DNA from: Candidatus Pantoea soli
Lineage (GTDB): Bacteria > Pseudomonadota > Gammaproteobacteria > Enterobacterales > Enterobacteriaceae
Direction of reading: 5' to 3'
Length of the DNA stretch: 64,000 nucleotides
Assembly (NCBI RefSeq): GCF_007833795.1
Contig: NZ_CP032702.1
Coordinates: 2,728,001-2,792,000 of the forward strand
Part shown: positions 1 to 64,000 of the stretch, piece after piece
Position numbering within the stretch: the stretch's first letter is position 1
Layout of the letters: each line of letters opens with the position of its first letter
Notes under the pieces: generated by a model
What the model was told of the DNA's origin: nothing
Database searches by the model: none
Seen by the model: only the letters and a program-made list of their open reading frames with translations
Position numbers and translations under genes: made by a program

Positions 1-1993
1 TGGCCGGTAACCACGGCTCCAGCGGCAGCGGCCACAGCAGGCGTTCACTGCTCTGCGCATCCGGGCAATCTGCCGCCACCCGCCGCCCCTGACGGTTCAG
101 CCAGATGCGCTGACGTAATCCGTTTACGCCCTCCTGCCCCGGCGCCAGCAGCGTCGGCGGGAGGGTGTGATTCAGCACCCAGCTCTGGCGACGCTGGCGG
201 CAGTTGTCATCTCCCGGCGGCAGCGGCTGTCCCCCGGGCCAGCAGATGCTGGCGGCGCTGACCGAAGGCGGACGCGGATCGCGCACGATGCCGTCCGGCA
301 GCCCATGCCCGGCCAGAATATGGCTGACCTGATTCATCACCGGTACGGCCGAGGCAAACCCGAACTGCCCTGCCACCGGCGTGGCATCCGGACGGCCGAC
401 CCAGACACCAATCAGATAGCGCGGCGTGATGCCGATGCTCCAGGCGTCACGATAGCCATAACTGGTACCGGTTTTCCACGCCAGCGGCACCACATCGCTC
501 ACCGTTCCGCTGGCCGGTGGCTGCGCCTGACCAGCCAGGATGCGACGGATAATCCATGCCGCGCCGGGCGAAAGCAGCGGACGCTCCTGCAGCGGCTGCT
601 GCGGCAGCCAGCGTAGCTGCGCGGCATTGCCATGACGGGCAAATGCGCTGAAAGCCGCCACCATGTCATCCAGCCGGGCTCCGGTGCCGCCCAGCGCCAG
701 CGCCAGGTTGGGCTGGCCGCCCGCCGGGAAACGCAGATCGAGGCCGGCATTTCGCAGCCGCGCCGCCACGCCTTTCGGTCCGAGCGCGTCCAGCAGCTGT
801 ACCGCCGGCAGATTCAGCGAGCGCTGCAGCGCTTCGCTGGCGCTGACCGGGCCGTGAAAGCCGCTGTCAAAATTGCCGGGGCGGTAATCGCCAAAGCGGC
901 GCGGCACATCCTGCAGCAGCGATTCGCCATGAATCAGTCCCTCATCCAGCGCCATGCCATAGATGAACGGCTTCAGCAGCGATCCAGGAGAGCGCACGCT
1001 GGCGATCATATCAATCTGGCCAAAGCGGCTGTCGTCCGTGAAGGAAACCGAGCCCACATAACCGCGTACGTTCATGGTGTGATGATCCACCACCAGCAGC
1101 GCCAGCGAGGTGCGCGGCGGCAGCTGCGTTCGCAGCGCGTCAGCCAGATTTTCCAGCTCGCGCTGCAGCGCGACATCCAGCGTGGAGACAATTTTCGTCG
1201 CCGGTGAGAGCGACAGCAGACGACGCGCCAGCAGCGGCGCATGCTGCGGCATCTGGCGGGGCGGCAGCCATACCGGCTCCTGTTTGATCTCTGCCACCGT
1301 CGCCGCCGGCCACACCCGGTACGCCGCCAGCCGGTCCAGCACTTTATTGCGTGCTGCCTCGGCCCGCTGCGGCCAGCGATCAGGCCGCAGGCGGCTCGGC
1401 GCCTGGGGCAGCACCGCCAGCAGTGCCGCTTCGCCCTGGGTCAGCCGGGCGGGCGGTTTACCCAGCCATAGCCAGCTGGCGGCTCCTATGCCCTCTACCG
1501 TGCCGCCAAACGGCGCGCGGTTAAGATACAGCGTCAGAATCTGCCGTTTGGAGAGATGCCACTCCAGTTGCAAGGCGCGCCACGCCTGTACCATCTTGCC
1601 GCGCAGCGTGCGCGGTTGCGGATCAATCAGTCGCGCCACCTGCATGGTCAGCGTGCTGCCGCCGGAGACGATGCCGTGATGCAGCAGATTCTGGGCGCTG
1701 GCACGCACCAGCGCCAGGGGATTGATGCCCGGATGGTGCCAGAACCAGCGATCCTCGTAGGTCAGCAGCGCGTCGAGGTAAGCCGGGGCGACCTCCTCCG
1801 GCGTCACCGGGTAACGCCATACGCCCTGGCGGTCCGCGAAACGCCACAGCGGCGTGCCATCTTCGGCCACCACCACGCGGGCCGGTTGCAATTCCTGCAG
1901 CGGCAGCGGGTCAAGCCGATCCAGCAGCCCCAGGCCGGCGACCAGCAGCAGTAAAAAAAGCGGCAGCCAGCGCCACCGCTTCAGACGTCCCAT
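1..1993 (-). CDS. pbpC: Penicillin-binding protein 1C, 3' end outside window
   Basis: Bifunctional peptidoglycan glycosyltransferase/transpeptidase anchored in the inner membrane. The reverse strand reads continuously from an ATG at 1993 to the window edge. It starts with a basic, leucine-rich anchor (MGRLKRW then LPLFLLLL), followed by the glycosyltransferase signature (YEDRWFWHHPGINP, GGSTLTMQVARL) and the transpeptidase Ser-x-x-Lys box in SPGSLLKPF. A KTGTSYGYRDAW box lies further on. The product resembles E. coli PbpC (about 770 aa) throughout; roughly the last 100 residues lie beyond base 1. The start is only 16 bp after the yfhM stop, so the two are probably one operon, as in E. coli. 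An in-frame ATG at 2002 is an alternative start. In E. coli this enzyme is paired with the alpha-2-macroglobulin as a proposed repair/defence couple in the periplasm. Confidence 0.95.
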   Translation of the reverse strand, partial: MGRLKRWRWLPLFLLLLVAGLGLLDRLDPLPLQELQPARVVVAEDGTPLWRFADRQGVWRYPVTPEEVAPAYLDALLTYEDRWFWHHPGINPLALVRASAQNLLHHGIVSGGSTLTMQVARLIDPQPRTLRGKMVQAWRALQLEWHLSKRQILTLYLNRAPFGGTVEGIGAASWLWLGKPPARLTQGEAALLAVLPQAPSRLRPDRWPQRAEAARNKVLDRLAAYRVWPAATVAEIKQEPVWLPPRQMPQHAPLLARRLLSLSPATKIVSTLDVALQRELENLADALRTQLPPRTSLALLVVDHHTMNVRGYVGSVSFTDDSRFGQIDMIASVRSPGSLLKPFIYGMALDEGLIHGESLLQDVPRRFGDYRPGNFDSGFHGPVSASEALQRSLNLPAVQLLDALGPKGVAARLRNAGLDLRFPAGGQPNLALALGGTGARLDDMVAAFSAFARHGNAAQLRWLPQQPLQERPLLSPGAAWIIRRILAGQAQPPASGTVSDVVPLAWKTGTSYGYRDAWSIGITPRYLIGVWVGRPDATPVAGQFGFASAVPVMNQVSHILAGHGLPDGIVRDPRPPSVSAASICWPGGQPLPPGDDNCRQRRQSWVLNHTLPPTLLAPGQEGVNGLRQRIWLNRQGRRVAADCPDAQSSERLLWPLPLEPWLPA

Positions 1994-2008
1994 GTGGCGC
2001 ATCGCCTC

Positions 2009-5000
2009 TTAACGCACCGTCATTTTTTCAGGGGTGCTGCCCACCGCGCGCCATGCCGGCACATACATGGATTCCACCTGCGGCGGCGGCAGTCGATAGC
2101 TGCCCGGCGTCACGACCCGTGCCAGATAAAGCAGCGTGGCCGGGCTATAGCCATCCAGCGCCAGCGCGGCCACAAAGCGATCGTCGCGAAACTCAATATG
2201 CTGAATATTGGCCTGCTGCATATCCATCAGGCTCTCTTTCAGCACATCGGCGCTGTCCCCGAGGCTGGCGCTGCTGTCGCTGAGGTTCTGATTCTCCAGC
2301 TCCAGACCCGCAGGCAGCATATCCACCACCAGCGCATCACTGACGCGTTCGCTGGCCCCTACGCTGAGCCGCACCACCAGCAGTTCTCCGCTTTTCAGAC
2401 GGGTGAGGTCTGCCGGTTGTCCCTGCAGCGTGAAATATTCACGGCGGATGCTCAGCACGTTGCTCATCGGCGACGGTGCCGTGCGCGGATAGCCCACCAC
2501 ATTCAGCGTGCCATACAGCGGCGCTGCGGTGTCGCTTTCCACCCTCACGCCCTGGCGTAACTGCGTGGCGCTCAGGCCAATGTTCACAGGGCGATCGCTG
2601 TGCAGGGCGGTTTCCCTGCCGGCCAGCGTTGCCTGCCAGCTTTCGCCTTTATGCTGCTGCAGCGGGCGCGCGGCAAGGAACAGCGCATTGTTCTCCTGCG
2701 TGGAAAACACGCGCTGGCCGTGCACCGCTTTCGCCAGTTCGATCAGCAGCAGCCCCTGCTTCTCTGGCAGCAGCTGATTTTCACTCAGCAGCGCCAGGAT
2801 TAACGCGCGATCGCGCACCGGGCTGCCGTAATCGCCCGACCAGCCCTTTATCTGACGATCCATACCCGCGCCCTGCGCCAGCGCCAGGCCGGCGCGCTGC
2901 ACATCGCCCATCAGCTGCAGCGCAACGCCCAGCTGCACCAGCGCCAGCCCGGATTTGGCCTGCGCCCGCTGTGCATACAGCGCCCGCAGTGCGCCCAGCG
3001 GTGCCTGCTGCTGACGGGCCAGCACCAGCGCCGCGTAAGCCTGTACGCTGAAACGCAGGCTGTCTGCCTCGCTGCTGCCGCGGGTGTCAATCTGTGCCGG
3101 GTCCTGCAGATAGCGCAGCAGTCGCTCATCGGCGCGACGGATTACGCCCTCCGGCACGCTGTAGCCGGCCTCGCTGGCGCGCAGCAGAAAATCGGTGACA
3201 TAGGCTGTGAGCCAGAACTCTTCCGGACTCTCTTTGCTCCACAAACCAAAACTGCCATTGCCGCGCTGCATGCCTGCCAGCCGCGCAATACCGGTATCAA
3301 TCGCGGCGCGGCGCGCCTCATCGCTGCTGGATTTAATCCCCATTGCCGCCAGCTTCGCCTGACGGGTGAAAAGCGATGGCCAGATACTGCTGGCGGTCTG
3401 CTCCAGGCAACCATAGGGATAGGCGTACAGCGCGCTGATAAAGCTGGCGAGATTAAGCGGTGGCTGATTGCTGAGCGCAAGCTGCCCGCTCAGCGTATCC
3501 TGCAACAGCCCGTTAAAGGCCGTGGCGGTCACCTGCCACGGCTGGCCGCGCTGCAGCACGTTATCAAAACTGAGCGTCTGCGCCGGATAAGCCGGACGCA
3601 CGCCAATTTTCCAGCTGCGCACGCTCGGGGCCAGCGTTTCACCCGGCACGTTCAGGCCAGAAAGCGTGACCTTCACCTCTCCTTCACCAAACCCGTTCAG
3701 GGCTTTTACACTCACCGGCAGCGTGACGCGCGCGCCTGCCGCCAGCTGTACGCTGGCCGGTGGCGGTGTGGTGGCGGCGATCAGGCCGGTGGCAGAGACA
3801 GCCAGCTGCAGCGTTTGCGGCTGATTCGTCAGGTTGGTGACATCCAGCGCCAGCGTAGACTGATCGCCGCTGGCGAGAAAGCGCGGCGTGGCCAGCTCAC
3901 TGATCAGCGGTGCCGCCACCACCAGTTTGCGCTCCGCCGCGCCAAAGCTATCGGCACTCCACACCTGCGCCATCAGCCGCAGCTCGCCGTTAAAGGCCGG
4001 AATGGGCAGTTCCAGCGTGCCTTCGCCGCTGGCATCCAGCGTAACCGGCTGCAGCTGCTGCGCCACAATCTGCACGGCGGTGGTCGGTTTTTTGCCGCCG
4101 CGCGACAGCGCATCGGCTTCCTCACCATCTCCGCCGAAGCGCAGCGCGGCCAGCCGGCCGCCGCCCTCAATCAGCTGCCCGAAGACATCGTACTGATCGG
4201 CGTTGTAGCGTTTACGGCCAAAGAAGGCGCGCCACGGATCGGGCGTTGCGTAATCGGTAATATTCAGTACGCCGCTGTCAACCGCGGACAGCAACACCTG
4301 GACCTGCTGCGGCAGCGGGCCGCCGTCACGCGTGGCGTTAACTTTCACCTTCAGCGTCTGCTCCGGACGGATCTTCTGCGGCGCGTCCAGCGTCAGGCTG
4401 AGATGACGGGCTGCCGTCGCCATGGGCAGGTGCAGCAGGCCAACGGCGCGTTTGGGCGTGGTGCCGCTGGCCTTATCGCCCTCGCGCACCACAATCGCGC
4501 TGAGATAGAGATCGTGTCGCTGCCAGCTGGCGTCGATCGGCACCGCTACCGTGGTGCCGCCGGCGGGTACGGTGAGCGGCTGCGACCAGAGCGTTCCGCT
4601 GCTGGATTCGACCAGCAGATAGCCGTTGCCCGCCGCTGGTGATGCCACCTGCACATGTGCGGTGTCGCCGGGCTGGTATGCGCTTTTGTCAATTTTCAGT
4701 TTCACCTGATCGGGACGCAGCGCGCCGGTGCCGTCGGTGTTGTCCTGCCACCAGTAGCCTGCGTTGAAGCGTACGCTGCTGACAATGTTATCCCCTGCCT
4801 GCACCTCCAGACGATACGTGCCCCACTCTACCGGGAAGCTCACTTTCTGACTGCCACCCGCCGGAATGCTGATGCGCTGTTCCTCCTCCTGCAGATCCTT
4901 CTGATCAAAGCGGGACTGCCAGCCTTCGCTGTCCGAAAAGCTCCAGTAATAGTCGCGCCGCTCGTGGATCAGCCGCACCTCAAGATCCTGCGCCGCCAGC

Positions 5001-6892
5001 TTTTCTCCCTGCGGATTGGCGTAAATGACATCAAACTCTGCAAGGCTGTTTTCTGCTACGGTGGGTTCGTCGTGGTAGCGATCGGTACGGTAGTCATACA
5101 CCGATTCGCTGCGGAACAGCGGACGAATGCCCGGCAGCGCGGCGGCAGGCCAGATAGCCTGCGTGACGCGGCGCGTGACCGGCCGGCCGCCGGTTTCCAG
5201 CAGGCTGGCCTGCAGAATCAGGCTGAGCGGTGAATGGCTCTCCGCCCAGCTGCTCTCTACCTTCAGCTGCAGCTTCCCTCCGGCATCCAGCTTCTCATCA
5301 ACCTCATCCAGCGTGCGCTTCAGCGCTTCCGTGACGTCGCCAAACTGGTAGCCCGGCAGTGTGGCAACCGCTTCGCGCGCCGGTCGCAGGAACAGCTGTC
5401 CCTGCAGTTCATTGCCCGCCGCGGGGGCGCCATACAGATAGCGCCCGTCAATCGCAAACTGCACAGCGGCGTCAGGGGCCACCGGTTGATCGCTGGCCTG
5501 CAGCGTCAGCGCCATGCGCTCCGGCAGAAAATCCTCGACGTGAAAAGACCAGCTGCGCGGCTGGTTGTCGCCGGTATTTACGCGCAGCGTCCAGCTGCCG
5601 GTCATTGCCGACGCCGGTAAACTGAAGTGCGTTTGCCATAATCCCTGCGCTGGCTGCCAGACGAAGGTTTGCACCACTTCGCCATTTGGCTGCACCACCT
5701 CCGCTTTCAGCGGCTGATCCGGCAGCGGTTTACCGTCGGCATCGCGCAGCAATGCATTGACGATCACCGTTTCCCCGGGACGATAAAGATCGCGTGGGCC
5801 AAAGAGAAACAGCTGTTTGTCATACCCCTGCGGGCCGTCAACGGCAAACTCAGCCAGATCCAGCGCCGGGCGGTTAAGATCGATAAGGGAAGTTTGCCCC
5901 TGCTGCGTCGCCAGCAGCAGCCTGCCCTTTGGCTGGGCTGGCAGACGCAGATAACCGTGACGGTCACTGCTGCCACTGGCCAGCACCTGTCCTTTTTCAT
6001 CCAGCAGCTGCACGCTGACCTGTGCCAGCGGCGTGCCGGTGGCCAGGCTCTGGGCAAACAGCTCCAGCTGCGCCGGGAAACGGTGCAGGGACAGCCCGAT
6101 GTCACTCAGGGTGAACAGCGTAGCCGGTTGCGTATAGTTGTAAGTGCCCGCCTGCTTCATGACCGCGAGGTAAACGCCCGGCTGCTGCAGCGCAGCAATA
6201 TCCCCGAGCGGCAGCTGCAGTTTCTCCCGGGTATTGCGCGCCGGGTTGAGGGCAAAACGACCGCTGTAGATCAGGTCAGCATTTTTCAGCAGATCGCGCG
6301 ATTCCCAGTACGACAGGTTATTGCCATAGTTCCACTGCGCAAGAAAATCGGTCAGCGTGCTGTTTCTGACGCGGAAGAAATCGACGTCAATCTGGCTGAC
6401 GTTCAGCGCCAGCACCGGCAGGCCCTGCGCCAGGCGCAGCGGCAGCAGCGAGCCGCGGCTGGCAAAACCCGCCATCGGCTGGATGTCACGCGTGGTCAGC
6501 GTCTGTGTGAACGGGCTGCCGAGGGTGCTGCCGTCGGCAGCCTTCAGCGCCGCCCCGACGCGCACCGTGAATTTGCGGGCCGGTTCCGGATGGCGAAAGC
6601 GCAGCGACTTGCCGTTTGGCGCCAGCTCCCAGCCACCATCAGGCTGACCGTTTTTTTCATCGCTGAGATGCAGCAGCTGGCTGAAATCCTGCTGGCTGTC
6701 GAGCGGCGTATTGAAGGTCAGCACCAGCGCGGCGGCGCCCTCCAGCTGCAGCTCTGAAAAATCGATAACGGCGAGCGCTTTCGTCGTGGTCTGTGCGGCA
6801 GGCGTCGCTGCTGCCTGCATCGCCGGCACGCTGCCAGCCAGTAAAGCCCCGCCAATCAGCATGCTGAGCAGCAGTCGGTTACGTCTTGCCAT
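2009..6892 (-). CDS. yfhM: Bacterial alpha-2-macroglobulin (ECAM-type protease trap)
   Basis: Large periplasmic macroglobulin (1627 aa; E. coli YfhM is about 1650) that traps proteases through an internal thioester. The thioester box GCLEQ is present, with the Cys at about residue 1162, in the context AYPYGCLEQTAS. The macroglobulin domains match YfhM throughout (for example GFASRGSLLP and FGPRDLYRPGETV). The ATG at 6892 is chosen because it has a GAGGG ribosome site and begins the signal peptide MARRNRLLLSMLIGGALL; a longer GTG-started form is less likely. Oddity: the position that is the lipidated Cys in E. coli (LAGC) is Ser here (LLAGS), so the protein may be cleaved by signal peptidase I and be soluble instead of membrane-tethered. 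Upstream of, and probably co-transcribed with, pbpC. Confidence 0.95.
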   Translation of the reverse strand: MARRNRLLLSMLIGGALLAGSVPAMQAAATPAAQTTTKALAVIDFSELQLEGAAALVLTFNTPLDSQQDFSQLLHLSDEKNGQPDGGWELAPNGKSLRFRHPEPARKFTVRVGAALKAADGSTLGSPFTQTLTTRDIQPMAGFASRGSLLPLRLAQGLPVLALNVSQIDVDFFRVRNSTLTDFLAQWNYGNNLSYWESRDLLKNADLIYSGRFALNPARNTREKLQLPLGDIAALQQPGVYLAVMKQAGTYNYTQPATLFTLSDIGLSLHRFPAQLELFAQSLATGTPLAQVSVQLLDEKGQVLASGSSDRHGYLRLPAQPKGRLLLATQQGQTSLIDLNRPALDLAEFAVDGPQGYDKQLFLFGPRDLYRPGETVIVNALLRDADGKPLPDQPLKAEVVQPNGEVVQTFVWQPAQGLWQTHFSLPASAMTGSWTLRVNTGDNQPRSWSFHVEDFLPERMALTLQASDQPVAPDAAVQFAIDGRYLYGAPAAGNELQGQLFLRPAREAVATLPGYQFGDVTEALKRTLDEVDEKLDAGGKLQLKVESSWAESHSPLSLILQASLLETGGRPVTRRVTQAIWPAAALPGIRPLFRSESVYDYRTDRYHDEPTVAENSLAEFDVIYANPQGEKLAAQDLEVRLIHERRDYYWSFSDSEGWQSRFDQKDLQEEEQRISIPAGGSQKVSFPVEWGTYRLEVQAGDNIVSSVRFNAGYWWQDNTDGTGALRPDQVKLKIDKSAYQPGDTAHVQVASPAAGNGYLLVESSSGTLWSQPLTVPAGGTTVAVPIDASWQRHDLYLSAIVVREGDKASGTTPKRAVGLLHLPMATAARHLSLTLDAPQKIRPEQTLKVKVNATRDGGPLPQQVQVLLSAVDSGVLNITDYATPDPWRAFFGRKRYNADQYDVFGQLIEGGGRLAALRFGGDGEEADALSRGGKKPTTAVQIVAQQLQPVTLDASGEGTLELPIPAFNGELRLMAQVWSADSFGAAERKLVVAAPLISELATPRFLASGDQSTLALDVTNLTNQPQTLQLAVSATGLIAATTPPPASVQLAAGARVTLPVSVKALNGFGEGEVKVTLSGLNVPGETLAPSVRSWKIGVRPAYPAQTLSFDNVLQRGQPWQVTATAFNGLLQDTLSGQLALSNQPPLNLASFISALYAYPYGCLEQTASSIWPSLFTRQAKLAAMGIKSSSDEARRAAIDTGIARLAGMQRGNGSFGLWSKESPEEFWLTAYVTDFLLRASEAGYSVPEGVIRRADERLLRYLQDPAQIDTRGSSEADSLRFSVQAYAALVLARQQQAPLGALRALYAQRAQAKSGLALVQLGVALQLMGDVQRAGLALAQGAGMDRQIKGWSGDYGSPVRDRALILALLSENQLLPEKQGLLLIELAKAVHGQRVFSTQENNALFLAARPLQQHKGESWQATLAGRETALHSDRPVNIGLSATQLRQGVRVESDTAAPLYGTLNVVGYPRTAPSPMSNVLSIRREYFTLQGQPADLTRLKSGELLVVRLSVGASERVSDALVVDMLPAGLELENQNLSDSSASLGDSADVLKESLMDMQQANIQHIEFRDDRFVAALALDGYSPATLLYLARVVTPGSYRLPPPQVESMYVPAWRAVGSTPEKMTVR

Positions 6893-7037
6893 GGTAAGTC
6901 CCTCACCAGCCCCAAAGGTTATCAATGTTGTGCTGCGCAATTTCACATCAACCCGCTAACTTTAGCAACGCTGCCCTTGAGATAGCTTTCACATTCCCGG
7001 ACACTGGGCTTTTCCCGATAACTGAGAAGAGGTTGCT

Positions 7038-7877
7038 ATGACGACCATGTTTGTTTCCGCGGAGTGGCTAAACGAGCATTATGCGGAAGGTGCGGTGCAG
7101 GTGCTGGATGCGCGGATGCTGCCTCCGGGTCAGGAAGCCGTGCGGGATCTCCGGGCCGAATATCTGGCTGCCCATCTGCCCGATGCGCCTTTCTTTAATA
7201 TCGAAGCGCTGTCCGATCACACCAGCCCTTATCCGCATATGATGCCGCGACCCGAAACCTTTGCCGTCGCCATGCGTGAGCTGGGCGTCCGCCAGGACAA
7301 ACATCTGGTGGTGTATGATGAAGGCAACCTGTTCTCGGCGCCGCGGGCGTGGTGGATGCTGCGCGCGTTTGGCTGTGAGCAGGTCTCGATTCTGGCGGGC
7401 GGCCTGCAGGGCTGGAAAGCGGCCGGCTATGCCGTCGCGAGCGGCCCGGTGACGCTGCCGGAAGGCGAGTTTGACGCGCATTATGACAGCAGCCAGGTCA
7501 AACGCCTGACCGATGTGCTGCTGATCAGCCATGAAGGCGGCGCGCAGATCGTGGATGCCCGTGCAGCCAATCGTTTTAATGCGGAAGTGGATGAGCCCCG
7601 TCCCGGTCTGCAGCGTGGCCACATTCCGCACAGCCTGAACGTGCCGTGGAATGAACTGGTGGTCAATGGCACACTGAAACCGGCGGCCGAATTGCGTCAG
7701 CTGTTTGAAAACGCGGGTGTCAGACTGGATCAGCCGGTGGTCGCCAGCTGCGGTTCCGGTGTGACTGCGGTGGTGGTAATTCTGGCCCTGACCTCACTGG
7801 GCGTGCGCGATGTCACCCTGTATGACGGCTCCTGGAGTGAATGGGGCAGCCGCGACGATTTACCGATCGAAAAATAG
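7038..7877 (+). CDS. sseA: 3-mercaptopyruvate sulfurtransferase
   Basis: Two-domain rhodanese-fold sulfurtransferase (279 aa; E. coli SseA 281) that moves sulfur from 3-mercaptopyruvate to thiol acceptors in the cytoplasm. The second domain carries the active-site loop CGSGVTA with Cys238, the signature of mercaptopyruvate sulfurtransferases rather than thiosulfate-specific rhodaneses. The first domain keeps WWMLRAFG and the ILAGGLQGWK turn. Divergent from yfhM and convergent with sseB. A GC-rich stem-loop without a clear U tract (GGCCGCC / GGCGGCC, 7883-7900) follows the stop. The start has AGAGG upstream. The context beside the iron-sulfur locus suggests general sulfur trafficking, but this is inference. 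Confidence 0.95.
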   Translation: MTTMFVSAEWLNEHYAEGAVQVLDARMLPPGQEAVRDLRAEYLAAHLPDAPFFNIEALSDHTSPYPHMMPRPETFAVAMRELGVRQDKHLVVYDEGNLFSAPRAWWMLRAFGCEQVSILAGGLQGWKAAGYAVASGPVTLPEGEFDAHYDSSQVKRLTDVLLISHEGGAQIVDARAANRFNAEVDEPRPGLQRGHIPHSLNVPWNELVVNGTLKPAAELRQLFENAGVRLDQPVVASCGSGVTAVVVILALTSLGVRDVTLYDGSWSEWGSRDDLPIEK

Positions 7878-7935
7878 CAGATGGCCGCCAGGCGGCGGCC
7901 GTGGATGGCGGGTTGCGCCAGAATACGCGTGCTGC

Positions 7936-8703
7936 TCAGAGAATGCGCTGGCTGCCTTTGAAATCGCGCAGGAAACTGCCCCAGCGACGTTCGTAGAATG
8001 GCGTAATGTGTGCGGTAAAGAAATGGCTGACACCCTGCTCTTCGCTGACCACTTCGCAGATATCTATCGGAGCGTCATCGGGCAGCGTATCGGTCGCCAC
8101 GCTGCCCGCCGCCTGTATGATCGTATCAATATCGCTGTCGGCTTCGATACCGATTAACAGATTTGACGGGGCGTCGGCGCTTTCGCGGATGCTGGCCAGA
8201 TAGGCGCGGCGCACCTGCTTATATTTCGCAAACAGCTGCGTCAGCGAGTCGATCATCTGCGCCGGTGGCTCTGCCACTTCAGACAGCAGCAGCGCCTGCC
8301 CGCCTTCAATGACGGTTTGCTGGCTCAGCGCATCCCCCTCTTCGCCAAGCAGATGGGCAATCTCGCCGGGAGAAAACTCTTTGCCGGCTGGCAGCTTCGG
8401 GTTAAGAAACAGGGTTTCGCCCAGCGTCATTTCAAACAGGGTACGTGCCGGCAAACGCAGGTATGGCTGCTCTTCGACAATCGCTTCGCTCATCGCCGCT
8501 TCTGACGTAAAGAAGGGGATCACGCTGCCGCCGCCCTCTTTTTCCCAGTGTTGCAGCTCAACCGGTGAAGTGGCATCAAACTGTTCCGCCGGGCTTTCGC
8601 CCGGCACCCAGACATCGGCTTCCAGCAGCAGCTGAAAAAACTCGGGACGGTGCGCAGGCTCAGTGGCCGCCAGCTTCAGCACCTCTTCCAGACGATTACT
8701 CAT
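7936..8703 (-). CDS. sseB: SseB family protein (enhanced serine sensitivity)
   Basis: Cytoplasmic protein of 255 aa (E. coli SseB 258) whose overexpression in E. coli confers serine sensitivity; biochemical role unknown. The N-terminal SseB domain begins MSNRLEEVLKLAATEPAHRP, and the C-terminal half ends in the family-typical ERRWGSFLRDF segment. It lies downstream of pepB in the same orientation, separated by a strong intrinsic terminator (8719-8748), so it is probably expressed separately. The ATG at 8703 is the only start that keeps the conserved N terminus. Confidence 0.9.
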   Translation of the reverse strand: MSNRLEEVLKLAATEPAHRPEFFQLLLEADVWVPGESPAEQFDATSPVELQHWEKEGGGSVIPFFTSEAAMSEAIVEEQPYLRLPARTLFEMTLGETLFLNPKLPAGKEFSPGEIAHLLGEEGDALSQQTVIEGGQALLLSEVAEPPAQMIDSLTQLFAKYKQVRRAYLASIRESADAPSNLLIGIEADSDIDTIIQAAGSVATDTLPDDAPIDICEVVSEEQGVSHFFTAHITPFYERRWGSFLRDFKGSQRIL

Positions 8704-8718
8704 GGTTATTGCTTCCAG

Positions 8719-8748
8719 AAAAAAGACGGCAGAGTCCTCTCTGCCGTC
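8719..8748 (-). terminator. Intrinsic terminator after pepB
   Basis: Perfect 10-bp stem (GACGGCAGAG / CTCTGCCGTC) with a 4-nt loop, followed on the reverse strand by six T residues. It sits between the pepB stop and the sseB start and should end the iscR-iscS-pepB transcript. Confidence 0.85.
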
Positions 8749-8755
8749 AGCGGGA

Positions 8756-10042
8756 TTATTTCAGTAACAGGTTGGCAAGGGTGCGCACGCCCAGCCCGGT
8801 GGCGCCGGCTGACCACTGGTCAACCGCACTTTTGCGGTAGGTGGCAGAACAGTCGATGTGCAGCCAGCCCTGCTGATAGTTGCTGACAAAATAAGAGAGA
8901 AACGCGGCCGCACTGCTGGCCCCTGCGGCATGCGCCGGGCTGGCAATGTTGTTCAGATCGGCAAAGTTTGACGGCAGATGGCTGCGATGGAATTCGGCCA
9001 GCGGCAGCCGCCAGAACGCTTCATTCTCACCGGTGGCGCTGCCAAGCAGGGACTCTGCTAATACGTCATCGAAGGTGAACAGCGCGTGATAATCGTTGCC
9101 GAGCGCCGTTTTTGCCGCGCCGGTCAGCGTGGCGGCGTCAATCAGCAACTGCGGCCGCTGTTCGCTGGCATCGATGAGCCCGTCGGCCAGCACCAGACGG
9201 CCTTCGGCGTCGGTGTTCATTACTTCCACCGACTTACCGTTACGGTAACGAATGATGTCACCCAGACGGAAGGCATTCCCGCTGACCATATTGTCTGCAC
9301 AGCACAGGTACAGCTTCACGCGCTTATCCAGACCGCGCGAAATCGCTAACGCCAGCGCCCCGGTCACGGTGGCCGCACCGCCCATGTCCGATTTCATGGA
9401 GTCCATAAAAGCGCTCTGCTTCAGGCTGTAGCCACCGGTATCAAAGGTGATGCCTTTGCCGACGAGGCAGGCATACACCGGCGCACTGTCGTCACCGGTT
9501 GGGTTGAAATCCAGCGCCAGCAGCACCGGCGCACGGGAGGACCCGCGCCCCACGGTATAAATCCCGGCGTAACCCTGCTCGCGCAGATCGTCGCCTTTGG
9601 TAATGCGATAGCTGACTGCCTCGCCGCCCACTTCGCTGATCAGATCGATCGCGCTGTGCGCCAGCTGCTCCGGGCTCAGATCTTCAGCCGGCAGGTTGAT
9701 GGTATCGCGGACCCAGTCAACGATCTTCAGGCGACGATCAAACTCGGCCTGATCCTGCTCGCTCAGCGCCGGCCACTCTACCTGACGCGTGCCTTTCGGA
9801 CTGCGGTAGCCCTGCCAAAAGGCCCAGCATTTTTCCAGATCCCAGCCTTCGCCGCTCAGCGCAACGTGGCGGATGCCCTGGCCGTCCAGCTTGCGTCCGG
9901 CGCGCTGGATGCTCATCAGCGGATCGCTGCCGGTCAGGTGCAGGGTCATGCCACTTTCATTGCTGCTCAGCAACGCTTTTTCGCCCCAGCGCGCATCGGC
10001 GGCCTGAGAGCTGAGCGTAATTGTCATCGGTTGTGTTGTCAT
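8756..10042 (-). CDS. pepB: Peptidase B (leucyl aminopeptidase family M17)
   Basis: Cytoplasmic dinuclear-metal aminopeptidase of 428 aa (E. coli PepB 427). The M17 metal and catalytic segments are visible: [24 protein letters not shown] and the signature [14 protein letters not shown]. In E. coli pepB ends the long isc-hsc-fdx-iscX-pepB cluster. Here it follows iscS directly after 59 bp. Those 59 bp contain a GC-rich inverted repeat (CTCGCCGCC / GGCGGCGAG, about 10070-10094) but no U tract, so read-through from iscS is likely. This placement is the clearest mark of the missing isc genes. Confidence 0.95.
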
Positions 10043-10101
10043 CGCGTGGCTCCGTTTGCGTTTGGTTAGCTCGCCGCCAGCCCGGCGGCGAGTGACATGA
10101 A

Positions 10102-11271
10102 TCAGCGGGCGCTGGCAGGCGACAATGCCCGCAGCCGGCTCACCGCTTTCGTGACCAGCCCGATTGCATAATCAATCTCCTCTTCCGTGGTAAAGCGGCC
10201 CAGCGAGAAGCGCAGCGAGCTGTGGGCCAGCGCCTGCTCCACGCCCATGGCGCGTAACACATAAGAGGGTTCGAGGCTGGCCGAGGTACAGGCAGAACCG
10301 GAAGAGAGCGCCAGATCTTTCAGCGCCATGATCAGCGATTCGCCGTCAACGTGGGCAAAACTGATATTGAGAATGTTAGGCGCACCGTGCGCCAGCGAAC
10401 CGTTAATCTGTACATCGCTGAGCGCGCTGATGCCCTGCCACAGACGCTGGCGCAGGGCTGCCAGTCGCGGCATCTCTTCGTGCATCTCTTCATGGGCGAT
10501 GCGATAGGCTTCCCCCATGCCGACAATCTGGTGTACCGGCAGCGTGCCGGAGCGCATGCCGCGCTCATGTCCGCCACCGTGCATCTGGGCCGCGATCTGC
10601 AGCTTCGGTTTACGGCGCACCCACAGCGCACCAATGCCTTTTGGCCCGTACAGCTTATGTGCGGAAAACGACATGAGATCCACCGGCAGCACGCTGACAT
10701 CCAGCGGCAGTTTGCCCACACTTTGGGTGGCATCAACGTGGAACAGAATATCGCGTGCGCGGCACAGCGCACCCAGCGCGGCAATGTCCTGAATCACGCC
10801 GGTTTCATTGTTGACGTGCATCAGTGAGACCAGCACCGTGTCGTCGCGCAGCGCGGCTTCCAGCATCTGCGGGGTGACAATGCCATCGTTGCCAGGCTGC
10901 AGAAAGGTGACGTCAAACCCTTCGCGCGCCAGCTGTTCGCAGCTGTCGAGCACGGCTTTGTGTTCAGTCTGACTGGTGATGATGTGTCGGCCGCGCGCCT
11001 GGTGCTGCAGTGCTGCCCCTTTGATGGCCAGGTTATCGGCTTCGGTGGCACCAGAGGTAAAGACGATTTCACGCGGATCGGCATTGACCAGCCCGGCAAT
11101 CTGATTGCGGGCAACATCGACGGCCTCTTCAGCCTGCCAGCCAAAACGGTGAGAACGGGAAGCGGGGTTACCGAAGGTGCCATCCAAAGTGAGGTACTGC
11201 ATCATTTTGCTGGCGACACGCGGATCGGCAGGCGTTGTCGCTGCGTAATCCAGGTAGATCGGCAATTTCAT
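10102..11271 (-). CDS. iscS: Cysteine desulfurase IscS with a shortened C terminus
   Basis: PLP-dependent cysteine desulfurase that makes a persulfide for Fe-S clusters, tRNA thiolation and thiamine. The N terminus [20 protein letters not shown] and the PLP-lysine segment ([12 protein letters not shown]) match IscS, and the mobile catalytic Cys lies in [19 protein letters not shown]. Length is 389 aa against 404 in E. coli. The protein stops right after RLRALSP, so the last ~15 residues of the usual tail (ending in the EWAHH region that contacts IscU) are replaced by ASAR. No other frame continues the tail. The partners IscU, IscA, HscB, HscA, Fdx and IscX are all absent between this gene and pepB. 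The likely retained role is tRNA thiolation and general sulfur supply, with SUF handling clusters elsewhere; that is inference. Confidence 0.93.
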
Positions 11272-11374
11272 TGCGCTAAAACTCCGTATAAAAATTCATA
11301 CGTCTTTATAGCACGATTCGGCCTCTGCCGTATTAAGCCCGTTATGCTGCGGGCCGCAGAAGCGAAGGCTATCC

Positions 11375-11405
11375 CGCCCGCGCCGCAGTATGCCGGGCGC
11401 GGGCG
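11375..11405 (-). other. Stem-loop in the iscR-iscS intergenic region
   Basis: Perfect 10-bp GC stem (CGCCCGCGCC / GGCGCGGGCG) with an 11-nt loop, just after the iscR stop on the transcribed strand. There is no U tract. In E. coli a structure in the same gap stabilises the iscR part of the mRNA when the small RNA RyhB targets iscS; a similar role is possible here. A second small palindrome, CTGCGGGCCGCAG, lies at 11346-11358. Confidence 0.5.
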
Positions 11406-11420
11406 AAAAGGCAGGGAAAT

Positions 11421-11918
11421 TCAGGCGCGCAGATTGACGTTAATGGTTTCCTGCACGCGGTGCTGCTGGAAGCGGCGGTTATCCACGCTATTCTGGCGAT
11501 CGGCCACGTCGAGGATTTCCTGATTGTTTACCAGTTCCGCCAGCGTGATGTTGTTAAGGAATTCGCTGATGCGCTCACTCAGATCGCGCCACAGTACGTG
11601 CGTCAGGCAGCGCTCACCGCCCTGACAGCCCTCTTTGCCCTGGCACTTAGTGGCATCAACAGATTCGTCAACCGCGGTGATGACCGCGCCCACGGCAATG
11701 GCCGCAGCCTCTTTTCCTAACAGATAACCGCCGCCTGGACCACGTACGCTGGCAACCAGACCATGCTTACGCAGGCGTGAGAATAACTGCTCCAGATAGG
11801 AGAGCGAAATGCCCTGACGCTCGGAAATATCGGCCAGCGGAACCGGGCCCGCGTGCGAATGCAGGGCAACGTCCAGCATAGCGGTAACGGCATAACGTCC
11901 TTTGGATGTCAGTCTCAT
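11421..11918 (-). CDS. iscR: Iron-sulfur cluster regulator IscR (Rrf2 family)
   Basis: Rrf2-family winged-helix regulator that binds a [2Fe-2S] cluster and represses or activates Fe-S biogenesis genes. 165 aa. The DNA-binding part starts [19 protein letters not shown] and includes [19 protein letters not shown]. The cluster ligands Cys92, Cys98, Cys104 and His107 are all present ([17 protein letters not shown]), so cluster sensing is probably intact. The ATG at 11918 matches the E. coli start and has an ACGAGG ribosome site; a longer reading to 11939 is rejected. The promoter region carries three tandem IscR-like operators, so autoregulation is expected. It has outlived the loss of most of its operon. 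Confidence 0.96.
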
Positions 11919-11986
11919 AGCATACAACCTCGTAAGCATTCGCCCGAATAGTGGCGGGTTATCTGAAGAATGAGGGCCAGTCTGAC

Positions 11987-12011
11987 ATTCCCGAGTATTT
12001 TGGTCAACTAT
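11987..12011 (-). promoter_or_regulatory. Type 1 IscR operator upstream of iscR
   Basis: On the reverse strand this 25-bp site begins ATAGTTGACC and ends ACTCGGGAAT. It fits the type 1 IscR consensus (ATASYYGACT...AGTCRRSTAT) at 22 of 25 positions by hand count. A TTGACC hexamer inside it could be the -35 box, which would let IscR block RNA polymerase. Confidence 0.75.
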
Positions 12012-12012
12012 T

Positions 12013-12060
12013 TAACCGAGTATTCCGCTCAACTATTTAACCTGGTGTTTTACTCAACTA
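12013..12060 (-). promoter_or_regulatory. Two further IscR-like half-conserved sites
   Basis: Two more copies of the ATAGTTGA start of the operator occur upstream, about 28 and 51 bp from the first. Each fits the 25-bp type 1 IscR consensus at about 19 of 25 positions. The most distal overlaps the trmJ stop codon. E. coli also has more than one IscR site at this promoter. Confidence 0.5.
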
Positions 12061-12797
12061 TTACCCTTATCACCTTTGGGTTTTTCAAACGATGACAGCA
12101 TGCCGCGCAGAATATTGAGTTCATCACGCTCCGGGCGCGCACGGGTATAGAGACGACGCAGCTTGCTCATCACCTGGCTTGGGGTACCCTGGCGGATAAA
12201 GCCGCTGTTCATCATCATCTGTTCAATGTGCTGATAAAAGCGCTCCAGATCGTCCACCAGCGGATAAGGCGATTCCGCATACTGCGGCTGTGGCGTGGCG
12301 TTCGCCTGGGCGTCCAGCCAGGCCATGCGCACTTCATACGCGATAATCTGCACCGCCATGGCGAGATTCAGCGAGCTGTATTCAGGGTTGGCCTGAATAG
12401 CGACATGATAGTGGCACTTCTGCAGCTCTTCATTGGTCAGGCCAACGCGTTCGCGGCCAAACACCAGCGCCACCGGCGCCTGCTGGCCCTCTTCCACGCT
12501 TTTAATACCGCATTCGCGTGAATCCAGCATCGGCCAGGGCAGCGAACGGGAGCGCGCGCTGGTACCCACCACCAGGCTGCAACCGGCAATCGCTTCATCC
12601 AGCGTATCGACAATGTGAGCATCGCCAATCACATCGCTGGCGCCAGCTGCCAGGGAGATGGCCTGTGAATCCGGCTTAACCAGCGGATTCACCAGATACA
12701 GGTTGCTTAAACCCATGGTTTTCATGGCTCGGGCAACGGAACCCATGTTGCCGGTGTGCGACGTTTCGACCAGTACGATTCGGATATTTTGCAGCAT
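12054..12797 (-). CDS. trmJ: tRNA (cytidine/uridine-2'-O-)-methyltransferase TrmJ
   Basis: SPOUT-family methyltransferase that 2'-O-methylates position 32 of several tRNAs. 247 aa (E. coli 246). The N terminus [20 protein letters not shown] carries the Asn-Arg type SPOUT motif 1 region, [14 protein letters not shown] is motif 2, and [16 protein letters not shown] is motif 3 with the knot. The ATG at 12797 is chosen by homology; the open frame runs 60 codons further upstream without conserved sequence. Same strand as iscR, with 135 bp between, which hold the IscR operators. Divergent from suhB. Confidence 0.95.
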
Positions 12798-12915
12798 AAT
12801 TGAGAGCAGTGAGAAAATGATGGCGCGCATCCTAACATAAAACAGGACATTTGCTGAACACGCTGATATACTCCGCGCCGTTTTCCCGTTCTTTAACATC
12901 CAGTGAGAGATACCG

Positions 12916-13719
12916 ATGCATCCGATGCTCAACATCGCCGTGCGCGCAGCGCGCAAGGCCGGAAATTTAATTGCCAAAAATTACGAAACCCCGGACGCGG
13001 TCGAAGCCAGCCAGAAAGGCAGCAACGACTTCGTGACGAATGTTGACCGCGACGCAGAACGTCTGATTATCGAAGTAATTCGTAAATCTTACCCGCAGCA
13101 CACCATCATCACCGAAGAGAGCGGTGAGCTGGCCGGTGAGGATCAGGACATTCAATGGGTTATCGATCCGCTGGATGGCACCACCAACTTTATCAAACGC
13201 CTGCCCCACTTCTCGGTGTCTATCGCTGTGCGCATTAAAGGCCGCACCGAAGTTGCCGTGGTGTACGATCCCATGCGCAACGAACTGTTCACTGCCGTCC
13301 GCGGTCAGGGCGCTCAGCTTAACGGTTATCGCCTGCGCGGCAGCACGGCGCGCGATCTGGATGGCACCATCCTCGCTACCGGCTTCCCGTTCAAACTCAA
13401 GCAGCACGCGACCCCCTATATCAATATCGTGGGCAAACTGTTTACCCAGTGCGCAGACTTCCGCCGCAGTGGATCCGCCGCGCTGGACCTGGCTTACGTG
13501 GCCGCCGGTCGCGTGGACGGTTACTTTGAGATCGGCCTGAAGCCGTGGGATTTTGCGGCCGGTGAACTGCTGGTGCGTGAAGCTGGCGGCCTGGTGACCG
13601 ACTTCACCGGCAACCATGGCTACATGCTGTCGGGTAACCTCGTAGCCGGTAACCCGCGCGTGGTGAAAGCGATGCTGGCCAGCATGCGTGAAGAACTGAG
13701 CGAAGCGCTGAAGCGCTAA
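12916..13719 (+). CDS. suhB: Inositol-1-monophosphatase / Nus factor SuhB
   Basis: Mg-dependent inositol monophosphatase fold, 267 aa, the same length as E. coli SuhB. In E. coli it also acts in the rRNA antitermination complex with NusA. Metal-site motifs are present: [14 protein letters not shown], and a C-terminal [15 protein letters not shown]. The ATG at 12916 follows AGTGAGAG. Divergent from trmJ. A strong bidirectional terminator follows at 13751-13780. Confidence 0.96.
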
Positions 13720-13750
13720 GCGGTGATGCGCTGAAGCATTGAATAAAGAA

Positions 13751-13780
13751 AAGGCGGCTGATTCAGCCGCCTTTTTTATT
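13751..13780. terminator. Bidirectional terminator after suhB
   Basis: AAGGCGGCTG ATT CAGCCGCCTT hairpin followed by a T run on the plus strand and preceded by an A run, so it can stop suhB and the convergent membrane-protein gene. Confidence 0.85.
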
Positions 13781-13792
13781 GCTTACGGTTTA

Positions 13793-14806
13793 TTAACGAC
13801 GTTCGTGGCTCAGTACCTGTGCCGGCTGAGTACGACGACCGACCCCGCCCAGTACCGCGGCCAGTACCGCCTCAATCAGCAGGGTAAAGAAGGCGATCCA
13901 GCTGGCTTTCGCCGTCGCGGCTGCCGCTTTTTCGGCTGCTTCGCGCGCTTTCTGCTCTGCTTCCTGCTTCAGCTGCTGGTACTGCTGTACCGCTTTCTGA
14001 TAGCTCTGCTCGGTCTGGTTCACGATCTGTTCAGCTTCCTGATCGCTCTTACCGGTACGCGCTTTAATGATATTTTTTAAAGCGTCGCGGTCAGCTGCCT
14101 GCAGCGTATCGCTGTGACGGCTCAGCACGCCGCGAATCCAGCCGGAAATATCGTTATCCGCGTTTTGCGGATTTTGCGCGGTCTGTTTCGCCTGATTTTC
14201 GGCGTTATTCGCTTCGCTATTTGCATCCTGCTTTAATTTCTCTGGCTGCAATTCACTTTTACCGGTCTGACGCAGTGTCGTTTCCAGTTCATTTTGCAGA
14301 TCGTTCAGATTGATATTATTTTCCTGCAGCTTCTCTTTCGCCATATTGGTGACCGATGGCGCAACCGCAGAAATTCCACTACCCAGCGCGTTCATACCAG
14401 AGCCTAATATATTAAAGGCACCGCCGATAATACCGCTGGCCAGAGAGACCGCCAGCCACAGGGTGATAATTGTGCTGACACCAAACATTAATAAACCATG
14501 CAGTGCACCTTCACGCTGCGCCAGACGGCCCGCAATGTAGCTGCCCACTGCCATGGCAATCAGCATACTGGCGGCAGACCAGATCAGCGCCCCGGTACCG
14601 AGATGTTGTAACGGATTTTGCTCCTGTTGTGGATCAATTGACGTGGCACCAATGGCCGCCCCCAACAGTCCCAGTAATATATGTACGATCAATGCGGCAA
14701 TCACACCGGCAAATACCGCACTCCATGAAATGCGCTTTAACGGTAAGCCGGTCCGGGTGTCAGAAACCGTATCCGTAATGCCATTATGCGTCCTGATTTC
14801 AGGCAT
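13793..14806 (-). CDS. Membrane protein with a long helical loop, unknown function
   Basis: Not recognised. The protein has 337 aa. Predicted membrane segments by eye: about residues 28-54 (SAVFAGVIAALIVHILLG), 74-96 and 103-130 (glycine-rich), and a single C-terminal helix around 303-325 (WIAFFTLLIEAVLAAVLGG). Between them lies a polar region of about 150 residues, rich in Asn, Gln, Glu and Ala (KLKQDANSEANNAENQAKQ, later QQLKQEAEQKAREAAEKAA), which should form charged coiled coil. The start ATG has a GAGGGG ribosome site. It occupies the place where E. coli has yfhR. Similar glycine-rich four-segment membrane proteins occur in other bacteria without assigned function. Confidence 0.7.
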   Translation of the reverse strand: MPEIRTHNGITDTVSDTRTGLPLKRISWSAVFAGVIAALIVHILLGLLGAAIGATSIDPQQEQNPLQHLGTGALIWSAASMLIAMAVGSYIAGRLAQREGALHGLLMFGVSTIITLWLAVSLASGIIGGAFNILGSGMNALGSGISAVAPSVTNMAKEKLQENNINLNDLQNELETTLRQTGKSELQPEKLKQDANSEANNAENQAKQTAQNPQNADNDISGWIRGVLSRHSDTLQAADRDALKNIIKARTGKSDQEAEQIVNQTEQSYQKAVQQYQQLKQEAEQKAREAAEKAAAATAKASWIAFFTLLIEAVLAAVLGGVGRRTQPAQVLSHERR

Positions 14807-14995
14807 AATATTCCCCTCGCAGAAAACAGCGAACTATATAGTGAATTAAAAGGTGATGTATCAGCTGATGTCATTTAGCGTAGACAGAGAATGTTATTTC
14901 CACCAGTGCGAAAGCGCAGGAGAATGATTTATGCGAAACGGGATGCAGAAAAAGCGAACAGAAAAAGAGCCAATAAGCGAAACCTCTGCAGACAA

Positions 14996-15973
14996 TTAAA
15001 ACGGCCTGATTCCGCTTCCGGCTGCCGCCGCCCCCTGCCACAGCAAACCACCGGCGATAATCAGCACACCCGCCCCCAGCAGCGCAAGGCAAGGCATCAG
15101 CCAGGCCAGCTGTGTTTTCATCCCGACAGCGTGTGCCAGCCGTTCCCCCAGCCGGCGTGAGCGCTGAACGACCACGCCCAGCAATGACACTGTGCAGGCC
15201 GTGCCGGCCGCCATCGCCAGTGCAGAAGCCACGCCCCAGGCATAAACGTTTATCACTTTGGCGAACAGCAGCATCATTATCGCGCCGGAACAGGGACGCA
15301 GCCCCATCGACAGCACCACCAGCGCCTGCGTTTTAACGCTCACCGCCTGCGCCAGCTGCTGCGCGTCGGGCAGATGAGCGTGCCCGCAGCCGCAGTGCGC
15401 CAGATGAGCATGGGATTGATGCAGAACACGCATGCGCATCTTACCGGCAGGCTGTAACGCCACGCGCAGCGCACGCAGTGCCCGCCAGCCGATCCAGCCG
15501 CCCAGCACCATCACCAGCAGATAACTGCCCTTTTCCAGCCAGGCGCTGCTCAGATGCAGCTGTCGCGAAGAGGTCTGCAACACCACCAGCATCAGCGTGA
15601 CCAGCCCGATCGCCACGCTGCCCTGTAATAGCGCAGCCAGCAGTGTCAGCCGGATACTGGTTTTTAGTTTTGCCGGATGCGTGGCCAGGAAGGTCGCGAT
15701 CACCACTTTACCGTGCCCTGGCCCTAACGCATGCAGTATGCCGTACAGCAGGCTGAATCCCAGCAGCGTCAAGCCCGCCTGCTGCGGCTGTTGCGCCACC
15801 TGCTGCAGTAGCCCGGCCATGGCCTGATTGAGGCTTCGCTGACCCTGAATACTCTGCAGCAGAACCTGCGGCCAGAACTGCCACAGCAGCAGACCGGCCA
15901 GCAGTCCGCCAGCTGCCAGCAACAGCAGCGGCCACTGACGTCGCAGTGCGCAGGCAAACCCGCTCAGTGACAT
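14996..15973 (-). CDS. NiCoT/RcnA-like metal permease, ZevB-type
   Basis: Inner-membrane transition-metal transporter of 325 aa. It has the NiCoT/RcnA helix signature HALGPGHGKVV and a second conserved helix GLRPCSGAIMMLLFAK. A histidine-rich cytoplasmic loop (HQSHAHLAHCGCGHAH) should bind metal. Its start overlaps the end of the upstream DUF1007 gene by 10 bp, so the two are translationally coupled. In Haemophilus a DUF1007 + NiCoT-like pair (ZevAB) serves zinc acquisition, and the Zur-like site upstream of the pair supports zinc here. Nickel or cobalt export is an alternative. Confidence 0.8.
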   Translation of the reverse strand: MSLSGFACALRRQWPLLLLAAGGLLAGLLLWQFWPQVLLQSIQGQRSLNQAMAGLLQQVAQQPQQAGLTLLGFSLLYGILHALGPGHGKVVIATFLATHPAKLKTSIRLTLLAALLQGSVAIGLVTLMLVVLQTSSRQLHLSSAWLEKGSYLLVMVLGGWIGWRALRALRVALQPAGKMRMRVLHQSHAHLAHCGCGHAHLPDAQQLAQAVSVKTQALVVLSMGLRPCSGAIMMLLFAKVINVYAWGVASALAMAAGTACTVSLLGVVVQRSRRLGERLAHAVGMKTQLAWLMPCLALLGAGVLIIAGGLLWQGAAAAGSGIRPF

Positions 15974-16590
15974 GTCAGCGTCACCGTTTGTGCAAACTGC
16001 TGGCCCAGATCCAGGCTTTCCGGTGGGGCATCGGCTTTATCCAGCGACAGCGCGTACTGCCTGAGCGCGTCGTCAGGCTGCGGCGTATGCAGATCAACCG
16101 TACAGTGGGCCTTAACCGCCTCATCCAGCATGATGGTCTGCGGGTTTTTATAGGTCATATCCACGAAGTAGCTCGGATCAAACGTCTGCATCCGGTAAGT
16201 GCGCGCCTGGAGAGGCTGGGGTTCACCCAACAGCAGCGTGAACGTCAGTACGGCCTGATTGCCCTGACGCGACAGCTGATATGCCTGCGGCAGATTAAGG
16301 AATTTCACCCGCGATTTTCCGGACCACAATTCGGTAAAGTAATGCTGACCCAGCACGTTCGCCATCACCTTGGCCGCCAGCTTTTTCCATGCGACATCAT
16401 CCGGCCCGGCATTGCCGGCATCGTACAGCAGATCCGCTGAGGTAATTTCATCCATGGTCCACTCCATTTTCATGCCGGTGAGGTGCTGAGAGTCGCCGAT
16501 AAAGGTGGTTTTCATTGCAATAAAGCTGTGCGGGTGCGACCAGACAACCGCAGAGAACAGCAGCGTAATCAGAAACAGCGCAATTTTCAT
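15964..16590 (-). CDS. DUF1007 periplasmic protein, ZevA-type partner
   Basis: Secreted protein of 208 aa with a signal peptide (MKIALFLITLLFSAVVWSHP) ending just before the conserved HPHSFIAMK metal-binding start of DUF1007 proteins. It lacks other membrane segments. It is first in a two-gene unit with the NiCoT-like permease and probably hands metal to it or stabilises it. No normal ribosome site is visible; the 17 bp before the ATG are instead a Zur-like palindrome. Family role in zinc uptake is known from the Haemophilus ZevA pair; here it is inferred. Confidence 0.8.
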   Translation of the reverse strand: MKIALFLITLLFSAVVWSHPHSFIAMKTTFIGDSQHLTGMKMEWTMDEITSADLLYDAGNAGPDDVAWKKLAAKVMANVLGQHYFTELWSGKSRVKFLNLPQAYQLSRQGNQAVLTFTLLLGEPQPLQARTYRMQTFDPSYFVDMTYKNPQTIMLDEAVKAHCTVDLHTPQPDDALRQYALSLDKADAPPESLDLGQQFAQTVTLTCH

Positions 16591-16607
16591 ATGTTATAAA
16601 GTAACAA
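16591..16607 (-). promoter_or_regulatory. Zur-like zinc operator at the zevA start
   Basis: ATGTTATAAAGTAACAA directly abuts the start codon. It fits the enterobacterial Zur core ATGTTATA-N-TATAACAT at 13 of 16 positions by hand. Its centre is the palindrome TGTTA-N5-TAACA. A TATAAC hexamer on the reverse strand within it could be a -10 box, giving a leaderless or very short 5' end. Confidence 0.5.
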
Positions 16608-16747
16608 ATTTTGTGTGAAGGGCTGGCTGGCCCGAAAAATTTTGTGACCCGCCCTGAAGCTCTGAGTAAAAGTCGCAGGCAGCAGCAAAGTTAAAACGCG
16701 GAGTTGGCTATTCTTAGCTGAAAAGTCACCTGCGGATAACACGATTG

Positions 16748-18016
16748 ATGAGTTCTGCGCCCTTAACTGCACCACTCTTCAGCCGCGCACAGCGCCGTTG
16801 CCATCTGCTATTGCTGCTGTTTCTGCCCGCTCCCGCATTAACGCTGGAAAAACTGTGCCAGTTAAATGGTGTGGATCCCGGCGTCGCCCGTCAGGATATC
16901 GCGGATGTGGGAGAGGAGATACAGCGCTTTCATCAACTGGAGTTACACCAGATGGTGGACGGCAGTTTTCGCATCCACGGCACGGAACTGGACCGGCGTT
17001 TATGCCTGCTGCTCTGGCTGCGCCGCGCCCTGCGTCTGTCGCAGGAGTTTGTCTGCGCGCATTTTGCCCCGGCGCTGCGTCAGCGTCTGAAGGTACTCAA
17101 AATTGAAAAAGCGCTGTGGGATGAAACCAACCTGCAGGCGCTGATTCAGCACTGCAGTCTGCGCCTGGCGCGCGATTTCACCGCGCGCGATCGCCTGTTT
17201 CTGCAAATTTTTATGAAATATTCGTTGTGTCAGCGCCAGAACGCGCTGTTTAACGAGGTGCAGCGCGCCTGGCTGGCAGCCAAAACCGAACGCGCCGCAG
17301 CGGATGATGTGATTCACCACTGGCAGAAGCGTTGCCACCTGGCGCCCGATGCCAGCGAGACAGACTTCTGGACGCTGCTGTTCAGCCTGATTTACGCGCC
17401 GGATGGCCGGCGGCTGGAAAATGAACCGGCGCGGAAACTGATGGCAGCCGTTGAAGCCCTGATTGATCGCTTTGAACAGCTGGCCAATACGCGCATTAAA
17501 AATCAGCAGGAGCTTAAGCTGCAGCTATATACACACCTGGCGCAGGCGCTGGACCGCAGCCACTTCTCCATAGGTATTGATAACAGCGTGGCACTGGATG
17601 TGGCGCGTCTCTATCCGCGCCTGTTGCGTACCACCGAGCGCGCGCTGCGCTACTTCAGCAGTGATTTTGGGACGCGCTTCAGCGCAGAAGAGGTCAGCCT
17701 GGTTGCCGTGCTGTTTGGTGCGTGGCTGATGCAGGAGAGTGCGTTGCAGGAGAAACAGGTACTGCTGCTGACCGGCGCTGACGCCGCCGTTGAACAGCTG
17801 CTGGAGCAGCAGCTGCGTGAAATGACGCTGCTGCCGATCAACATCACCTATCAGGATATGCTGAATTATCAGCGTGAAGGCGCGCCGCGCGATGTGGCGC
17901 TGGTGATCACGCCCTACGCCACCTCGCTGCCGCTGTTTTCGCCGCCGCTGATCCACGCCGAGCTGCCGCTGAGCGACCATCAGCAGCAGCGTATCCTTCA
18001 GCTGCTGGAGTCCTGA
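16748..18016 (+). CDS. csiE: Stationary-phase-inducible protein CsiE (PRD domains)
   Basis: 422-aa homologue of E. coli CsiE (426 aa), a stationary-phase protein with PTS regulation (PRD) domains and no known DNA target. Matches are clearest in the C-terminal half: LYTHLAQALDRSHFSIGIDN, LYPRLLRTT, and LVAVLFGAWLMQESALQEKQ. The ATG at 16748 is preferred over the in-frame TTG one codon upstream. Convergent with hcaT; the coding ends overlap by 19 bp. No strong ribosome site is visible. Confidence 0.9.
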   Translation: MSSAPLTAPLFSRAQRRCHLLLLLFLPAPALTLEKLCQLNGVDPGVARQDIADVGEEIQRFHQLELHQMVDGSFRIHGTELDRRLCLLLWLRRALRLSQEFVCAHFAPALRQRLKVLKIEKALWDETNLQALIQHCSLRLARDFTARDRLFLQIFMKYSLCQRQNALFNEVQRAWLAAKTERAAADDVIHHWQKRCHLAPDASETDFWTLLFSLIYAPDGRRLENEPARKLMAAVEALIDRFEQLANTRIKNQQELKLQLYTHLAQALDRSHFSIGIDNSVALDVARLYPRLLRTTERALRYFSSDFGTRFSAEEVSLVAVLFGAWLMQESALQEKQVLLLTGADAAVEQLLEQQLREMTLLPINITYQDMLNYQREGAPRDVALVITPYATSLPLFSPPLIHAELPLSDHQQQRILQLLES

Positions 18017-19149
18017 GCCGCGCGCGGGCGCAGAAACAGCGCCGGCAGTGCCACCAGCGCCATCGCCCAGAACAGATGCCCGTGCAGATGGGTATACAGC
18101 ACGCCGCAGATCATCGTCATCACCGCAATCCCTCCCCCCATCGCCAGCGCTGAATAGAGCGACTGCAGGCGAATGACCTCCGCGCCCTGGCGCGAAGCGA
18201 TGAAGCGCATTGCCGCCAGATGACAGACGGTAAAACTGCCGCAGTGCAGAATTTGCGCCACAATCAGCAACGGCAAAGCGCTACTGGCGCCCAGCAGGCT
18301 CCAGCGCACCAGCGCACAGATGCCCGAAAGCAGCAGCAGATCGCGCGCGCTCCAGCGGTGAAACAGGCGATGACTCAGCGCAAAAATTACTATCTCCGCC
18401 ACAACGCCCAGCGACCAGAGATAGCCGATAAGGGTGGCAGAATAGCCGGCCTCCTGCCACCAGATGGCGCTGAAGCTGTAGTAAGCCGCATGTGCCCCCT
18501 GCATCAGCGTCACGCACAGCATAAAGCGCCAGACGCTGTTTTCCCGCAGCAGGTCACGCCAGGCCGCCCAGCCCCCGCTTACGCCCTGACGCGCATCGCC
18601 CTGTGGTCTGGTGTGCGGGGGCAGCAGCATACCGCTCAGCATCGCCAGCGTACCCAGCGTCAGCAGCAGCAGAATAGCCTGCGAAGAGTAAGCGCTGACC
18701 AGCATCCCGGTCAGCGCCGAACTGATAACAAATGCCAGCGATCCCCACAGCCGTACCGGACCGTAAGCCAGACCGATCTGCTGTGTCCAGGTGGCGGCCA
18801 GCGCATCACTGAGCGGCACCAGCGGAGAGAAAAACAGATTGAACCCTACCATCACCAGCAGCAGCCATAGCCACTGGCCGCCCAGCCAGAAACCGAGCGC
18901 AAACAGGCAGGTCATCAGCGCCAGCAGGCGCAGCGCCAGGATCAGCTGAGACGGATTTTTTACCTGCGAGGCAATCAGCAGGCTGCCGGCAAAGCGCGCT
19001 ATCATGCCGCAGCCCAGCAGCAGACCAATTTTTTCTGCATCAAGTCCACTGCCTTTCAGCCAGACGCTCCAGAAAGGCAGGTAAATGCCATAGCAAAAAA
19101 AGTAGGTGAAATAGCTCAGCCCGAGCCATCTGGCCGATCCGATGGTCAT
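17998..19149 (-). CDS. hcaT: MFS transporter HcaT-like
   Basis: Twelve-helix major facilitator of the 3-phenylpropionate transporter type, 383 aa (E. coli 379). Family segments include SYFTYFFCYGIYLPFWSVWL near the N terminus, FNLFFSPLVPLSDALA, GPVRLWGSLAFVI and QGAHAAYYSFSAIWW. The ATG at 19149 has an excellent AGGAGG site and matches the E. coli start; longer readings are rejected. The hca catabolic genes that adjoin it in E. coli are absent, so its substrate here is uncertain. Confidence 0.88.
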   Translation of the reverse strand: MTIGSARWLGLSYFTYFFCYGIYLPFWSVWLKGSGLDAEKIGLLLGCGMIARFAGSLLIASQVKNPSQLILALRLLALMTCLFALGFWLGGQWLWLLLVMVGFNLFFSPLVPLSDALAATWTQQIGLAYGPVRLWGSLAFVISSALTGMLVSAYSSQAILLLLTLGTLAMLSGMLLPPHTRPQGDARQGVSGGWAAWRDLLRENSVWRFMLCVTLMQGAHAAYYSFSAIWWQEAGYSATLIGYLWSLGVVAEIVIFALSHRLFHRWSARDLLLLSGICALVRWSLLGASSALPLLIVAQILHCGSFTVCHLAAMRFIASRQGAEVIRLQSLYSALAMGGGIAVMTMICGVLYTHLHGHLFWAMALVALPALFLRPRAAQDSSS

Positions 19150-19228
19150 GCTTCCTCCTGAAAAATGCAGCGTCGCCGGCTGCGGATAAGGGCGGTACTT
19201 TCTCAAAGCGGGGGTGAAAAAGGAATAA

Positions 19229-19256
19229 AAAAAGGATGGCGCTCGCCATCCTTTTT
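19229..19256. terminator. glyA terminator
   Basis: AAAAGGATGGC-GCTC-GCCATCCTTTTT hairpin with A/T runs on both sides, downstream of the glyA stop on the reverse strand. It separates glyA from hcaT. Confidence 0.85.
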
Positions 19257-19279
19257 CACTGCACCGGGTTTAGCGGTAA

Positions 19280-20533
<1,254 letters not shown>

Positions 20534-20645
20534 CCGCATCTCCTGACTCAGCAACTTTTAACGGCAGTTTAGCCCCGACCGGGGGGCGAAGGCCAACAGT
20601 GTAAACGGTTTTGCCAGGGGACGGTAGCGCCAATCCCCTCTTTTT

Positions 20646-20661
20646 ACGCAAACGATTGGCA
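20646..20661 (-). promoter_or_regulatory. PurR box of glyA
   Basis: On the reverse strand TGCCAATCGTTTGCGT, which keeps the AATCGTTTGCGT core of the known E. coli glyA PurR operator. It lies 113 bp before the start codon in the 330-bp glyA-hmp gap. Confidence 0.75.
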
Positions 20662-20818
20662 GGGCGCTGGAACGGGTTTTTTACGCTTTTTTCTCCACCA
20701 GAAAAGCGCCCGCAGGCCCATTCCGGCACCGAAGAAAATGTCAGCTTTGCGAGCCAGATTCCAGGGTAAGGGTGACCCTGCGCGCTAAGGGGGATTTACA
20801 GCCGCCCGTGAGCGGCAT

Positions 20819-20841
20819 AAGATGCATTTAAAATACATGTT
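20819..20841 (+). promoter_or_regulatory. NsrR operator of hmp
   Basis: Near-perfect NsrR palindrome beginning AAGATGCATTT and continuing AAATACATGTT. It ends 24 bp before the hmp start. NsrR represses hmp and is released by nitric oxide, so NO-inducible expression is expected. Confidence 0.85.
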
Positions 20842-20865
20842 TAAAGCCACACCAGGGGAAACACC

Positions 20866-22050
20866 ATGCTCGACGCGCAAACTATCCAGATCGTGAAGTC
20901 CACGCTGCCGGCAATCGCCCGGCTTGGTCCGGCACTGACCGGCCACTTCTATCAGCGCATGCTGACCCGGCATCCGGAGCTGAAAAACGTCTTCAACATG
21001 AATAACCAGCGCAGCGGTAATCAGCGTGAGGCGCTGTTTAATGCTATCTGCGCCTACGGCAGTCATCTGGAAAATCCCGCTGCGCTGTTGCCGGCGCTGG
21101 AGAAGATCGCGCAGAAACACGCCAGCCTGAACATACAGCCGGAACAGTACGCCATTGTGGGTGAAAACCTGCTGGCCACCATTGACGAGTTGATGAACCC
21201 TGGCGAAGCGGTGCTGGAAGCCTGGGGCAAAGCGTATGGCGTACTGGCCGACCTGTTTATTCAGCGCGAAGCGCAGATTTATCGCGCCTCAGAAGCGAAA
21301 ACAGGCGGCTGGCGCGGTATGCGGGCATTTCGCATCCATGCCATTCAGCAACAGAGTGCGGTGATTAAAAGTATTGTGCTGGTGCCGGAGGATGGTGAGC
21401 CGGTGGCCGATTTCCTGCCCGGTCAGTATCTGGCTATCAGCCTGCGTCCGACCGGCAGCGAGACGATCCAGCACCGCCAGTATTCCCTGACGCACCTGCC
21501 GAACGGCCGATCCTATCGTATTGCGGTAAAGCAGGAAGCACACGGCAGCGTCTCTGGCTGGCTGCATCAGCAGGCGCAGGTGGGCGATGTGGTGCAGTGC
21601 ACAACCCCAGCCGGGGACTTCTTCCTGCAGTGTCGCGACACTACGCCGGTGACGCTGATTTCCGCTGGTGTGGGGCAGACACCGCTGCTGGCGATGCTGG
21701 CCCGCCTGGCGCAGCAGCCTCATCCGGCGGCCGTCACCTGGCTGCACGCCGCGGAGAACGGCGCGCATCACGCCTTTGCTGAGGAAGTGGCCGCGCTGGG
21801 TGCGCAACTGCCACAGTTCAGCCAGCACGTCTGGTACCGGCAACCTGACGCCGCTGACGCAGGCCGTTTCGATACCGCCGGGCTGATGGATTTAGCCGCC
21901 GTATCCGCAGAGCTGCAGCAGGCCGACCGCCACTTCTGGATCTGTGGCCCTCTGCCGTTTATGCAGTTTGTGGCCCGCCAGCTGCTGGACGCCGGCATCA
22001 GCGCCGATCGCCTGCATTACGAAGTATTTGGTCCGCACAAGGTGCTGTAA
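20866..22050 (+). CDS. hmp: Flavohemoglobin, nitric oxide dioxygenase
   Basis: 394-aa cytoplasmic NO dioxygenase: an N-terminal globin (haem pocket Tyr29 in GHFYQRML, proximal His85 in IAQKHASL), then an FAD domain ([12 protein letters not shown]) and an NAD-binding domain ([15 protein letters not shown], then WICGPLPFM). Length matches E. coli Hmp (396). The start follows AGGGGA. Regulation by NsrR is supported by the upstream operator. Convergent with glnB, separated by a bidirectional terminator. Confidence 0.97.
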
Positions 22051-22055
22051 AAACA

Positions 22056-22082
22056 AAAAAGCCTGCGCAAAGCAGGCTTTTT
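22056..22082. terminator. Terminator between hmp and glnB
   Basis: AAAAAGCCTGC-GCAAA-GCAGGCTTTTT hairpin that can terminate transcription from both sides. Confidence 0.85.
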
Positions 22083-22103
22083 AACCGCTGACGAAGGTGA
22101 GAC

Positions 22104-23851
<1,748 letters not shown>

Positions 23852-23853
23852 GT

Positions 23854-24528
23854 TTACTGCTCCTCATTTTGCGCATCGCCGGCACCGTGCGATGCATCGC
23901 TGCTGTCTGGCGCTTTGCGCGAGGACAGCTGGCGTTCAATATCCGTTAAGCGATCCAGTTTGCGCTGCGTTTCGCTCAGCGTCTGGCGCAGGTGGGTCTG
24001 CTGCTGGCGCAGCGTGTCCAGCTCAGCATCGTGGCGCTGCTGCAGCGCGGCGTAGCGGCTGCGCGCTTCACTCAGATCCAGCTGAGCCGCCTGATTGCTG
24101 CGCCAGAGCTGCAGCAGCGGCCGCACCGCACCGGGATAATCAGCGCTGTAGCTATCGAGCGTTGCCACAAACTGGCGGCGCTCCACCGGCGTCACGTTGC
24201 CGTTTGCCAGCAAAATAGCCTGCTTAAACGCGCGCGCCCAGCCCTGCACCGGCCAGCGACGCGCTTCAGCACGCGCCTCTGCCGGGGAAAGGCGCTCAGC
24301 GCAGTCAATGGCGCGCTGCCAGTAAAGCGGATTGCTCAATGCGGCGGGCGTTTCTATCTGCCATACCGTCTGACAGCGGGTGGCCAGATAATCCGGCAAA
24401 CGCACCGCGGGCTCAGGCTGGCTGACGATCGCCCCACGTGGCGCACTGGCAGGCGCAGGGGCCTGACAGGCGGTAAGCCCCAGCGCCATCAGGGCACCGG
24501 AGAGGAATCTGGAAAAAATGCGTTTCAT
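23854..24528 (-). CDS. qseG: Outer-membrane lipoprotein QseG
   Basis: 224-aa lipoprotein. The signal peptide ends in lipobox LTAC (MKRIFSRFLSGALMALGLTA, then Cys). The C-terminal half is a predicted coiled coil (LRQQQTHLRQTLSETQRKLD). In E. coli it interacts with the GlrK sensor kinase and activates it from the outer membrane. The ATG at 24528 is preferred over a TTG one codon upstream; it begins 3 bp after the glrK stop. Confidence 0.9.
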   Translation of the reverse strand: MKRIFSRFLSGALMALGLTACQAPAPASAPRGAIVSQPEPAVRLPDYLATRCQTVWQIETPAALSNPLYWQRAIDCAERLSPAEARAEARRWPVQGWARAFKQAILLANGNVTPVERRQFVATLDSYSADYPGAVRPLLQLWRSNQAAQLDLSEARSRYAALQQRHDAELDTLRQQQTHLRQTLSETQRKLDRLTDIERQLSSRKAPDSSDASHGAGDAQNEEQ

Positions 24529-24531
24529 CAA

Positions 24532-25959
24532 TCAGGCTTTCCCGGCGCGAGTGGTCAAAATAATACGAAAACAGACGTCCGCCTCCCTGCGCGTCACCAG
24601 TAGCAGATCGCCCTGCATTCTGCGCAGGCAATCTTTGGCGATACTTAATCCCAGCCCGCTGCCTTTTACCGGCCCTTTGCGTTGCTGGCTGCCCTGATAA
24701 AAGGGCTCAAAAATCATGGCCTGCTCTTCAGCCGGAATCGGCGTGCCGGTGTTAGCCACCTCTATCCACACCTGGTTGCCCTGCTGTCGGCTCTGCAGCC
24801 AGATGTTACCGGATTCGCTGCCGTAGTTCACGGCGTTCGAATAGAGGTTATCGATCACCCGCTGCAGCAGGGTGGCGTCCGCCAGGCAGTGCGTCGCCTG
24901 CAGATCAATGTGCGTGGTGAGGTGACGCGCGCTGGCCGGCAGCGAATGCACCTTTACCACGGCGTTGACGATGCCGGCGAGATCCACCGGTTCCAGCGGC
25001 TGCGGCGTGTCTGCCAGCTTACGATTGTAGTCCAGCAGCTGTTCGATCAAACGCTGCAGATGGCGGCTGCTGGTATCCAGAATCGCCACTACCTCCTGCT
25101 GCTCGGCATTAAGCGGGCCCGCAACCTGGTCAGCAAGCAGTTCTGTGCCTTCCCGCAGGCTGGCGAGCGGTGTTTTCAGTTCATGTGAAAGGTGGCGCAA
25201 AAATTCGTGGCGCTGCGCCTCCAGCCAGCTGAGCCGTTCGCTCAGCCAGACGATCCGCTGTCCCAGCGAGCGCAGTTCGCGCGGGCCGCGAAAGCTGACG
25301 CTGTTGGCCAGCGTTTTTCCTTCGCCCAGCCGGTTGATCATGCGCTCAACGCGCTTGACCGGGCCAATGATCATGCCGGTAAACAGCAGCACCAGCGCCA
25401 GACTGATGAGAAACAGAATCAGGGCCTGCCAGCCAAAGAACTGGCCGCGCTCGGCAATCTCACGCTGCAGCTGCAGACCGCGCCAAAAGACCACTTCGCG
25501 CGTGGCCTGCACCATCTGCGTGTTGGCGGCGGAAAACTGTTCCAGCGCGCCTGCCGCCTGACCGGCCGGGTTGCCGTTGTCACACTGCATTTGCTGCAAC
25601 TGCGGCAGCGTACTTTGCAGCACCTTAAACGCCGGCAGGTCCGGCAGGCTGGCGGCATGGCTGCTGAGCATCTGCCCGTAGCGCGTCCACTGCGTCTGAT
25701 AGAGCCGGGCAAGGCTGGCATCACCCAGCACGCAGTACTGGCGGTAACTGCGCTCCAGCTCCAGCGCGGTACGCGCCATAGCCTCACTGCGCCGCACGTC
25801 GGTAAAGGTGCTGCGGTTGGTATCCGCCGCCTGTTCACTGAGTGCAGAAAGGCTTTCCCATGCCTGCCAGGCCAGCACCAGCAGCGGCAGCAGAACCAGT
25901 AAAAAGGCCATCAAAACCAGCTGGCGCAGAGACCGGGGAAACAGACGCCATTTCTTCAC
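24532..25959 (-). CDS. glrK: Sensor histidine kinase GlrK (QseE)
   Basis: 475-aa membrane kinase, identical in length to the E. coli protein. Two membrane helices flank a periplasmic sensor (about residues 15-37 and 172-193), then HAMP, then the H-box FLRHLSHELKTPLASLREG and the ATP-binding N, G boxes (NLYSNAVNYG, KGSGLGLSIAKDCL). The start is GTG at 25959 with AAGGAAG upstream; the open frame extends 42 codons further upstream but without conserved sequence and over the GlmY terminator. Signals to GlrR, which drives glmY. Confidence 0.95.
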   Translation of the reverse strand: MKKWRLFPRSLRQLVLMAFLLVLLPLLVLAWQAWESLSALSEQAADTNRSTFTDVRRSEAMARTALELERSYRQYCVLGDASLARLYQTQWTRYGQMLSSHAASLPDLPAFKVLQSTLPQLQQMQCDNGNPAGQAAGALEQFSAANTQMVQATREVVFWRGLQLQREIAERGQFFGWQALILFLISLALVLLFTGMIIGPVKRVERMINRLGEGKTLANSVSFRGPRELRSLGQRIVWLSERLSWLEAQRHEFLRHLSHELKTPLASLREGTELLADQVAGPLNAEQQEVVAILDTSSRHLQRLIEQLLDYNRKLADTPQPLEPVDLAGIVNAVVKVHSLPASARHLTTHIDLQATHCLADATLLQRVIDNLYSNAVNYGSESGNIWLQSRQQGNQVWIEVANTGTPIPAEEQAMIFEPFYQGSQQRKGPVKGSGLGLSIAKDCLRRMQGDLLLVTRREADVCFRIILTTRAGKA

Positions 25960-26026
25960 AACCGCGCTTCCTTCAAAGTGAGTTGCTGGCATGCTAGCGA
26001 AGTCTCGTCGCGTTAGAAAGGCCGCA

Positions 26027-26056
26027 AACAAAAACGGCAGGCCTGCTGGCCTGCCG
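26027..26056 (-). terminator. GlmY terminator
   Basis: Perfect CGGCAGGCC / GGCCTGCCG stem with a 4-nt loop, followed on the reverse strand by TTTTTGTTT. It marks the GlmY 3' end, about 70 bp before glrK. Confidence 0.85.
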
Positions 26057-26245
26057 TGAGAGCGACGCCGCAGCATCGCCTGCAAAATGGGTGGAGCCTA
26101 ACTCAACGTTGCGCCCGGTGTTTGATAACGTTGCAAAGCAACGATTATCGGTCAGGTGGACGACAGGCTCCGTTTGGTGCGTCATTCAGTTTTTATGAGC
26201 TCAGCCGCCGAAGCGGGGCAATCATAAACAGGCGAATGAGCCACG
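26030..26245 (-). ncRNA. glmY: Small RNA GlmY
   Basis: Reverse strand from 26245 begins GTGGCTCATTCGCCTG and later reads ACTGAATGACGC, matching the 5' hairpins of E. coli GlmY, in the same place between glrK and purL. About 215 nt to the terminator. GlmY binds the adaptor RapZ and so protects GlmZ, raising glucosamine-6-phosphate synthase. A perfect sigma-54 promoter, an overlapping sigma-70 -10 box and GlrR sites precede it. Exact ends are inferred from promoter and terminator. Confidence 0.85.
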
Positions 26246-26250
26246 CGCTG

Positions 26251-26272
26251 ATTATAGCAACTATCGTGCCAG
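26251..26272 (-). promoter_or_regulatory. Overlapping sigma-54 and sigma-70 promoters of glmY
   Basis: CTGGCACGATAGTTGCTA (26255-26272, reverse strand) is a full match to the sigma-54 -24/-12 consensus (YTGGCACGRNNNTTGCW). A TATAAT hexamer at 26251-26256 overlaps it. Transcription should start near 26245. Confidence 0.85.
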
Positions 26273-26356
26273 AATTGAAATAGTCATTATAATCAGACAA
26301 CTGCTATTTTTTCTGGCGTGATTCCGCTGAAAACGGACCGTCCGGTCTGTAAAAAG

Positions 26357-26470
26357 TGTCGCCGGATAGCAACGGTTAGCCGCAACCTAAGCACATCCAT
26401 TCACAATCAATAGGTTATATGTCACCTTTTAGCGACAGCGGAAAGGCCGCCCTGTCGCCATATTCCGACA
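26357..26470. promoter_or_regulatory. GlrR activator sites upstream of glmY
   Basis: Two exact TGTC-N10-GACA palindromes: TGTCACCTTTTAGCGACA (26420-26437) and TGTCGCCATATTCCGACA (26453-26470). A third, degenerate one (TGTC-N10-AACG) is at 26357-26374. They lie about 85-200 bp upstream of the sigma-54 promoter, a normal enhancer distance. Confidence 0.8.
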
Positions 26471-26500
26471 CTGCGATCTGCTGGCTGCGGCAAAAAACAT

Positions 26501-26524
26501 AAAAAAGGCGGCCTGCCGGCCGCC
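26501..26524 (-). terminator. purL terminator
   Basis: GGCGGCC-GGCA-GGCCGCC hairpin followed by six T on the reverse strand, 23 bp after the purL stop. Confidence 0.8.
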
Positions 26525-26546
26525 CTGTTTTACCGCAGCGGAGAAA

Positions 26547-29500
26547 TTACCCCAGCTGGCGGCGTGCGTTACGGAAGATACGCATCCACGGGCTGTCTTC
26601 GCCCCACTCCGCCGGATGCCAGGAGTTGCTGACCGTCCGGAAGACGCGCTCCGGATGCGGCATCATAATGGTCACGCGACCGCTTTCGTTCGTCACCGCC
26701 GTAATGCCGTTTGGTGAGCCGTTCGGGTTCGCCGGATAGCTTTCTGTGACTTTGCCAAAGTTATCCACAAAGCGCAGCGCGACCAGACCTTTTGCTTCCA
26801 GCGCGGCCAGATGTGCGCCATCGCGTACCTCCACGAAACCTTCACCGTGTGAGACGGCGATCGGCATATGTGAACCGGCCATGCCATCCAGCAGCAGTGA
26901 CGGGCTGGCCGCCACCTCAACCAGGCTGAAGCGCGCTTCAAAACGCTCGGACTGATTGCGTACAAAGCGTGGCCACAGCTCACTGCCCGGAATCAGCTCA
27001 CGCAGATTGGACATCATCTGACAGCCGTTACACACGCCCAGCGCCAGCGTCTGCGGACGGTGGAAGAAATTCTCAAACTCATCGCGCACGCGGCCGTTGA
27101 ACAGGATGGATTTGGCCCAGCCTTCCCCTGCGCCCAGCACATCGCCGTAGGAGAAGCCGCCGCAGGCGACCAGCGCATCAAACGTTTCCAGACCGCGCCG
27201 GCCTGCCAGCAGATCGCTCATGTGCACATCCACCGCGGTGAAACCGGCACGGTGGAACGCTGCCGCCATTTCCACGTGCGAGTTCACGCCCTGCTCGCGC
27301 AGTACCGCAACGCGCGGACGCGCGCCGATGGCAATCATTGGCGCGGCAACATCCTCTTCCGGACGGAAGGTCAGATGTACATTAAGGCCAGGATCGCTGT
27401 CGTTTTTCTTCGCTTCGTGTTCCTGATCGGCACAGGCCGGGTTGTCACGCAGACGCTGCATCTGCCAGGTGGTTTCCGCCCACCAGGTGCGCAGCGTGGT
27501 GCGGCTTTCGCTGTAAACCGCGCTATCGCCTGAACGAATCACAAAGCGGTCGCCCGGCAGCGCCTGACCAATCACATGCACGCAGTCACCCAGGCCCTGC
27601 TCAGCAAACACGCGCACGACGGCGTCGCGATCGGCGGCATCGATTTGCAGCACCGCCCCCAGCTCTTCGGTAAACAGCGCGGCCAGCGCGTCGCTGCCCA
27701 GCGCCGCAATATCGGCTTCGATACCACAATGGCCGGTAAAGGCCATCTCGGCCAGCGTCACCAGCAGGCCACCATCGGAACGGTCGTGGTAAGCCAGCAG
27801 TTTCTGCTCACTGACCAACGTCTGAATGGCGTTAAAGAAGCCAGCCAGCTGTGCCGCGTCACGCACGTCGGCCGGCTTATCGCCCAGCTGACGGTAAACC
27901 TGTGACAGCGCCGTTGCGCCCAGCGTATTGGCTCCCTGACCGAGATCCACCAGCAGCAGCAGGTTGTCCCGCCCGGGCTGCAGCTGCGGCGTCACGGTGC
28001 GGCGTACGTCTTCCACGCAGGCAAAGGCGGTGATCACCAGCGACAGCGGAGCGGTCATTTCACGCTGCTCACTGCCCTGCTGCCAGCGGGTTTTCATCGA
28101 CATCGAATCTTTGCCCACCGGAATGGTGATGCCCAGCGCCGGACAGAGCTCTTCGCCCACGGCTTTCACCGCCGCGTAAAGCCCGGCGTCTTCACCCGGA
28201 TGACCGGCTGCGGCCATCCAGTTTGCGGAGAGCTTCACGCGGTTGAGCGAACCAATCGCCGTGGCCGCGAGGTTGGTCAGCGCTTCTCCCACCGCCAGGC
28301 GCGCGGAGGCAGCAAAGTCCAGCAGTGCGACCGGCGCACGCTCGCCCATGGCAAAGGCTTCGCCGTGGTAGCTGTCGAGGCTGGCGGTGGTGACCGCGCA
28401 GTTGGCGACCGGAATCTGCCACGGGCCGACCATCTGATCGCGTGCCACCATGCCGGTGACGCTGCGATCGCCAATGGTGACCAGGAAGGTTTTCTCGGCC
28501 ACCGTGGGCAAATGCAGCACGCGGTTGACGGCATCAGCGACGGTAATGCCGTCACGCTGCAGCGGCTCGCCGCCTGCCTGCTGACGCACCACGTCACGCG
28601 TCATTTTCGGCGTTTTACCCAGCAGCACGTCCAGCGGCATATCGATAGGTTTGTTGTCGAAGTGGCTGTCGGACAGCGTCAGATGCTGCTCTTCAGTGGC
28701 TTCGCCAATCACGGCATAAGGCGCGCGCTCACGCTGGCACAGGGTGTCAAACAGCGCCAGCTTGTCCGGCGCAACGGCCAGCACATAGCGCTCCTGCGAT
28801 TCGTTACACCACACTTCCAGCGGGCTCATGCCCGGCTCGTCGCTGAGGATGTCGCGTAAGCTGAAGTTGCCGCCGCGGCCGCCATCGCTGACCAGCTCCG
28901 GCATGGCATTGGAGAGTCCGCCGGCACCGACATCGTGGATAAACAGGATCGGGTTGTCTTCGCCCAGCTGCCAGCAGCGGTCAATCACTTCCTGGCAGCG
29001 CCGCTCCATTTCCGGGTTATCGCGCTGTACTGAGGCGAAATCAAGATCGGCGTCGGACTGGCCCGATGCCATGGAAGAGGCCGCACCGCCGCCAAGGCCG
29101 ATGTTCATGGCCGGCCCGCCCAGCACAATCAGCTTCGCGCCAACCACAATCTCCCCTTTCTGCACGTGATCGGCACGGATATTCCCGATACCGCCTGCCA
29201 GCATAATGGGTTTGTGATAACCGCGCAGTTCCACACCGTTGTGGCTGTTTACCTGCTCTTCATAGGTGCGGAAGTAGCCGTTAAGCGCCGGACGGCCAAA
29301 TTCGTTGTTGAACGCTGCGCCGCCCAGCGGGCCTTCGGTCATGATATCCAGCGCAGTAACGATACGCTCCGGCTTGCCAAAATCCTCTTCCCACGGCTGT
29401 TCAAAGCCGGGAATGCGCAGGTTGGAAACAGAGAAGCCCACCAGGCCAGCTTTTGGCTTGGCACCGCGTCCGGTGGCCCCTTCATCACGGATTTCGCCAC

Positions 29501-30437
29501 CGGAGCCGGTGGCGGCGCCTGGCCAGGGTGAGATAGCCGTCGGGTGGTTGTGGGTTTCCACTTTCATCAGGATATGCGCGGCTTCCTGATGGAAATCGTA
29601 CTCGCCCTGCTGCGCATCGGCATAAAACCGCCCCACTTCCGAACCTTCCATCACCGCGGCGTTGTCTTTATAAGCAGACAGCACGTGCTCGGGATGACGC
29701 TCGTAGGTGTTTTTAATCATCTTAAACAGCGATTTAGGCTGCTTCTCGCCATCAATAATCCAGTCAGCGTTGAAAATTTTATGGCGACAGTGCTCCGAGT
29801 TGGCCTGCGCGAACATGTACAGCTCAATGTCGTTCGGGTTACGCCCCAGACGGGTAAAGGCTTCCAGCAGATAGTCAATTTCATCTTCTGCCAGGGCGAG
29901 GCCCAGCGTGCGGTTAGCCTGCTCCAGCGCCTGGCGTCCGCCGCCCAGCACATCCACGCTTTTCAGCGGCTGCGGTTCATGATGAGCAAACAGCTGCTGC
30001 GCATCGCTGAGATCGGTAAAGACCGTTTCCATCATGCGGTCATGCAGCAGGCTGGCAAGTTGCTGCCACTGGGCTTCGGTGAGCTGTGGTGCCTGAACAT
30101 AAAAAGCCAGACCGCGCTCCAGCCGGATAACCTGCGGCAGGTCGCAGTTGTGCGCGATGTCGGTGGCTTTGGATGACCAGGGAGAAATGGTGCCGGGACG
30201 CGGCGTAACCAGTAACAGACGCCCTTGTGGCGCATGTCCGGCGAGAGAAGGACCGTATTTCAGCAGACGTTGCAGGCGGGTTTGTTCATCGGCACTGAGC
30301 GGTGCGCTGACCTCGGCGAAATGGACGTACTCGGCGTAAATATCGCTCACCGGCAGATGAGCGTCCTGAAAGCGGGTCAGCAGTTTGTTTACACGAAATG
30401 CCGACAGAGCGGGCGAACCACGCAGAATTTCCATCAT
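26547..30437 (-). CDS. purL: Phosphoribosylformylglycinamidine synthase
   Basis: Large (1296 aa; E. coli 1295) glutamine-dependent enzyme of step four of purine synthesis. The N-terminal PurS-like part begins [14 protein letters not shown]; the ATP-binding synthase halves include [19 protein letters not shown] and [10 protein letters not shown]; the C-terminal glutaminase has the nucleophile Cys in [15 protein letters not shown] and the His-Glu pair near [11 protein letters not shown] PurR box lies 90-105 bp upstream of the start. Monocistronic by position, with a terminator after the stop. Confidence 0.98.
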
Positions 30438-30526
30438 GAAAGATCTCTCGTCTTCGAAGCGCCGGGCGACGCTTCATTGGGCGCAACAGGGAAAACGGGC
30501 GGTATTATAGAGAAACAGCACCGGTT

Positions 30527-30542
30527 ACGAAACCGTTTGCGC
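30527..30542 (-). promoter_or_regulatory. PurR box of purL
   Basis: Plus-strand ACGAAACCGTTTGCGC matches the PurR consensus (ANGAAAACGTTTGCGT) at 14 of 16 positions. Confidence 0.7.
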
Positions 30543-30707
30543 AGAAAAACTCAGCCTCAGGATTTGCCTGAATTTTGCGCAAAACTTGCTATATAAGTTG
30601 CCCTGCTGCGCTTTGTTGCGCAAAATGCCCCTCGCTCTGGGAGTGCAAAACAACATTAATACTGCCTTTAAAAGACAGAGGCCTGTGAGCCATTAAGAGA
30701 CAACTAT

Positions 30708-32689
<1,982 letters not shown>

Positions 32690-32713
32690 TTATAGACGGA
32701 ATCGCCGCGCAAT

Positions 32714-33352
32714 TCACTCCAGCTGTTGCAGTTCACCGCGTGGCGTCACGCGCCAGCGATGCTGGCAGAAAAACAGCAGCGGGTTATCCTGCTTGCTGTC
32801 GCTGTAGCCGCTGTAGAGCTGTAGCGGCGTGCCGATTTTCTCTTCCAGCTGCGCCACTTTTTCATGCCCGAGACAGCGCATCGCCAGGATGCGCCCGCCG
32901 CGGCCGCGCTGCATCTGGCTGGCGATCAGTTTCACCCGCGGCAGAAAAGCCGAATCAAAATAGACCTGTTCCACCAGCGTCTGCGGTGAGCCGGTAATCA
33001 GCCACACGTCAGCATCATCGCTGCTGAGGTAGTCTGTCAGCCGCTGCTGTACCACCGGAAACGCGGTTACGCGCGCCCGGAACCAGCGGGCAAATTCAGC
33101 TTCACGCTGGCGCAGACGCGTTTCGCTGTGGCCGAAGGTAATGGCCCACAGCAGCAGGCTCATCGGCCAGCGTGCCGCCCGGCCCTTGATCAGCATCCCC
33201 AGGCCAATCACCGGCAGCAGTGGTATCACCAGCAGCAGGTTCAGCGGCTGACGTCGCAGCAGATAGCGCATAAACGTACCAAACATGTCCTGCTGATGCA
33301 GTGTGCCGTCAAGGTCAAAAAACACGACGCGACGATGCGAACCCTTAGTCAA
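32714..33352 (-). CDS. pgpC: Phosphatidylglycerophosphatase C
   Basis: HAD-superfamily membrane phosphatase (212 aa; E. coli YfhB/PgpC 211) that dephosphorylates phosphatidylglycerophosphate. HAD motif I is VVFFDLDGTLHQQD, motif II WLITGSPQ, and motif IV GYSDSKQDNPLL. One hydrophobic segment near 35-60 (NLLLVIPLLPVIGLGMLI) anchors it. The start is TTG at 33352 with a strong AAAGGAG site. Same direction as tadA. Confidence 0.92.
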   Translation of the reverse strand: MTKGSHRRVVFFDLDGTLHQQDMFGTFMRYLLRRQPLNLLLVIPLLPVIGLGMLIKGRAARWPMSLLLWAITFGHSETRLRQREAEFARWFRARVTAFPVVQQRLTDYLSSDDADVWLITGSPQTLVEQVYFDSAFLPRVKLIASQMQRGRGGRILAMRCLGHEKVAQLEEKIGTPLQLYSGYSDSKQDNPLLFFCQHRWRVTPRGELQQLE

Positions 33353-33580
33353 ACCTTACTCCTTTCATTAGCCGGACAGTGTTTGTCTTACAGTGTAGAC
33401 AGGCGCTGCCCACCCTGGGATGATACCGCTGCGATCGCGCGCAGCCGTGATTTTTAATTCCGGGCACTACAATCCCGGCAGAATAGTTTATTCTTTGCCT
33501 CAGAGTGCTGCTACCTGTCAACCCGGCCGTGCCGCTTAAATCAGGGCGCAGGGTGCGGGAATATGGATTGAGGATCGAAC

Positions 33581-35167
<1,587 letters not shown>

Positions 35168-35168
<1 letters not shown>

Positions 35169-35899
35169 CAGCGACGCGCTTCCCGCATCAGCTGCTTCAT
35201 CTCAGCCACCGCCTCCGCCAGCCCGCTGAACAGCGCCCGGCCAATAATCGCGTGGCCAATATTCAGCTCATGCATCTCCGGCAGCGCAGCGATTGGTTGC
35301 ACGTTGTGGTAAGTCAGACCATGCCCGGCATTCACTTTCAGTCCCAGGCTTGCGGCAAAGGTCGCTGCCTGACGGATGCGCACCAGCTCGGCTTCACGCG
35401 CCGGCCCTTCCGGCGCTTCGGCATAGGCACCGGTATGAATTTCAATGTACGGCGCCCCGCTGGCCACGGCGGCTTCAATCTGACGCGAATCGGCGTCAAT
35501 AAACAGCGACACCAGAATACCGGCGGCACTCAGCGCGCTCACTGCCGCGTTGATTTTGTCCTGCTGACCGGCCACGTCCAGCCCGCCTTCGGTGGTCACT
35601 TCCTGACGCTTTTCCGGCACCAGACACACAAAATGCGGTTTGATGTCGCAGGCGATGGCGATCATCTCGTCGGTGACGGCCATTTCAAGGTTCATGCGCG
35701 TCTGAATGGTTTCACGCAGAATGCGGACGTCGCGATCGGTAATATGGCGGCGATCTTCACGCAGATGCACGGTAATGCCGTCTGCGCCCGCCTGTTCGGA
35801 AACAAACGCCGCCTGGACCGGATCGGGATACTGGGTGCCACGCGCATTACGGACGGTAGCAATATGGTCGATGTTGACCCCTAACAGCAGCTCAGCCAT
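35168..35899 (-). CDS. pdxJ: Pyridoxine 5'-phosphate synthase
   Basis: 243-aa TIM-barrel enzyme that makes pyridoxine phosphate from deoxyxylulose phosphate and aminoacetone phosphate; same length as E. coli. Conserved [28 protein letters not shown] and GHGLTYHNV are present. ATG at 35899 matches the E. coli start; an ATG four codons upstream is also in frame but unlikely. Upstream of acpS in the rnc-era-recO-pdxJ-acpS order. Confidence 0.97.
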
Positions 35900-35968
35900 G
35901 ACAATCCTCAAATGTATTCAGTGAAGTTGCAGTGTATCGCGTTGCATCTGCCGCGCGGTACGACCAGC

Positions 35969-36697
35969 TCAGTCGTTCGCCGCATCCGGTTTCTTTTTCG
36001 GGATGAACTGACGAAACAACTCCTGGCTTTTCAGCGGTTTTCCCCCCAGATAGGGTTTCAGCGCCATCCGCGTGAAGCGTTTGGCGGCGCGCAGGCTGTC
36101 GGCATCCGGAAACTCCCGGGACCAGAGTGCCCGCAGCTGCCGGCCGGTGAAGCTGCGCTGATTGACCACCAGGCTGGCGATAAACCCTTTTTCTTCGCGA
36201 TAACTGTAGGTCATCGTCTCTTCAATCTCTTCGCCGCTGCCCGCGCAGTGGAGAAAATCCACGCCGTAGCCCAGGTGGCCGAGCAGCGCCAGCTCAAAGC
36301 GGCGCAGTGCCGGTTCGGGTGAACCCTGACCGGCCGCCAGCGTCTGGATACAGTGCAGATAATCGAAGAAGAGATCGGAGAACGGGATTTCCTGCTCCAG
36401 CACGCGCGACAGCAGTTCATTGACGTACAGGCCGCAGTAGAGCGTGATACCGCTGAGCGGCAATGCCAGCGACACCGCTTCGGCATTGCGCAAGGTCTTC
36501 ACCTCACCGCGGCCGCCCCAGCGCACCAGCAGCGGGGTAAAGGGTTGCAGCGCCCCTTTCAGCTGCGAGCGGCGCGAGCGCGCGCCTTTCGCCAGCACGC
36601 GTACGCGCCCTTCGCTTTCGCTGAACAGATCGAGCAGCAGGCTGGTTTCGCTGTAAGGGCGACTATGCAGCACAAAAGCGCGTTGCCAGCCTTCCAT
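35969..36697 (-). CDS. recO: DNA repair protein RecO
   Basis: 242-aa recombination mediator of the RecFOR pathway, the same length as in E. coli. N-terminal OB fold ([20 protein letters not shown]) and helical C-terminal part. It starts 3 bp after the era stop, so it is coupled to era. The usual C4 zinc cysteines are not obvious, as in enterobacterial RecO. Confidence 0.95.
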
Positions 36698-36700
36698 GGG

Positions 36701-37603
36701 TTAGTCGTCTGTGTAACCCAGGCTGCGCAGCGCACGTTCGTCGTCCGCCCAGCCCGATTTCACCTTCACCCAGAGCTCAAGGTGCACTTTTGCTTCAAAC
36801 ATCTCTTCCATGTCTTTACGCGCTTCAATACCAATGGTTTTGATTTTGGCCCCTTTGTTGCCAATCACCATCTTCTTCTGCCCTTCGCGCTCGACCAGAA
36901 TCAGGCCATTGATGTCGTAACCGCCGCGCTCATTAGAGACGAACTGTTCAATCTCCACCGTAACCGAATACGGCAGCTCTGCACCCAGGAAACGCATCAG
37001 CTTTTCACGGATGATTTCAGAGGCCATAAAGCGCTGTGAACGATCGGTGATGTAATCTTCCGGGAAGTGGTGATCGGAAAGCGGCAGGCGCTTGCGGGCA
37101 ATCTCTGCGATGGCATCAACGTTTTTGCCGGTTTCCGCAGAGATCGGCACGATCTCAAGGAAGTTCATCTGCTGGCTGAGGAACTGCAGATGCGGTAGCA
37201 GGATGCTTTTATCCTGGATGTTATCCACCTTGTTCACCGCCAGCACCACCGGTACTTTACCGTCGCGCAGCTTGTTGAGCACCATTTCATCGTCCGGCGT
37301 CCAGCGGGTGCCTTCCACGACAAAAATAATCAGCTCCACATCACCGATGGAACTGCTGGCCGCACGGTTCATCAGGCGGTTGATTGCCCGCTTCTCTTCC
37401 ATGTGCAGACCGGGGGTATCCACGTAGATCGCCTGATACGGCCCTTCGGTGTGAATGCCCATAATACGGTGGCGTGTGGTTTGCGGTTTACGCGAGGTGA
37501 TCGACACCTTCTGCCCCAGCAGCTGGTTCAGTAAGGTGGATTTGCCGACGTTTGGCCGGCCAACGATCGCAATAAAGCCGCTGTATGTTTCGAGTTCGCT
37601 CAT
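36701..37603 (-). CDS. era: GTPase Era
   Basis: 300-aa essential GTPase for 16S rRNA maturation. G1 [10 protein letters not shown]3 DTPG, G4 NKVD, and the KH domain with [17 protein letters not shown]. The gap to rnc is 47 bp and holds a small stem (AGCGCC / GGCGCT); in E. coli the two genes overlap. Confidence 0.97.
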
Positions 37604-37650
37604 TCGGGTCCTGACTTGATCAGCGCCAGAGGGCGCTGCGCTGTAACGGG

Positions 37651-38445
<795 letters not shown>

Positions 38446-38448
38446 TTA

Positions 38449-39420
38449 TCAGTGAATACCGCCAATGCGACTCAGGCGTACGCCGGTCGGCCACTGTCCT
38501 TCCTGTTTTTCGAAGCTCATCCAGATGGCGACCGCTTTACCGACCAGATTCTTCTCAGGCACGAAGCCCCAGTAGCGGCTGTCGGCGCTGTTGTCACGGT
38601 TATCACCCATCATGAAGTATTGCCCCTGCGGCACGACCCACGTCGACTGAGGCTGGCCTGGCTGCTGATAGTACATGCTTGCCTGGCTCTGTGCTTCGTT
38701 GACCAGCAGGATATCGTGCGTCACGTTGCCCAGCGTCTCTTTACGCGTGCCGAGACGGAGTCCGCCGCGCATCGTCTCTCCCTGCGGCACCTGGAAGAAG
38801 CCGTTGCCGGTTTCGTTGCCATCAAAGCCACTGAAGGTCTGAATGAAATTGCTTGGCTCAATATTGGTGTAGGTGATCGGCAGTGCGGTGTCGCATTTGC
38901 CGTTACCACAGCCCGGATTGATGGTCAGCGTCTTGCTGTACGGATCAAACACCACTTTGTCGCCCGGCAGACCAATTACGCGCTTGATGTAATCCACGCT
39001 CGGATCCTTCGGGTATTTGAATACCGCGACATCACCGCGCTGCGGATGGCCGGTCGGGATCAGCGTAGTCTGCGTAATCGGATCTTTTATGCCGTAAGCA
39101 AACTTCTCCACCAGAATGAAATCGCCAATCAGCAGCGTTGGCATCATGGAGCCGGAGGGGATCTGAAACGGCTCAAAAATGAACGAACGCACAATCAGCA
39201 CGACTGCCAGCACCGGGAAAACCGAGGCGGCGGTTTCCACCCAGCCTGGCTGCGCAGAGACTTTTGCCAGCGTTTTACTGTCAAGTGTGGTGCCTGCCTG
39301 CGCCTGCGCAGCGGCCTGTTTCGCACGGCGCGCCGGCGCCCATTTAAAGCGATCAATACACCAGATGATCCCGGTAATCAGGGTCGCGATCACCAGAATC
39401 AGGGCGAACATGTTAGCCAT
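38449..39420 (-). CDS. lepB: Signal peptidase I
   Basis: 323-aa inner-membrane peptidase that removes signal peptides. Two N-terminal membrane segments (MFALILVIATLITGIIWCID and around 64-80). Catalytic Ser91 in IPSGSMMPTL and Lys146 in DYIKRVIGLPGD match the E. coli numbering. C-terminal boxes FMMGDNRDNSADSR present. Nine bp after lepA, so one operon. Confidence 0.97.
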   Translation of the reverse strand: MANMFALILVIATLITGIIWCIDRFKWAPARRAKQAAAQAQAGTTLDSKTLAKVSAQPGWVETAASVFPVLAVVLIVRSFIFEPFQIPSGSMMPTLLIGDFILVEKFAYGIKDPITQTTLIPTGHPQRGDVAVFKYPKDPSVDYIKRVIGLPGDKVVFDPYSKTLTINPGCGNGKCDTALPITYTNIEPSNFIQTFSGFDGNETGNGFFQVPQGETMRGGLRLGTRKETLGNVTHDILLVNEAQSQASMYYQQPGQPQSTWVVPQGQYFMMGDNRDNSADSRYWGFVPEKNLVGKAVAIWMSFEKQEGQWPTGVRLSRIGGIH

Positions 39421-39429
39421 TAAAATTCC

Positions 39430-41229
39430 TTATTTGCTGTCTTTACCGACATGCAGAATGGCAAGGAATGCTTCCTGCGGCAGCTCAACGTTACCGACCT
39501 GCTTCATTCGCTTCTTACCTTCTTTCTGCTTCTGCAACAGCTTTTTCTTACGGCTGACGTCACCGCCATAGCATTTCGCCAGGACGTTCTTACGCAGCTG
39601 CTTCACTGTTGAGCGAGCGATAATGTGGTTGCCGATTGCTGCCTGAATCGCAATATCGAACTGCTGGCGGGGGATCAGATCTTTCATCTTTTCCACCAGC
39701 TCGCGGCCACGATACTGTGAGTTATCCCGGTGCGTAATCAGCGCCAGCGCATCAACACGTTCTGAGTTAATCAGAACGTCGACGCGCACCATGTCAGAGG
39801 CCTGGAAACGTTTGAAGTTATAATCCAGCGACGCATAGCCGCGTGACGTGGATTTCAGACGGTCGAAGAAATCGAGCACGACTTCTGCCATCGGAATATC
39901 ATAGGTCAGCGCAACCTGGTTGCCGTGGTACACCATATTCGTCTGAACACCGCGTTTTTCGACGCACAGCGTAATGACGTTGCCCAGATACTCCTGTGGC
40001 AGCAGCATGTGACACTCTGCAATAGGCTCACGCAGTTCTTCAATATTATTCAGCGGCGGCAGCTTGGACGGGCTGTCAACGTAGACAATTTCGCCATCGG
40101 TGGTCTGCACTTCGTACACCACCGTTGGCGCGGTGGTAATCAGATCGAGATCGTATTCACGCTCCAGACGCTCCTGAATGATCTCCATATGCAGCAGGCC
40201 AAGGAAGCCGCAGCGGAAACCAAAGCCCAGCGCGGTAGAGCTTTCTGGCTCGTAGAACAGCGAGGCGTCATTCAGGCTCAGTTTGCCCAGCGCGTCACGG
40301 AAAGCTTCATAATCGTCAGAGCTGACCGGGAACAGACCGGCATAAACCTGCGGCTTCACTTTTTTAAAGCCTGGCAGTGCTTTGTCCGCCGGGTTGCGCT
40401 GCAGGGTCAGGGTATCGCCCACTGGCGCGCCCAGGATATCTTTAATGGCGCACACCAGCCAGCCCACCTCGCCGCATTTCAGCTCGGTGCGGTCCACCTG
40501 CTTCGGCGTGAAAATGCCCAGGCGATCGGCGTTATAAACCTGACCGGTACTCATGACTTTGACTTTTTCGCCCTTGCGCAGCGTGCCGTTTTTGATACGG
40601 ATCAGCGAGACAACGCCGAGGTAGTTATCAAACCAGGAGTCGATAATCAGCGCCTGCAGTGGCCCTTCCGGATCGCCTTCCGGCGGCGGGATATCGCGTA
40701 CCAGACGCTCCAGCACATCCGGCACGCCTATGCCGGTTTTGGCCGAGCAGCGCACGGCGTCGGCGGCATCAATGCCGACAATATCTTCAATCTCTTCCGC
40801 CACGCGCTCCGGGTCGGCAGCAGGCAGGTCGATTTTGTTCAGTACCGGTACCACTTCCAGATCCATTTCCATGGCGGTGTAGCAGTTTGCCAGCGTCTGT
40901 GCTTCAACGCCCTGCCCTGCATCGACCACCAGCAGTGCCCCTTCACAGGCCGCCAGCGAGCGGGAAACTTCATAGGAGAAGTCAACGTGGCCTGGGGTGT
41001 CGATAAAATTGAGCTGGTAAGTTTCACCGTTTGGCGCGTGGTAATCGAGCGTAACGCTCTGCGCTTTAATGGTAATGCCGCGCTCGCGCTCCAGATCCAT
41101 CGAATCCAGAACCTGCGCCGCCATCTCACGATCGCTCAGGCCACCACAAATCTGAATCAACCGGTCAGAGAGCGTCGATTTACCGTGGTCAATGTGAGCG
41201 ATGATGGAGAAATTTCGTATGTGCTTCAT
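39430..41229 (-). CDS. lepA: Elongation factor 4 (LepA)
   Basis: 599-aa ribosomal GTPase with EF-G-like domains; same length as E. coli. G1 [10 protein letters not shown]3 DTPGHVDF, G4 NKIDLP. The LepA-specific C-terminal end includes [18 protein letters not shown]. First gene of lepA-lepB-rnc-era-recO-pdxJ-acpS. Confidence 0.98.
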
Positions 41230-41413
41230 TTATATGAATATCTTCACGTAGTAAATCAGTTGAAAACGTGAGCACGGACACATTCAGGAAAGTGAGCTTT
41301 ACCCGGAACCCTGTCGGCCTCATTAATGACGACGCATATTACACTGTTAACGCCGCGCGTTAAAGAATGGAACTCGTGGGAATCGCAACAGATTTCAGCG
41401 GTTAAGGAGAAAT

Positions 41414-41437
41414 GAAAAGGCCGCGCAATCCGCGGCC
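41414..41437 (-). terminator. Terminator after the rpoE-rse operon
   Basis: GGCCGCG-GATTG-CGCGGCC hairpin followed by TTTTC on the reverse strand, 9 bp after the rseC stop. Confidence 0.7.
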
Positions 41438-41446
41438 CGAATGGCG

Positions 41447-41911
41447 TCAAGCTTCGTTTTCGACCCGCAGCGCATCGGGCGGTAGCGCCACGCTGAGGAT
41501 CACCGGCTGAAACGCTGCGCGCTCGCCATAGATACCGGAGATGCCCTTCGCAACAATAAAGCCCGCGACGCCGCCCAGCAGCGCACCGCAGGCCGCCGCG
41601 AGGTCACTGTGAAACAGCATCTGAAACAGCCCGGCCACCAGAAACAGCCCAAACAGCGGTGTCATGTAGACCAGCAGCGCCGAACCCAGCAGGCTGCTTT
41701 CGCGAATACCTAACTCAATGCGCTGGCCCGGCTGCAGCGGTTCTGCGCTGGCAATGGTCATGACGTGCGCATTTTTCGGGCCCAGTTTATTCAGGGCGTG
41801 GCTGCCGCAGCTTTTGCGGGCTGAGCAGCTGTTGCAGGAGGTTTTTGCCTCAGAGTGCAGCGTAGCCACACCCTCTTTCCACGCCACGACGGTGGCCCAT
41901 TCTCTCATCAT
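41447..41911 (-). CDS. rseC: SoxR-reducing/sigma-E regulatory protein RseC
   Basis: 154-aa inner-membrane protein (E. coli 159). N-terminal cysteine cluster (CNSCSARKSCGSHALNKLGP) and two membrane helices around residues 75-120 (LLGSALLVYMTPLFGLFLVA, ALLGGVAGFIVAKG). Start overlaps the rseB stop in an ATGATG context; ATG 41911 or 41908 are both possible. Last gene of rpoE-rseA-rseB-rseC. Confidence 0.93.
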   Translation of the reverse strand: MMREWATVVAWKEGVATLHSEAKTSCNSCSARKSCGSHALNKLGPKNAHVMTIASAEPLQPGQRIELGIRESSLLGSALLVYMTPLFGLFLVAGLFQMLFHSDLAAACGALLGGVAGFIVAKGISGIYGERAAFQPVILSVALPPDALRVENEA

Positions 41912-42864
41912 TTTGCTGAATCCGAATTGATACTGTCCGCGATACGCTTGGCCGTGGCGGGCGGTAATTCACCCACCACCGTAATTTCGCGATTATCGCG
42001 CACTTCGGTCTGCACCGTGCGGCGTCCTGTGCGCAATGACTGCGGCGCACTGTTTTTTTCCGCCGGCGTGATGTTAATGGCAAAGCTGAACAACCCATCG
42101 CTATAGAGGCGGGATTCAACCGTTTTGTTCATCGCCGGGATATCACGACGGCTTTGCGAGATCAGTTTCATGCCGGCCGGCAGCCAGCCTGGCTGCCAGC
42201 TGAGCTGCACTTTATCCCCGGCAGGCAGTGACAGCGAGGGGGGCAGATTGGCTTTCTCCAGCCCCTGCATCAGATTGCGAACCCCTTCGTCCACGGCGAA
42301 GCTGATGACGCGGAACTGCTCCAGTGTCTCCCCGTCGCGGTCCAGCAGATCAATACGCAGCGGCAGTTTGGTGTCCACATCCAGCCACACCACATAGCTG
42401 TAGCGCGTACCATCACGGGAAACGATGCGCACCACTTCGCACATCTGATCGGCCATGCGTGAGCGGCCTACCGGGATAAAATCATAGGCGGCAGCAAGGC
42501 GTGAGAAATCCGCAAACATCACCGCTGGCAGCGCATCAATGATGTGGTTGCCTGGCAGGGAGAAAGGATCGAGACCGGGTTCAAAATAGCTGATGTCGTT
42601 ACCGCGCTGAATCACTTCCCGGCGCGGCCCGTCCATCTGCAGCAGTTGCGCGAACACGCGATCGTCAATGACCGCATGGCGATAACGCAGAGATTCAATA
42701 CCCAGACGGGAAACATTGATATAGGCGAACTCGTAGTTGAGATTCTGGCTTGCCTGCTCCATCTGCTGTAACAACGCCCCGGACGCTGTTGTCTGCGCCG
42801 GGGCGGTAGATGACCAGAACAGGCTGCCTGCCAGCAGGCTAACGGCACACCAAAGCTGCTTCAT
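41908..42864 (-). CDS. rseB: Periplasmic sigma-E regulator RseB
   Basis: 318-aa periplasmic protein, same length as E. coli. Signal peptide MKQLWCAVSLLAGSLFWSS with cleavage near APAQ. It binds the periplasmic part of RseA and shields it from DegS; it senses lipopolysaccharide or lipoprotein. The start overlaps the rseA stop by one base. Confidence 0.95.
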   Translation of the reverse strand: MKQLWCAVSLLAGSLFWSSTAPAQTTASGALLQQMEQASQNLNYEFAYINVSRLGIESLRYRHAVIDDRVFAQLLQMDGPRREVIQRGNDISYFEPGLDPFSLPGNHIIDALPAVMFADFSRLAAAYDFIPVGRSRMADQMCEVVRIVSRDGTRYSYVVWLDVDTKLPLRIDLLDRDGETLEQFRVISFAVDEGVRNLMQGLEKANLPPSLSLPAGDKVQLSWQPGWLPAGMKLISQSRRDIPAMNKTVESRLYSDGLFSFAINITPAEKNSAPQSLRTGRRTVQTEVRDNREITVVGELPPATAKRIADSINSDSAK

Positions 42865-43520
42865 TACTGCTGCTGAGTTCCTAACGACTGCGTTCCGGGT
42901 ACGGTGGCCTGCGCCTGCTGAGGATCGTTTTTCTCAAACTGAACCTGATCGGCATGCAGACGGCGTTGCAGTTCATAATCCTGCAGCATGGCATTCACGC
43001 GGCGACGCTGCTCCTGCACCTGCTGGTTTGAACTGTTGGTGTCAAAAGCATCAGAAGGGACACCCAGGCTAACCGGCGACGCTTTCCCCATCATCGGCAG
43101 CGTATTGAACGCTGGCGCATCGGAGGTCTCTGTGCTGCTGCCTGACGGCTGGCTGTTGTAGTGCTGGAAGCCGACAATCACCGCCAGGGAAACACAGGCT
43201 GCGACACCAATCTGTGTTACCTGCGCTACCCAGTTGCCACCGCGACGCCAGAACGGCATTTTCTGCCAGCGGGCAGGCTCCGGCTGCGCTTCCGGAATAA
43301 GCGGCGTGGTTTTACGCACTGGCTCATTTTCGATGGCTGCCGCTACGCGAGCGGAGATATCAAAATGCAGTACCTGGCCCACGTCACCGCGTAAGGTATC
43401 GCGGATAAGGTGGTAGCTCTCCCAGCTTTTCTGTAGATCTGCATCCTTTGATAACGCCGACAGCAGTTCGTTATCTAAAGTTTCACCATCCATTAAAGCG
43501 GAAAGTTTTTCTTTCTGCAT
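42864..43520 (-). CDS. rseA: Anti-sigma-E factor RseA
   Basis: 218-aa single-pass anti-sigma factor (E. coli 216). Cytoplasmic sigma-binding domain MQKEKLSALMDGETLDNELL, membrane segment about 100-118 (QVTQIGVAACVSLAVIVGF), periplasmic region cleaved by DegS. Follows rpoE by 27 bp. Confidence 0.96.
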   Translation of the reverse strand: MQKEKLSALMDGETLDNELLSALSKDADLQKSWESYHLIRDTLRGDVGQVLHFDISARVAAAIENEPVRKTTPLIPEAQPEPARWQKMPFWRRGGNWVAQVTQIGVAACVSLAVIVGFQHYNSQPSGSSTETSDAPAFNTLPMMGKASPVSLGVPSDAFDTNSSNQQVQEQRRRVNAMLQDYELQRRLHADQVQFEKNDPQQAQATVPGTQSLGTQQQ

Positions 43521-43547
43521 GCTTTGGTACCCTTCCAGTAGCCGTTA

Positions 43548-44126
43548 TCACTGACGTTGGATAAGCGGTTGAACTTTATTATCAATGGCCTCTCGGGCGC
43601 GGAAGATACGGGAACGTACGGTACCGACCGGGCAATCCATAATGGCGGCAATCTCTTCGTAGCTCAGACCATCCAGCTCGCGGAGCGTGATAGCCATACG
43701 CAGATCTTCAGGCAGCGCCTCAATGGTCCGAAAAACAATTTGTTTCAGTTCGTCTGACAACATTAAGTTCTCAGGGTTCGAAATTTCTTTAAGCGCACCC
43801 GCACTTTCGAAATTTTCCGCGTCGATTGCATCCACATCGCTGGAAGGCGGACGACGCCCCTGAGCCACCAGGTAATTTTTTGCCGTGTTGACCGCGATAC
43901 GGTACAACCACGTATAAAAGGCGCTGTCACCCCGGAACGACTCCAGAGCGCGATACGCTTTGATAAAAGATTCCTGAACCACATCAGGCACATCGCCTGA
44001 AGGGACATAACGTGAAACCAGGCTCGCCACTTTATGCTGGTATCGAATCACCAGTAAATTAAATGACTTTTGATCTCCTTTCTGAACCCGCTCAACGAGA
44101 ACCTGATCCGTTAACTGCTCGCTCAT
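43548..44126 (-). CDS. rpoE: RNA polymerase sigma-E factor
   Basis: 192-aa ECF sigma factor for envelope stress (E. coli 191, nearly identical). Region 2 RYQHKVASLVSRYVPSGDVP and DVVQESFIKAYRALESF; region 4 DGLSYEEIAAIMDCPVGTV. ATG at 44126 preceded by GGGGAGAC. An autoregulatory sigma-E promoter lies upstream. Confidence 0.98.
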   Translation of the reverse strand: MSEQLTDQVLVERVQKGDQKSFNLLVIRYQHKVASLVSRYVPSGDVPDVVQESFIKAYRALESFRGDSAFYTWLYRIAVNTAKNYLVAQGRRPPSSDVDAIDAENFESAGALKEISNPENLMLSDELKQIVFRTIEALPEDLRMAITLRELDGLSYEEIAAIMDCPVGTVRSRIFRAREAIDNKVQPLIQRQ

Positions 44127-44147
44127 CCGAGGTAATGTCTCCCCAAA

Positions 44148-44274
44148 TCTCTTTTATGCGTAAGTGAACTGCCAGCACATCTCATGTGTTGTGAGCAAGC
44201 ATGCGCTTAGAGTCCCATTCTGGTCTGAAGTTCACTACGACCTGATATTTTCCGTACCGGAACCACGACATCAT
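44148..44274 (-). other. Possible short leader ORF upstream of rpoE
   Basis: The reverse strand holds a short frame beginning ATGATGTCGTGG near 44274 and encoding about 30 residues (MMSWFRYGKYQVVVNFRPEW...), ending about 55 bp before rpoE and spanning the sigma-E promoter. No good ribosome site is visible. E. coli has a small leader gene (rseD) upstream of rpoE; whether this is its counterpart is unclear. Confidence 0.25.
44207..44233 (-). promoter_or_regulatory. Sigma-E promoter of rpoE
   Basis: Reverse strand GAACTT, 16-bp spacer, TCTAA: a full match to the sigma-E consensus. It is about 80 bp upstream of the rpoE start and should give autoregulation. Confidence 0.85.
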
Positions 44275-44547
44275 TGTTGTTGATTGTCTTTCAGTGTAGC
44301 GGTCGCCACGCTGGCGGTGTCATTGGCGGCACCGATAATCGCTGGCAGAGTACCTTATGACGCCGCATTTTTCACCTTTATTACCTGAATTGACAGTGTG
44401 TTTTATATAAAAAACCCGATCCCCCCGTTCATAAAGATAACTGGTTGAAATACTAAGGCAGATCGCGCTGGCTGCGCTGATTCGCCGCGATATTTGTTTA
44501 AAATACTTCACATCCCTGGCGCCCGGGCTTATGCTCGCAGGACCTTT

Positions 44548-44565
44548 TGTTTAGTAAATTAAACA
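44548..44565 (+). promoter_or_regulatory. NadR box of nadB
   Basis: TGTTTAGTAAATTAAACA, an exact TGTTTA-N6-TAAACA palindrome, ends 2 bp before the start codon. NadR represses NAD synthesis genes when NAD is plentiful; this placement would also cover the ribosome-binding region. Confidence 0.85.
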
Positions 44566-44567
44566 CC

Positions 44568-46187
44568 ATGATGACCCAACCCGATTACCAGTGTGATGTA
44601 TTGATCATCGGCAGCGGTGCCGCCGGATTATCCCTGGCGCTGCGTCTTGCGCCGCACTATCAGGTGACCGTGCTGAGTAAAGCACAGGTGAATGAAGGTT
44701 CGACGCTTTACGCGCAGGGCGGGATTGCGGCGGTGTTTGATGAAGCTGACAGCATTGAATCCCACGTTGAAGATACGCTGGTGGCAGGCGCAGGCCTGTG
44801 CGACCGTGACACGGTCAATTTTATCGCCAGCCATGCCCGCGCAAGCGTGCAGTGGCTGATCGATCACGGGATGGCCTTTGATAAAGAGACAGAGCAGAAC
44901 GGTGAAGCGCGTTATCACCTGACGCGTGAAGGCGGACACAGCCACCGCCGCATTCTGCACAGCGCAGATGCCACCGGCCGCGCGGTTGAAAGCACGCTGG
45001 TCAGCCAGGCGCTCAGTCATCCCAATATCCGTATCATTGAGCGCGCCAACGCCGTTGATCTCATCCTCTCCGGTAAAGCGGGGCTACCCGGTCCGGAGCG
45101 GGTGGTGGGCGCGTGGTTCTGGAACCGCAACCGTGAACAGGTGGAAACCTGCAGCGCCCGTGCCGTGGTGCTTGCCACCGGTGGCGCGGCGAAAGTGTAT
45201 CAGTACACCACGAATCCTGACGTCGCTTCCGGCGACGGTATCGCGATGGCCTGGCGGGCAGGCTGTCGCGTGGCAAACCTGGAGTTTAACCAGTTCCACC
45301 CCACCTGCCTGTTTCATCCGCAGGCGCAGAATTTCCTGCTGACCGAAGCGCTGCGCGGTGAAGGTGCGCACCTGCTGCGTCCGGACGGCAGCCGCTTTAT
45401 GCCGGATTTCGATCCGCGTGCCGAGCTGGCCCCGCGTGACATCGTCGCGCGCGCCATCGATCACGAAATGAAACGGCTGGGCGTCGACTGCATGTATCTG
45501 GACATCAGCCACCAGCCGGAAGCCTTCATCCGCGCGCACTTCCCGATGATTTACGAAAAGCTGCTGACGTTTGGATTTGATCTGACCCGCCAGCCGATTC
45601 CCGTGGTGCCGGCTGCGCACTATACCTGCGGCGGCGTAGTCGTCGATCGGCATGGCCGCAGCGATGTGAATGGCCTGTATGCGATTGGCGAAGTGAGCTA
45701 TACCGGCCTGCACGGGGCCAACCGCATGGCGTCGAATTCGCTGCTGGAGTGCCTGGTGTATGGCTGGTCGGCAGCAGAAGATCTGTTGCAGCGCCTGCCG
45801 GACATCGCCGCCGCCGAAACCCTGCCTGCATGGGATGAGAGCCGGGTGGATGATGCGGATGAGCGCGTGGTGATCCAGCATAACTGGCATGAACTGCGGC
45901 TCTGCATGTGGGATTACATGGGCATTGTCCGCACCACCAAACGCCTGGAGCGCGCCCTGCGCCGCATTACGCTGTTACAGCAGGAGATTGCGGAATATTA
46001 CGGCCACTTTCGCCTCTCCAGTCATCTGCTGGAGCTGCGCAACCTGGCGCAGGTGGCGGAGCTGATGGTGCGCTGCGCGCTGGCGCGTAAAGAGAGTCGC
46101 GGGCTGCACTTCACACGCGATTTTCCGCATACGCTACCGGACGCGGTGCCTACCCTGCTGCAGCCGCCCGCTTACCGGAACAGATAG
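44568..46187 (+). CDS. nadB: L-aspartate oxidase
   Basis: 539-aa FAD enzyme that converts aspartate to iminoaspartate, the first step of de novo NAD synthesis. FAD motif [18 protein letters not shown] at the N terminus, [12 protein letters not shown] and [12 protein letters not shown] active-site segments, C-terminal helical domain. ATGATG at 44568/44571 is chosen; the TTG at 44547 lies inside the operator region. No strong ribosome site. Divergent from rpoE; ends overlapping trmN6 by 16 bp. Confidence 0.97.
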
Positions 46188-46921
46188 AAATCTTTGACCA
46201 GACTCAGCCAGTCAGCCGAGTAGCTTTTATCTTCGTCGCGGATGGCCAGACGCGCCTGTACCACTTCACCGGCAACAGGCGACAGCCCCACAACCAGCCG
46301 GTTAGGCGGACGCTGAGCATAAGGCGCCACATCATAGCGAAACCGCAGATGCCAGCCTTCCGCCTTCGCCAGGGCAATCAGCGCTTCACCGGCTTCTGCC
46401 GGCAGCACCACGCAGAACAGCCCCTCTTCTTCTGTCAGCTGAGCGGCACAGCGTAATAAGGTGGGATGATCCAGCGTTGCTGTGCTGCGGGCGGTATCGC
46501 GCGCCGCACTGGACGAGGCCATGCCGGGCGCGAAAAACGGCGGATTGCTGACAATCAGCGAATAGCGCTTATCGCACTGCTCGCTCCAGCTGACGATATC
46601 CTGCGGGTGCACGCTGATCCGCGCCTTCCACGGCGAGGCATCAACGTTCTCCTGCGCCTGCGCCGCGGCGCTGGCCTCCAGCTCAACCGCATCAATCTGT
46701 ACATTTTCCGGCGTGCGCTGCGCCAGCATCAGGGCGATAAGGCCGCTGCCGCAGCCGATATCCAGCACGCGGCGAACGCCGGCCACGGGCGCACAGGCCC
46801 CGAGCAGCACGCCATCGGTGCCGACCTTCATCGCACAGCGATCGTGCGCAACAAAAAACTGCTTAAACGTAAACCCATCTTTTCTTAACATCGCCCGCGC
46901 GGGCGGCTGCTGCTGAGACAT
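46172..46921 (-). CDS. trmN6: tRNA1(Val) adenine-N6-methyltransferase
   Basis: 249-aa SAM-dependent methylase (E. coli YfiC/TrmN6 245) that modifies A37 of tRNA-Val. SAM motif [16 protein letters not shown], acidic loop [13 protein letters not shown], catalytic NPPFF. ATG 46921 gives MSQQQ; an upstream TTG is unlikely. Convergent with nadB and divergent from srmB. Confidence 0.93.
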
Positions 46922-47058
46922 ACCTGACAACCGTTGAATTTTTTACTGCCGGGAGTGTAACGTGGTCGCGACGTGAATTCACCTTCAGCTGTGATGCACA
47001 AACAGATGAAGATTGTGGCTGAACTGTCTATAATCAGCGCCCCAAACTGAGGTAGACC

Positions 47059-48387
47059 ATGACCGTAACCACATTCTCCGAACTCGAACTCGACGAAAGC
47101 CTGCTGAATGCCCTGCAGGATAAAGGCTTCACGCGCCCGACAGCCATTCAGGCTGAGGCCATTCCTGCCGCGCTGGAAGGCCGTGACGTTCTGGGTTCGG
47201 CACCCACCGGAACGGGGAAAACCGCAGCCTATCTGCTGCCGGCTTTGCAGCATCTGCTCGATTTTCCGCGTAAAAAATCCGGCCCGCCACGTATTCTGAT
47301 CCTGACTCCGACGCGCGAACTGGCGATGCAGGTAGCCGACCATGCGCGGGAACTGGCAAAAAACACCCATCTGGATATCGCTACCATCACCGGCGGCGTG
47401 GCGTATATGAACCACGCCGAAGTGTTCAGCGAGAACCAGGACATCGTTGTGGCCACCACCGGCCGTCTGCTGCAGTACATCAAAGAAGAGAACTTTGACT
47501 GTCGCGCGGTTGAAACCCTGATTCTGGATGAAGCCGACCGCATGCTCGATATGGGCTTTGCCCAGGATATCGAAACCATCGCCGGCGAAACCCGCTGGCG
47601 CAAACAGACGCTGCTGTTCTCCGCCACGCTGGAAGGCGACAACATTAAAGATTTTGCCGAGCGCCTGCTGAACGATCCGGTGGCGATTGAAGCGGACCCC
47701 AGCAACAGCGAGCGCAAGAAAATCCAGCAGTGGTATTACCGCGCGGATAACCTTGAGCACAAAACCAAACTGCTGGTACATCTGCTGAAACAGCCGGAAG
47801 TGAAACGCGCGATTGTGTTTGTGCGCAAGCGTGAGCGCCTGCACGAGCTGGTTACCTGGATGCACGAAGCCGGCCTGCGCTGCAGTTATCTTGAAGGTGA
47901 GATGGTGCAGGCGAATCGCAATGAGGCGATCAAACGCCTGAACGAAGGCCGCGTTAACGTGCTGGTCGCCACCGATGTTGCCGCTCGCGGCATTGACATT
48001 GATGACGTCACCCACGTGATCAACTTTGATGTGCCACGCACCGCAGACGTTTATCTGCACCGCATCGGGCGCACCGGCCGCGCCGGGCGTAAAGGCACCG
48101 CGATTTCACTGGTGGAAGCGCATGACCATCCGCTGCTGGGTAAAATCAGCCGTTATCTGAATGAGCCGCTGAAATCGCGCGTGATCGACGAGCTGCGTCC
48201 GGAAACGCGCGCACCTGCCGCCAAAGCCACCGGTAAACCGTCGAAAAAAGTGCTTGCGAAGCGTAAAGAGAAGAAAGCCAAAGAAGACGACAAACCGCGT
48301 GTGAAGAAGCGTCATCGCGACACCAAAAATATCGGTAAGCGGCGCAAGCCCAGCGGCACGGACACCTCCGGGTCTGCTGCGGAATAA
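47059..48387 (+). CDS. srmB: DEAD-box RNA helicase SrmB
   Basis: 442-aa helicase for 50S ribosome assembly (E. coli 444). Q motif FTRPTAIQAEAIP, motif I APTGTGKTAAY, motif II LDEADRMLD, motif III SATLEG, motif VI HRIGRTGRAGRKG. The basic C-terminal tail (KKVLAKRKEKKAKEDD) binds RNA. ATG follows AGGTAGACC. A strong terminator follows. Confidence 0.97.
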   Translation: MTVTTFSELELDESLLNALQDKGFTRPTAIQAEAIPAALEGRDVLGSAPTGTGKTAAYLLPALQHLLDFPRKKSGPPRILILTPTRELAMQVADHARELAKNTHLDIATITGGVAYMNHAEVFSENQDIVVATTGRLLQYIKEENFDCRAVETLILDEADRMLDMGFAQDIETIAGETRWRKQTLLFSATLEGDNIKDFAERLLNDPVAIEADPSNSERKKIQQWYYRADNLEHKTKLLVHLLKQPEVKRAIVFVRKRERLHELVTWMHEAGLRCSYLEGEMVQANRNEAIKRLNEGRVNVLVATDVAARGIDIDDVTHVINFDVPRTADVYLHRIGRTGRAGRKGTAISLVEAHDHPLLGKISRYLNEPLKSRVIDELRPETRAPAAKATGKPSKKVLAKRKEKKAKEDDKPRVKKRHRDTKNIGKRRKPSGTDTSGSAAE

Positions 48388-48403
48388 AACGGCACCGACT
48401 GAG

Positions 48404-48435
48404 AAAAATCGCCTCTGATGAGGCGATTTTTTTAT
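48404..48435 (+). terminator. srmB terminator
   Basis: AAATCGCCT-CTGA-TGAGGCGATTTTTTT hairpin with a T run, 17 bp after the srmB stop. Confidence 0.85.
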
Positions 48436-48572
48436 TTACGGGCAGAGAAACAGCGGTTTCGCGCGCTGTTTAGCGGGCAGCGCCTGCTTTTTCACATTGA
48501 AGGCAAAAAGCATGGCTGTGGCAGGCAGTCATGCGCCTTTTCCCGCTGTGCAGCTTTTCGTCAGCTGTGCAA

Positions 48573-48956
48573 TTACAGGCTTTCAGTAAAGGTACGGGTG
48601 ATCACATCCCGCTGCTGTTCTGGCGTAAGGGCGTTGAAGCGTACGGCGTATCCTGACACGCGAATCGTCAGCTGCGGATATTTCTCCGGATGCAGTACCG
48701 CATCTTCCAGCGTTTCACGACGCAACACATTCACGTTCAGATGCTGGCCGCCTTCAATGCGTACCTCGGGTTTTTGCTCCAGCGGAATCTCCCGCCAGGT
48801 CACCTCACCCAGTTCGCTAACCGCCACCACCTGATCTTCCGCATAATCCCCTTTTGCACACAGGCAGCGCGCCTGCGCGTTTTCACTGTCCAGCAGCCAG
48901 AACGAGTTCAGCAGCTGCGGGTTATTCGCCTGGGTAATTTGAATCCCTGTAATCAT
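48573..48956 (-). CDS. grcA: Autonomous glycyl radical cofactor GrcA
   Basis: 127-aa protein, the same length as E. coli YfiD/GrcA, that replaces the damaged C-terminal radical domain of pyruvate formate-lyase. The radical Gly102 lies in [15 protein letters not shown] 48956 with GGAGG upstream gives the conserved MITGIQIT; a longer frame to 49028 is rejected. An FNR class II promoter lies upstream, fitting anaerobic induction. Confidence 0.96.
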
Positions 48957-49018
48957 AAACACCTCCGGAAGTGAGCGCAGCGGGCAGAGCCGCGCGCCGT
49001 CAGCTATTAACGCTGTAC

Positions 49019-49060
49019 GGTATAGCACTGTGCGGGCGAACAGGTTTTGACCTGCATCAA
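49019..49060 (-). promoter_or_regulatory. FNR-dependent promoter of grcA
   Basis: FNR box TTGATGCAGGTCAA on the reverse strand (49047-49060; one mismatch to TTGAT-N4-ATCAA). A TATACC -10 box at 49019-49024 lies about 31 bp from its centre, the class II (-41.5) arrangement. Confidence 0.75.
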
Positions 49061-49211
49061 TCCCGGCCGGGCGACAGATTCTTTGCTAAGCTAACCAGCT
49101 GATTTGCTGAACATCAGCCGCCGGCTTTTTCTGCGGCGATGCCGCGTACTTTTGCCCTTCTGCTGGCGTTCGTGACACGTTAAGCTAACCCGATAATTCT
49201 GCAGGGAGTAA

Positions 49212-49892
49212 ATGATGGCTGAGAAGCTGACCTGGCACGATGTGCTGGCTGAAGAGAAACAGAAACCCTATTTCGTTGAGACGCTGAAAGCGGTGGCGGA
49301 TGAACGCGCGGCAGGCGTGACGGTTTATCCACCGCAAAAAGATGTGTTTAACGCCTTCCGGCTGACCGAACTGGGCGACGTCAAAGTGGTGATTCTGGGA
49401 CAGGATCCGTACCACGGCCCGAACCAGGCGCACGGTCTGGCCTTTTCGGTGCTGCCGGGCGTGGCAATTCCGCCTTCGCTGCTGAATATGTACAAAGAGC
49501 TGGAGCAGGATATTCCCGGCTTCCGGCGTCCGCAGCACGGTTTTCTTGAAAGCTGGGCGAAGCAGGGTGTCCTGCTGCTGAATACCGTGCTGACGGTAGA
49601 GGCGGGCAAAGCCCACTCGCACGCGCGCTTCGGCTGGGAAACCTTTACCGATAACGTTATCAGCGTCATCAATACGCATCGTGAAGGGGTGATTTTTCTG
49701 CTGTGGGGCTCGCATGCGCAGAAGAAAGGCAGCATCATTGATACGCAACGTCATCACGTGCTGAAAGCACCACACCCTTCGCCGCTCTCGGCGCATCGCG
49801 GCTTCTTTGGCTGCAAACACTTTTCACAGGCTAACGCGCTGCTGAGTCAGGCTGGCGAAACGCCGATTGACTGGACGCCCGTGCTGCCCTGA
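49212..49892 (+). CDS. ung: Uracil-DNA glycosylase
   Basis: 226-aa base-excision repair enzyme (E. coli 229). Water-activating Asp in [21 protein letters not shown]-terminal [11 protein letters not shown] loop with the catalytic His. Starts ATGATG after GGGAG; either ATG may be used. Short hairpin with TTTT (about 49900-49923) separates it from convergent grpE. Confidence 0.97.
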
Positions 49893-49938
49893 AACAATCA
49901 CGGCCGCACGGGGCGGCCGTTTTCGATGCAGAGCAGAC

Positions 49939-50520
49939 TCAGCCTTTGGCTTTTGACACCGCAACCATTGCCGGACGCAGCAGGCGGCCGTTGAGGGTAT
50001 AACCACGCTGCATCACCATCAGCACGTGGTTAGGCGCAACCTCTTCCGATTCCACCATCGACATCGCCTGATGGACATCCGGGTTGAATGGCACATGGGT
50101 ATCGCCCACTACTTCCACGCCAAACTTACGTACCGCGCCCAGCAGCGATTTCAGCGTCAGCTCAATACCTTCAATCATTGATGACAGCGCGCTGTTTTCT
50201 TTATCCGCCACTTCCAGCGCACGTTCCAGGCTATCGATCACCGGCAGCAGCTCATTGGCGAATTTTTCCAGCGCGAATTTGTGCGCCTTTTCCACATCCA
50301 TTTCAGCACGGCGACGGATGTTTTCGATCTCTGCCTGAGCACGCAGCTGTGCATCACGCACGCCGCCCTGCGCCTGGGCTAATTCCGCTTCCAGTTGCGC
50401 GATACGCTCGTCACGCGGATCCACCTCAGGTGCTGTCTCGGCTTCCGCGTGCTGCTGCTGATCCTGTTGAATTTCGTCTGAGACTTGCTCGTTTGGGGTG
50501 TTCTGTTCTTTACTACTCAT
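49939..50520 (-). CDS. grpE: Nucleotide exchange factor GrpE
   Basis: 193-aa DnaK cofactor (E. coli 197). Long N-terminal helix ([20 protein letters not shown]), then [22 protein letters not shown], four-helix bundle and beta domain ([16 protein letters not shown]). ATG at 50520 with GGAG; the extension to 50547 is not conserved. A sigma-32 promoter lies upstream. Divergent from nadK. Confidence 0.96.
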
Positions 50521-50565
50521 GAATTTCTCCGCGTTTTGCACATTCATCTCGCTGGTTGGCTTATT

Positions 50566-50591
50566 ATGGGGATCAGTTTGACGGTTTCAAG
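50566..50591 (-). promoter_or_regulatory. Sigma-32 heat-shock promoter of grpE
   Basis: Reverse strand CTTGAAA, 13-bp spacer, CCCCATAA: a near-perfect sigma-32 promoter about 45 bp before the grpE start. Confidence 0.85.
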
Positions 50592-50642
50592 TGAACCCAT
50601 CACATTGCCTGGCCGTTTTGGCTTATGAGGAACACCCGCTAA

Positions 50643-51521
50643 ATGAACAAACACTTTAACTGCATTGGGATCGTTGGTCATCCGCGTCATCCTACTGCGT
50701 TAACCACCCATGAGATGCTCTGGCGCTGGCTGACCGCGAAGGGTTATGAGGTGATCGTTGAACAGCAGATTGCGCGCGAACTGGATTTAACCGACGTCCG
50801 CACCGGCAGTCTGGCGGAGATTGGCCAGTTCGCCGATCTGGCTGTCGTAGTGGGCGGCGATGGCAACATGCTGGGTGCCGCGCGCGTGCTGGCGCGCTAC
50901 GACATCAAAGTGATTGGCATCAACCGCGGCAATCTCGGTTTTCTCACCGATCTCGACCCGGACAACGCGCAGCAGCAGCTGGATGACGTACTGCGGGGGG
51001 ATTACTTCACAGAGAGCCGTTTTCTGCTGGAAGCGCAGGTGTGCAAAGAAGACTGCTCGCCGCGCATCGGCAGCGCCATCAATGAAGTGGTACTGCACCC
51101 GGGCAAAGTGGCGCACATGATCGAATTCGAAGTCTATATTGATGAGGTGTTTGCCTTTTCACAGCGCTCCGATGGTCTGATTATCTCTACCCCGACCGGC
51201 TCCACCGCTTATTCGCTTTCGGCAGGTGGCCCGATCCTCACGCCTTCGCTGGACGCAATTGTGCTGGTGCCGATGTTCCCGCACACGCTTTCCGCCCGAC
51301 CGCTGGTGATCAACAGCAGCAGCACTATCCGTCTGCGCTTCTCCTCCCTGCGCAGCGACCTTGAGATTAGCTGTGACAGCCAGATTGCGCTGCCGATACA
51401 GGAAGGTGAGGATGTGCTGATTCGCCGCAGCGCCAACCATCTGAATCTGATTCACCCCAAAAATTATAACTATTTTAATACGTTAAGCTCGAAACTCGGC
51501 TGGTCTAAAAAATTGTTCTGA
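50643..51521 (+). CDS. nadK: NAD kinase
   Basis: 292-aa enzyme that phosphorylates NAD to NADP, same length as E. coli. GGDGN motif at 71-75 ([14 protein letters not shown]), second conserved block [18 protein letters not shown]. Divergent from grpE, upstream of recN. Confidence 0.97.
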
Positions 51522-51542
51522 AAATCAATCCTGGCTACTTTA

Positions 51543-51598
51543 CTGTATAAAAAACCAGTTTATACTGTATGAAAAACCATATCTGTTTTTACATACAG
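51543..51598 (+). promoter_or_regulatory. Three LexA (SOS) boxes upstream of recN
   Basis: CTG-N10-CAG at 51543-51558, CTG-N10-CAT at 51565-51580 and CTG-N10-CAG at 51583-51598, spaced about 20 bp apart and ending 8 bp before the start codon. E. coli recN is also under multiple LexA sites. Confidence 0.85.
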
Positions 51599-51606
51599 GT
51601 GATTGT

Positions 51607-53268
51607 ATGCTGGCGCAACTGACCATCAGTAACTTTGCTATCGTTCGTGAACTGGAAATCGATTTTCATCGTGGTATGACAGCGATCACGGGAGAAACCG
51701 GCGCAGGGAAATCTATTGCTATCGATGCACTGGGCCTGTGTCTGGGTGGTCGTGCCGAAGCAGATATGGTGCGCCAGGGCGCCAGCCGTGCCGATATCTG
51801 CGCGCGTTTCCAGCTTAAATCCTCCCCTTCTGCCCAGGCGTGGCTGGTAGAAAATCAGCTGGATGAAGGCAACGAGTGTCTGCTGCGCCGCGTCATTAGC
51901 GCAGATGGTCGCTCGCGCGGCTTCATTAATGGCACCGCCGTGCCGCTGTCACAGCTGCGTGAACTGGGCCAGTTGCTGATCCAGATTCACGGCCAGCATG
52001 CTCACCAGCTCCTGCTTAAAACCGATCATCAGAAGCATCTGCTGGATGCCTATGCCGCACACGATGGCGCGCTGAGTGACATGCGTCAGCACTATCAGCG
52101 CTGGCATCAAAGCTGCCGCGCGCTGGCGCAGCACCAGCAGCTGTCCCAGGAGCGCGAAGCGCGTCGTGAACTGCTGCAGTATCAGCTCAAAGAGCTCAAT
52201 GAATTTGCCCCGCAGCCAGGGGAATATGAGCAGATTGACGAAGAGTATAAGCGTCTGGCAAATAGCGGCCAGTTGCTGTCGACCAGCCAGCAGGCGCTGC
52301 AAATCCTTGCGGACAGCGATGACACTAACCTGCAGAGCCTGCTCTACAGCGCACGCAATATGCTGAGTGAGCTGGTCGCGCTGGATGACAAAGTCAGCGG
52401 CGTATTTAACCTGCTGGAAGAAGCTGCCATTCAGCTCAGCGAAGCCAGCGACGAACTGCGTCATTACTGTGAACGCCTCGATCTCGACCCGAATCGCCTC
52501 TATGAACTGGAACAGCGCCTGTCGCGCCAGATTGCGCTGGCGCGTAAGCATCATGTTTCCCCGGAAGCACTGCCGGTGCTCTATCAGCAGTTGCTGGATG
52601 AAGCCGAACAGCTTTCACAGCAGGAGAGCGATCAGGAAAGCCTGCAAAGCGAAGTGGTGCTGCATCATCAGGCGGCGATGGCCAGTGCACAAACGCTGCA
52701 TGCACAGCGCGAACATGCGGCTCAGGAGCTGAGCCAGCTGATTACGCAAAGCATGCGCACGCTGGCCATGCCGCACGGTCAGTTCGCCATTGTGCTGGAA
52801 TTCAATCCGGACCAGCTGACCGCAGAGGGTGCCAGCCGTATTGATTTCCGCGTGACCACCAACCCGGGCCAGCCGCTGCAGCCGCTGGGCAAAGTGGCGT
52901 CCGGCGGTGAGCTGTCACGTATTGCGCTGGCGATCCAGGTGATCACGGCGCAGAAGATGGAAACGCCGGCGATGATTTTCGACGAAGTCGACGTGGGCAT
53001 CAGCGGACCGACCGCAGCGGTGGTTGGCCAGATGCTGCGTCAGCTGGGCGAATCCACCCAGGTAATGTGCGTCACGCACCTGCCGCAGGTGGCGGGTTGC
53101 GGCCATCAGCATTTCTACGTCAGTAAAGAGACCGATGGCGAGATGACTGAAACGCATATGCAGCCGCTGGACAAACGTGCGCGTCTGCAGGAGCTGGCGC
53201 GACTGCTGGGCGGCAGTGAAGTCACCCGCAACACGCTGGCTAATGCCAAAGAACTTTTAGCCGCCTGA
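51607..53268 (+). CDS. recN: DNA repair protein RecN
   Basis: 553-aa SMC-like ATPase for double-strand break repair, identical in length to E. coli. Walker [21 protein letters not shown], signature [17 protein letters not shown], Walker [17 protein letters not shown]; coiled-coil middle (about 150-370). Strong SOS control expected from three LexA boxes. Confidence 0.98.
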
Positions 53269-53451
53269 TAACGCACTTTTTTCCCGGTTGGTGGTCATAT
53301 GCTTGCTCTGCAGAGGTTTTAAATAGGTCAAAGGTTTATTATCATCGGCAGCGATATCGCCATAATAAAGCCTGCCGTATGCAGAGTTCAGAATTTGATG
53401 GCAACAAAACTGCCTGTTGAAGGCGTTTGGCCCCAGAAAAGGAATGTAGAG

Positions 53452-53799
53452 ATGCGCTGTAAAACGCTGACTGCCGCGGCAGTGGTAATGTTGATGATGA
53501 CCGCCGGATGTTCCACGCTTGAGCGCGTGGTGTATCGTCCGGATATCAATCAGGGTAATTACCTGGTCGCCAACGATGTTTCAAAGATTCACACCGGCAT
53601 GACGCAGCAGCAGGTGGCTTACACCCTCGGTACCCCGATGATGCGCGATCCGTTTGGCAGCAACGTCTGGTATTACGTGTTCCGTCAGGAACCAGGCCAT
53701 GAGCGTGTTAAACAGCAAACGCTGACGCTGACGTTCGACAGCAATGGCACACTGACCAATATTGATAATAAACCGCGTCTGACCGGCACAGAAGGCTGA
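53452..53799 (+). CDS. bamE: Outer membrane assembly lipoprotein BamE
   Basis: 115-aa lipoprotein of the BAM complex (E. coli 113). Signal peptide ends in the lipobox TAGC, lipidated Cys20. Conserved [18 protein letters not shown] and [16 protein letters not shown]. The ATG at 53452 is chosen; the longer frame from 53395 is not conserved. A hairpin terminator follows. Confidence 0.96.
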
Positions 53800-53811
53800 T
53801 TGTGATGCAAT

Positions 53812-53838
53812 AAAAAAGGCGCACCAGCGCCTTTTTTG
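53812..53838. terminator. Terminator between bamE and rnfH
   Basis: AAAAAAGGCGC-ACCA-GCGCCTTTTTT, symmetrical and able to stop both convergent units. Confidence 0.85.
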
Positions 53839-53860
53839 TGTCTGCAGTCAGGCAAAGCGC

Positions 53861-54151
53861 CTACTTCTTCGCAGCTGAACGCTCAGCACGCTGGCGCCGC
53901 ATCTCTTTGGGATCGGCAATCAGCGGACGATAAATCTCTACCCTATCGCCATCCTGCACTTCATCACCCAGCTTGACCGGTCGGCTGTAGATGCCAACTT
54001 TGTTGCTGGCGAGATCGATATCTTTACGCAGCGACAATATCCCCGAGGCCTTAATCGCCTGCTCGACCGTGGCGCCCTCTTCCAGCGTCACAGAGTGCAG
54101 ATACTGTTTATCCGGCAGTGCGTAAACCACCTCAACGTGGATATCAGCCAC
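53861..54151 (-). CDS. rnfH: RnfH family ubiquitin-like protein
   Basis: 96-aa beta-grasp protein (E. coli RnfH/YfjF 96), role unknown; forms with RatA a conserved pair resembling a toxin-antitoxin arrangement. Conserved [20 protein letters not shown] and [17 protein letters not shown]. Start is GTG at 54151 with AGAGG upstream, overlapping the ratA end by 8 bp. Longer frame rejected. Confidence 0.92.
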
Positions 54152-54578
54152 GATAAACCTCTTTTGCCCGCTGCGTGAAAGCCTGCACCATGCTGTTGGC
54201 CAGCTCTTTAAAGATGCGGCCGAAGGCCATTTCCACCAGCATATTGGTGAACTCAAAGTCGAGATTCAGCTCCACTTTGCAGGCGTCGTCACCCAGGGAG
54301 ACGAAATTCCAGCCACCGGAAAGCTTGCGGAACGGGCCATCAACCAGCTGCATATGAATGCTCTGATTGTCCGTCAGCGTGTTACGCGTGGTGAAGGTTT
54401 TACTGATACCGGCTTTGGAAACATCCACGGCCGCGGTCATCTGGTTTCCGTTGTTATCCAGCACGCGGCTGCCGGTGCAGCCCGGAAGAAATTCAGGATA
54501 AGCATCCACATCATTCACGAGCCGGTACATCTGTTCAGCGCTATAAGGGACCAGCGCTGAACGGCTAATCTGGGCCAT
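54144..54578 (-). CDS. ratA: START-domain protein RatA
   Basis: 144-aa START/polyketide cyclase-like protein (E. coli RatA/YfjG). In E. coli it is reported to block 70S ribosome association; related proteins bind coenzyme Q. Conserved [22 protein letters not shown] and [19 protein letters not shown]. Divergent from smpB. Confidence 0.92.
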
Positions 54579-54737
54579 AAGGGTTCCTGTTGGTCACAAA
54601 ACCGTTGAATTATACCATTTTAAGCCATTAAACAAAAATTCACGGCTTTGCCAGCTGTGCTAAAATAGTGTGTTTTTTACCGCCCCGCAGGACAGGGGAT
54701 GCGCCCACAGACTGAGTGATGTAGACTACGCCGCACT

Positions 54738-55220
54738 ATGACTAAGAAAAAAGCTCACAAACCCGGTTCAGCCACGATTGCCCTCAACAAACGCGCCCGC
54801 CACGAATACTTCATTGAAGAAGAGTTCGAAGCAGGCTTATCGCTGCAGGGATGGGAAGTTAAATCACTCCGCGCCGGTAAGGCGAACATCAGTGACAGCT
54901 ATATTCTGCTGCGCGATGGCGAAGCTTATCTGTTCGGCTCCACTTTTCAGCCGCTGGCCGTCGCCTCCAGCCATGTGGTCTGCGACCCTACACGTAACCG
55001 CAAACTGCTGCTGAATCAGCGCGAGCTGGATTCCCTGTACGGGCGCGTCAACCGCGAAGGCTACACGGTGGTCGCGCTGTCACTGTACTGGAAGAATGCC
55101 TGGGCCAAGCTGAAAATTGGCGTAGCGCGCGGTAAGAAAGAACATGATAAGCGCGCTGACATTAAAGATCGCGAATGGCAGATGGATAAAGCCCGGATCA
55201 TGAAGAATTCCCGCCGTTAA
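54738..55220 (+). CDS. smpB: SsrA-binding protein SmpB
   Basis: 160-aa tmRNA partner for ribosome rescue, same length as E. coli. Conserved [20 protein letters not shown] and [18 protein letters not shown]; basic C-terminal tail ([21 protein letters not shown]). Directly upstream of ssrA. Confidence 0.97.
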
Positions 55221-55263
55221 GCGCTGGATTATTCAAACGTTTCTTGCTAGTATCAGAAGTCTT

Positions 55264-55628
55264 GGGGCTGATTCTGGATTCGACGGGATTCGCGAAACCC
55301 AAGGTGCATGCCGAGGTGCGGTAGGCCTCGCTAAAAAACCGCAAAAAAATAGTCGCAAACGACGAAAACTACGCTTTAGCAGCTTAATAACCTGCTCAGA
55401 GCCCTCTCTCCCTAGCCTCCGCTCTTAGGACGGGGATCAAGAGAGGTCAAACCTAAAAGAGATCGCGTGGATGCCCTGCCTGGGGTTGAAGCGTTAAATC
55501 CAATCAGGCTAGTTTGTTAGTGGCGTGTCTGTCCGCAGCTGGCAAGCGAATGTAAAGACCAGACTAAGCATGTAGTACCGAGGATGTAGGAATTTCGGAC
55601 GCGGGTTCAACTCCCGCCAGCTCCACCA
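55264..55628 (+). ncRNA. ssrA: Transfer-messenger RNA
   Basis: 365-nt tmRNA nearly identical to E. coli: 5' end GGGGCTGATTCTGGATTCGA, 3' end GCTCCACCA. The tag frame at 55355-55384 encodes ANDENYALAA followed by TAA TAA, identical to the E. coli tag. The tRNA-like 3' end GACGCGGGTTCAACTCCCGC is intact. The 3' end is a common integration site, and an island follows immediately. Confidence 0.98.
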
Positions 55629-55662
55629 AAATTCTTCAAAGATGGTTCCAGAGCCATCCGTA

Positions 55663-55707
55663 GAAGTCCTAGAAGCCCGTATGGCACAAGCCCTGCGGGC
55701 TTTTTTG
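55663..55707 (+). terminator. ssrA terminator, left copy
   Basis: GAAGTCCT followed by AAGCCCGTA and TGCGGGCTT TTTT, a 9-bp stem with one G-U. A diverged second copy occurs at 61794-61836 beyond the island. Confidence 0.85.
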
Positions 55708-55744
55708 TGTCTGTAATCTCCCGGCGATCCGCCTGACTCCAGAG

Positions 55745-55770
55745 ATAATTGGTACACGTTTAGGTACACG
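55745..55770. repeat. Left 26-bp direct repeat, probable attL
   Basis: Exact 26-bp match to 61695-61720. Begins ATAATTGGTACACG and ends AGGTACACG. Flanking bases differ at once on both sides. The two copies bound the integrase, cassette and toxin. Confidence 0.75.
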
Positions 55771-55803
55771 CTATAACGTGGGCCTAAAACGTGTACCAAT
55801 TAT
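55745..55803. repeat. Inverted repeat spanning attL and the integrase leader
   Basis: Left arm 55745-55764 and right arm 55783-55803 are inverted copies with a single-base length difference (CGTTTAGG against CGTTTTAGG); the spacer is 18 bp. It sits 24 bp before the integrase start, so it may be an integrase/excisionase binding array or an autoregulatory operator. The right-hand repeat lacks the second arm. Confidence 0.7.
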
Positions 55804-55826
55804 GGACGGAAACCAGTCATGGGCGG

Positions 55827-57022
55827 ATGATACGCCCCCTCACCAATAACGAAATCCTCAAAGCTAAGCCTCAGGAGAAAGACTTCACGCTAATGATGGT
55901 GATGGGCTTTTCCTGCTCGTCAAAACATCAGGTAAGAAGCTGTGGCGTTTTCGCTACCAGCGTCCAGAAAGCAGCAGTCGTACAAATCTCAGCCTAGGTT
56001 CTTACCCTGCCCTTACGCTCGCTGTCGCTCGCCAAATGCGTGACCAATATCTGTCTCTGCTTGCGCAAGGGATTGCCCCGCAGAAGCAGCAAGAGGAAGT
56101 ATCGGAACAACGCCGAATCGAACTGGATAGCATTTTTTCAGTAGTGGCCGGAAGATGGTTCCAGCTTAAGAGCAAAAGCGTCACTGAGGACTACGCGAAG
56201 GATATTTGGCGATCACTGGAGAAGGACATATTCCCTACGATTGGTGAGATTCCTGTTCAAGCGCTTAAGGCCAGTACGATCGCTGAAGCATTGGAGCCGA
56301 TAAAAGCTCGCGGGGCGCTTGAAACAGCCCGCCGTTTGGTTCAACGCATTAACGAGATCATGATTTATGCCGTCAATACGGGGTTAATTGATACAAATCC
56401 GGCTTCTGGCGTCGGTATGGCTTTTGAAAAACCTAAAAAGCAAAACATGCCTACGCTGCGCCCTGAAGAATTGCCAAAACTGATGCATTCTCTTAGGATG
56501 TCAAACTTGTCTGTTACAACTCGCTGTCTAATTGAATGGCAGCTTCTAACTCTTGTCCGCCCTTCTGAAGCTTCAGGCGCTCAATGGTTAGAAATCAATA
56601 CAGAGGAGAGGCTCTGGACGATCCCTGCTGAACGGATGAAAGCAAAGCGCGAGCACATCGTCCCGTTGTCCCCGCAAGCGTTAGACATTCTGATGGTGAT
56701 GAAGCCAATAAGTGGTCAACGTGAACATGTATTTCCAAGTAGAAATGATCCAAAGCAAGCAATGAATAGCCAGACTACTAATGCCGCATTAAAACGAATA
56801 GGCTATGGGGGAAAATTAGTTGCACATGGACTACGTTCTATAGCAAGCACAGCTCTAAACGAGGCTGGCTTCAATCCTGATGTGATAGAAGCGGCATTAG
56901 CTCATAGTGATAAAAATGAAGTCAGACGAGCATATAACCGTTCTTCATATCTCGAATTTAGAAAAGAATTAATGACGTGGTGGGGTAAAGAAGTTTACTT
57001 CAAATACAATACTGATAAATAA
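55827..57022 (+). pseudogene. CP4-57/P4-type tyrosine integrase, frameshifted
   Basis: Site-specific recombinase of the ssrA-targeting CP4-57 type. The first frame encodes MIRPLTNNEILKAKPQEKDF-T-L; from about 55890 the protein continues one frame over as NDGDGLFLLVKTSGKKLWRF and onwards. A single missing base near 55890-55891 explains the break. The rest is intact: catalytic Arg in LTLVRPSEASGAQW, HGLRSIAST, and the C-terminal RRAYNRSSYLEFRKELMTWW with the nucleophile Tyr. Without the shift it would be about 399 aa, normal for the family. An ATG at 56036 could yield a protein lacking the N-terminal arm-binding domain. Sequencing error cannot be excluded. Confidence 0.85.
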
Positions 57023-57032
57023 GGAAATAACA

Positions 57033-58139
57033 ATGAGTTTAGAAGAAGAAGTAATTTTATCTAAAAAACAAATAATTTCTGATGGCTATGACATGTCTGT
57101 GGGTGAGGTGATGAATTTATACAGAGATAAAGAATTGGTCATATCCCCTGACTATCAACGATTATTTAGGTGGGAGCTATCGCAAAAAACCCGCTTTATC
57201 GAGTCTCTCTTATTAGGTATTCCAGTCCCTCCAATATTCGTACATCAAGATGAAGATGGCACTTGGGAATTGATTGATGAATTGCAACGTGTATCAACTA
57301 TTTTAGAGTTTTCAGGTCTTTTGGAAAATAAAGATACTGGAGGTTTAGTCCCTGCTTCGACTTTAAGTGGAACCCAATTCCTTCCTAGTTTATCAAATAA
57401 AAAATGGAGTAACCCCGCCACGCCAGAAAATGAAATAGGGAAAACACTCCAATTAGAAATAAAAAGGGCAAGGTTACGCGTTGAAATATTACGAAAGGGC
57501 AGCGATCCCTATGCGAAATATGAATTATTCCAAAGGCTAAATACCGGAGGGGCGAATTTATCCGAGCAAGAAGTTCGAAATTGTATCGCAGTAATGCTTA
57601 ACCCTGATCTATATCACTGGCTTAAAAATTGCTCTGAACAATCTGCTTTTACTATTACTACAAATCAAACCGATGATGCCATTGAAAAACAGGCGAACAT
57701 GGAACTTCTGCTGAAGTTCTTTGCTTATCGACATTATCCCTATCAGCCTGGAATGGACGTCCATGAACATTTGGACTTTGCAAACGTGGAACTTTGTAAG
57801 GCAGGGATTGACATTAAAGATGAAGGAAAAGTATTCTTGGATATATTTAATTTACTAAATGATGCCCTTGGAAGTAAAGCATTTAAAAAGTGGGATGGCC
57901 AAGATTTTAAAGGTAAATTTCTTATTTCACTTTATGAAATTATTACTAACGGCCTACAATCAAATTATGACCAGATCTTTGCGATGCAAAACCCACAAGA
58001 AAGAATTGATTTTGTAGTTGAAAAGATAAAAAAACTATGGGAAACAGATGGTTTTACAAAAAACTCTGGTGCAGGCGTAAGGGGTACGACTCGATTAGCT
58101 AATTTATTGCCATTATCCATTGAACACTTCAAGGTTTAG
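57033..58139 (+). CDS. DUF262 (GmrS/ParB-like) protein, candidate defence component
   Basis: 368-aa DUF262 protein. Family landmarks: PDYQRLFRWE at residues 39-48, the usual IDGxQR nucleotide motif present as IDELQRVST (81-89), and FQRLNTGGANLSEQEVRN (166-183). DUF262 domains are NTP-dependent regulatory modules in GmrSD and SspE-like antiphage enzymes; here the usual C-terminal DUF1524 nuclease domain is missing. The gene is AT-rich, starts 10 bp after the integrase stop, and is followed after 12 bp by a HEPN gene, so the two form an operon. Oddity: the conserved Gly of the DGxQR motif is Glu (residue 83), which may reduce activity. Function as defence is inferred. Confidence 0.8.
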   Translation: MSLEEEVILSKKQIISDGYDMSVGEVMNLYRDKELVISPDYQRLFRWELSQKTRFIESLLLGIPVPPIFVHQDEDGTWELIDELQRVSTILEFSGLLENKDTGGLVPASTLSGTQFLPSLSNKKWSNPATPENEIGKTLQLEIKRARLRVEILRKGSDPYAKYELFQRLNTGGANLSEQEVRNCIAVMLNPDLYHWLKNCSEQSAFTITTNQTDDAIEKQANMELLLKFFAYRHYPYQPGMDVHEHLDFANVELCKAGIDIKDEGKVFLDIFNLLNDALGSKAFKKWDGQDFKGKFLISLYEIITNGLQSNYDQIFAMQNPQERIDFVVEKIKKLWETDGFTKNSGAGVRGTTRLANLLPLSIEHFKV

Positions 58140-58151
58140 GGGAGCATCCCA

Positions 58152-58811
58152 ATGGCTAAGATACGAACCCTTGACTCCTTTCAGGATTATGTTGATTCTG
58201 AAATGGCATGGAGAATAAAAGAAATATCCCAGTTAACTGGAGCTATTGACTTATCTACTTCTGCATCTCAAAGAACAATGATCCGTGCTTCGATCCCATT
58301 ATTGTATGCCCACTGGGAAGGCTTCATAAAAAAAAGCTCTGAAAAATACATTGAATACCTGTCTAATTTAAGATTACGGTATGCCGATTTAGAAGAATGT
58401 CTGATCGTATTGGGTATGCGTAAGCAACTTAACGTTATCGTTACTACTAATAAACATGACCTTCTATCTGAATCCCTGAATTTTATTCTATCAGGGCAAT
58501 CGGAGAGAGCGACATTAAATTTTGACTCTGCTATACATACCGAATCAAATTTAAAATCACATGTATTCGATAATATAGCTAAAAGCATTGGGGTATCTGT
58601 TGAGCAATTTACCACGAAATACAACTTCATAGATGAAAGTCTATTGAAGCGTAGAAATAGCATAGCGCATGGTGAGTTCTTGGATGTAAACGCAAAACAG
58701 TGGAAAGAAATATCACAAGAAACACTAACTCTGATGAGATGCTTCAAAAATGAATTATTAAACAACGCATCAACAAAAAGATATCTAAAAAAGCAAGATA
58801 TAGCTCATTAA
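58152..58811 (+). CDS. MAE_28990-like HEPN protein, probable RNase effector
   Basis: 219-aa all-helical protein of the MAE_28990/MAE_18760 HEPN type. The HEPN catalytic Rx4H motif is R168-NSIA-H173 in LLKRRNSIAHGEF, and the family helix LLYAHWEGFIKKSSEKYIEY is at 50-69. Such HEPN proteins are predicted metal-independent RNases in defence and toxin-antitoxin loci. GGGAG ribosome site 7 bp before ATG; operon with the DUF262 gene, which would be its regulator. A terminator-like stem follows. AT-rich like its partner. Confidence 0.8.
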   Translation: MAKIRTLDSFQDYVDSEMAWRIKEISQLTGAIDLSTSASQRTMIRASIPLLYAHWEGFIKKSSEKYIEYLSNLRLRYADLEECLIVLGMRKQLNVIVTTNKHDLLSESLNFILSGQSERATLNFDSAIHTESNLKSHVFDNIAKSIGVSVEQFTTKYNFIDESLLKRRNSIAHGEFLDVNAKQWKEISQETLTLMRCFKNELLNNASTKRYLKKQDIAH

Positions 58812-58815
58812 TCAT

Positions 58816-58847
58816 AAAAAGGGCTGTATCACAACCTGATGCAGCCC
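58816..58847 (-). terminator. Terminator-like stem after the HEPN gene
   Basis: GGGCTGTATCA pairs with TGATGCAGCCC (11 bp, one G-U). The T run (TTTTT) lies on the reverse-strand side, so it is a better terminator for leftward transcription from the Ogr side, but could also end the cassette mRNA. Confidence 0.6.
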
Positions 58848-59360
58848 CAATAAAAAACAAGCAACTAAAAAAGAAAAAACAAAGCATATTGCGAAATAAC
58901 ATTACATTAGATCCATAGCGAACATTGAGAACTACCCATTATAAATCCATTCTATAATTCAATAGTTATGTAAACTAAATTGCATAAGCTCTGTCATCTA
59001 TCATTTAAAAAAAAAGCCATTCGATGATTGATATGATTACTGTTAACCTTTAATTCTTGGACGACCGAAAGTAAAAGCACATTCAACATAATCACTGGAA
59101 AATCATCAAAGGCCTCAACGCGCAATGCTATCCCCGCCACGCCTGCCCGCTTTATGTATCGCTTTTCATGCAACTGCATAACGCACGCCGTGCCGCGCCG
59201 GGCATGAGCTAAGCAAGGGAAAGCGGTACATGATTTTGCATGCAGATCCATGCATGCTATGCATGCACGGCTCTTTACAAAGCGGCTGGCCAGAAAAAAG
59301 CTTCGGGAAGAAAGAATATGGGCGCAAAAAAGCCTCTGGTGTGGCAGCGGCTGTACGGGA
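58848..59360 (-). other. Low-content region with one weak ORF (Ash/Icd-like?)
   Basis: Left part is AT-rich without a gene. On the reverse strand a frame (58994-59488) includes MDLHAKSCTAFPCLAHARR and GVAGIALRVEAFDDFPVIML, which loosely recalls Ash/Icd-like proteins of P4-type phages; start and reality are uncertain, and it overlaps the Ogr gene. A cluster of GCATGC motifs lies at 59238-59267. Confidence 0.3.
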
Positions 59361-59612
59361 TTAATGAATCTGGCGGAATGCTGAGCCGTAACGGCCCAGC
59401 GTCTGGCGTTCTCTTGCCGGTTCCGGTGGTGCTTCCGGTACGTTTTCCGGCTGTGGCGGTGCGGTGATGACCTTTGTGATGCTCTCATTCGTCTTGAAGG
59501 TACAGGAGCAGTCCAGGTTAGTGCACTGGTGATAACGCTCTTTTACCTGCTCTGACATATAGCGGCTCGATTTGGTATGTGCCGCGCTTTTGCAATAGGG
59601 ACAGTGCATCAT
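59361..59612 (-). CDS. Ogr/Delta-type late gene activator
   Basis: 83-aa zinc-finger activator of P2/P4 late genes (P2 Ogr 72 aa). Zinc ligands Cys4, Cys7, and the pair in HQCTNLDCSCTF; the core KERYHQC motif is identical to Ogr. A proline-rich tail (PPQPENVPEAPPEPARE) replaces the usual C terminus. ATG at 59612 has AGGAGGG upstream and overlaps the stop of the Psu-like remnant. Probably the only intact satellite gene apart from cargo. Confidence 0.85.
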   Translation of the reverse strand: MMHCPYCKSAAHTKSSRYMSEQVKERYHQCTNLDCSCTFKTNESITKVITAPPQPENVPEAPPEPARERQTLGRYGSAFRQIH

Positions 59613-59985
59613 TTCTGGCTACCCTCCTGAAGCTTTGCACGCTGCGTCCGGATTGATTCAGCCAGTTTCTGGCGACGCACAGGATGGCGATAAAGCTCCA
59701 TATCAATACCGGTTAACGGCGGGCAATACAGACCAATATTCTCCAGCAGCGGAGCCTCATTTAGTATGCTGTCTGGCAGAGCAGCCGCCGCCCGTGACAG
59801 CGCTTCACCAACCAGATAAGCCCGTCCTTAATCCGGTCCCGGTCATCACCGGCAAAAATCGGGGAAAGTTCTTCACGGCGGATACCCAGCTTAATGGCCC
59901 ATAGCAGCGACGGACTTAAGTTATGCAGGCTGACTGTCAGTGAGCATCTGCAAATTTGGTCAACGCATCCCGGTGAGATTCGACG
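59609..59985 (-). pseudogene. Psu-like (polarity suppression) remnant
   Basis: The reverse strand encodes, across at least two frameshifts, SVESHRDALTKFADAH, then LTVSLHNLSPSLLWAIKLGI and RREELSPIFAGDDRDRIKDG, then YLVGEALSRAAAALPDSILN, ending in RTQRAKLQEGSQK and a stop overlapping the Ogr start. Organisation and some blocks recall P4 Psu, which inhibits Rho; assignment is tentative. The gene lacks a start and is broken. Confidence 0.5.
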
Positions 59986-60009
59986 CTGGTCGATTTCTGC
60001 GGCTATCTA

Positions 60010-60335
60010 ATGCCTATAAGCACCGCGACCGGGCTTTTTATAGGCAACGCTAATATCCGCCCGCTGAATCCGAAGTGCTACTTCTATCATGCTTACCTGT
60101 CTTTTATGGAATCGCGCGGCTATTAATACCCACGCAGCCTGACGGCCTTCGGCCAGGCTGTGCCGCAGCCCCTAAAAAATATGAGCGCGTGCTGCTTAAG
60201 CGCCGTACGAATAACGGTATATAACCCAATCTCACGCTGCACGAGGAGAGCGTGGGACTGGTAACCCTCATGCAGTCAGTAAACCTCACGGAAAACGAAC
60301 CGGCTCAAGCCAGTTTCTTTACATTTCAGCCCTGA
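60010..60335 (+). pseudogene. P4 alpha-type primase, C-terminal remnant
   Basis: Segments FIGNANIRPLNPKCYFYHAY, LSFMESRGY, then SLTAFGQAVPQ, then in another frame KKYERVLLKRRTNNGI and PNLTLHEESVG match the C-terminal DNA-binding end of P4-family primase/helicase proteins. An internal TAA (60124-60126), a frameshift near 60175 and another stop break it. The N-terminal primase and helicase domains are gone. Confidence 0.75.
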
Positions 60336-60348
60336 GTGATTACTGCAT

Positions 60349-60366
60349 ATGTACACCTGTGTACAT
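60349..60366. promoter_or_regulatory. 18-bp palindrome upstream of the toxin gene
   Basis: ATGTACACCTGTGTACAT, two 8-bp arms around CT. It shares the GTACAC core with the attachment repeats. It may be an operator or recombinase arm site, 170 bp before the toxin start. Confidence 0.4.
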
Positions 60367-60535
60367 GCAACCCTTAACTCTTCACAACCTAACGAACGGA
60401 TTTAAAATACTTAAAACCTCACATCAATAGGATAAATACGTCTTACTAAAATAATTTATGGCCCTGAAATAATTCATCATGTCAGAAAAAGGTTATGATC
60501 GTCCGGTTTGTTTTCTAAACCCATGAGGCTGCATT

Positions 60536-61357
60536 ATGGATGATGGCATAAAGATCGCGATGTCCCCTGTTCAGCTTGCTGCCGCACTCTCTGACAAGAC
60601 AGTGACAGAAGCGGAGACGATGGGTAACCGCCTTCTTGGAGGGCTGGGGCTTATCATGGGTTCACTTGAGCTGGCAGGCGCCACCGCGCTTTGTATCGCA
60701 CCTGAACCTACCGGATTAACAAAAGCAGGATGTGTAGTTGTCGGCGCACATAGTCTTGATAGCATTCACGCTGCGGCAAACCAGCTCATTGTAGGCAGAG
60801 ATACCCGCACGGCAACTTACGAGGCAGCAACAGCAATTGCCAAATCCTTTGGAGCAGATAACGATACAGCGATGAAAATCGGCCTGACTGTCGATATCGC
60901 TGTTCCATTAGGATTTGCACTTGGCATCGGCGCAAGTCGGGTAGCATCAGTAAGAGCTGGCCGCATCAAACTCAGTGAACATGAGTCAATGACGGGTTTT
61001 AAACCCGGCGGGCATACGCTTTCCACACATGTTGGCAAAAGTGATGCAGAGTTGTTAGCCCGCTTTGATGCGAATAAGCGTTTGCAGTATTCCACCACCT
61101 TTACCAACGTGCAGGTAGCAGAAGAAGCCATATCGAGAGCGCTCTTTGCTAACCGGGGCGTTATAAAATCCGTTCTTGCCGGAGGCAGGCAGGGAGCCAG
61201 GCTGACTATTCGTAATGCATCAGGTAAAGCGATTGGCTACGGTTTCCGGCGCGGGAGTAACCAGCGGATAGTCATGACAAATGTGAGAATTGTTATTGAG
61301 TTTCAGCAATATAACGGCAAACCCTATTACATTCTCACCGCGTTCCCGGATCTATAG
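60536..61357 (+). CDS. Polymorphic toxin with RNase A-like (BRA) C-terminal domain
   Basis: 273 aa. The N-terminal half (residues 1-150) is Ala/Gly-rich with hydrophobic helices (LLGGLGLIMGSLELAGATAL, IGLTVDIAVPLGFALGIG), typical of pre-toxin segments of unknown role. The C-terminal 120 residues form a CdiA-CT RNase A-like domain: GGHTLSTHVGKSDAELLARF with His160 and His165, and the terminal YYILTAFP. An immunity gene starts 7 bp after the stop. No signal peptide or secretion marker is visible; delivery may be by T6SS, or the module may be an orphan CDI tip. Confidence 0.8.
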   Translation: MDDGIKIAMSPVQLAAALSDKTVTEAETMGNRLLGGLGLIMGSLELAGATALCIAPEPTGLTKAGCVVVGAHSLDSIHAAANQLIVGRDTRTATYEAATAIAKSFGADNDTAMKIGLTVDIAVPLGFALGIGASRVASVRAGRIKLSEHESMTGFKPGGHTLSTHVGKSDAELLARFDANKRLQYSTTFTNVQVAEEAISRALFANRGVIKSVLAGGRQGARLTIRNASGKAIGYGFRRGSNQRIVMTNVRIVIEFQQYNGKPYYILTAFPDL

Positions 61358-61364
61358 GTACAAA

Positions 61365-61661
61365 ATGCAAAACTTCCACTTTCTTGACCAACTGATTTTC
61401 GGTTATTTCAACCAGGACGCCGACATCATTAATGATGGCGAGGATACAATTGAAGGCATAGTACGGCTATTCAAAAAGTCAGCACCAGACTGGATGCTCC
61501 AAGATCTTGTCGAAGAAGTTGATGGTTTTATCTCCGCATATGGTAACGGTGTCGAAGAGGAGTTCAGGAGACGATACGGGTTTGATTTTTCGCCTGAACT
61601 TTGGGAAACCACTGCTCATGAATTCCTGATGACAGTACGTCAGATCTCGTCAGAGACATGA
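61365..61661 (+). CDS. CdiI-type immunity protein
   Basis: 98-aa acidic protein immediately after the toxin. MQNFHFLDQLIFGYFNQDAD and EDTIEGIVRLFKK recall the immunity family that accompanies BRA toxins (contact-dependent inhibition immunity). Start chosen at ATG 61365; an upstream open frame overlaps the toxin and is not conserved. Predicted to neutralise the RNase in the cytoplasm. Confidence 0.7.
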   Translation: MQNFHFLDQLIFGYFNQDADIINDGEDTIEGIVRLFKKSAPDWMLQDLVEEVDGFISAYGNGVEEEFRRRYGFDFSPELWETTAHEFLMTVRQISSET

Positions 61662-61694
61662 GGTTTTCAGGAGTACATTTCCTGATGAGAAAAA

Positions 61695-61720
61695 ATAATT
61701 GGTACACGTTTAGGTACACG
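61695..61720. repeat. Right 26-bp direct repeat, probable attR
   Basis: Exact copy of 55745-55770, 34 bp after the immunity gene stop. Start-to-start distance is 5,950 bp. Confidence 0.75.
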
Positions 61721-61793
61721 GAAGAAAACTGAATTAAATAAAAACTTTTAAAACAATTATTTGGGATATGTATTCAGATTCCGCCAGCCCGAC

Positions 61794-61836
61794 GAAGTCC
61801 TGAGAGCCCGCACGGCGCAAGCCTGCGGGCTTTTTT
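61794..61836 (+). terminator. Second ssrA-type terminator, right copy
   Basis: GAAGTCCTGAGAGCCCGCACG... with AGCCCGCA pairing TGCGGGCT and a T run. Same layout as 55663-55707 but diverged, so it is probably the original chromosomal ssrA downstream region or an older attachment scar. The 200 bp between it and the next gene hold nothing I can identify. Confidence 0.65.
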
Positions 61837-62077
61837 ATACCTGCAACCTTCAGGGATGATCAGCCTGAATCCAGTGACAATGAGTACAGATTCAGACACA
61901 CACCACGCCCCTATTCTCCCTTCTCACAACAGCCTTTTGCCGCCGCTGTGCAACGCCAATCGTAACCCGCCTGAAACAGCGCTCTGATTCACTTACAGTT
62001 TTATCCTAATGCGCAACATTGCTCTCTGTGCCAGTGTTAACTACGCTCATAACACCAATGACACTCAATGAGGGACT

Positions 62078-62437
62078 ATGATGAAAAAGACACTGATTGC
62101 CGCATCCGCTCTTCTGCTGGCTTCTTCCGCTTTTGCTGCCACTACACATGCCACCGATGAGACCGTTGCTAATGCTCAGGCTGGCGCGGATACCGCCAAA
62201 GAGAAACTGCATCAGGCGCAGCATCAGGGCGAAGAGCAGCGTCTCAAAGCTAAACATGCTGCCGAAGGTAAAAGCGACAACCTGACCAGCAAAACCAGCG
62301 AAGGCGCGCAGAAAACCTGGAACAAAACCAAAGAAGGCACCGAGAAAGGGTGGGATGCCACCAAAGAAGGAACCAAAAAAGGCTGGAACAAAACCAAAGA
62401 AGGTGCCAGCGATCTGAAGAAAAAAGTCACTGAGTAA
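62078..62437 (+). CDS. Secreted protein with 11-residue KTKEG repeats
   Basis: Not recognised as a named gene. 119 aa with a Sec signal peptide (MMKKTLIAASALLLASSAFA, cleavage before ATTHA). The mature part is very polar. Three tandem 11-residue repeats: NKTKEGTEKGW, DATKEGTKKGW, NKTKEGASDLK, preceded by a looser one. The pattern resembles LEA and apolipoprotein-like amphipathic helices, suggesting a disordered or surface-induced helical periplasmic protein, perhaps for stress. Terminator at 62456-62478. Confidence 0.8.
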   Translation: MMKKTLIAASALLLASSAFAATTHATDETVANAQAGADTAKEKLHQAQHQGEEQRLKAKHAAEGKSDNLTSKTSEGAQKTWNKTKEGTEKGWDATKEGTKKGWNKTKEGASDLKKKVTE

Positions 62438-62455
62438 TCTTCAGCAAATTTCACT

Positions 62456-62478
62456 AAGGCCGCGATGCGGCCTTTTTT
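62456..62478 (+). terminator. Terminator after the repeat protein
   Basis: AAGGCCGC-GAT-GCGGCCTTTTTT hairpin with a T run. Confidence 0.85.
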
Positions 62479-62623
62479 GTGCCTGCCACTAACCGGATTG
62501 ATACAAAACGCTGCGATCCCGCTCCTGGATTCGGGTTAATTCCTAAGTAGTGATTGATTAATGAGCAGCCTGCGCGAATAGTAAGCGAACCGGCCATCGG
62601 GTGCCGGCACAAGGAGAAAGCGC

Positions 62624-62809
62624 ATGGGATATTACGTACTGAAAAAAAGTGATACAGCATTGTCACAGAAATACTGGTTTGTGCTTAAAGCCAGCAACGG
62701 CGAAACCATCGCCACCAGCGAGATGTACAGCTCTAAACAGGCGGCGGTAAACGGCATCCGCTCGGTGCAGCAGAACGGTACGTCGACCACCCTTCACGAC
62801 GAGACCTGA
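62624..62809 (+). CDS. DUF1508 (YegP-like) small protein
   Basis: 61 aa, a single DUF1508 unit: YWFVLKASNGETIATSEMYS then QAAVNGIRSVQQNG. Family proteins have unknown function; YegP of E. coli holds two such units. AAGGAGA ribosome site 6 bp before ATG. The 230 bp that follow show no gene. Confidence 0.85.
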   Translation: MGYYVLKKSDTALSQKYWFVLKASNGETIATSEMYSSKQAAVNGIRSVQQNGTSTTLHDET

Positions 62810-63039
62810 CTTCGCGCAGCCTGCGCAGTGATGCGCAAAGCCGGGTCATTGCCCCTGCAATACTCTTTGACCTGTCATAGCGGCGTAATGGATTACGCGA
62901 TGCATCGCGCCGCTACACCTCACTGGCGAGCGGTTGTCACGCAGCACCACAGGCCCCCCCTCAAACGCCACCAGCGCTTTGCATCCGCCGGCCTTTGCCC
63001 CTACACTTGCCGCATCGCCCTTAACCATTAATTAAATTT

Positions 63040-63696
63040 ATGTCCGATACATTTCAACGCCAGCCGCTGCCCTTACCCAATGGCCACAATAAAGTGCTGT
63101 TGCACTCCTGCTGCGCGCCCTGCTCGGGCGAAGTGATGGAAGCGATGCTGGCTTCCGGCATCGATTACACTATCTTCTTCTATAATCCGAACATCCATCC
63201 GCTGAAAGAGTACGAGCTGCGCAAAGAGGAGAACATCCGCTTTGCTGAAAAGTTTGGCGTGCCTTTTGTTGATGCCGATTACGACAAAGACAACTGGTTC
63301 GAGCGCGCGCGGGGCATGGAGTGGGAGCCGGAGCGCGGCGAGCGTTGCACCATGTGTTTTGATATGCGCTTTGAACGCACCGCGCTCTATGCGCATGAGC
63401 ACGGCTTTCCGGTGATCACCAGTTCGCTGGGCATCTCGCGCTGGAAGAATATGCAGCAAATCAATGACTGCGGTGTACGGGCGGCGGCGCGCTATCCGGA
63501 TATGCTCTACTGGGAGTTTAACTGGCGCAAAGGCGGCGGTTCGTCACGCATGATAGAGATCAGCAAACGCGAACGCTTTTACCAGCAGGAGTACTGCGGC
63601 TGTATCTATTCGCTGCGCGATACCAACCGTCATCGCGTCGCCAGCGGACGCGAGCGCATTGAAATTGGTGTGCAGTATTACGCGCCGGACGAGTAA
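63040..63696 (+). CDS. queH: Epoxyqueuosine reductase QueH
   Basis: 218-aa QueH/DUF208 enzyme for the last step of queuosine tRNA modification, non-orthologous to the cobalamin-dependent QueG. Cys pair in [30 protein letters not shown], and the late [11 protein letters not shown] give the iron-sulfur and second metal sites. Whether queG also exists in this genome cannot be seen. Confidence 0.93.
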
Positions 63697-63732
63697 CCGC
63701 GTTGCTTGCTGGCGCACGCCAGCAGGCTGTGC

Positions 63733-64000
63733 TTACCAGGCCAGCGTCTGGCCGCGATAATCAATAAAGTGATGCCCGCCCTGTCCACGGAAACGCTGCA
63801 GCTGGGTAACCAGCCCGCTGGCGCTCTGTTCAGCCGTAATATCGGCCCCTTCCCCGCCCATGGCCGTTTTGACCCAGCCGGGATGCAGCGACAGCAGGGT
63901 TGTGCCTTGCGCCGCCATCTGTCCGGCCAGCGCCCGGCTCAGCATGTTGAGCGCCGCTTTGCTGGCGGCATAAAACGGCAGCGTCGCCTGCGGGTTTTCC
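63733..64000 (-). CDS. Short-chain dehydrogenase, C-terminal part
   Basis: Partial: the reverse-strand frame runs off the window edge at 64000. Catalytic YxxxK visible as FYAASKAALNMLSRAL, followed by the SDR segment LLSLHPGWVKTAMGG and a short C terminus. Substrate unknown; likely an NAD(P)-dependent oxidoreductase. Convergent with queH. Confidence 0.88.
   Translation of the reverse strand, partial: ENPQATLPFYAASKAALNMLSRALAGQMAAQGTTLLSLHPGWVKTAMGGEGADITAEQSASGLVTQLQRFRGQGGHHFIDYRGQTLAW

Follow-up and report, generated by a model that had tools for sequence, protein, structure and literature searches.

A shortened IscS without its scaffold partners in Candidatus Pantoea soli, and recurrent absence of IscU among the Enterobacterales

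The isc locus of Candidatus Pantoea soli is reduced to iscR and iscS, and the cysteine desulfurase that it encodes has lost its C-terminal helix and tail. SUF is very probably the only builder of iron-sulfur (Fe-S) clusters in this bacterium, with IscS surviving as a sulfur donor to TusA and ThiI, and with docking faces that decayed after the scaffold was lost. Escherichia coli (E. coli) is the textbook model of Fe-S cluster assembly, and ISC is its housekeeping system. Both ISC and SUF are described for E. coli and related enterobacteria in passages of PMC8593673 and PMC11559095. The locus lies in a stretch of 64,000 nucleotides, hereafter referred to as the window. On the minus strand the gene order is trmJ-iscR-iscS-pepB-sseB, with sseA converging, and the features are as follows.

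12054..12977, minus strand: trmJ, the conserved upstream neighbour, named by synteny; open reading frame read from TTG
12041..12061, minus strand: third type-1-like IscR site, degenerate; pattern match with 3 mismatches
12016..12036, minus strand: second type-1-like IscR site, 25 bp further up than the first; pattern match with 0 mismatches
11991..12011, minus strand: first type-1-like IscR site, upstream of iscR; pattern match with 0 mismatches, kept in relatives
11421..11918, minus strand: iscR, Fe-S sensing regulator of the Rrf2 family (NCBIfam), with C92, C98, C104 and H107 present
11272..11420, minus strand: iscR-iscS spacer, 149 nt, with a strong predicted fold of -70.7 kcal/mol (an absolute energy, not relative to shuffled sequence)
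10102..11271, minus strand: iscS, a cysteine desulfurase of 389 amino acids lacking C-terminal helix and tail, with C328, K206, W45, E49, D52 and R55 kept
10043..10101, minus strand: iscS-pepB gap, 59 nt, all that remains between the two genes
~10070-10092, minus strand: hairpin in the iscS-pepB gap, with a 9-bp stem
8756..10042, minus strand: pepB, aminopeptidase (NCBIfam NF003450)

The true start of trmJ probably lies further in than the TTG of its open reading frame. IscR passes the NCBIfam model TIGR02010 with a score of 222.3 against a cut-off of 207.55. IscS passes NF010611 (676.9, cut-off 548) and also, by 14 bits, the stricter cut-off of TIGR02006 (656.9 bits against 643.2). In IscU-bearing relatives, pepB comes after iscX or fdx. 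Here, a tblastn search of the locus, in which the full isc set of a Kluyvera locus (L022) served as queries, found none of iscU, iscA, hscB, hscA, fdx and iscX between iscS and pepB. This agrees with the initial annotation, in which iscR and iscS were followed by pepB after 59 bp without these six genes. Close relatives differ in the stem of the hairpin in the gap, but folding is retained in most of the relatives tried; the hairpin could be a terminator or a processing signal. In E. coli, the position of the iscR-iscS spacer holds the target of RyhB and a stem-loop that protects iscR.

The rest of the genome gives the same picture. The IscU/NifU_N domain (PF01592) had 0 matches genome-wide, in a search that detected the domain in 12 of 14 named genomes, among them E. 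coli, and this rules out an IscU encoded elsewhere. HscB (PF07743, HSCB_C) had 0 matches in the 62 IscU-less genomes searched, among them this one, the control in E. coli being positive, and frataxin (PF01491) also had 0 matches genome-wide. For HscA, Fdx, IscA and IscX the search covered the isc locus, from which they are absent. The operon sufABCDSE, for the SUF pathway that the initial annotation had suggested IscR might regulate, is intact and comprises six consecutive open reading frames at C1 ~1646021-1651592 (3022-8592 of locus L245). SufB, SufD and SufS exceed their NCBIfam cut-offs, and SufA, SufC and SufE are named by gene order only. Genes for TusA and ThiI are present in the genome as well. 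Six Pantoea genus-mates (L364-L369) have a match to PF01592 in a protein of 274 amino acids, which by its domains is a NifU and not IscU. Two of the six NifU-carrying genus-mates (L213 and L214) also hold a second, NifS-like desulfurase, with 50-52% identity.

The IscS of the window has 389 amino acids and the reference from the Kluyvera locus has 404. Their alignment covers residues 1-385, as expected from the claim that IscS is about 15 residues short and has lost its docking tail; the segment that forms the IscU-binding C-terminal helix and tail in the reference (residues 379-404) is not found in the protein. In E. coli IscS, the C-terminal helix 379-391 binds IscU, according to passages of Shi et al. 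2010 (PMC2854127). We infer that the short IscS probably no longer binds IscU. In all 61 Pantoea genomes, IscS stops at reference residue 381-385, and an assembly artefact or a frame error is excluded by this agreement. The PLP lysine K206 and the persulfide cysteine C328 are kept in 107 of 107 IscU-less loci, that of the window included.

Among 296 relatives, NifU_N is absent from 107, and SUFBD is present in 103 of those 107; the other four are G037 (74% complete), G137 (0.2 Mb), G269 and G283. The arrangement iscR-iscS-pepB without the stretch iscU-iscX was found in 6 of 80 loci, which belong to P. anthophila, P. stewartii, two Erwinia, one Enterobacterales MAG and Lonsdalea quercina. Erwinia strain OLFS4 retains the genes of this stretch, and in L053 and L060 iscU is interrupted by the contig end. 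A seventh locus, in a Thiohalobacter MAG (L073, 5818-8546), has two IscS-like genes, with iscA directly after iscS and no iscU in the stretch covered; it retains iscA, hscB, hscA and an intact IscS tail, which counts against the preferred explanation. Some loci stand beside this main division. In L355 (G128) and L356 (G091, probably Erwinia sp. OLFS4), iscSUA-hscBA-fdx is kept and there is no iscX before pepB, which may be how decay begins in lineages close to Pantoea. Three genomes of 0.3-0.5 Mb (G065, G081 and G162) have SUFBD but lack TusA, and a search for IscS at E 1e-60 found none in them. In L135-L137 (G207, G292 and G278, from a distant family of the order), an IscS-type gene without tail and with the TusA contacts kept adjoins SUFBD genes.

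Frataxin/CyaY was found in 84 of 177 genomes, and none of the 84, which were compared directly, is IscU-less; the make-up of the 177-genome sample was in part deduced (73 negatives). Passages of Roche et al. 2015 (PMC4440780) state that all cyaY-carrying genomes also had iscU, and the same co-occurrence is seen here. Compared with what those passages describe, the joint loss is tracked here within one order and is tied to changes in IscS residues. No mention of Pantoea or Erwinia was found in them, and a limited literature search by title did not find ISC scaffold loss described for these genera. In one genome (G082), IscU is present and CyaY has no match, so that frataxin can go before IscU.

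The tail of IscS follows the scaffold. Comparison of C-termini among relatives, as had been proposed at the outset, gave a short IscS in all 61 Pantoea genomes and a long one, matched to reference residue 402-404, in 79 of 80 IscU-bearing genomes. The match in the eightieth (G156) spans 1-263 only, and the tail region is not covered. The tail is kept even in IscU-bearing genomes of 0.4-0.6 Mb, at 62-70% identity. A tail-residue score was based on nine tail positions that are invariant in 104 loci. All nine are kept in 0 of the 108 IscS loci of 107 IscU-less genomes (46 loci outside the genus and 62 inside); none is kept in 56 loci, one in 35, two in 10 and three or more in 7. Four loci were left out of this count as paralogues or doubtful, namely L141 (G194), L142 (second copy of G207), L149 (second copy of G175) and L150 (G283). 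The replacement tails vary from lineage to lineage.

On an RpoB tree, the presence of IscU changes 15 times (14-16 in bootstrap trees), at least nine of these changes lying on well-supported branches; these are unrooted parsimony counts, in which gain and loss are indistinguishable. The tree was built from codon positions 1 and 2 (2246 columns) of 80 chosen genomes of the 296, omits most genomes under ~1 Mb, and has a bootstrap that is not fully settled. Its supported branches provide 8 independent pairs, in which the tail follows IscU in a mean of 7.6 and does the opposite in 0 (median p 0.0078), with the tail leniently scored as reaching residue 402 and with G188 left out. This careful tree supersedes a quick RpoB tree that gave at least 7 forced changes and 6 pairs (p 0.031). 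The linked loss of scaffold and tail that had been claimed from the window thus recurs in independent lineages.

It could be argued that tail loss came before scaffold loss or had a cause of its own, or that the two losses are unrelated and shared only by descent. The state of the genus is indeed inherited, and its 61 genomes amount to one data point. We nevertheless regard this explanation as very improbable, given the changes and pairs counted above and the fact that the tail is lost in 0 of the 79 IscU-bearing genomes in which it is covered. In addition, four IscU-less genomes still keep part of the tail: of the nine residues, 6 are found in G124, 6 in G250, 8 in G263 and 5 in G267. With only one of nine residues changed after IscU has gone, G263 counts against the preferred explanation. 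These partial tails, together with the reverse state not being found, indicate that scaffold loss precedes tail loss. Hardly credible, and the least probable of the alternatives, is repeated gain, instead of repeated loss, of the isc scaffold genes. The unrooted counts cannot by themselves separate the two directions, but across the order the isc genes, where present, are at the same position, iscRSUA-hscBA-fdx(-iscX)-pepB, and G250 holds pseudogene remnants at that place. An iscU fragment with internal stops lies directly behind iscS (45% over 60 aa, E 1e-7) and an iscX fragment lies before pepB, and the sister genome G188 has the full operon.

The body of IscS has changed as well. We scored 176 positions within residues 1-380, all with a conservation of 97% or more among IscU-bearing loci, over 15 IscU-less clades. 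Eleven loci (L135-L137, L140-L142 and L146-L150) were left out, and the 107 loci used include a few duplicates, L021/L024 being probably the same genomes as G020/G012. While 76% of the 176 positions are unchanged in all 15 clades, R112 changes in 11, R116 and E285 in 8, F89 and D346 in 7, E309 and I166 in 5, and K221, R223, R225, E347 and H350 in 4. Passages of PMC2854127 place the IscU contacts at helix 309-316 and E347, besides the C-terminal helix, and the docking of CyaY/IscX at an Arg patch. TusA contacts W45, E49 and D52, and ThiI uses R220, R237, R340 and others; its binding is weakened by changes of F89, R116 and R223, and R112 and R225 are not needed (passages of PMC2854127). Decay is thus seen at R112, R116, R223, R225, E309 and E347, which are published contacts of IscU and CyaY/IscX. 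Sites that serve lost partners only are altered in 2.31 of the 15 clades on average, compared with 0.64 for all sites of equal conservation in IscU-bearing relatives (permutation P 0.0026), and in 1.54 compared with 0.47 when clades with reduced genomes are removed (P 0.011); the residue sets, numbered from the same passages, were grouped after the de novo list of decaying sites was known.

Confinement of the decay to lost-partner sites is not fully borne out. On its own, the set of IscU body contacts reaches only P 0.058. The ThiI set is raised too, through F89, R116 and R223 (P 0.009), and decay also affects E285, D346, I166 and H350, for which no partner role has been published. The residues R220, R237 and R340, which ThiI requires, are mostly kept, and R112 and R225, which it does not require, are not. 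Two weak CyaY sites, R39 and G234, are unchanged. Change in the TusA set is low, with P 0.13 at the 0.97 threshold, which is not significant, and 0.016 at 0.90. W45, E49, D52 and R55 are uniform across 64 loci of the genus. Of 36 TusA-bearing loci from other genera, 35 have all four, and the remaining one has E for D52. Outside the genus, 3 of 3 TusA-less loci deviate at the TusA contacts; they belong to three tiny genomes in which IscS persists. Of two divergent loci that were added, G109 has no TusA and deviates, and G148, where TusA is present, is also without the W45/E49/D52 set. The contrast between TusA-less and TusA-bearing loci is a hint only, because these genomes are very small and fast-changing. 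Of 62 IscU-less genomes, 54 have TusA, and this, together with the kept TusA contacts, indirectly supports the earlier claim that IscS may be retained for tRNA thiolation.

The regulator has remained. The three type-1-like sites precede iscR at 25-bp steps, and similar tandem sites are found before iscR in most IscU-less relatives tried. The cluster ligands of IscR, numbered C92, C98, C104 and H107 in passages of PMC8593673, are kept in 89 of the 92 IscU-less loci in which iscR was matched. The suf leader (L245 2640-3022, C1 ~1645639-1646021) has a Fur-box-like stretch and, far upstream of sufA, a 35-nt block that is identical in 15 of 15 aligned genus genomes. This block contains a degenerate, spacing-correct, type-2-like candidate IscR site adjoining a TTGAAG hexamer. 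In the E. coli sufA promoter, a type-2 IscR site lies within the -35 region (passages of PMC8593673). The type-2 pattern alone proves nothing, since the 11-kb suf stretch holds 24 matches where 11 are expected, and the conserved block is its sole support. A replacement RNA or leader family was rejected, as 701 bases of the suf leader gave no Rfam match at E up to 1. As judged from sequence, the block suggests that IscR may act on suf here; SUF would then both mature IscR and be controlled by it.

Mycobacterium tuberculosis (M. tuberculosis) is a SUF organism that has no IscU but does have a desulfurase of the IscS type, and this IscS has been proposed to feed Fe-S building. The short IscS of Pantoea could, by the same token, still build clusters by feeding SufE/SufBCD or apo-proteins directly, its tail being unneeded without IscU. 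Such a role would suit an iscS that adjoins iscR under type-1-like candidate sites, that is, under Fe-S feedback, as well as the retention of the IscR ligands and the unchanged active site of IscS. We consider it unlikely, because the suf operon has its own SufS and SufE and because the residues kept on IscS are the contacts of TusA, which most IscU-less genomes encode. The change of these residues in the three tiny TusA-less genomes, where IscS persists, points in the same direction, although general decay predicts the same. M. tuberculosis is a distant lineage, while the cases in Enterobacterales are recent, repeated and partly in progress.

The preferred explanation, in which SUF builds the clusters and IscS supplies TusA and ThiI, can be set against the systems of E. 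coli. The locus resembles E. coli ISC (iscRSUA-hscBA-fdx-iscX, CyaY) in its position, iscR, iscS, flanking neighbours and type-1-like IscR sites, but it lacks scaffold, chaperones, ferredoxin and IscX, its genome lacks frataxin, and its IscS lacks helix 379-391. IscS shares with the E. coli thiolation hub (TusA, ThiI) the active site, W45/E49/D52/R55 and the presence of TusA and ThiI genes, but thiolation would be its sole job here, and the CyaY/IscX Arg patch is eroding. The suf operon has the order of E. coli sufABCDSE, with SufB, SufD and SufS above cut-offs; there it is a stress back-up, while here it is probably the sole system. An ancestor would have carried the usual iscRSUA-hscBA-fdx-iscX operon. 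SUF would then have taken over all Fe-S cluster assembly, after which the scaffold and chaperone genes were presumably lost, along with frataxin/CyaY, the modulator of ISC. IscS would have been retained because TusA (s2U of tRNA) and ThiI (s4U and thiamine) still draw sulfur from it, and sulfur from IscS would now go to tRNA and cofactor pathways only. With IscU, CyaY and IscX gone, their docking surfaces would no longer be under selection. The C-terminal helix and tail would vanish first and most completely; single residues in the Arg patch and on the helices that face IscU would change next, while the TusA face and the active site would stay fixed.

The initial annotation had read scaffold loss and tail loss as linked, with IscS left for tRNA thiolation. 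That overall interpretation is supported, since neither an IscU elsewhere in the genome nor a relative with both a short IscS and IscU was found. To it are added the recurrence, the direction, a pseudogene intermediate, the loss of frataxin, and the finding that a second docking face decays while that for TusA is retained. We think it probable that Enterobacterales shed the ISC scaffold at least nine times independently and that each time IscS was re-sculpted into a dedicated tRNA/cofactor sulfur donor. Its docking faces would have been lost one by one with their partners: the IscU tail, the Arg patch for CyaY/IscX and, where the smallest genomes have lost TusA, the TusA face. The lineages would then form a natural mutational scan, in which E285, D346, I166 and H350 are marked as further ISC contacts without an assigned partner.

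A large group of close relatives relies on SUF alone, which implies that even enterobacteria that live freely and have genomes of 4-6 Mb can do without ISC. From the pattern of changed residues one can test which partner each part of IscS serves, and the pattern flags sites that have no assigned partner so far. Naturally IscU-blind IscS proteins, as these appear to be, could separate the tRNA role of E. coli IscS from its role in cluster assembly.
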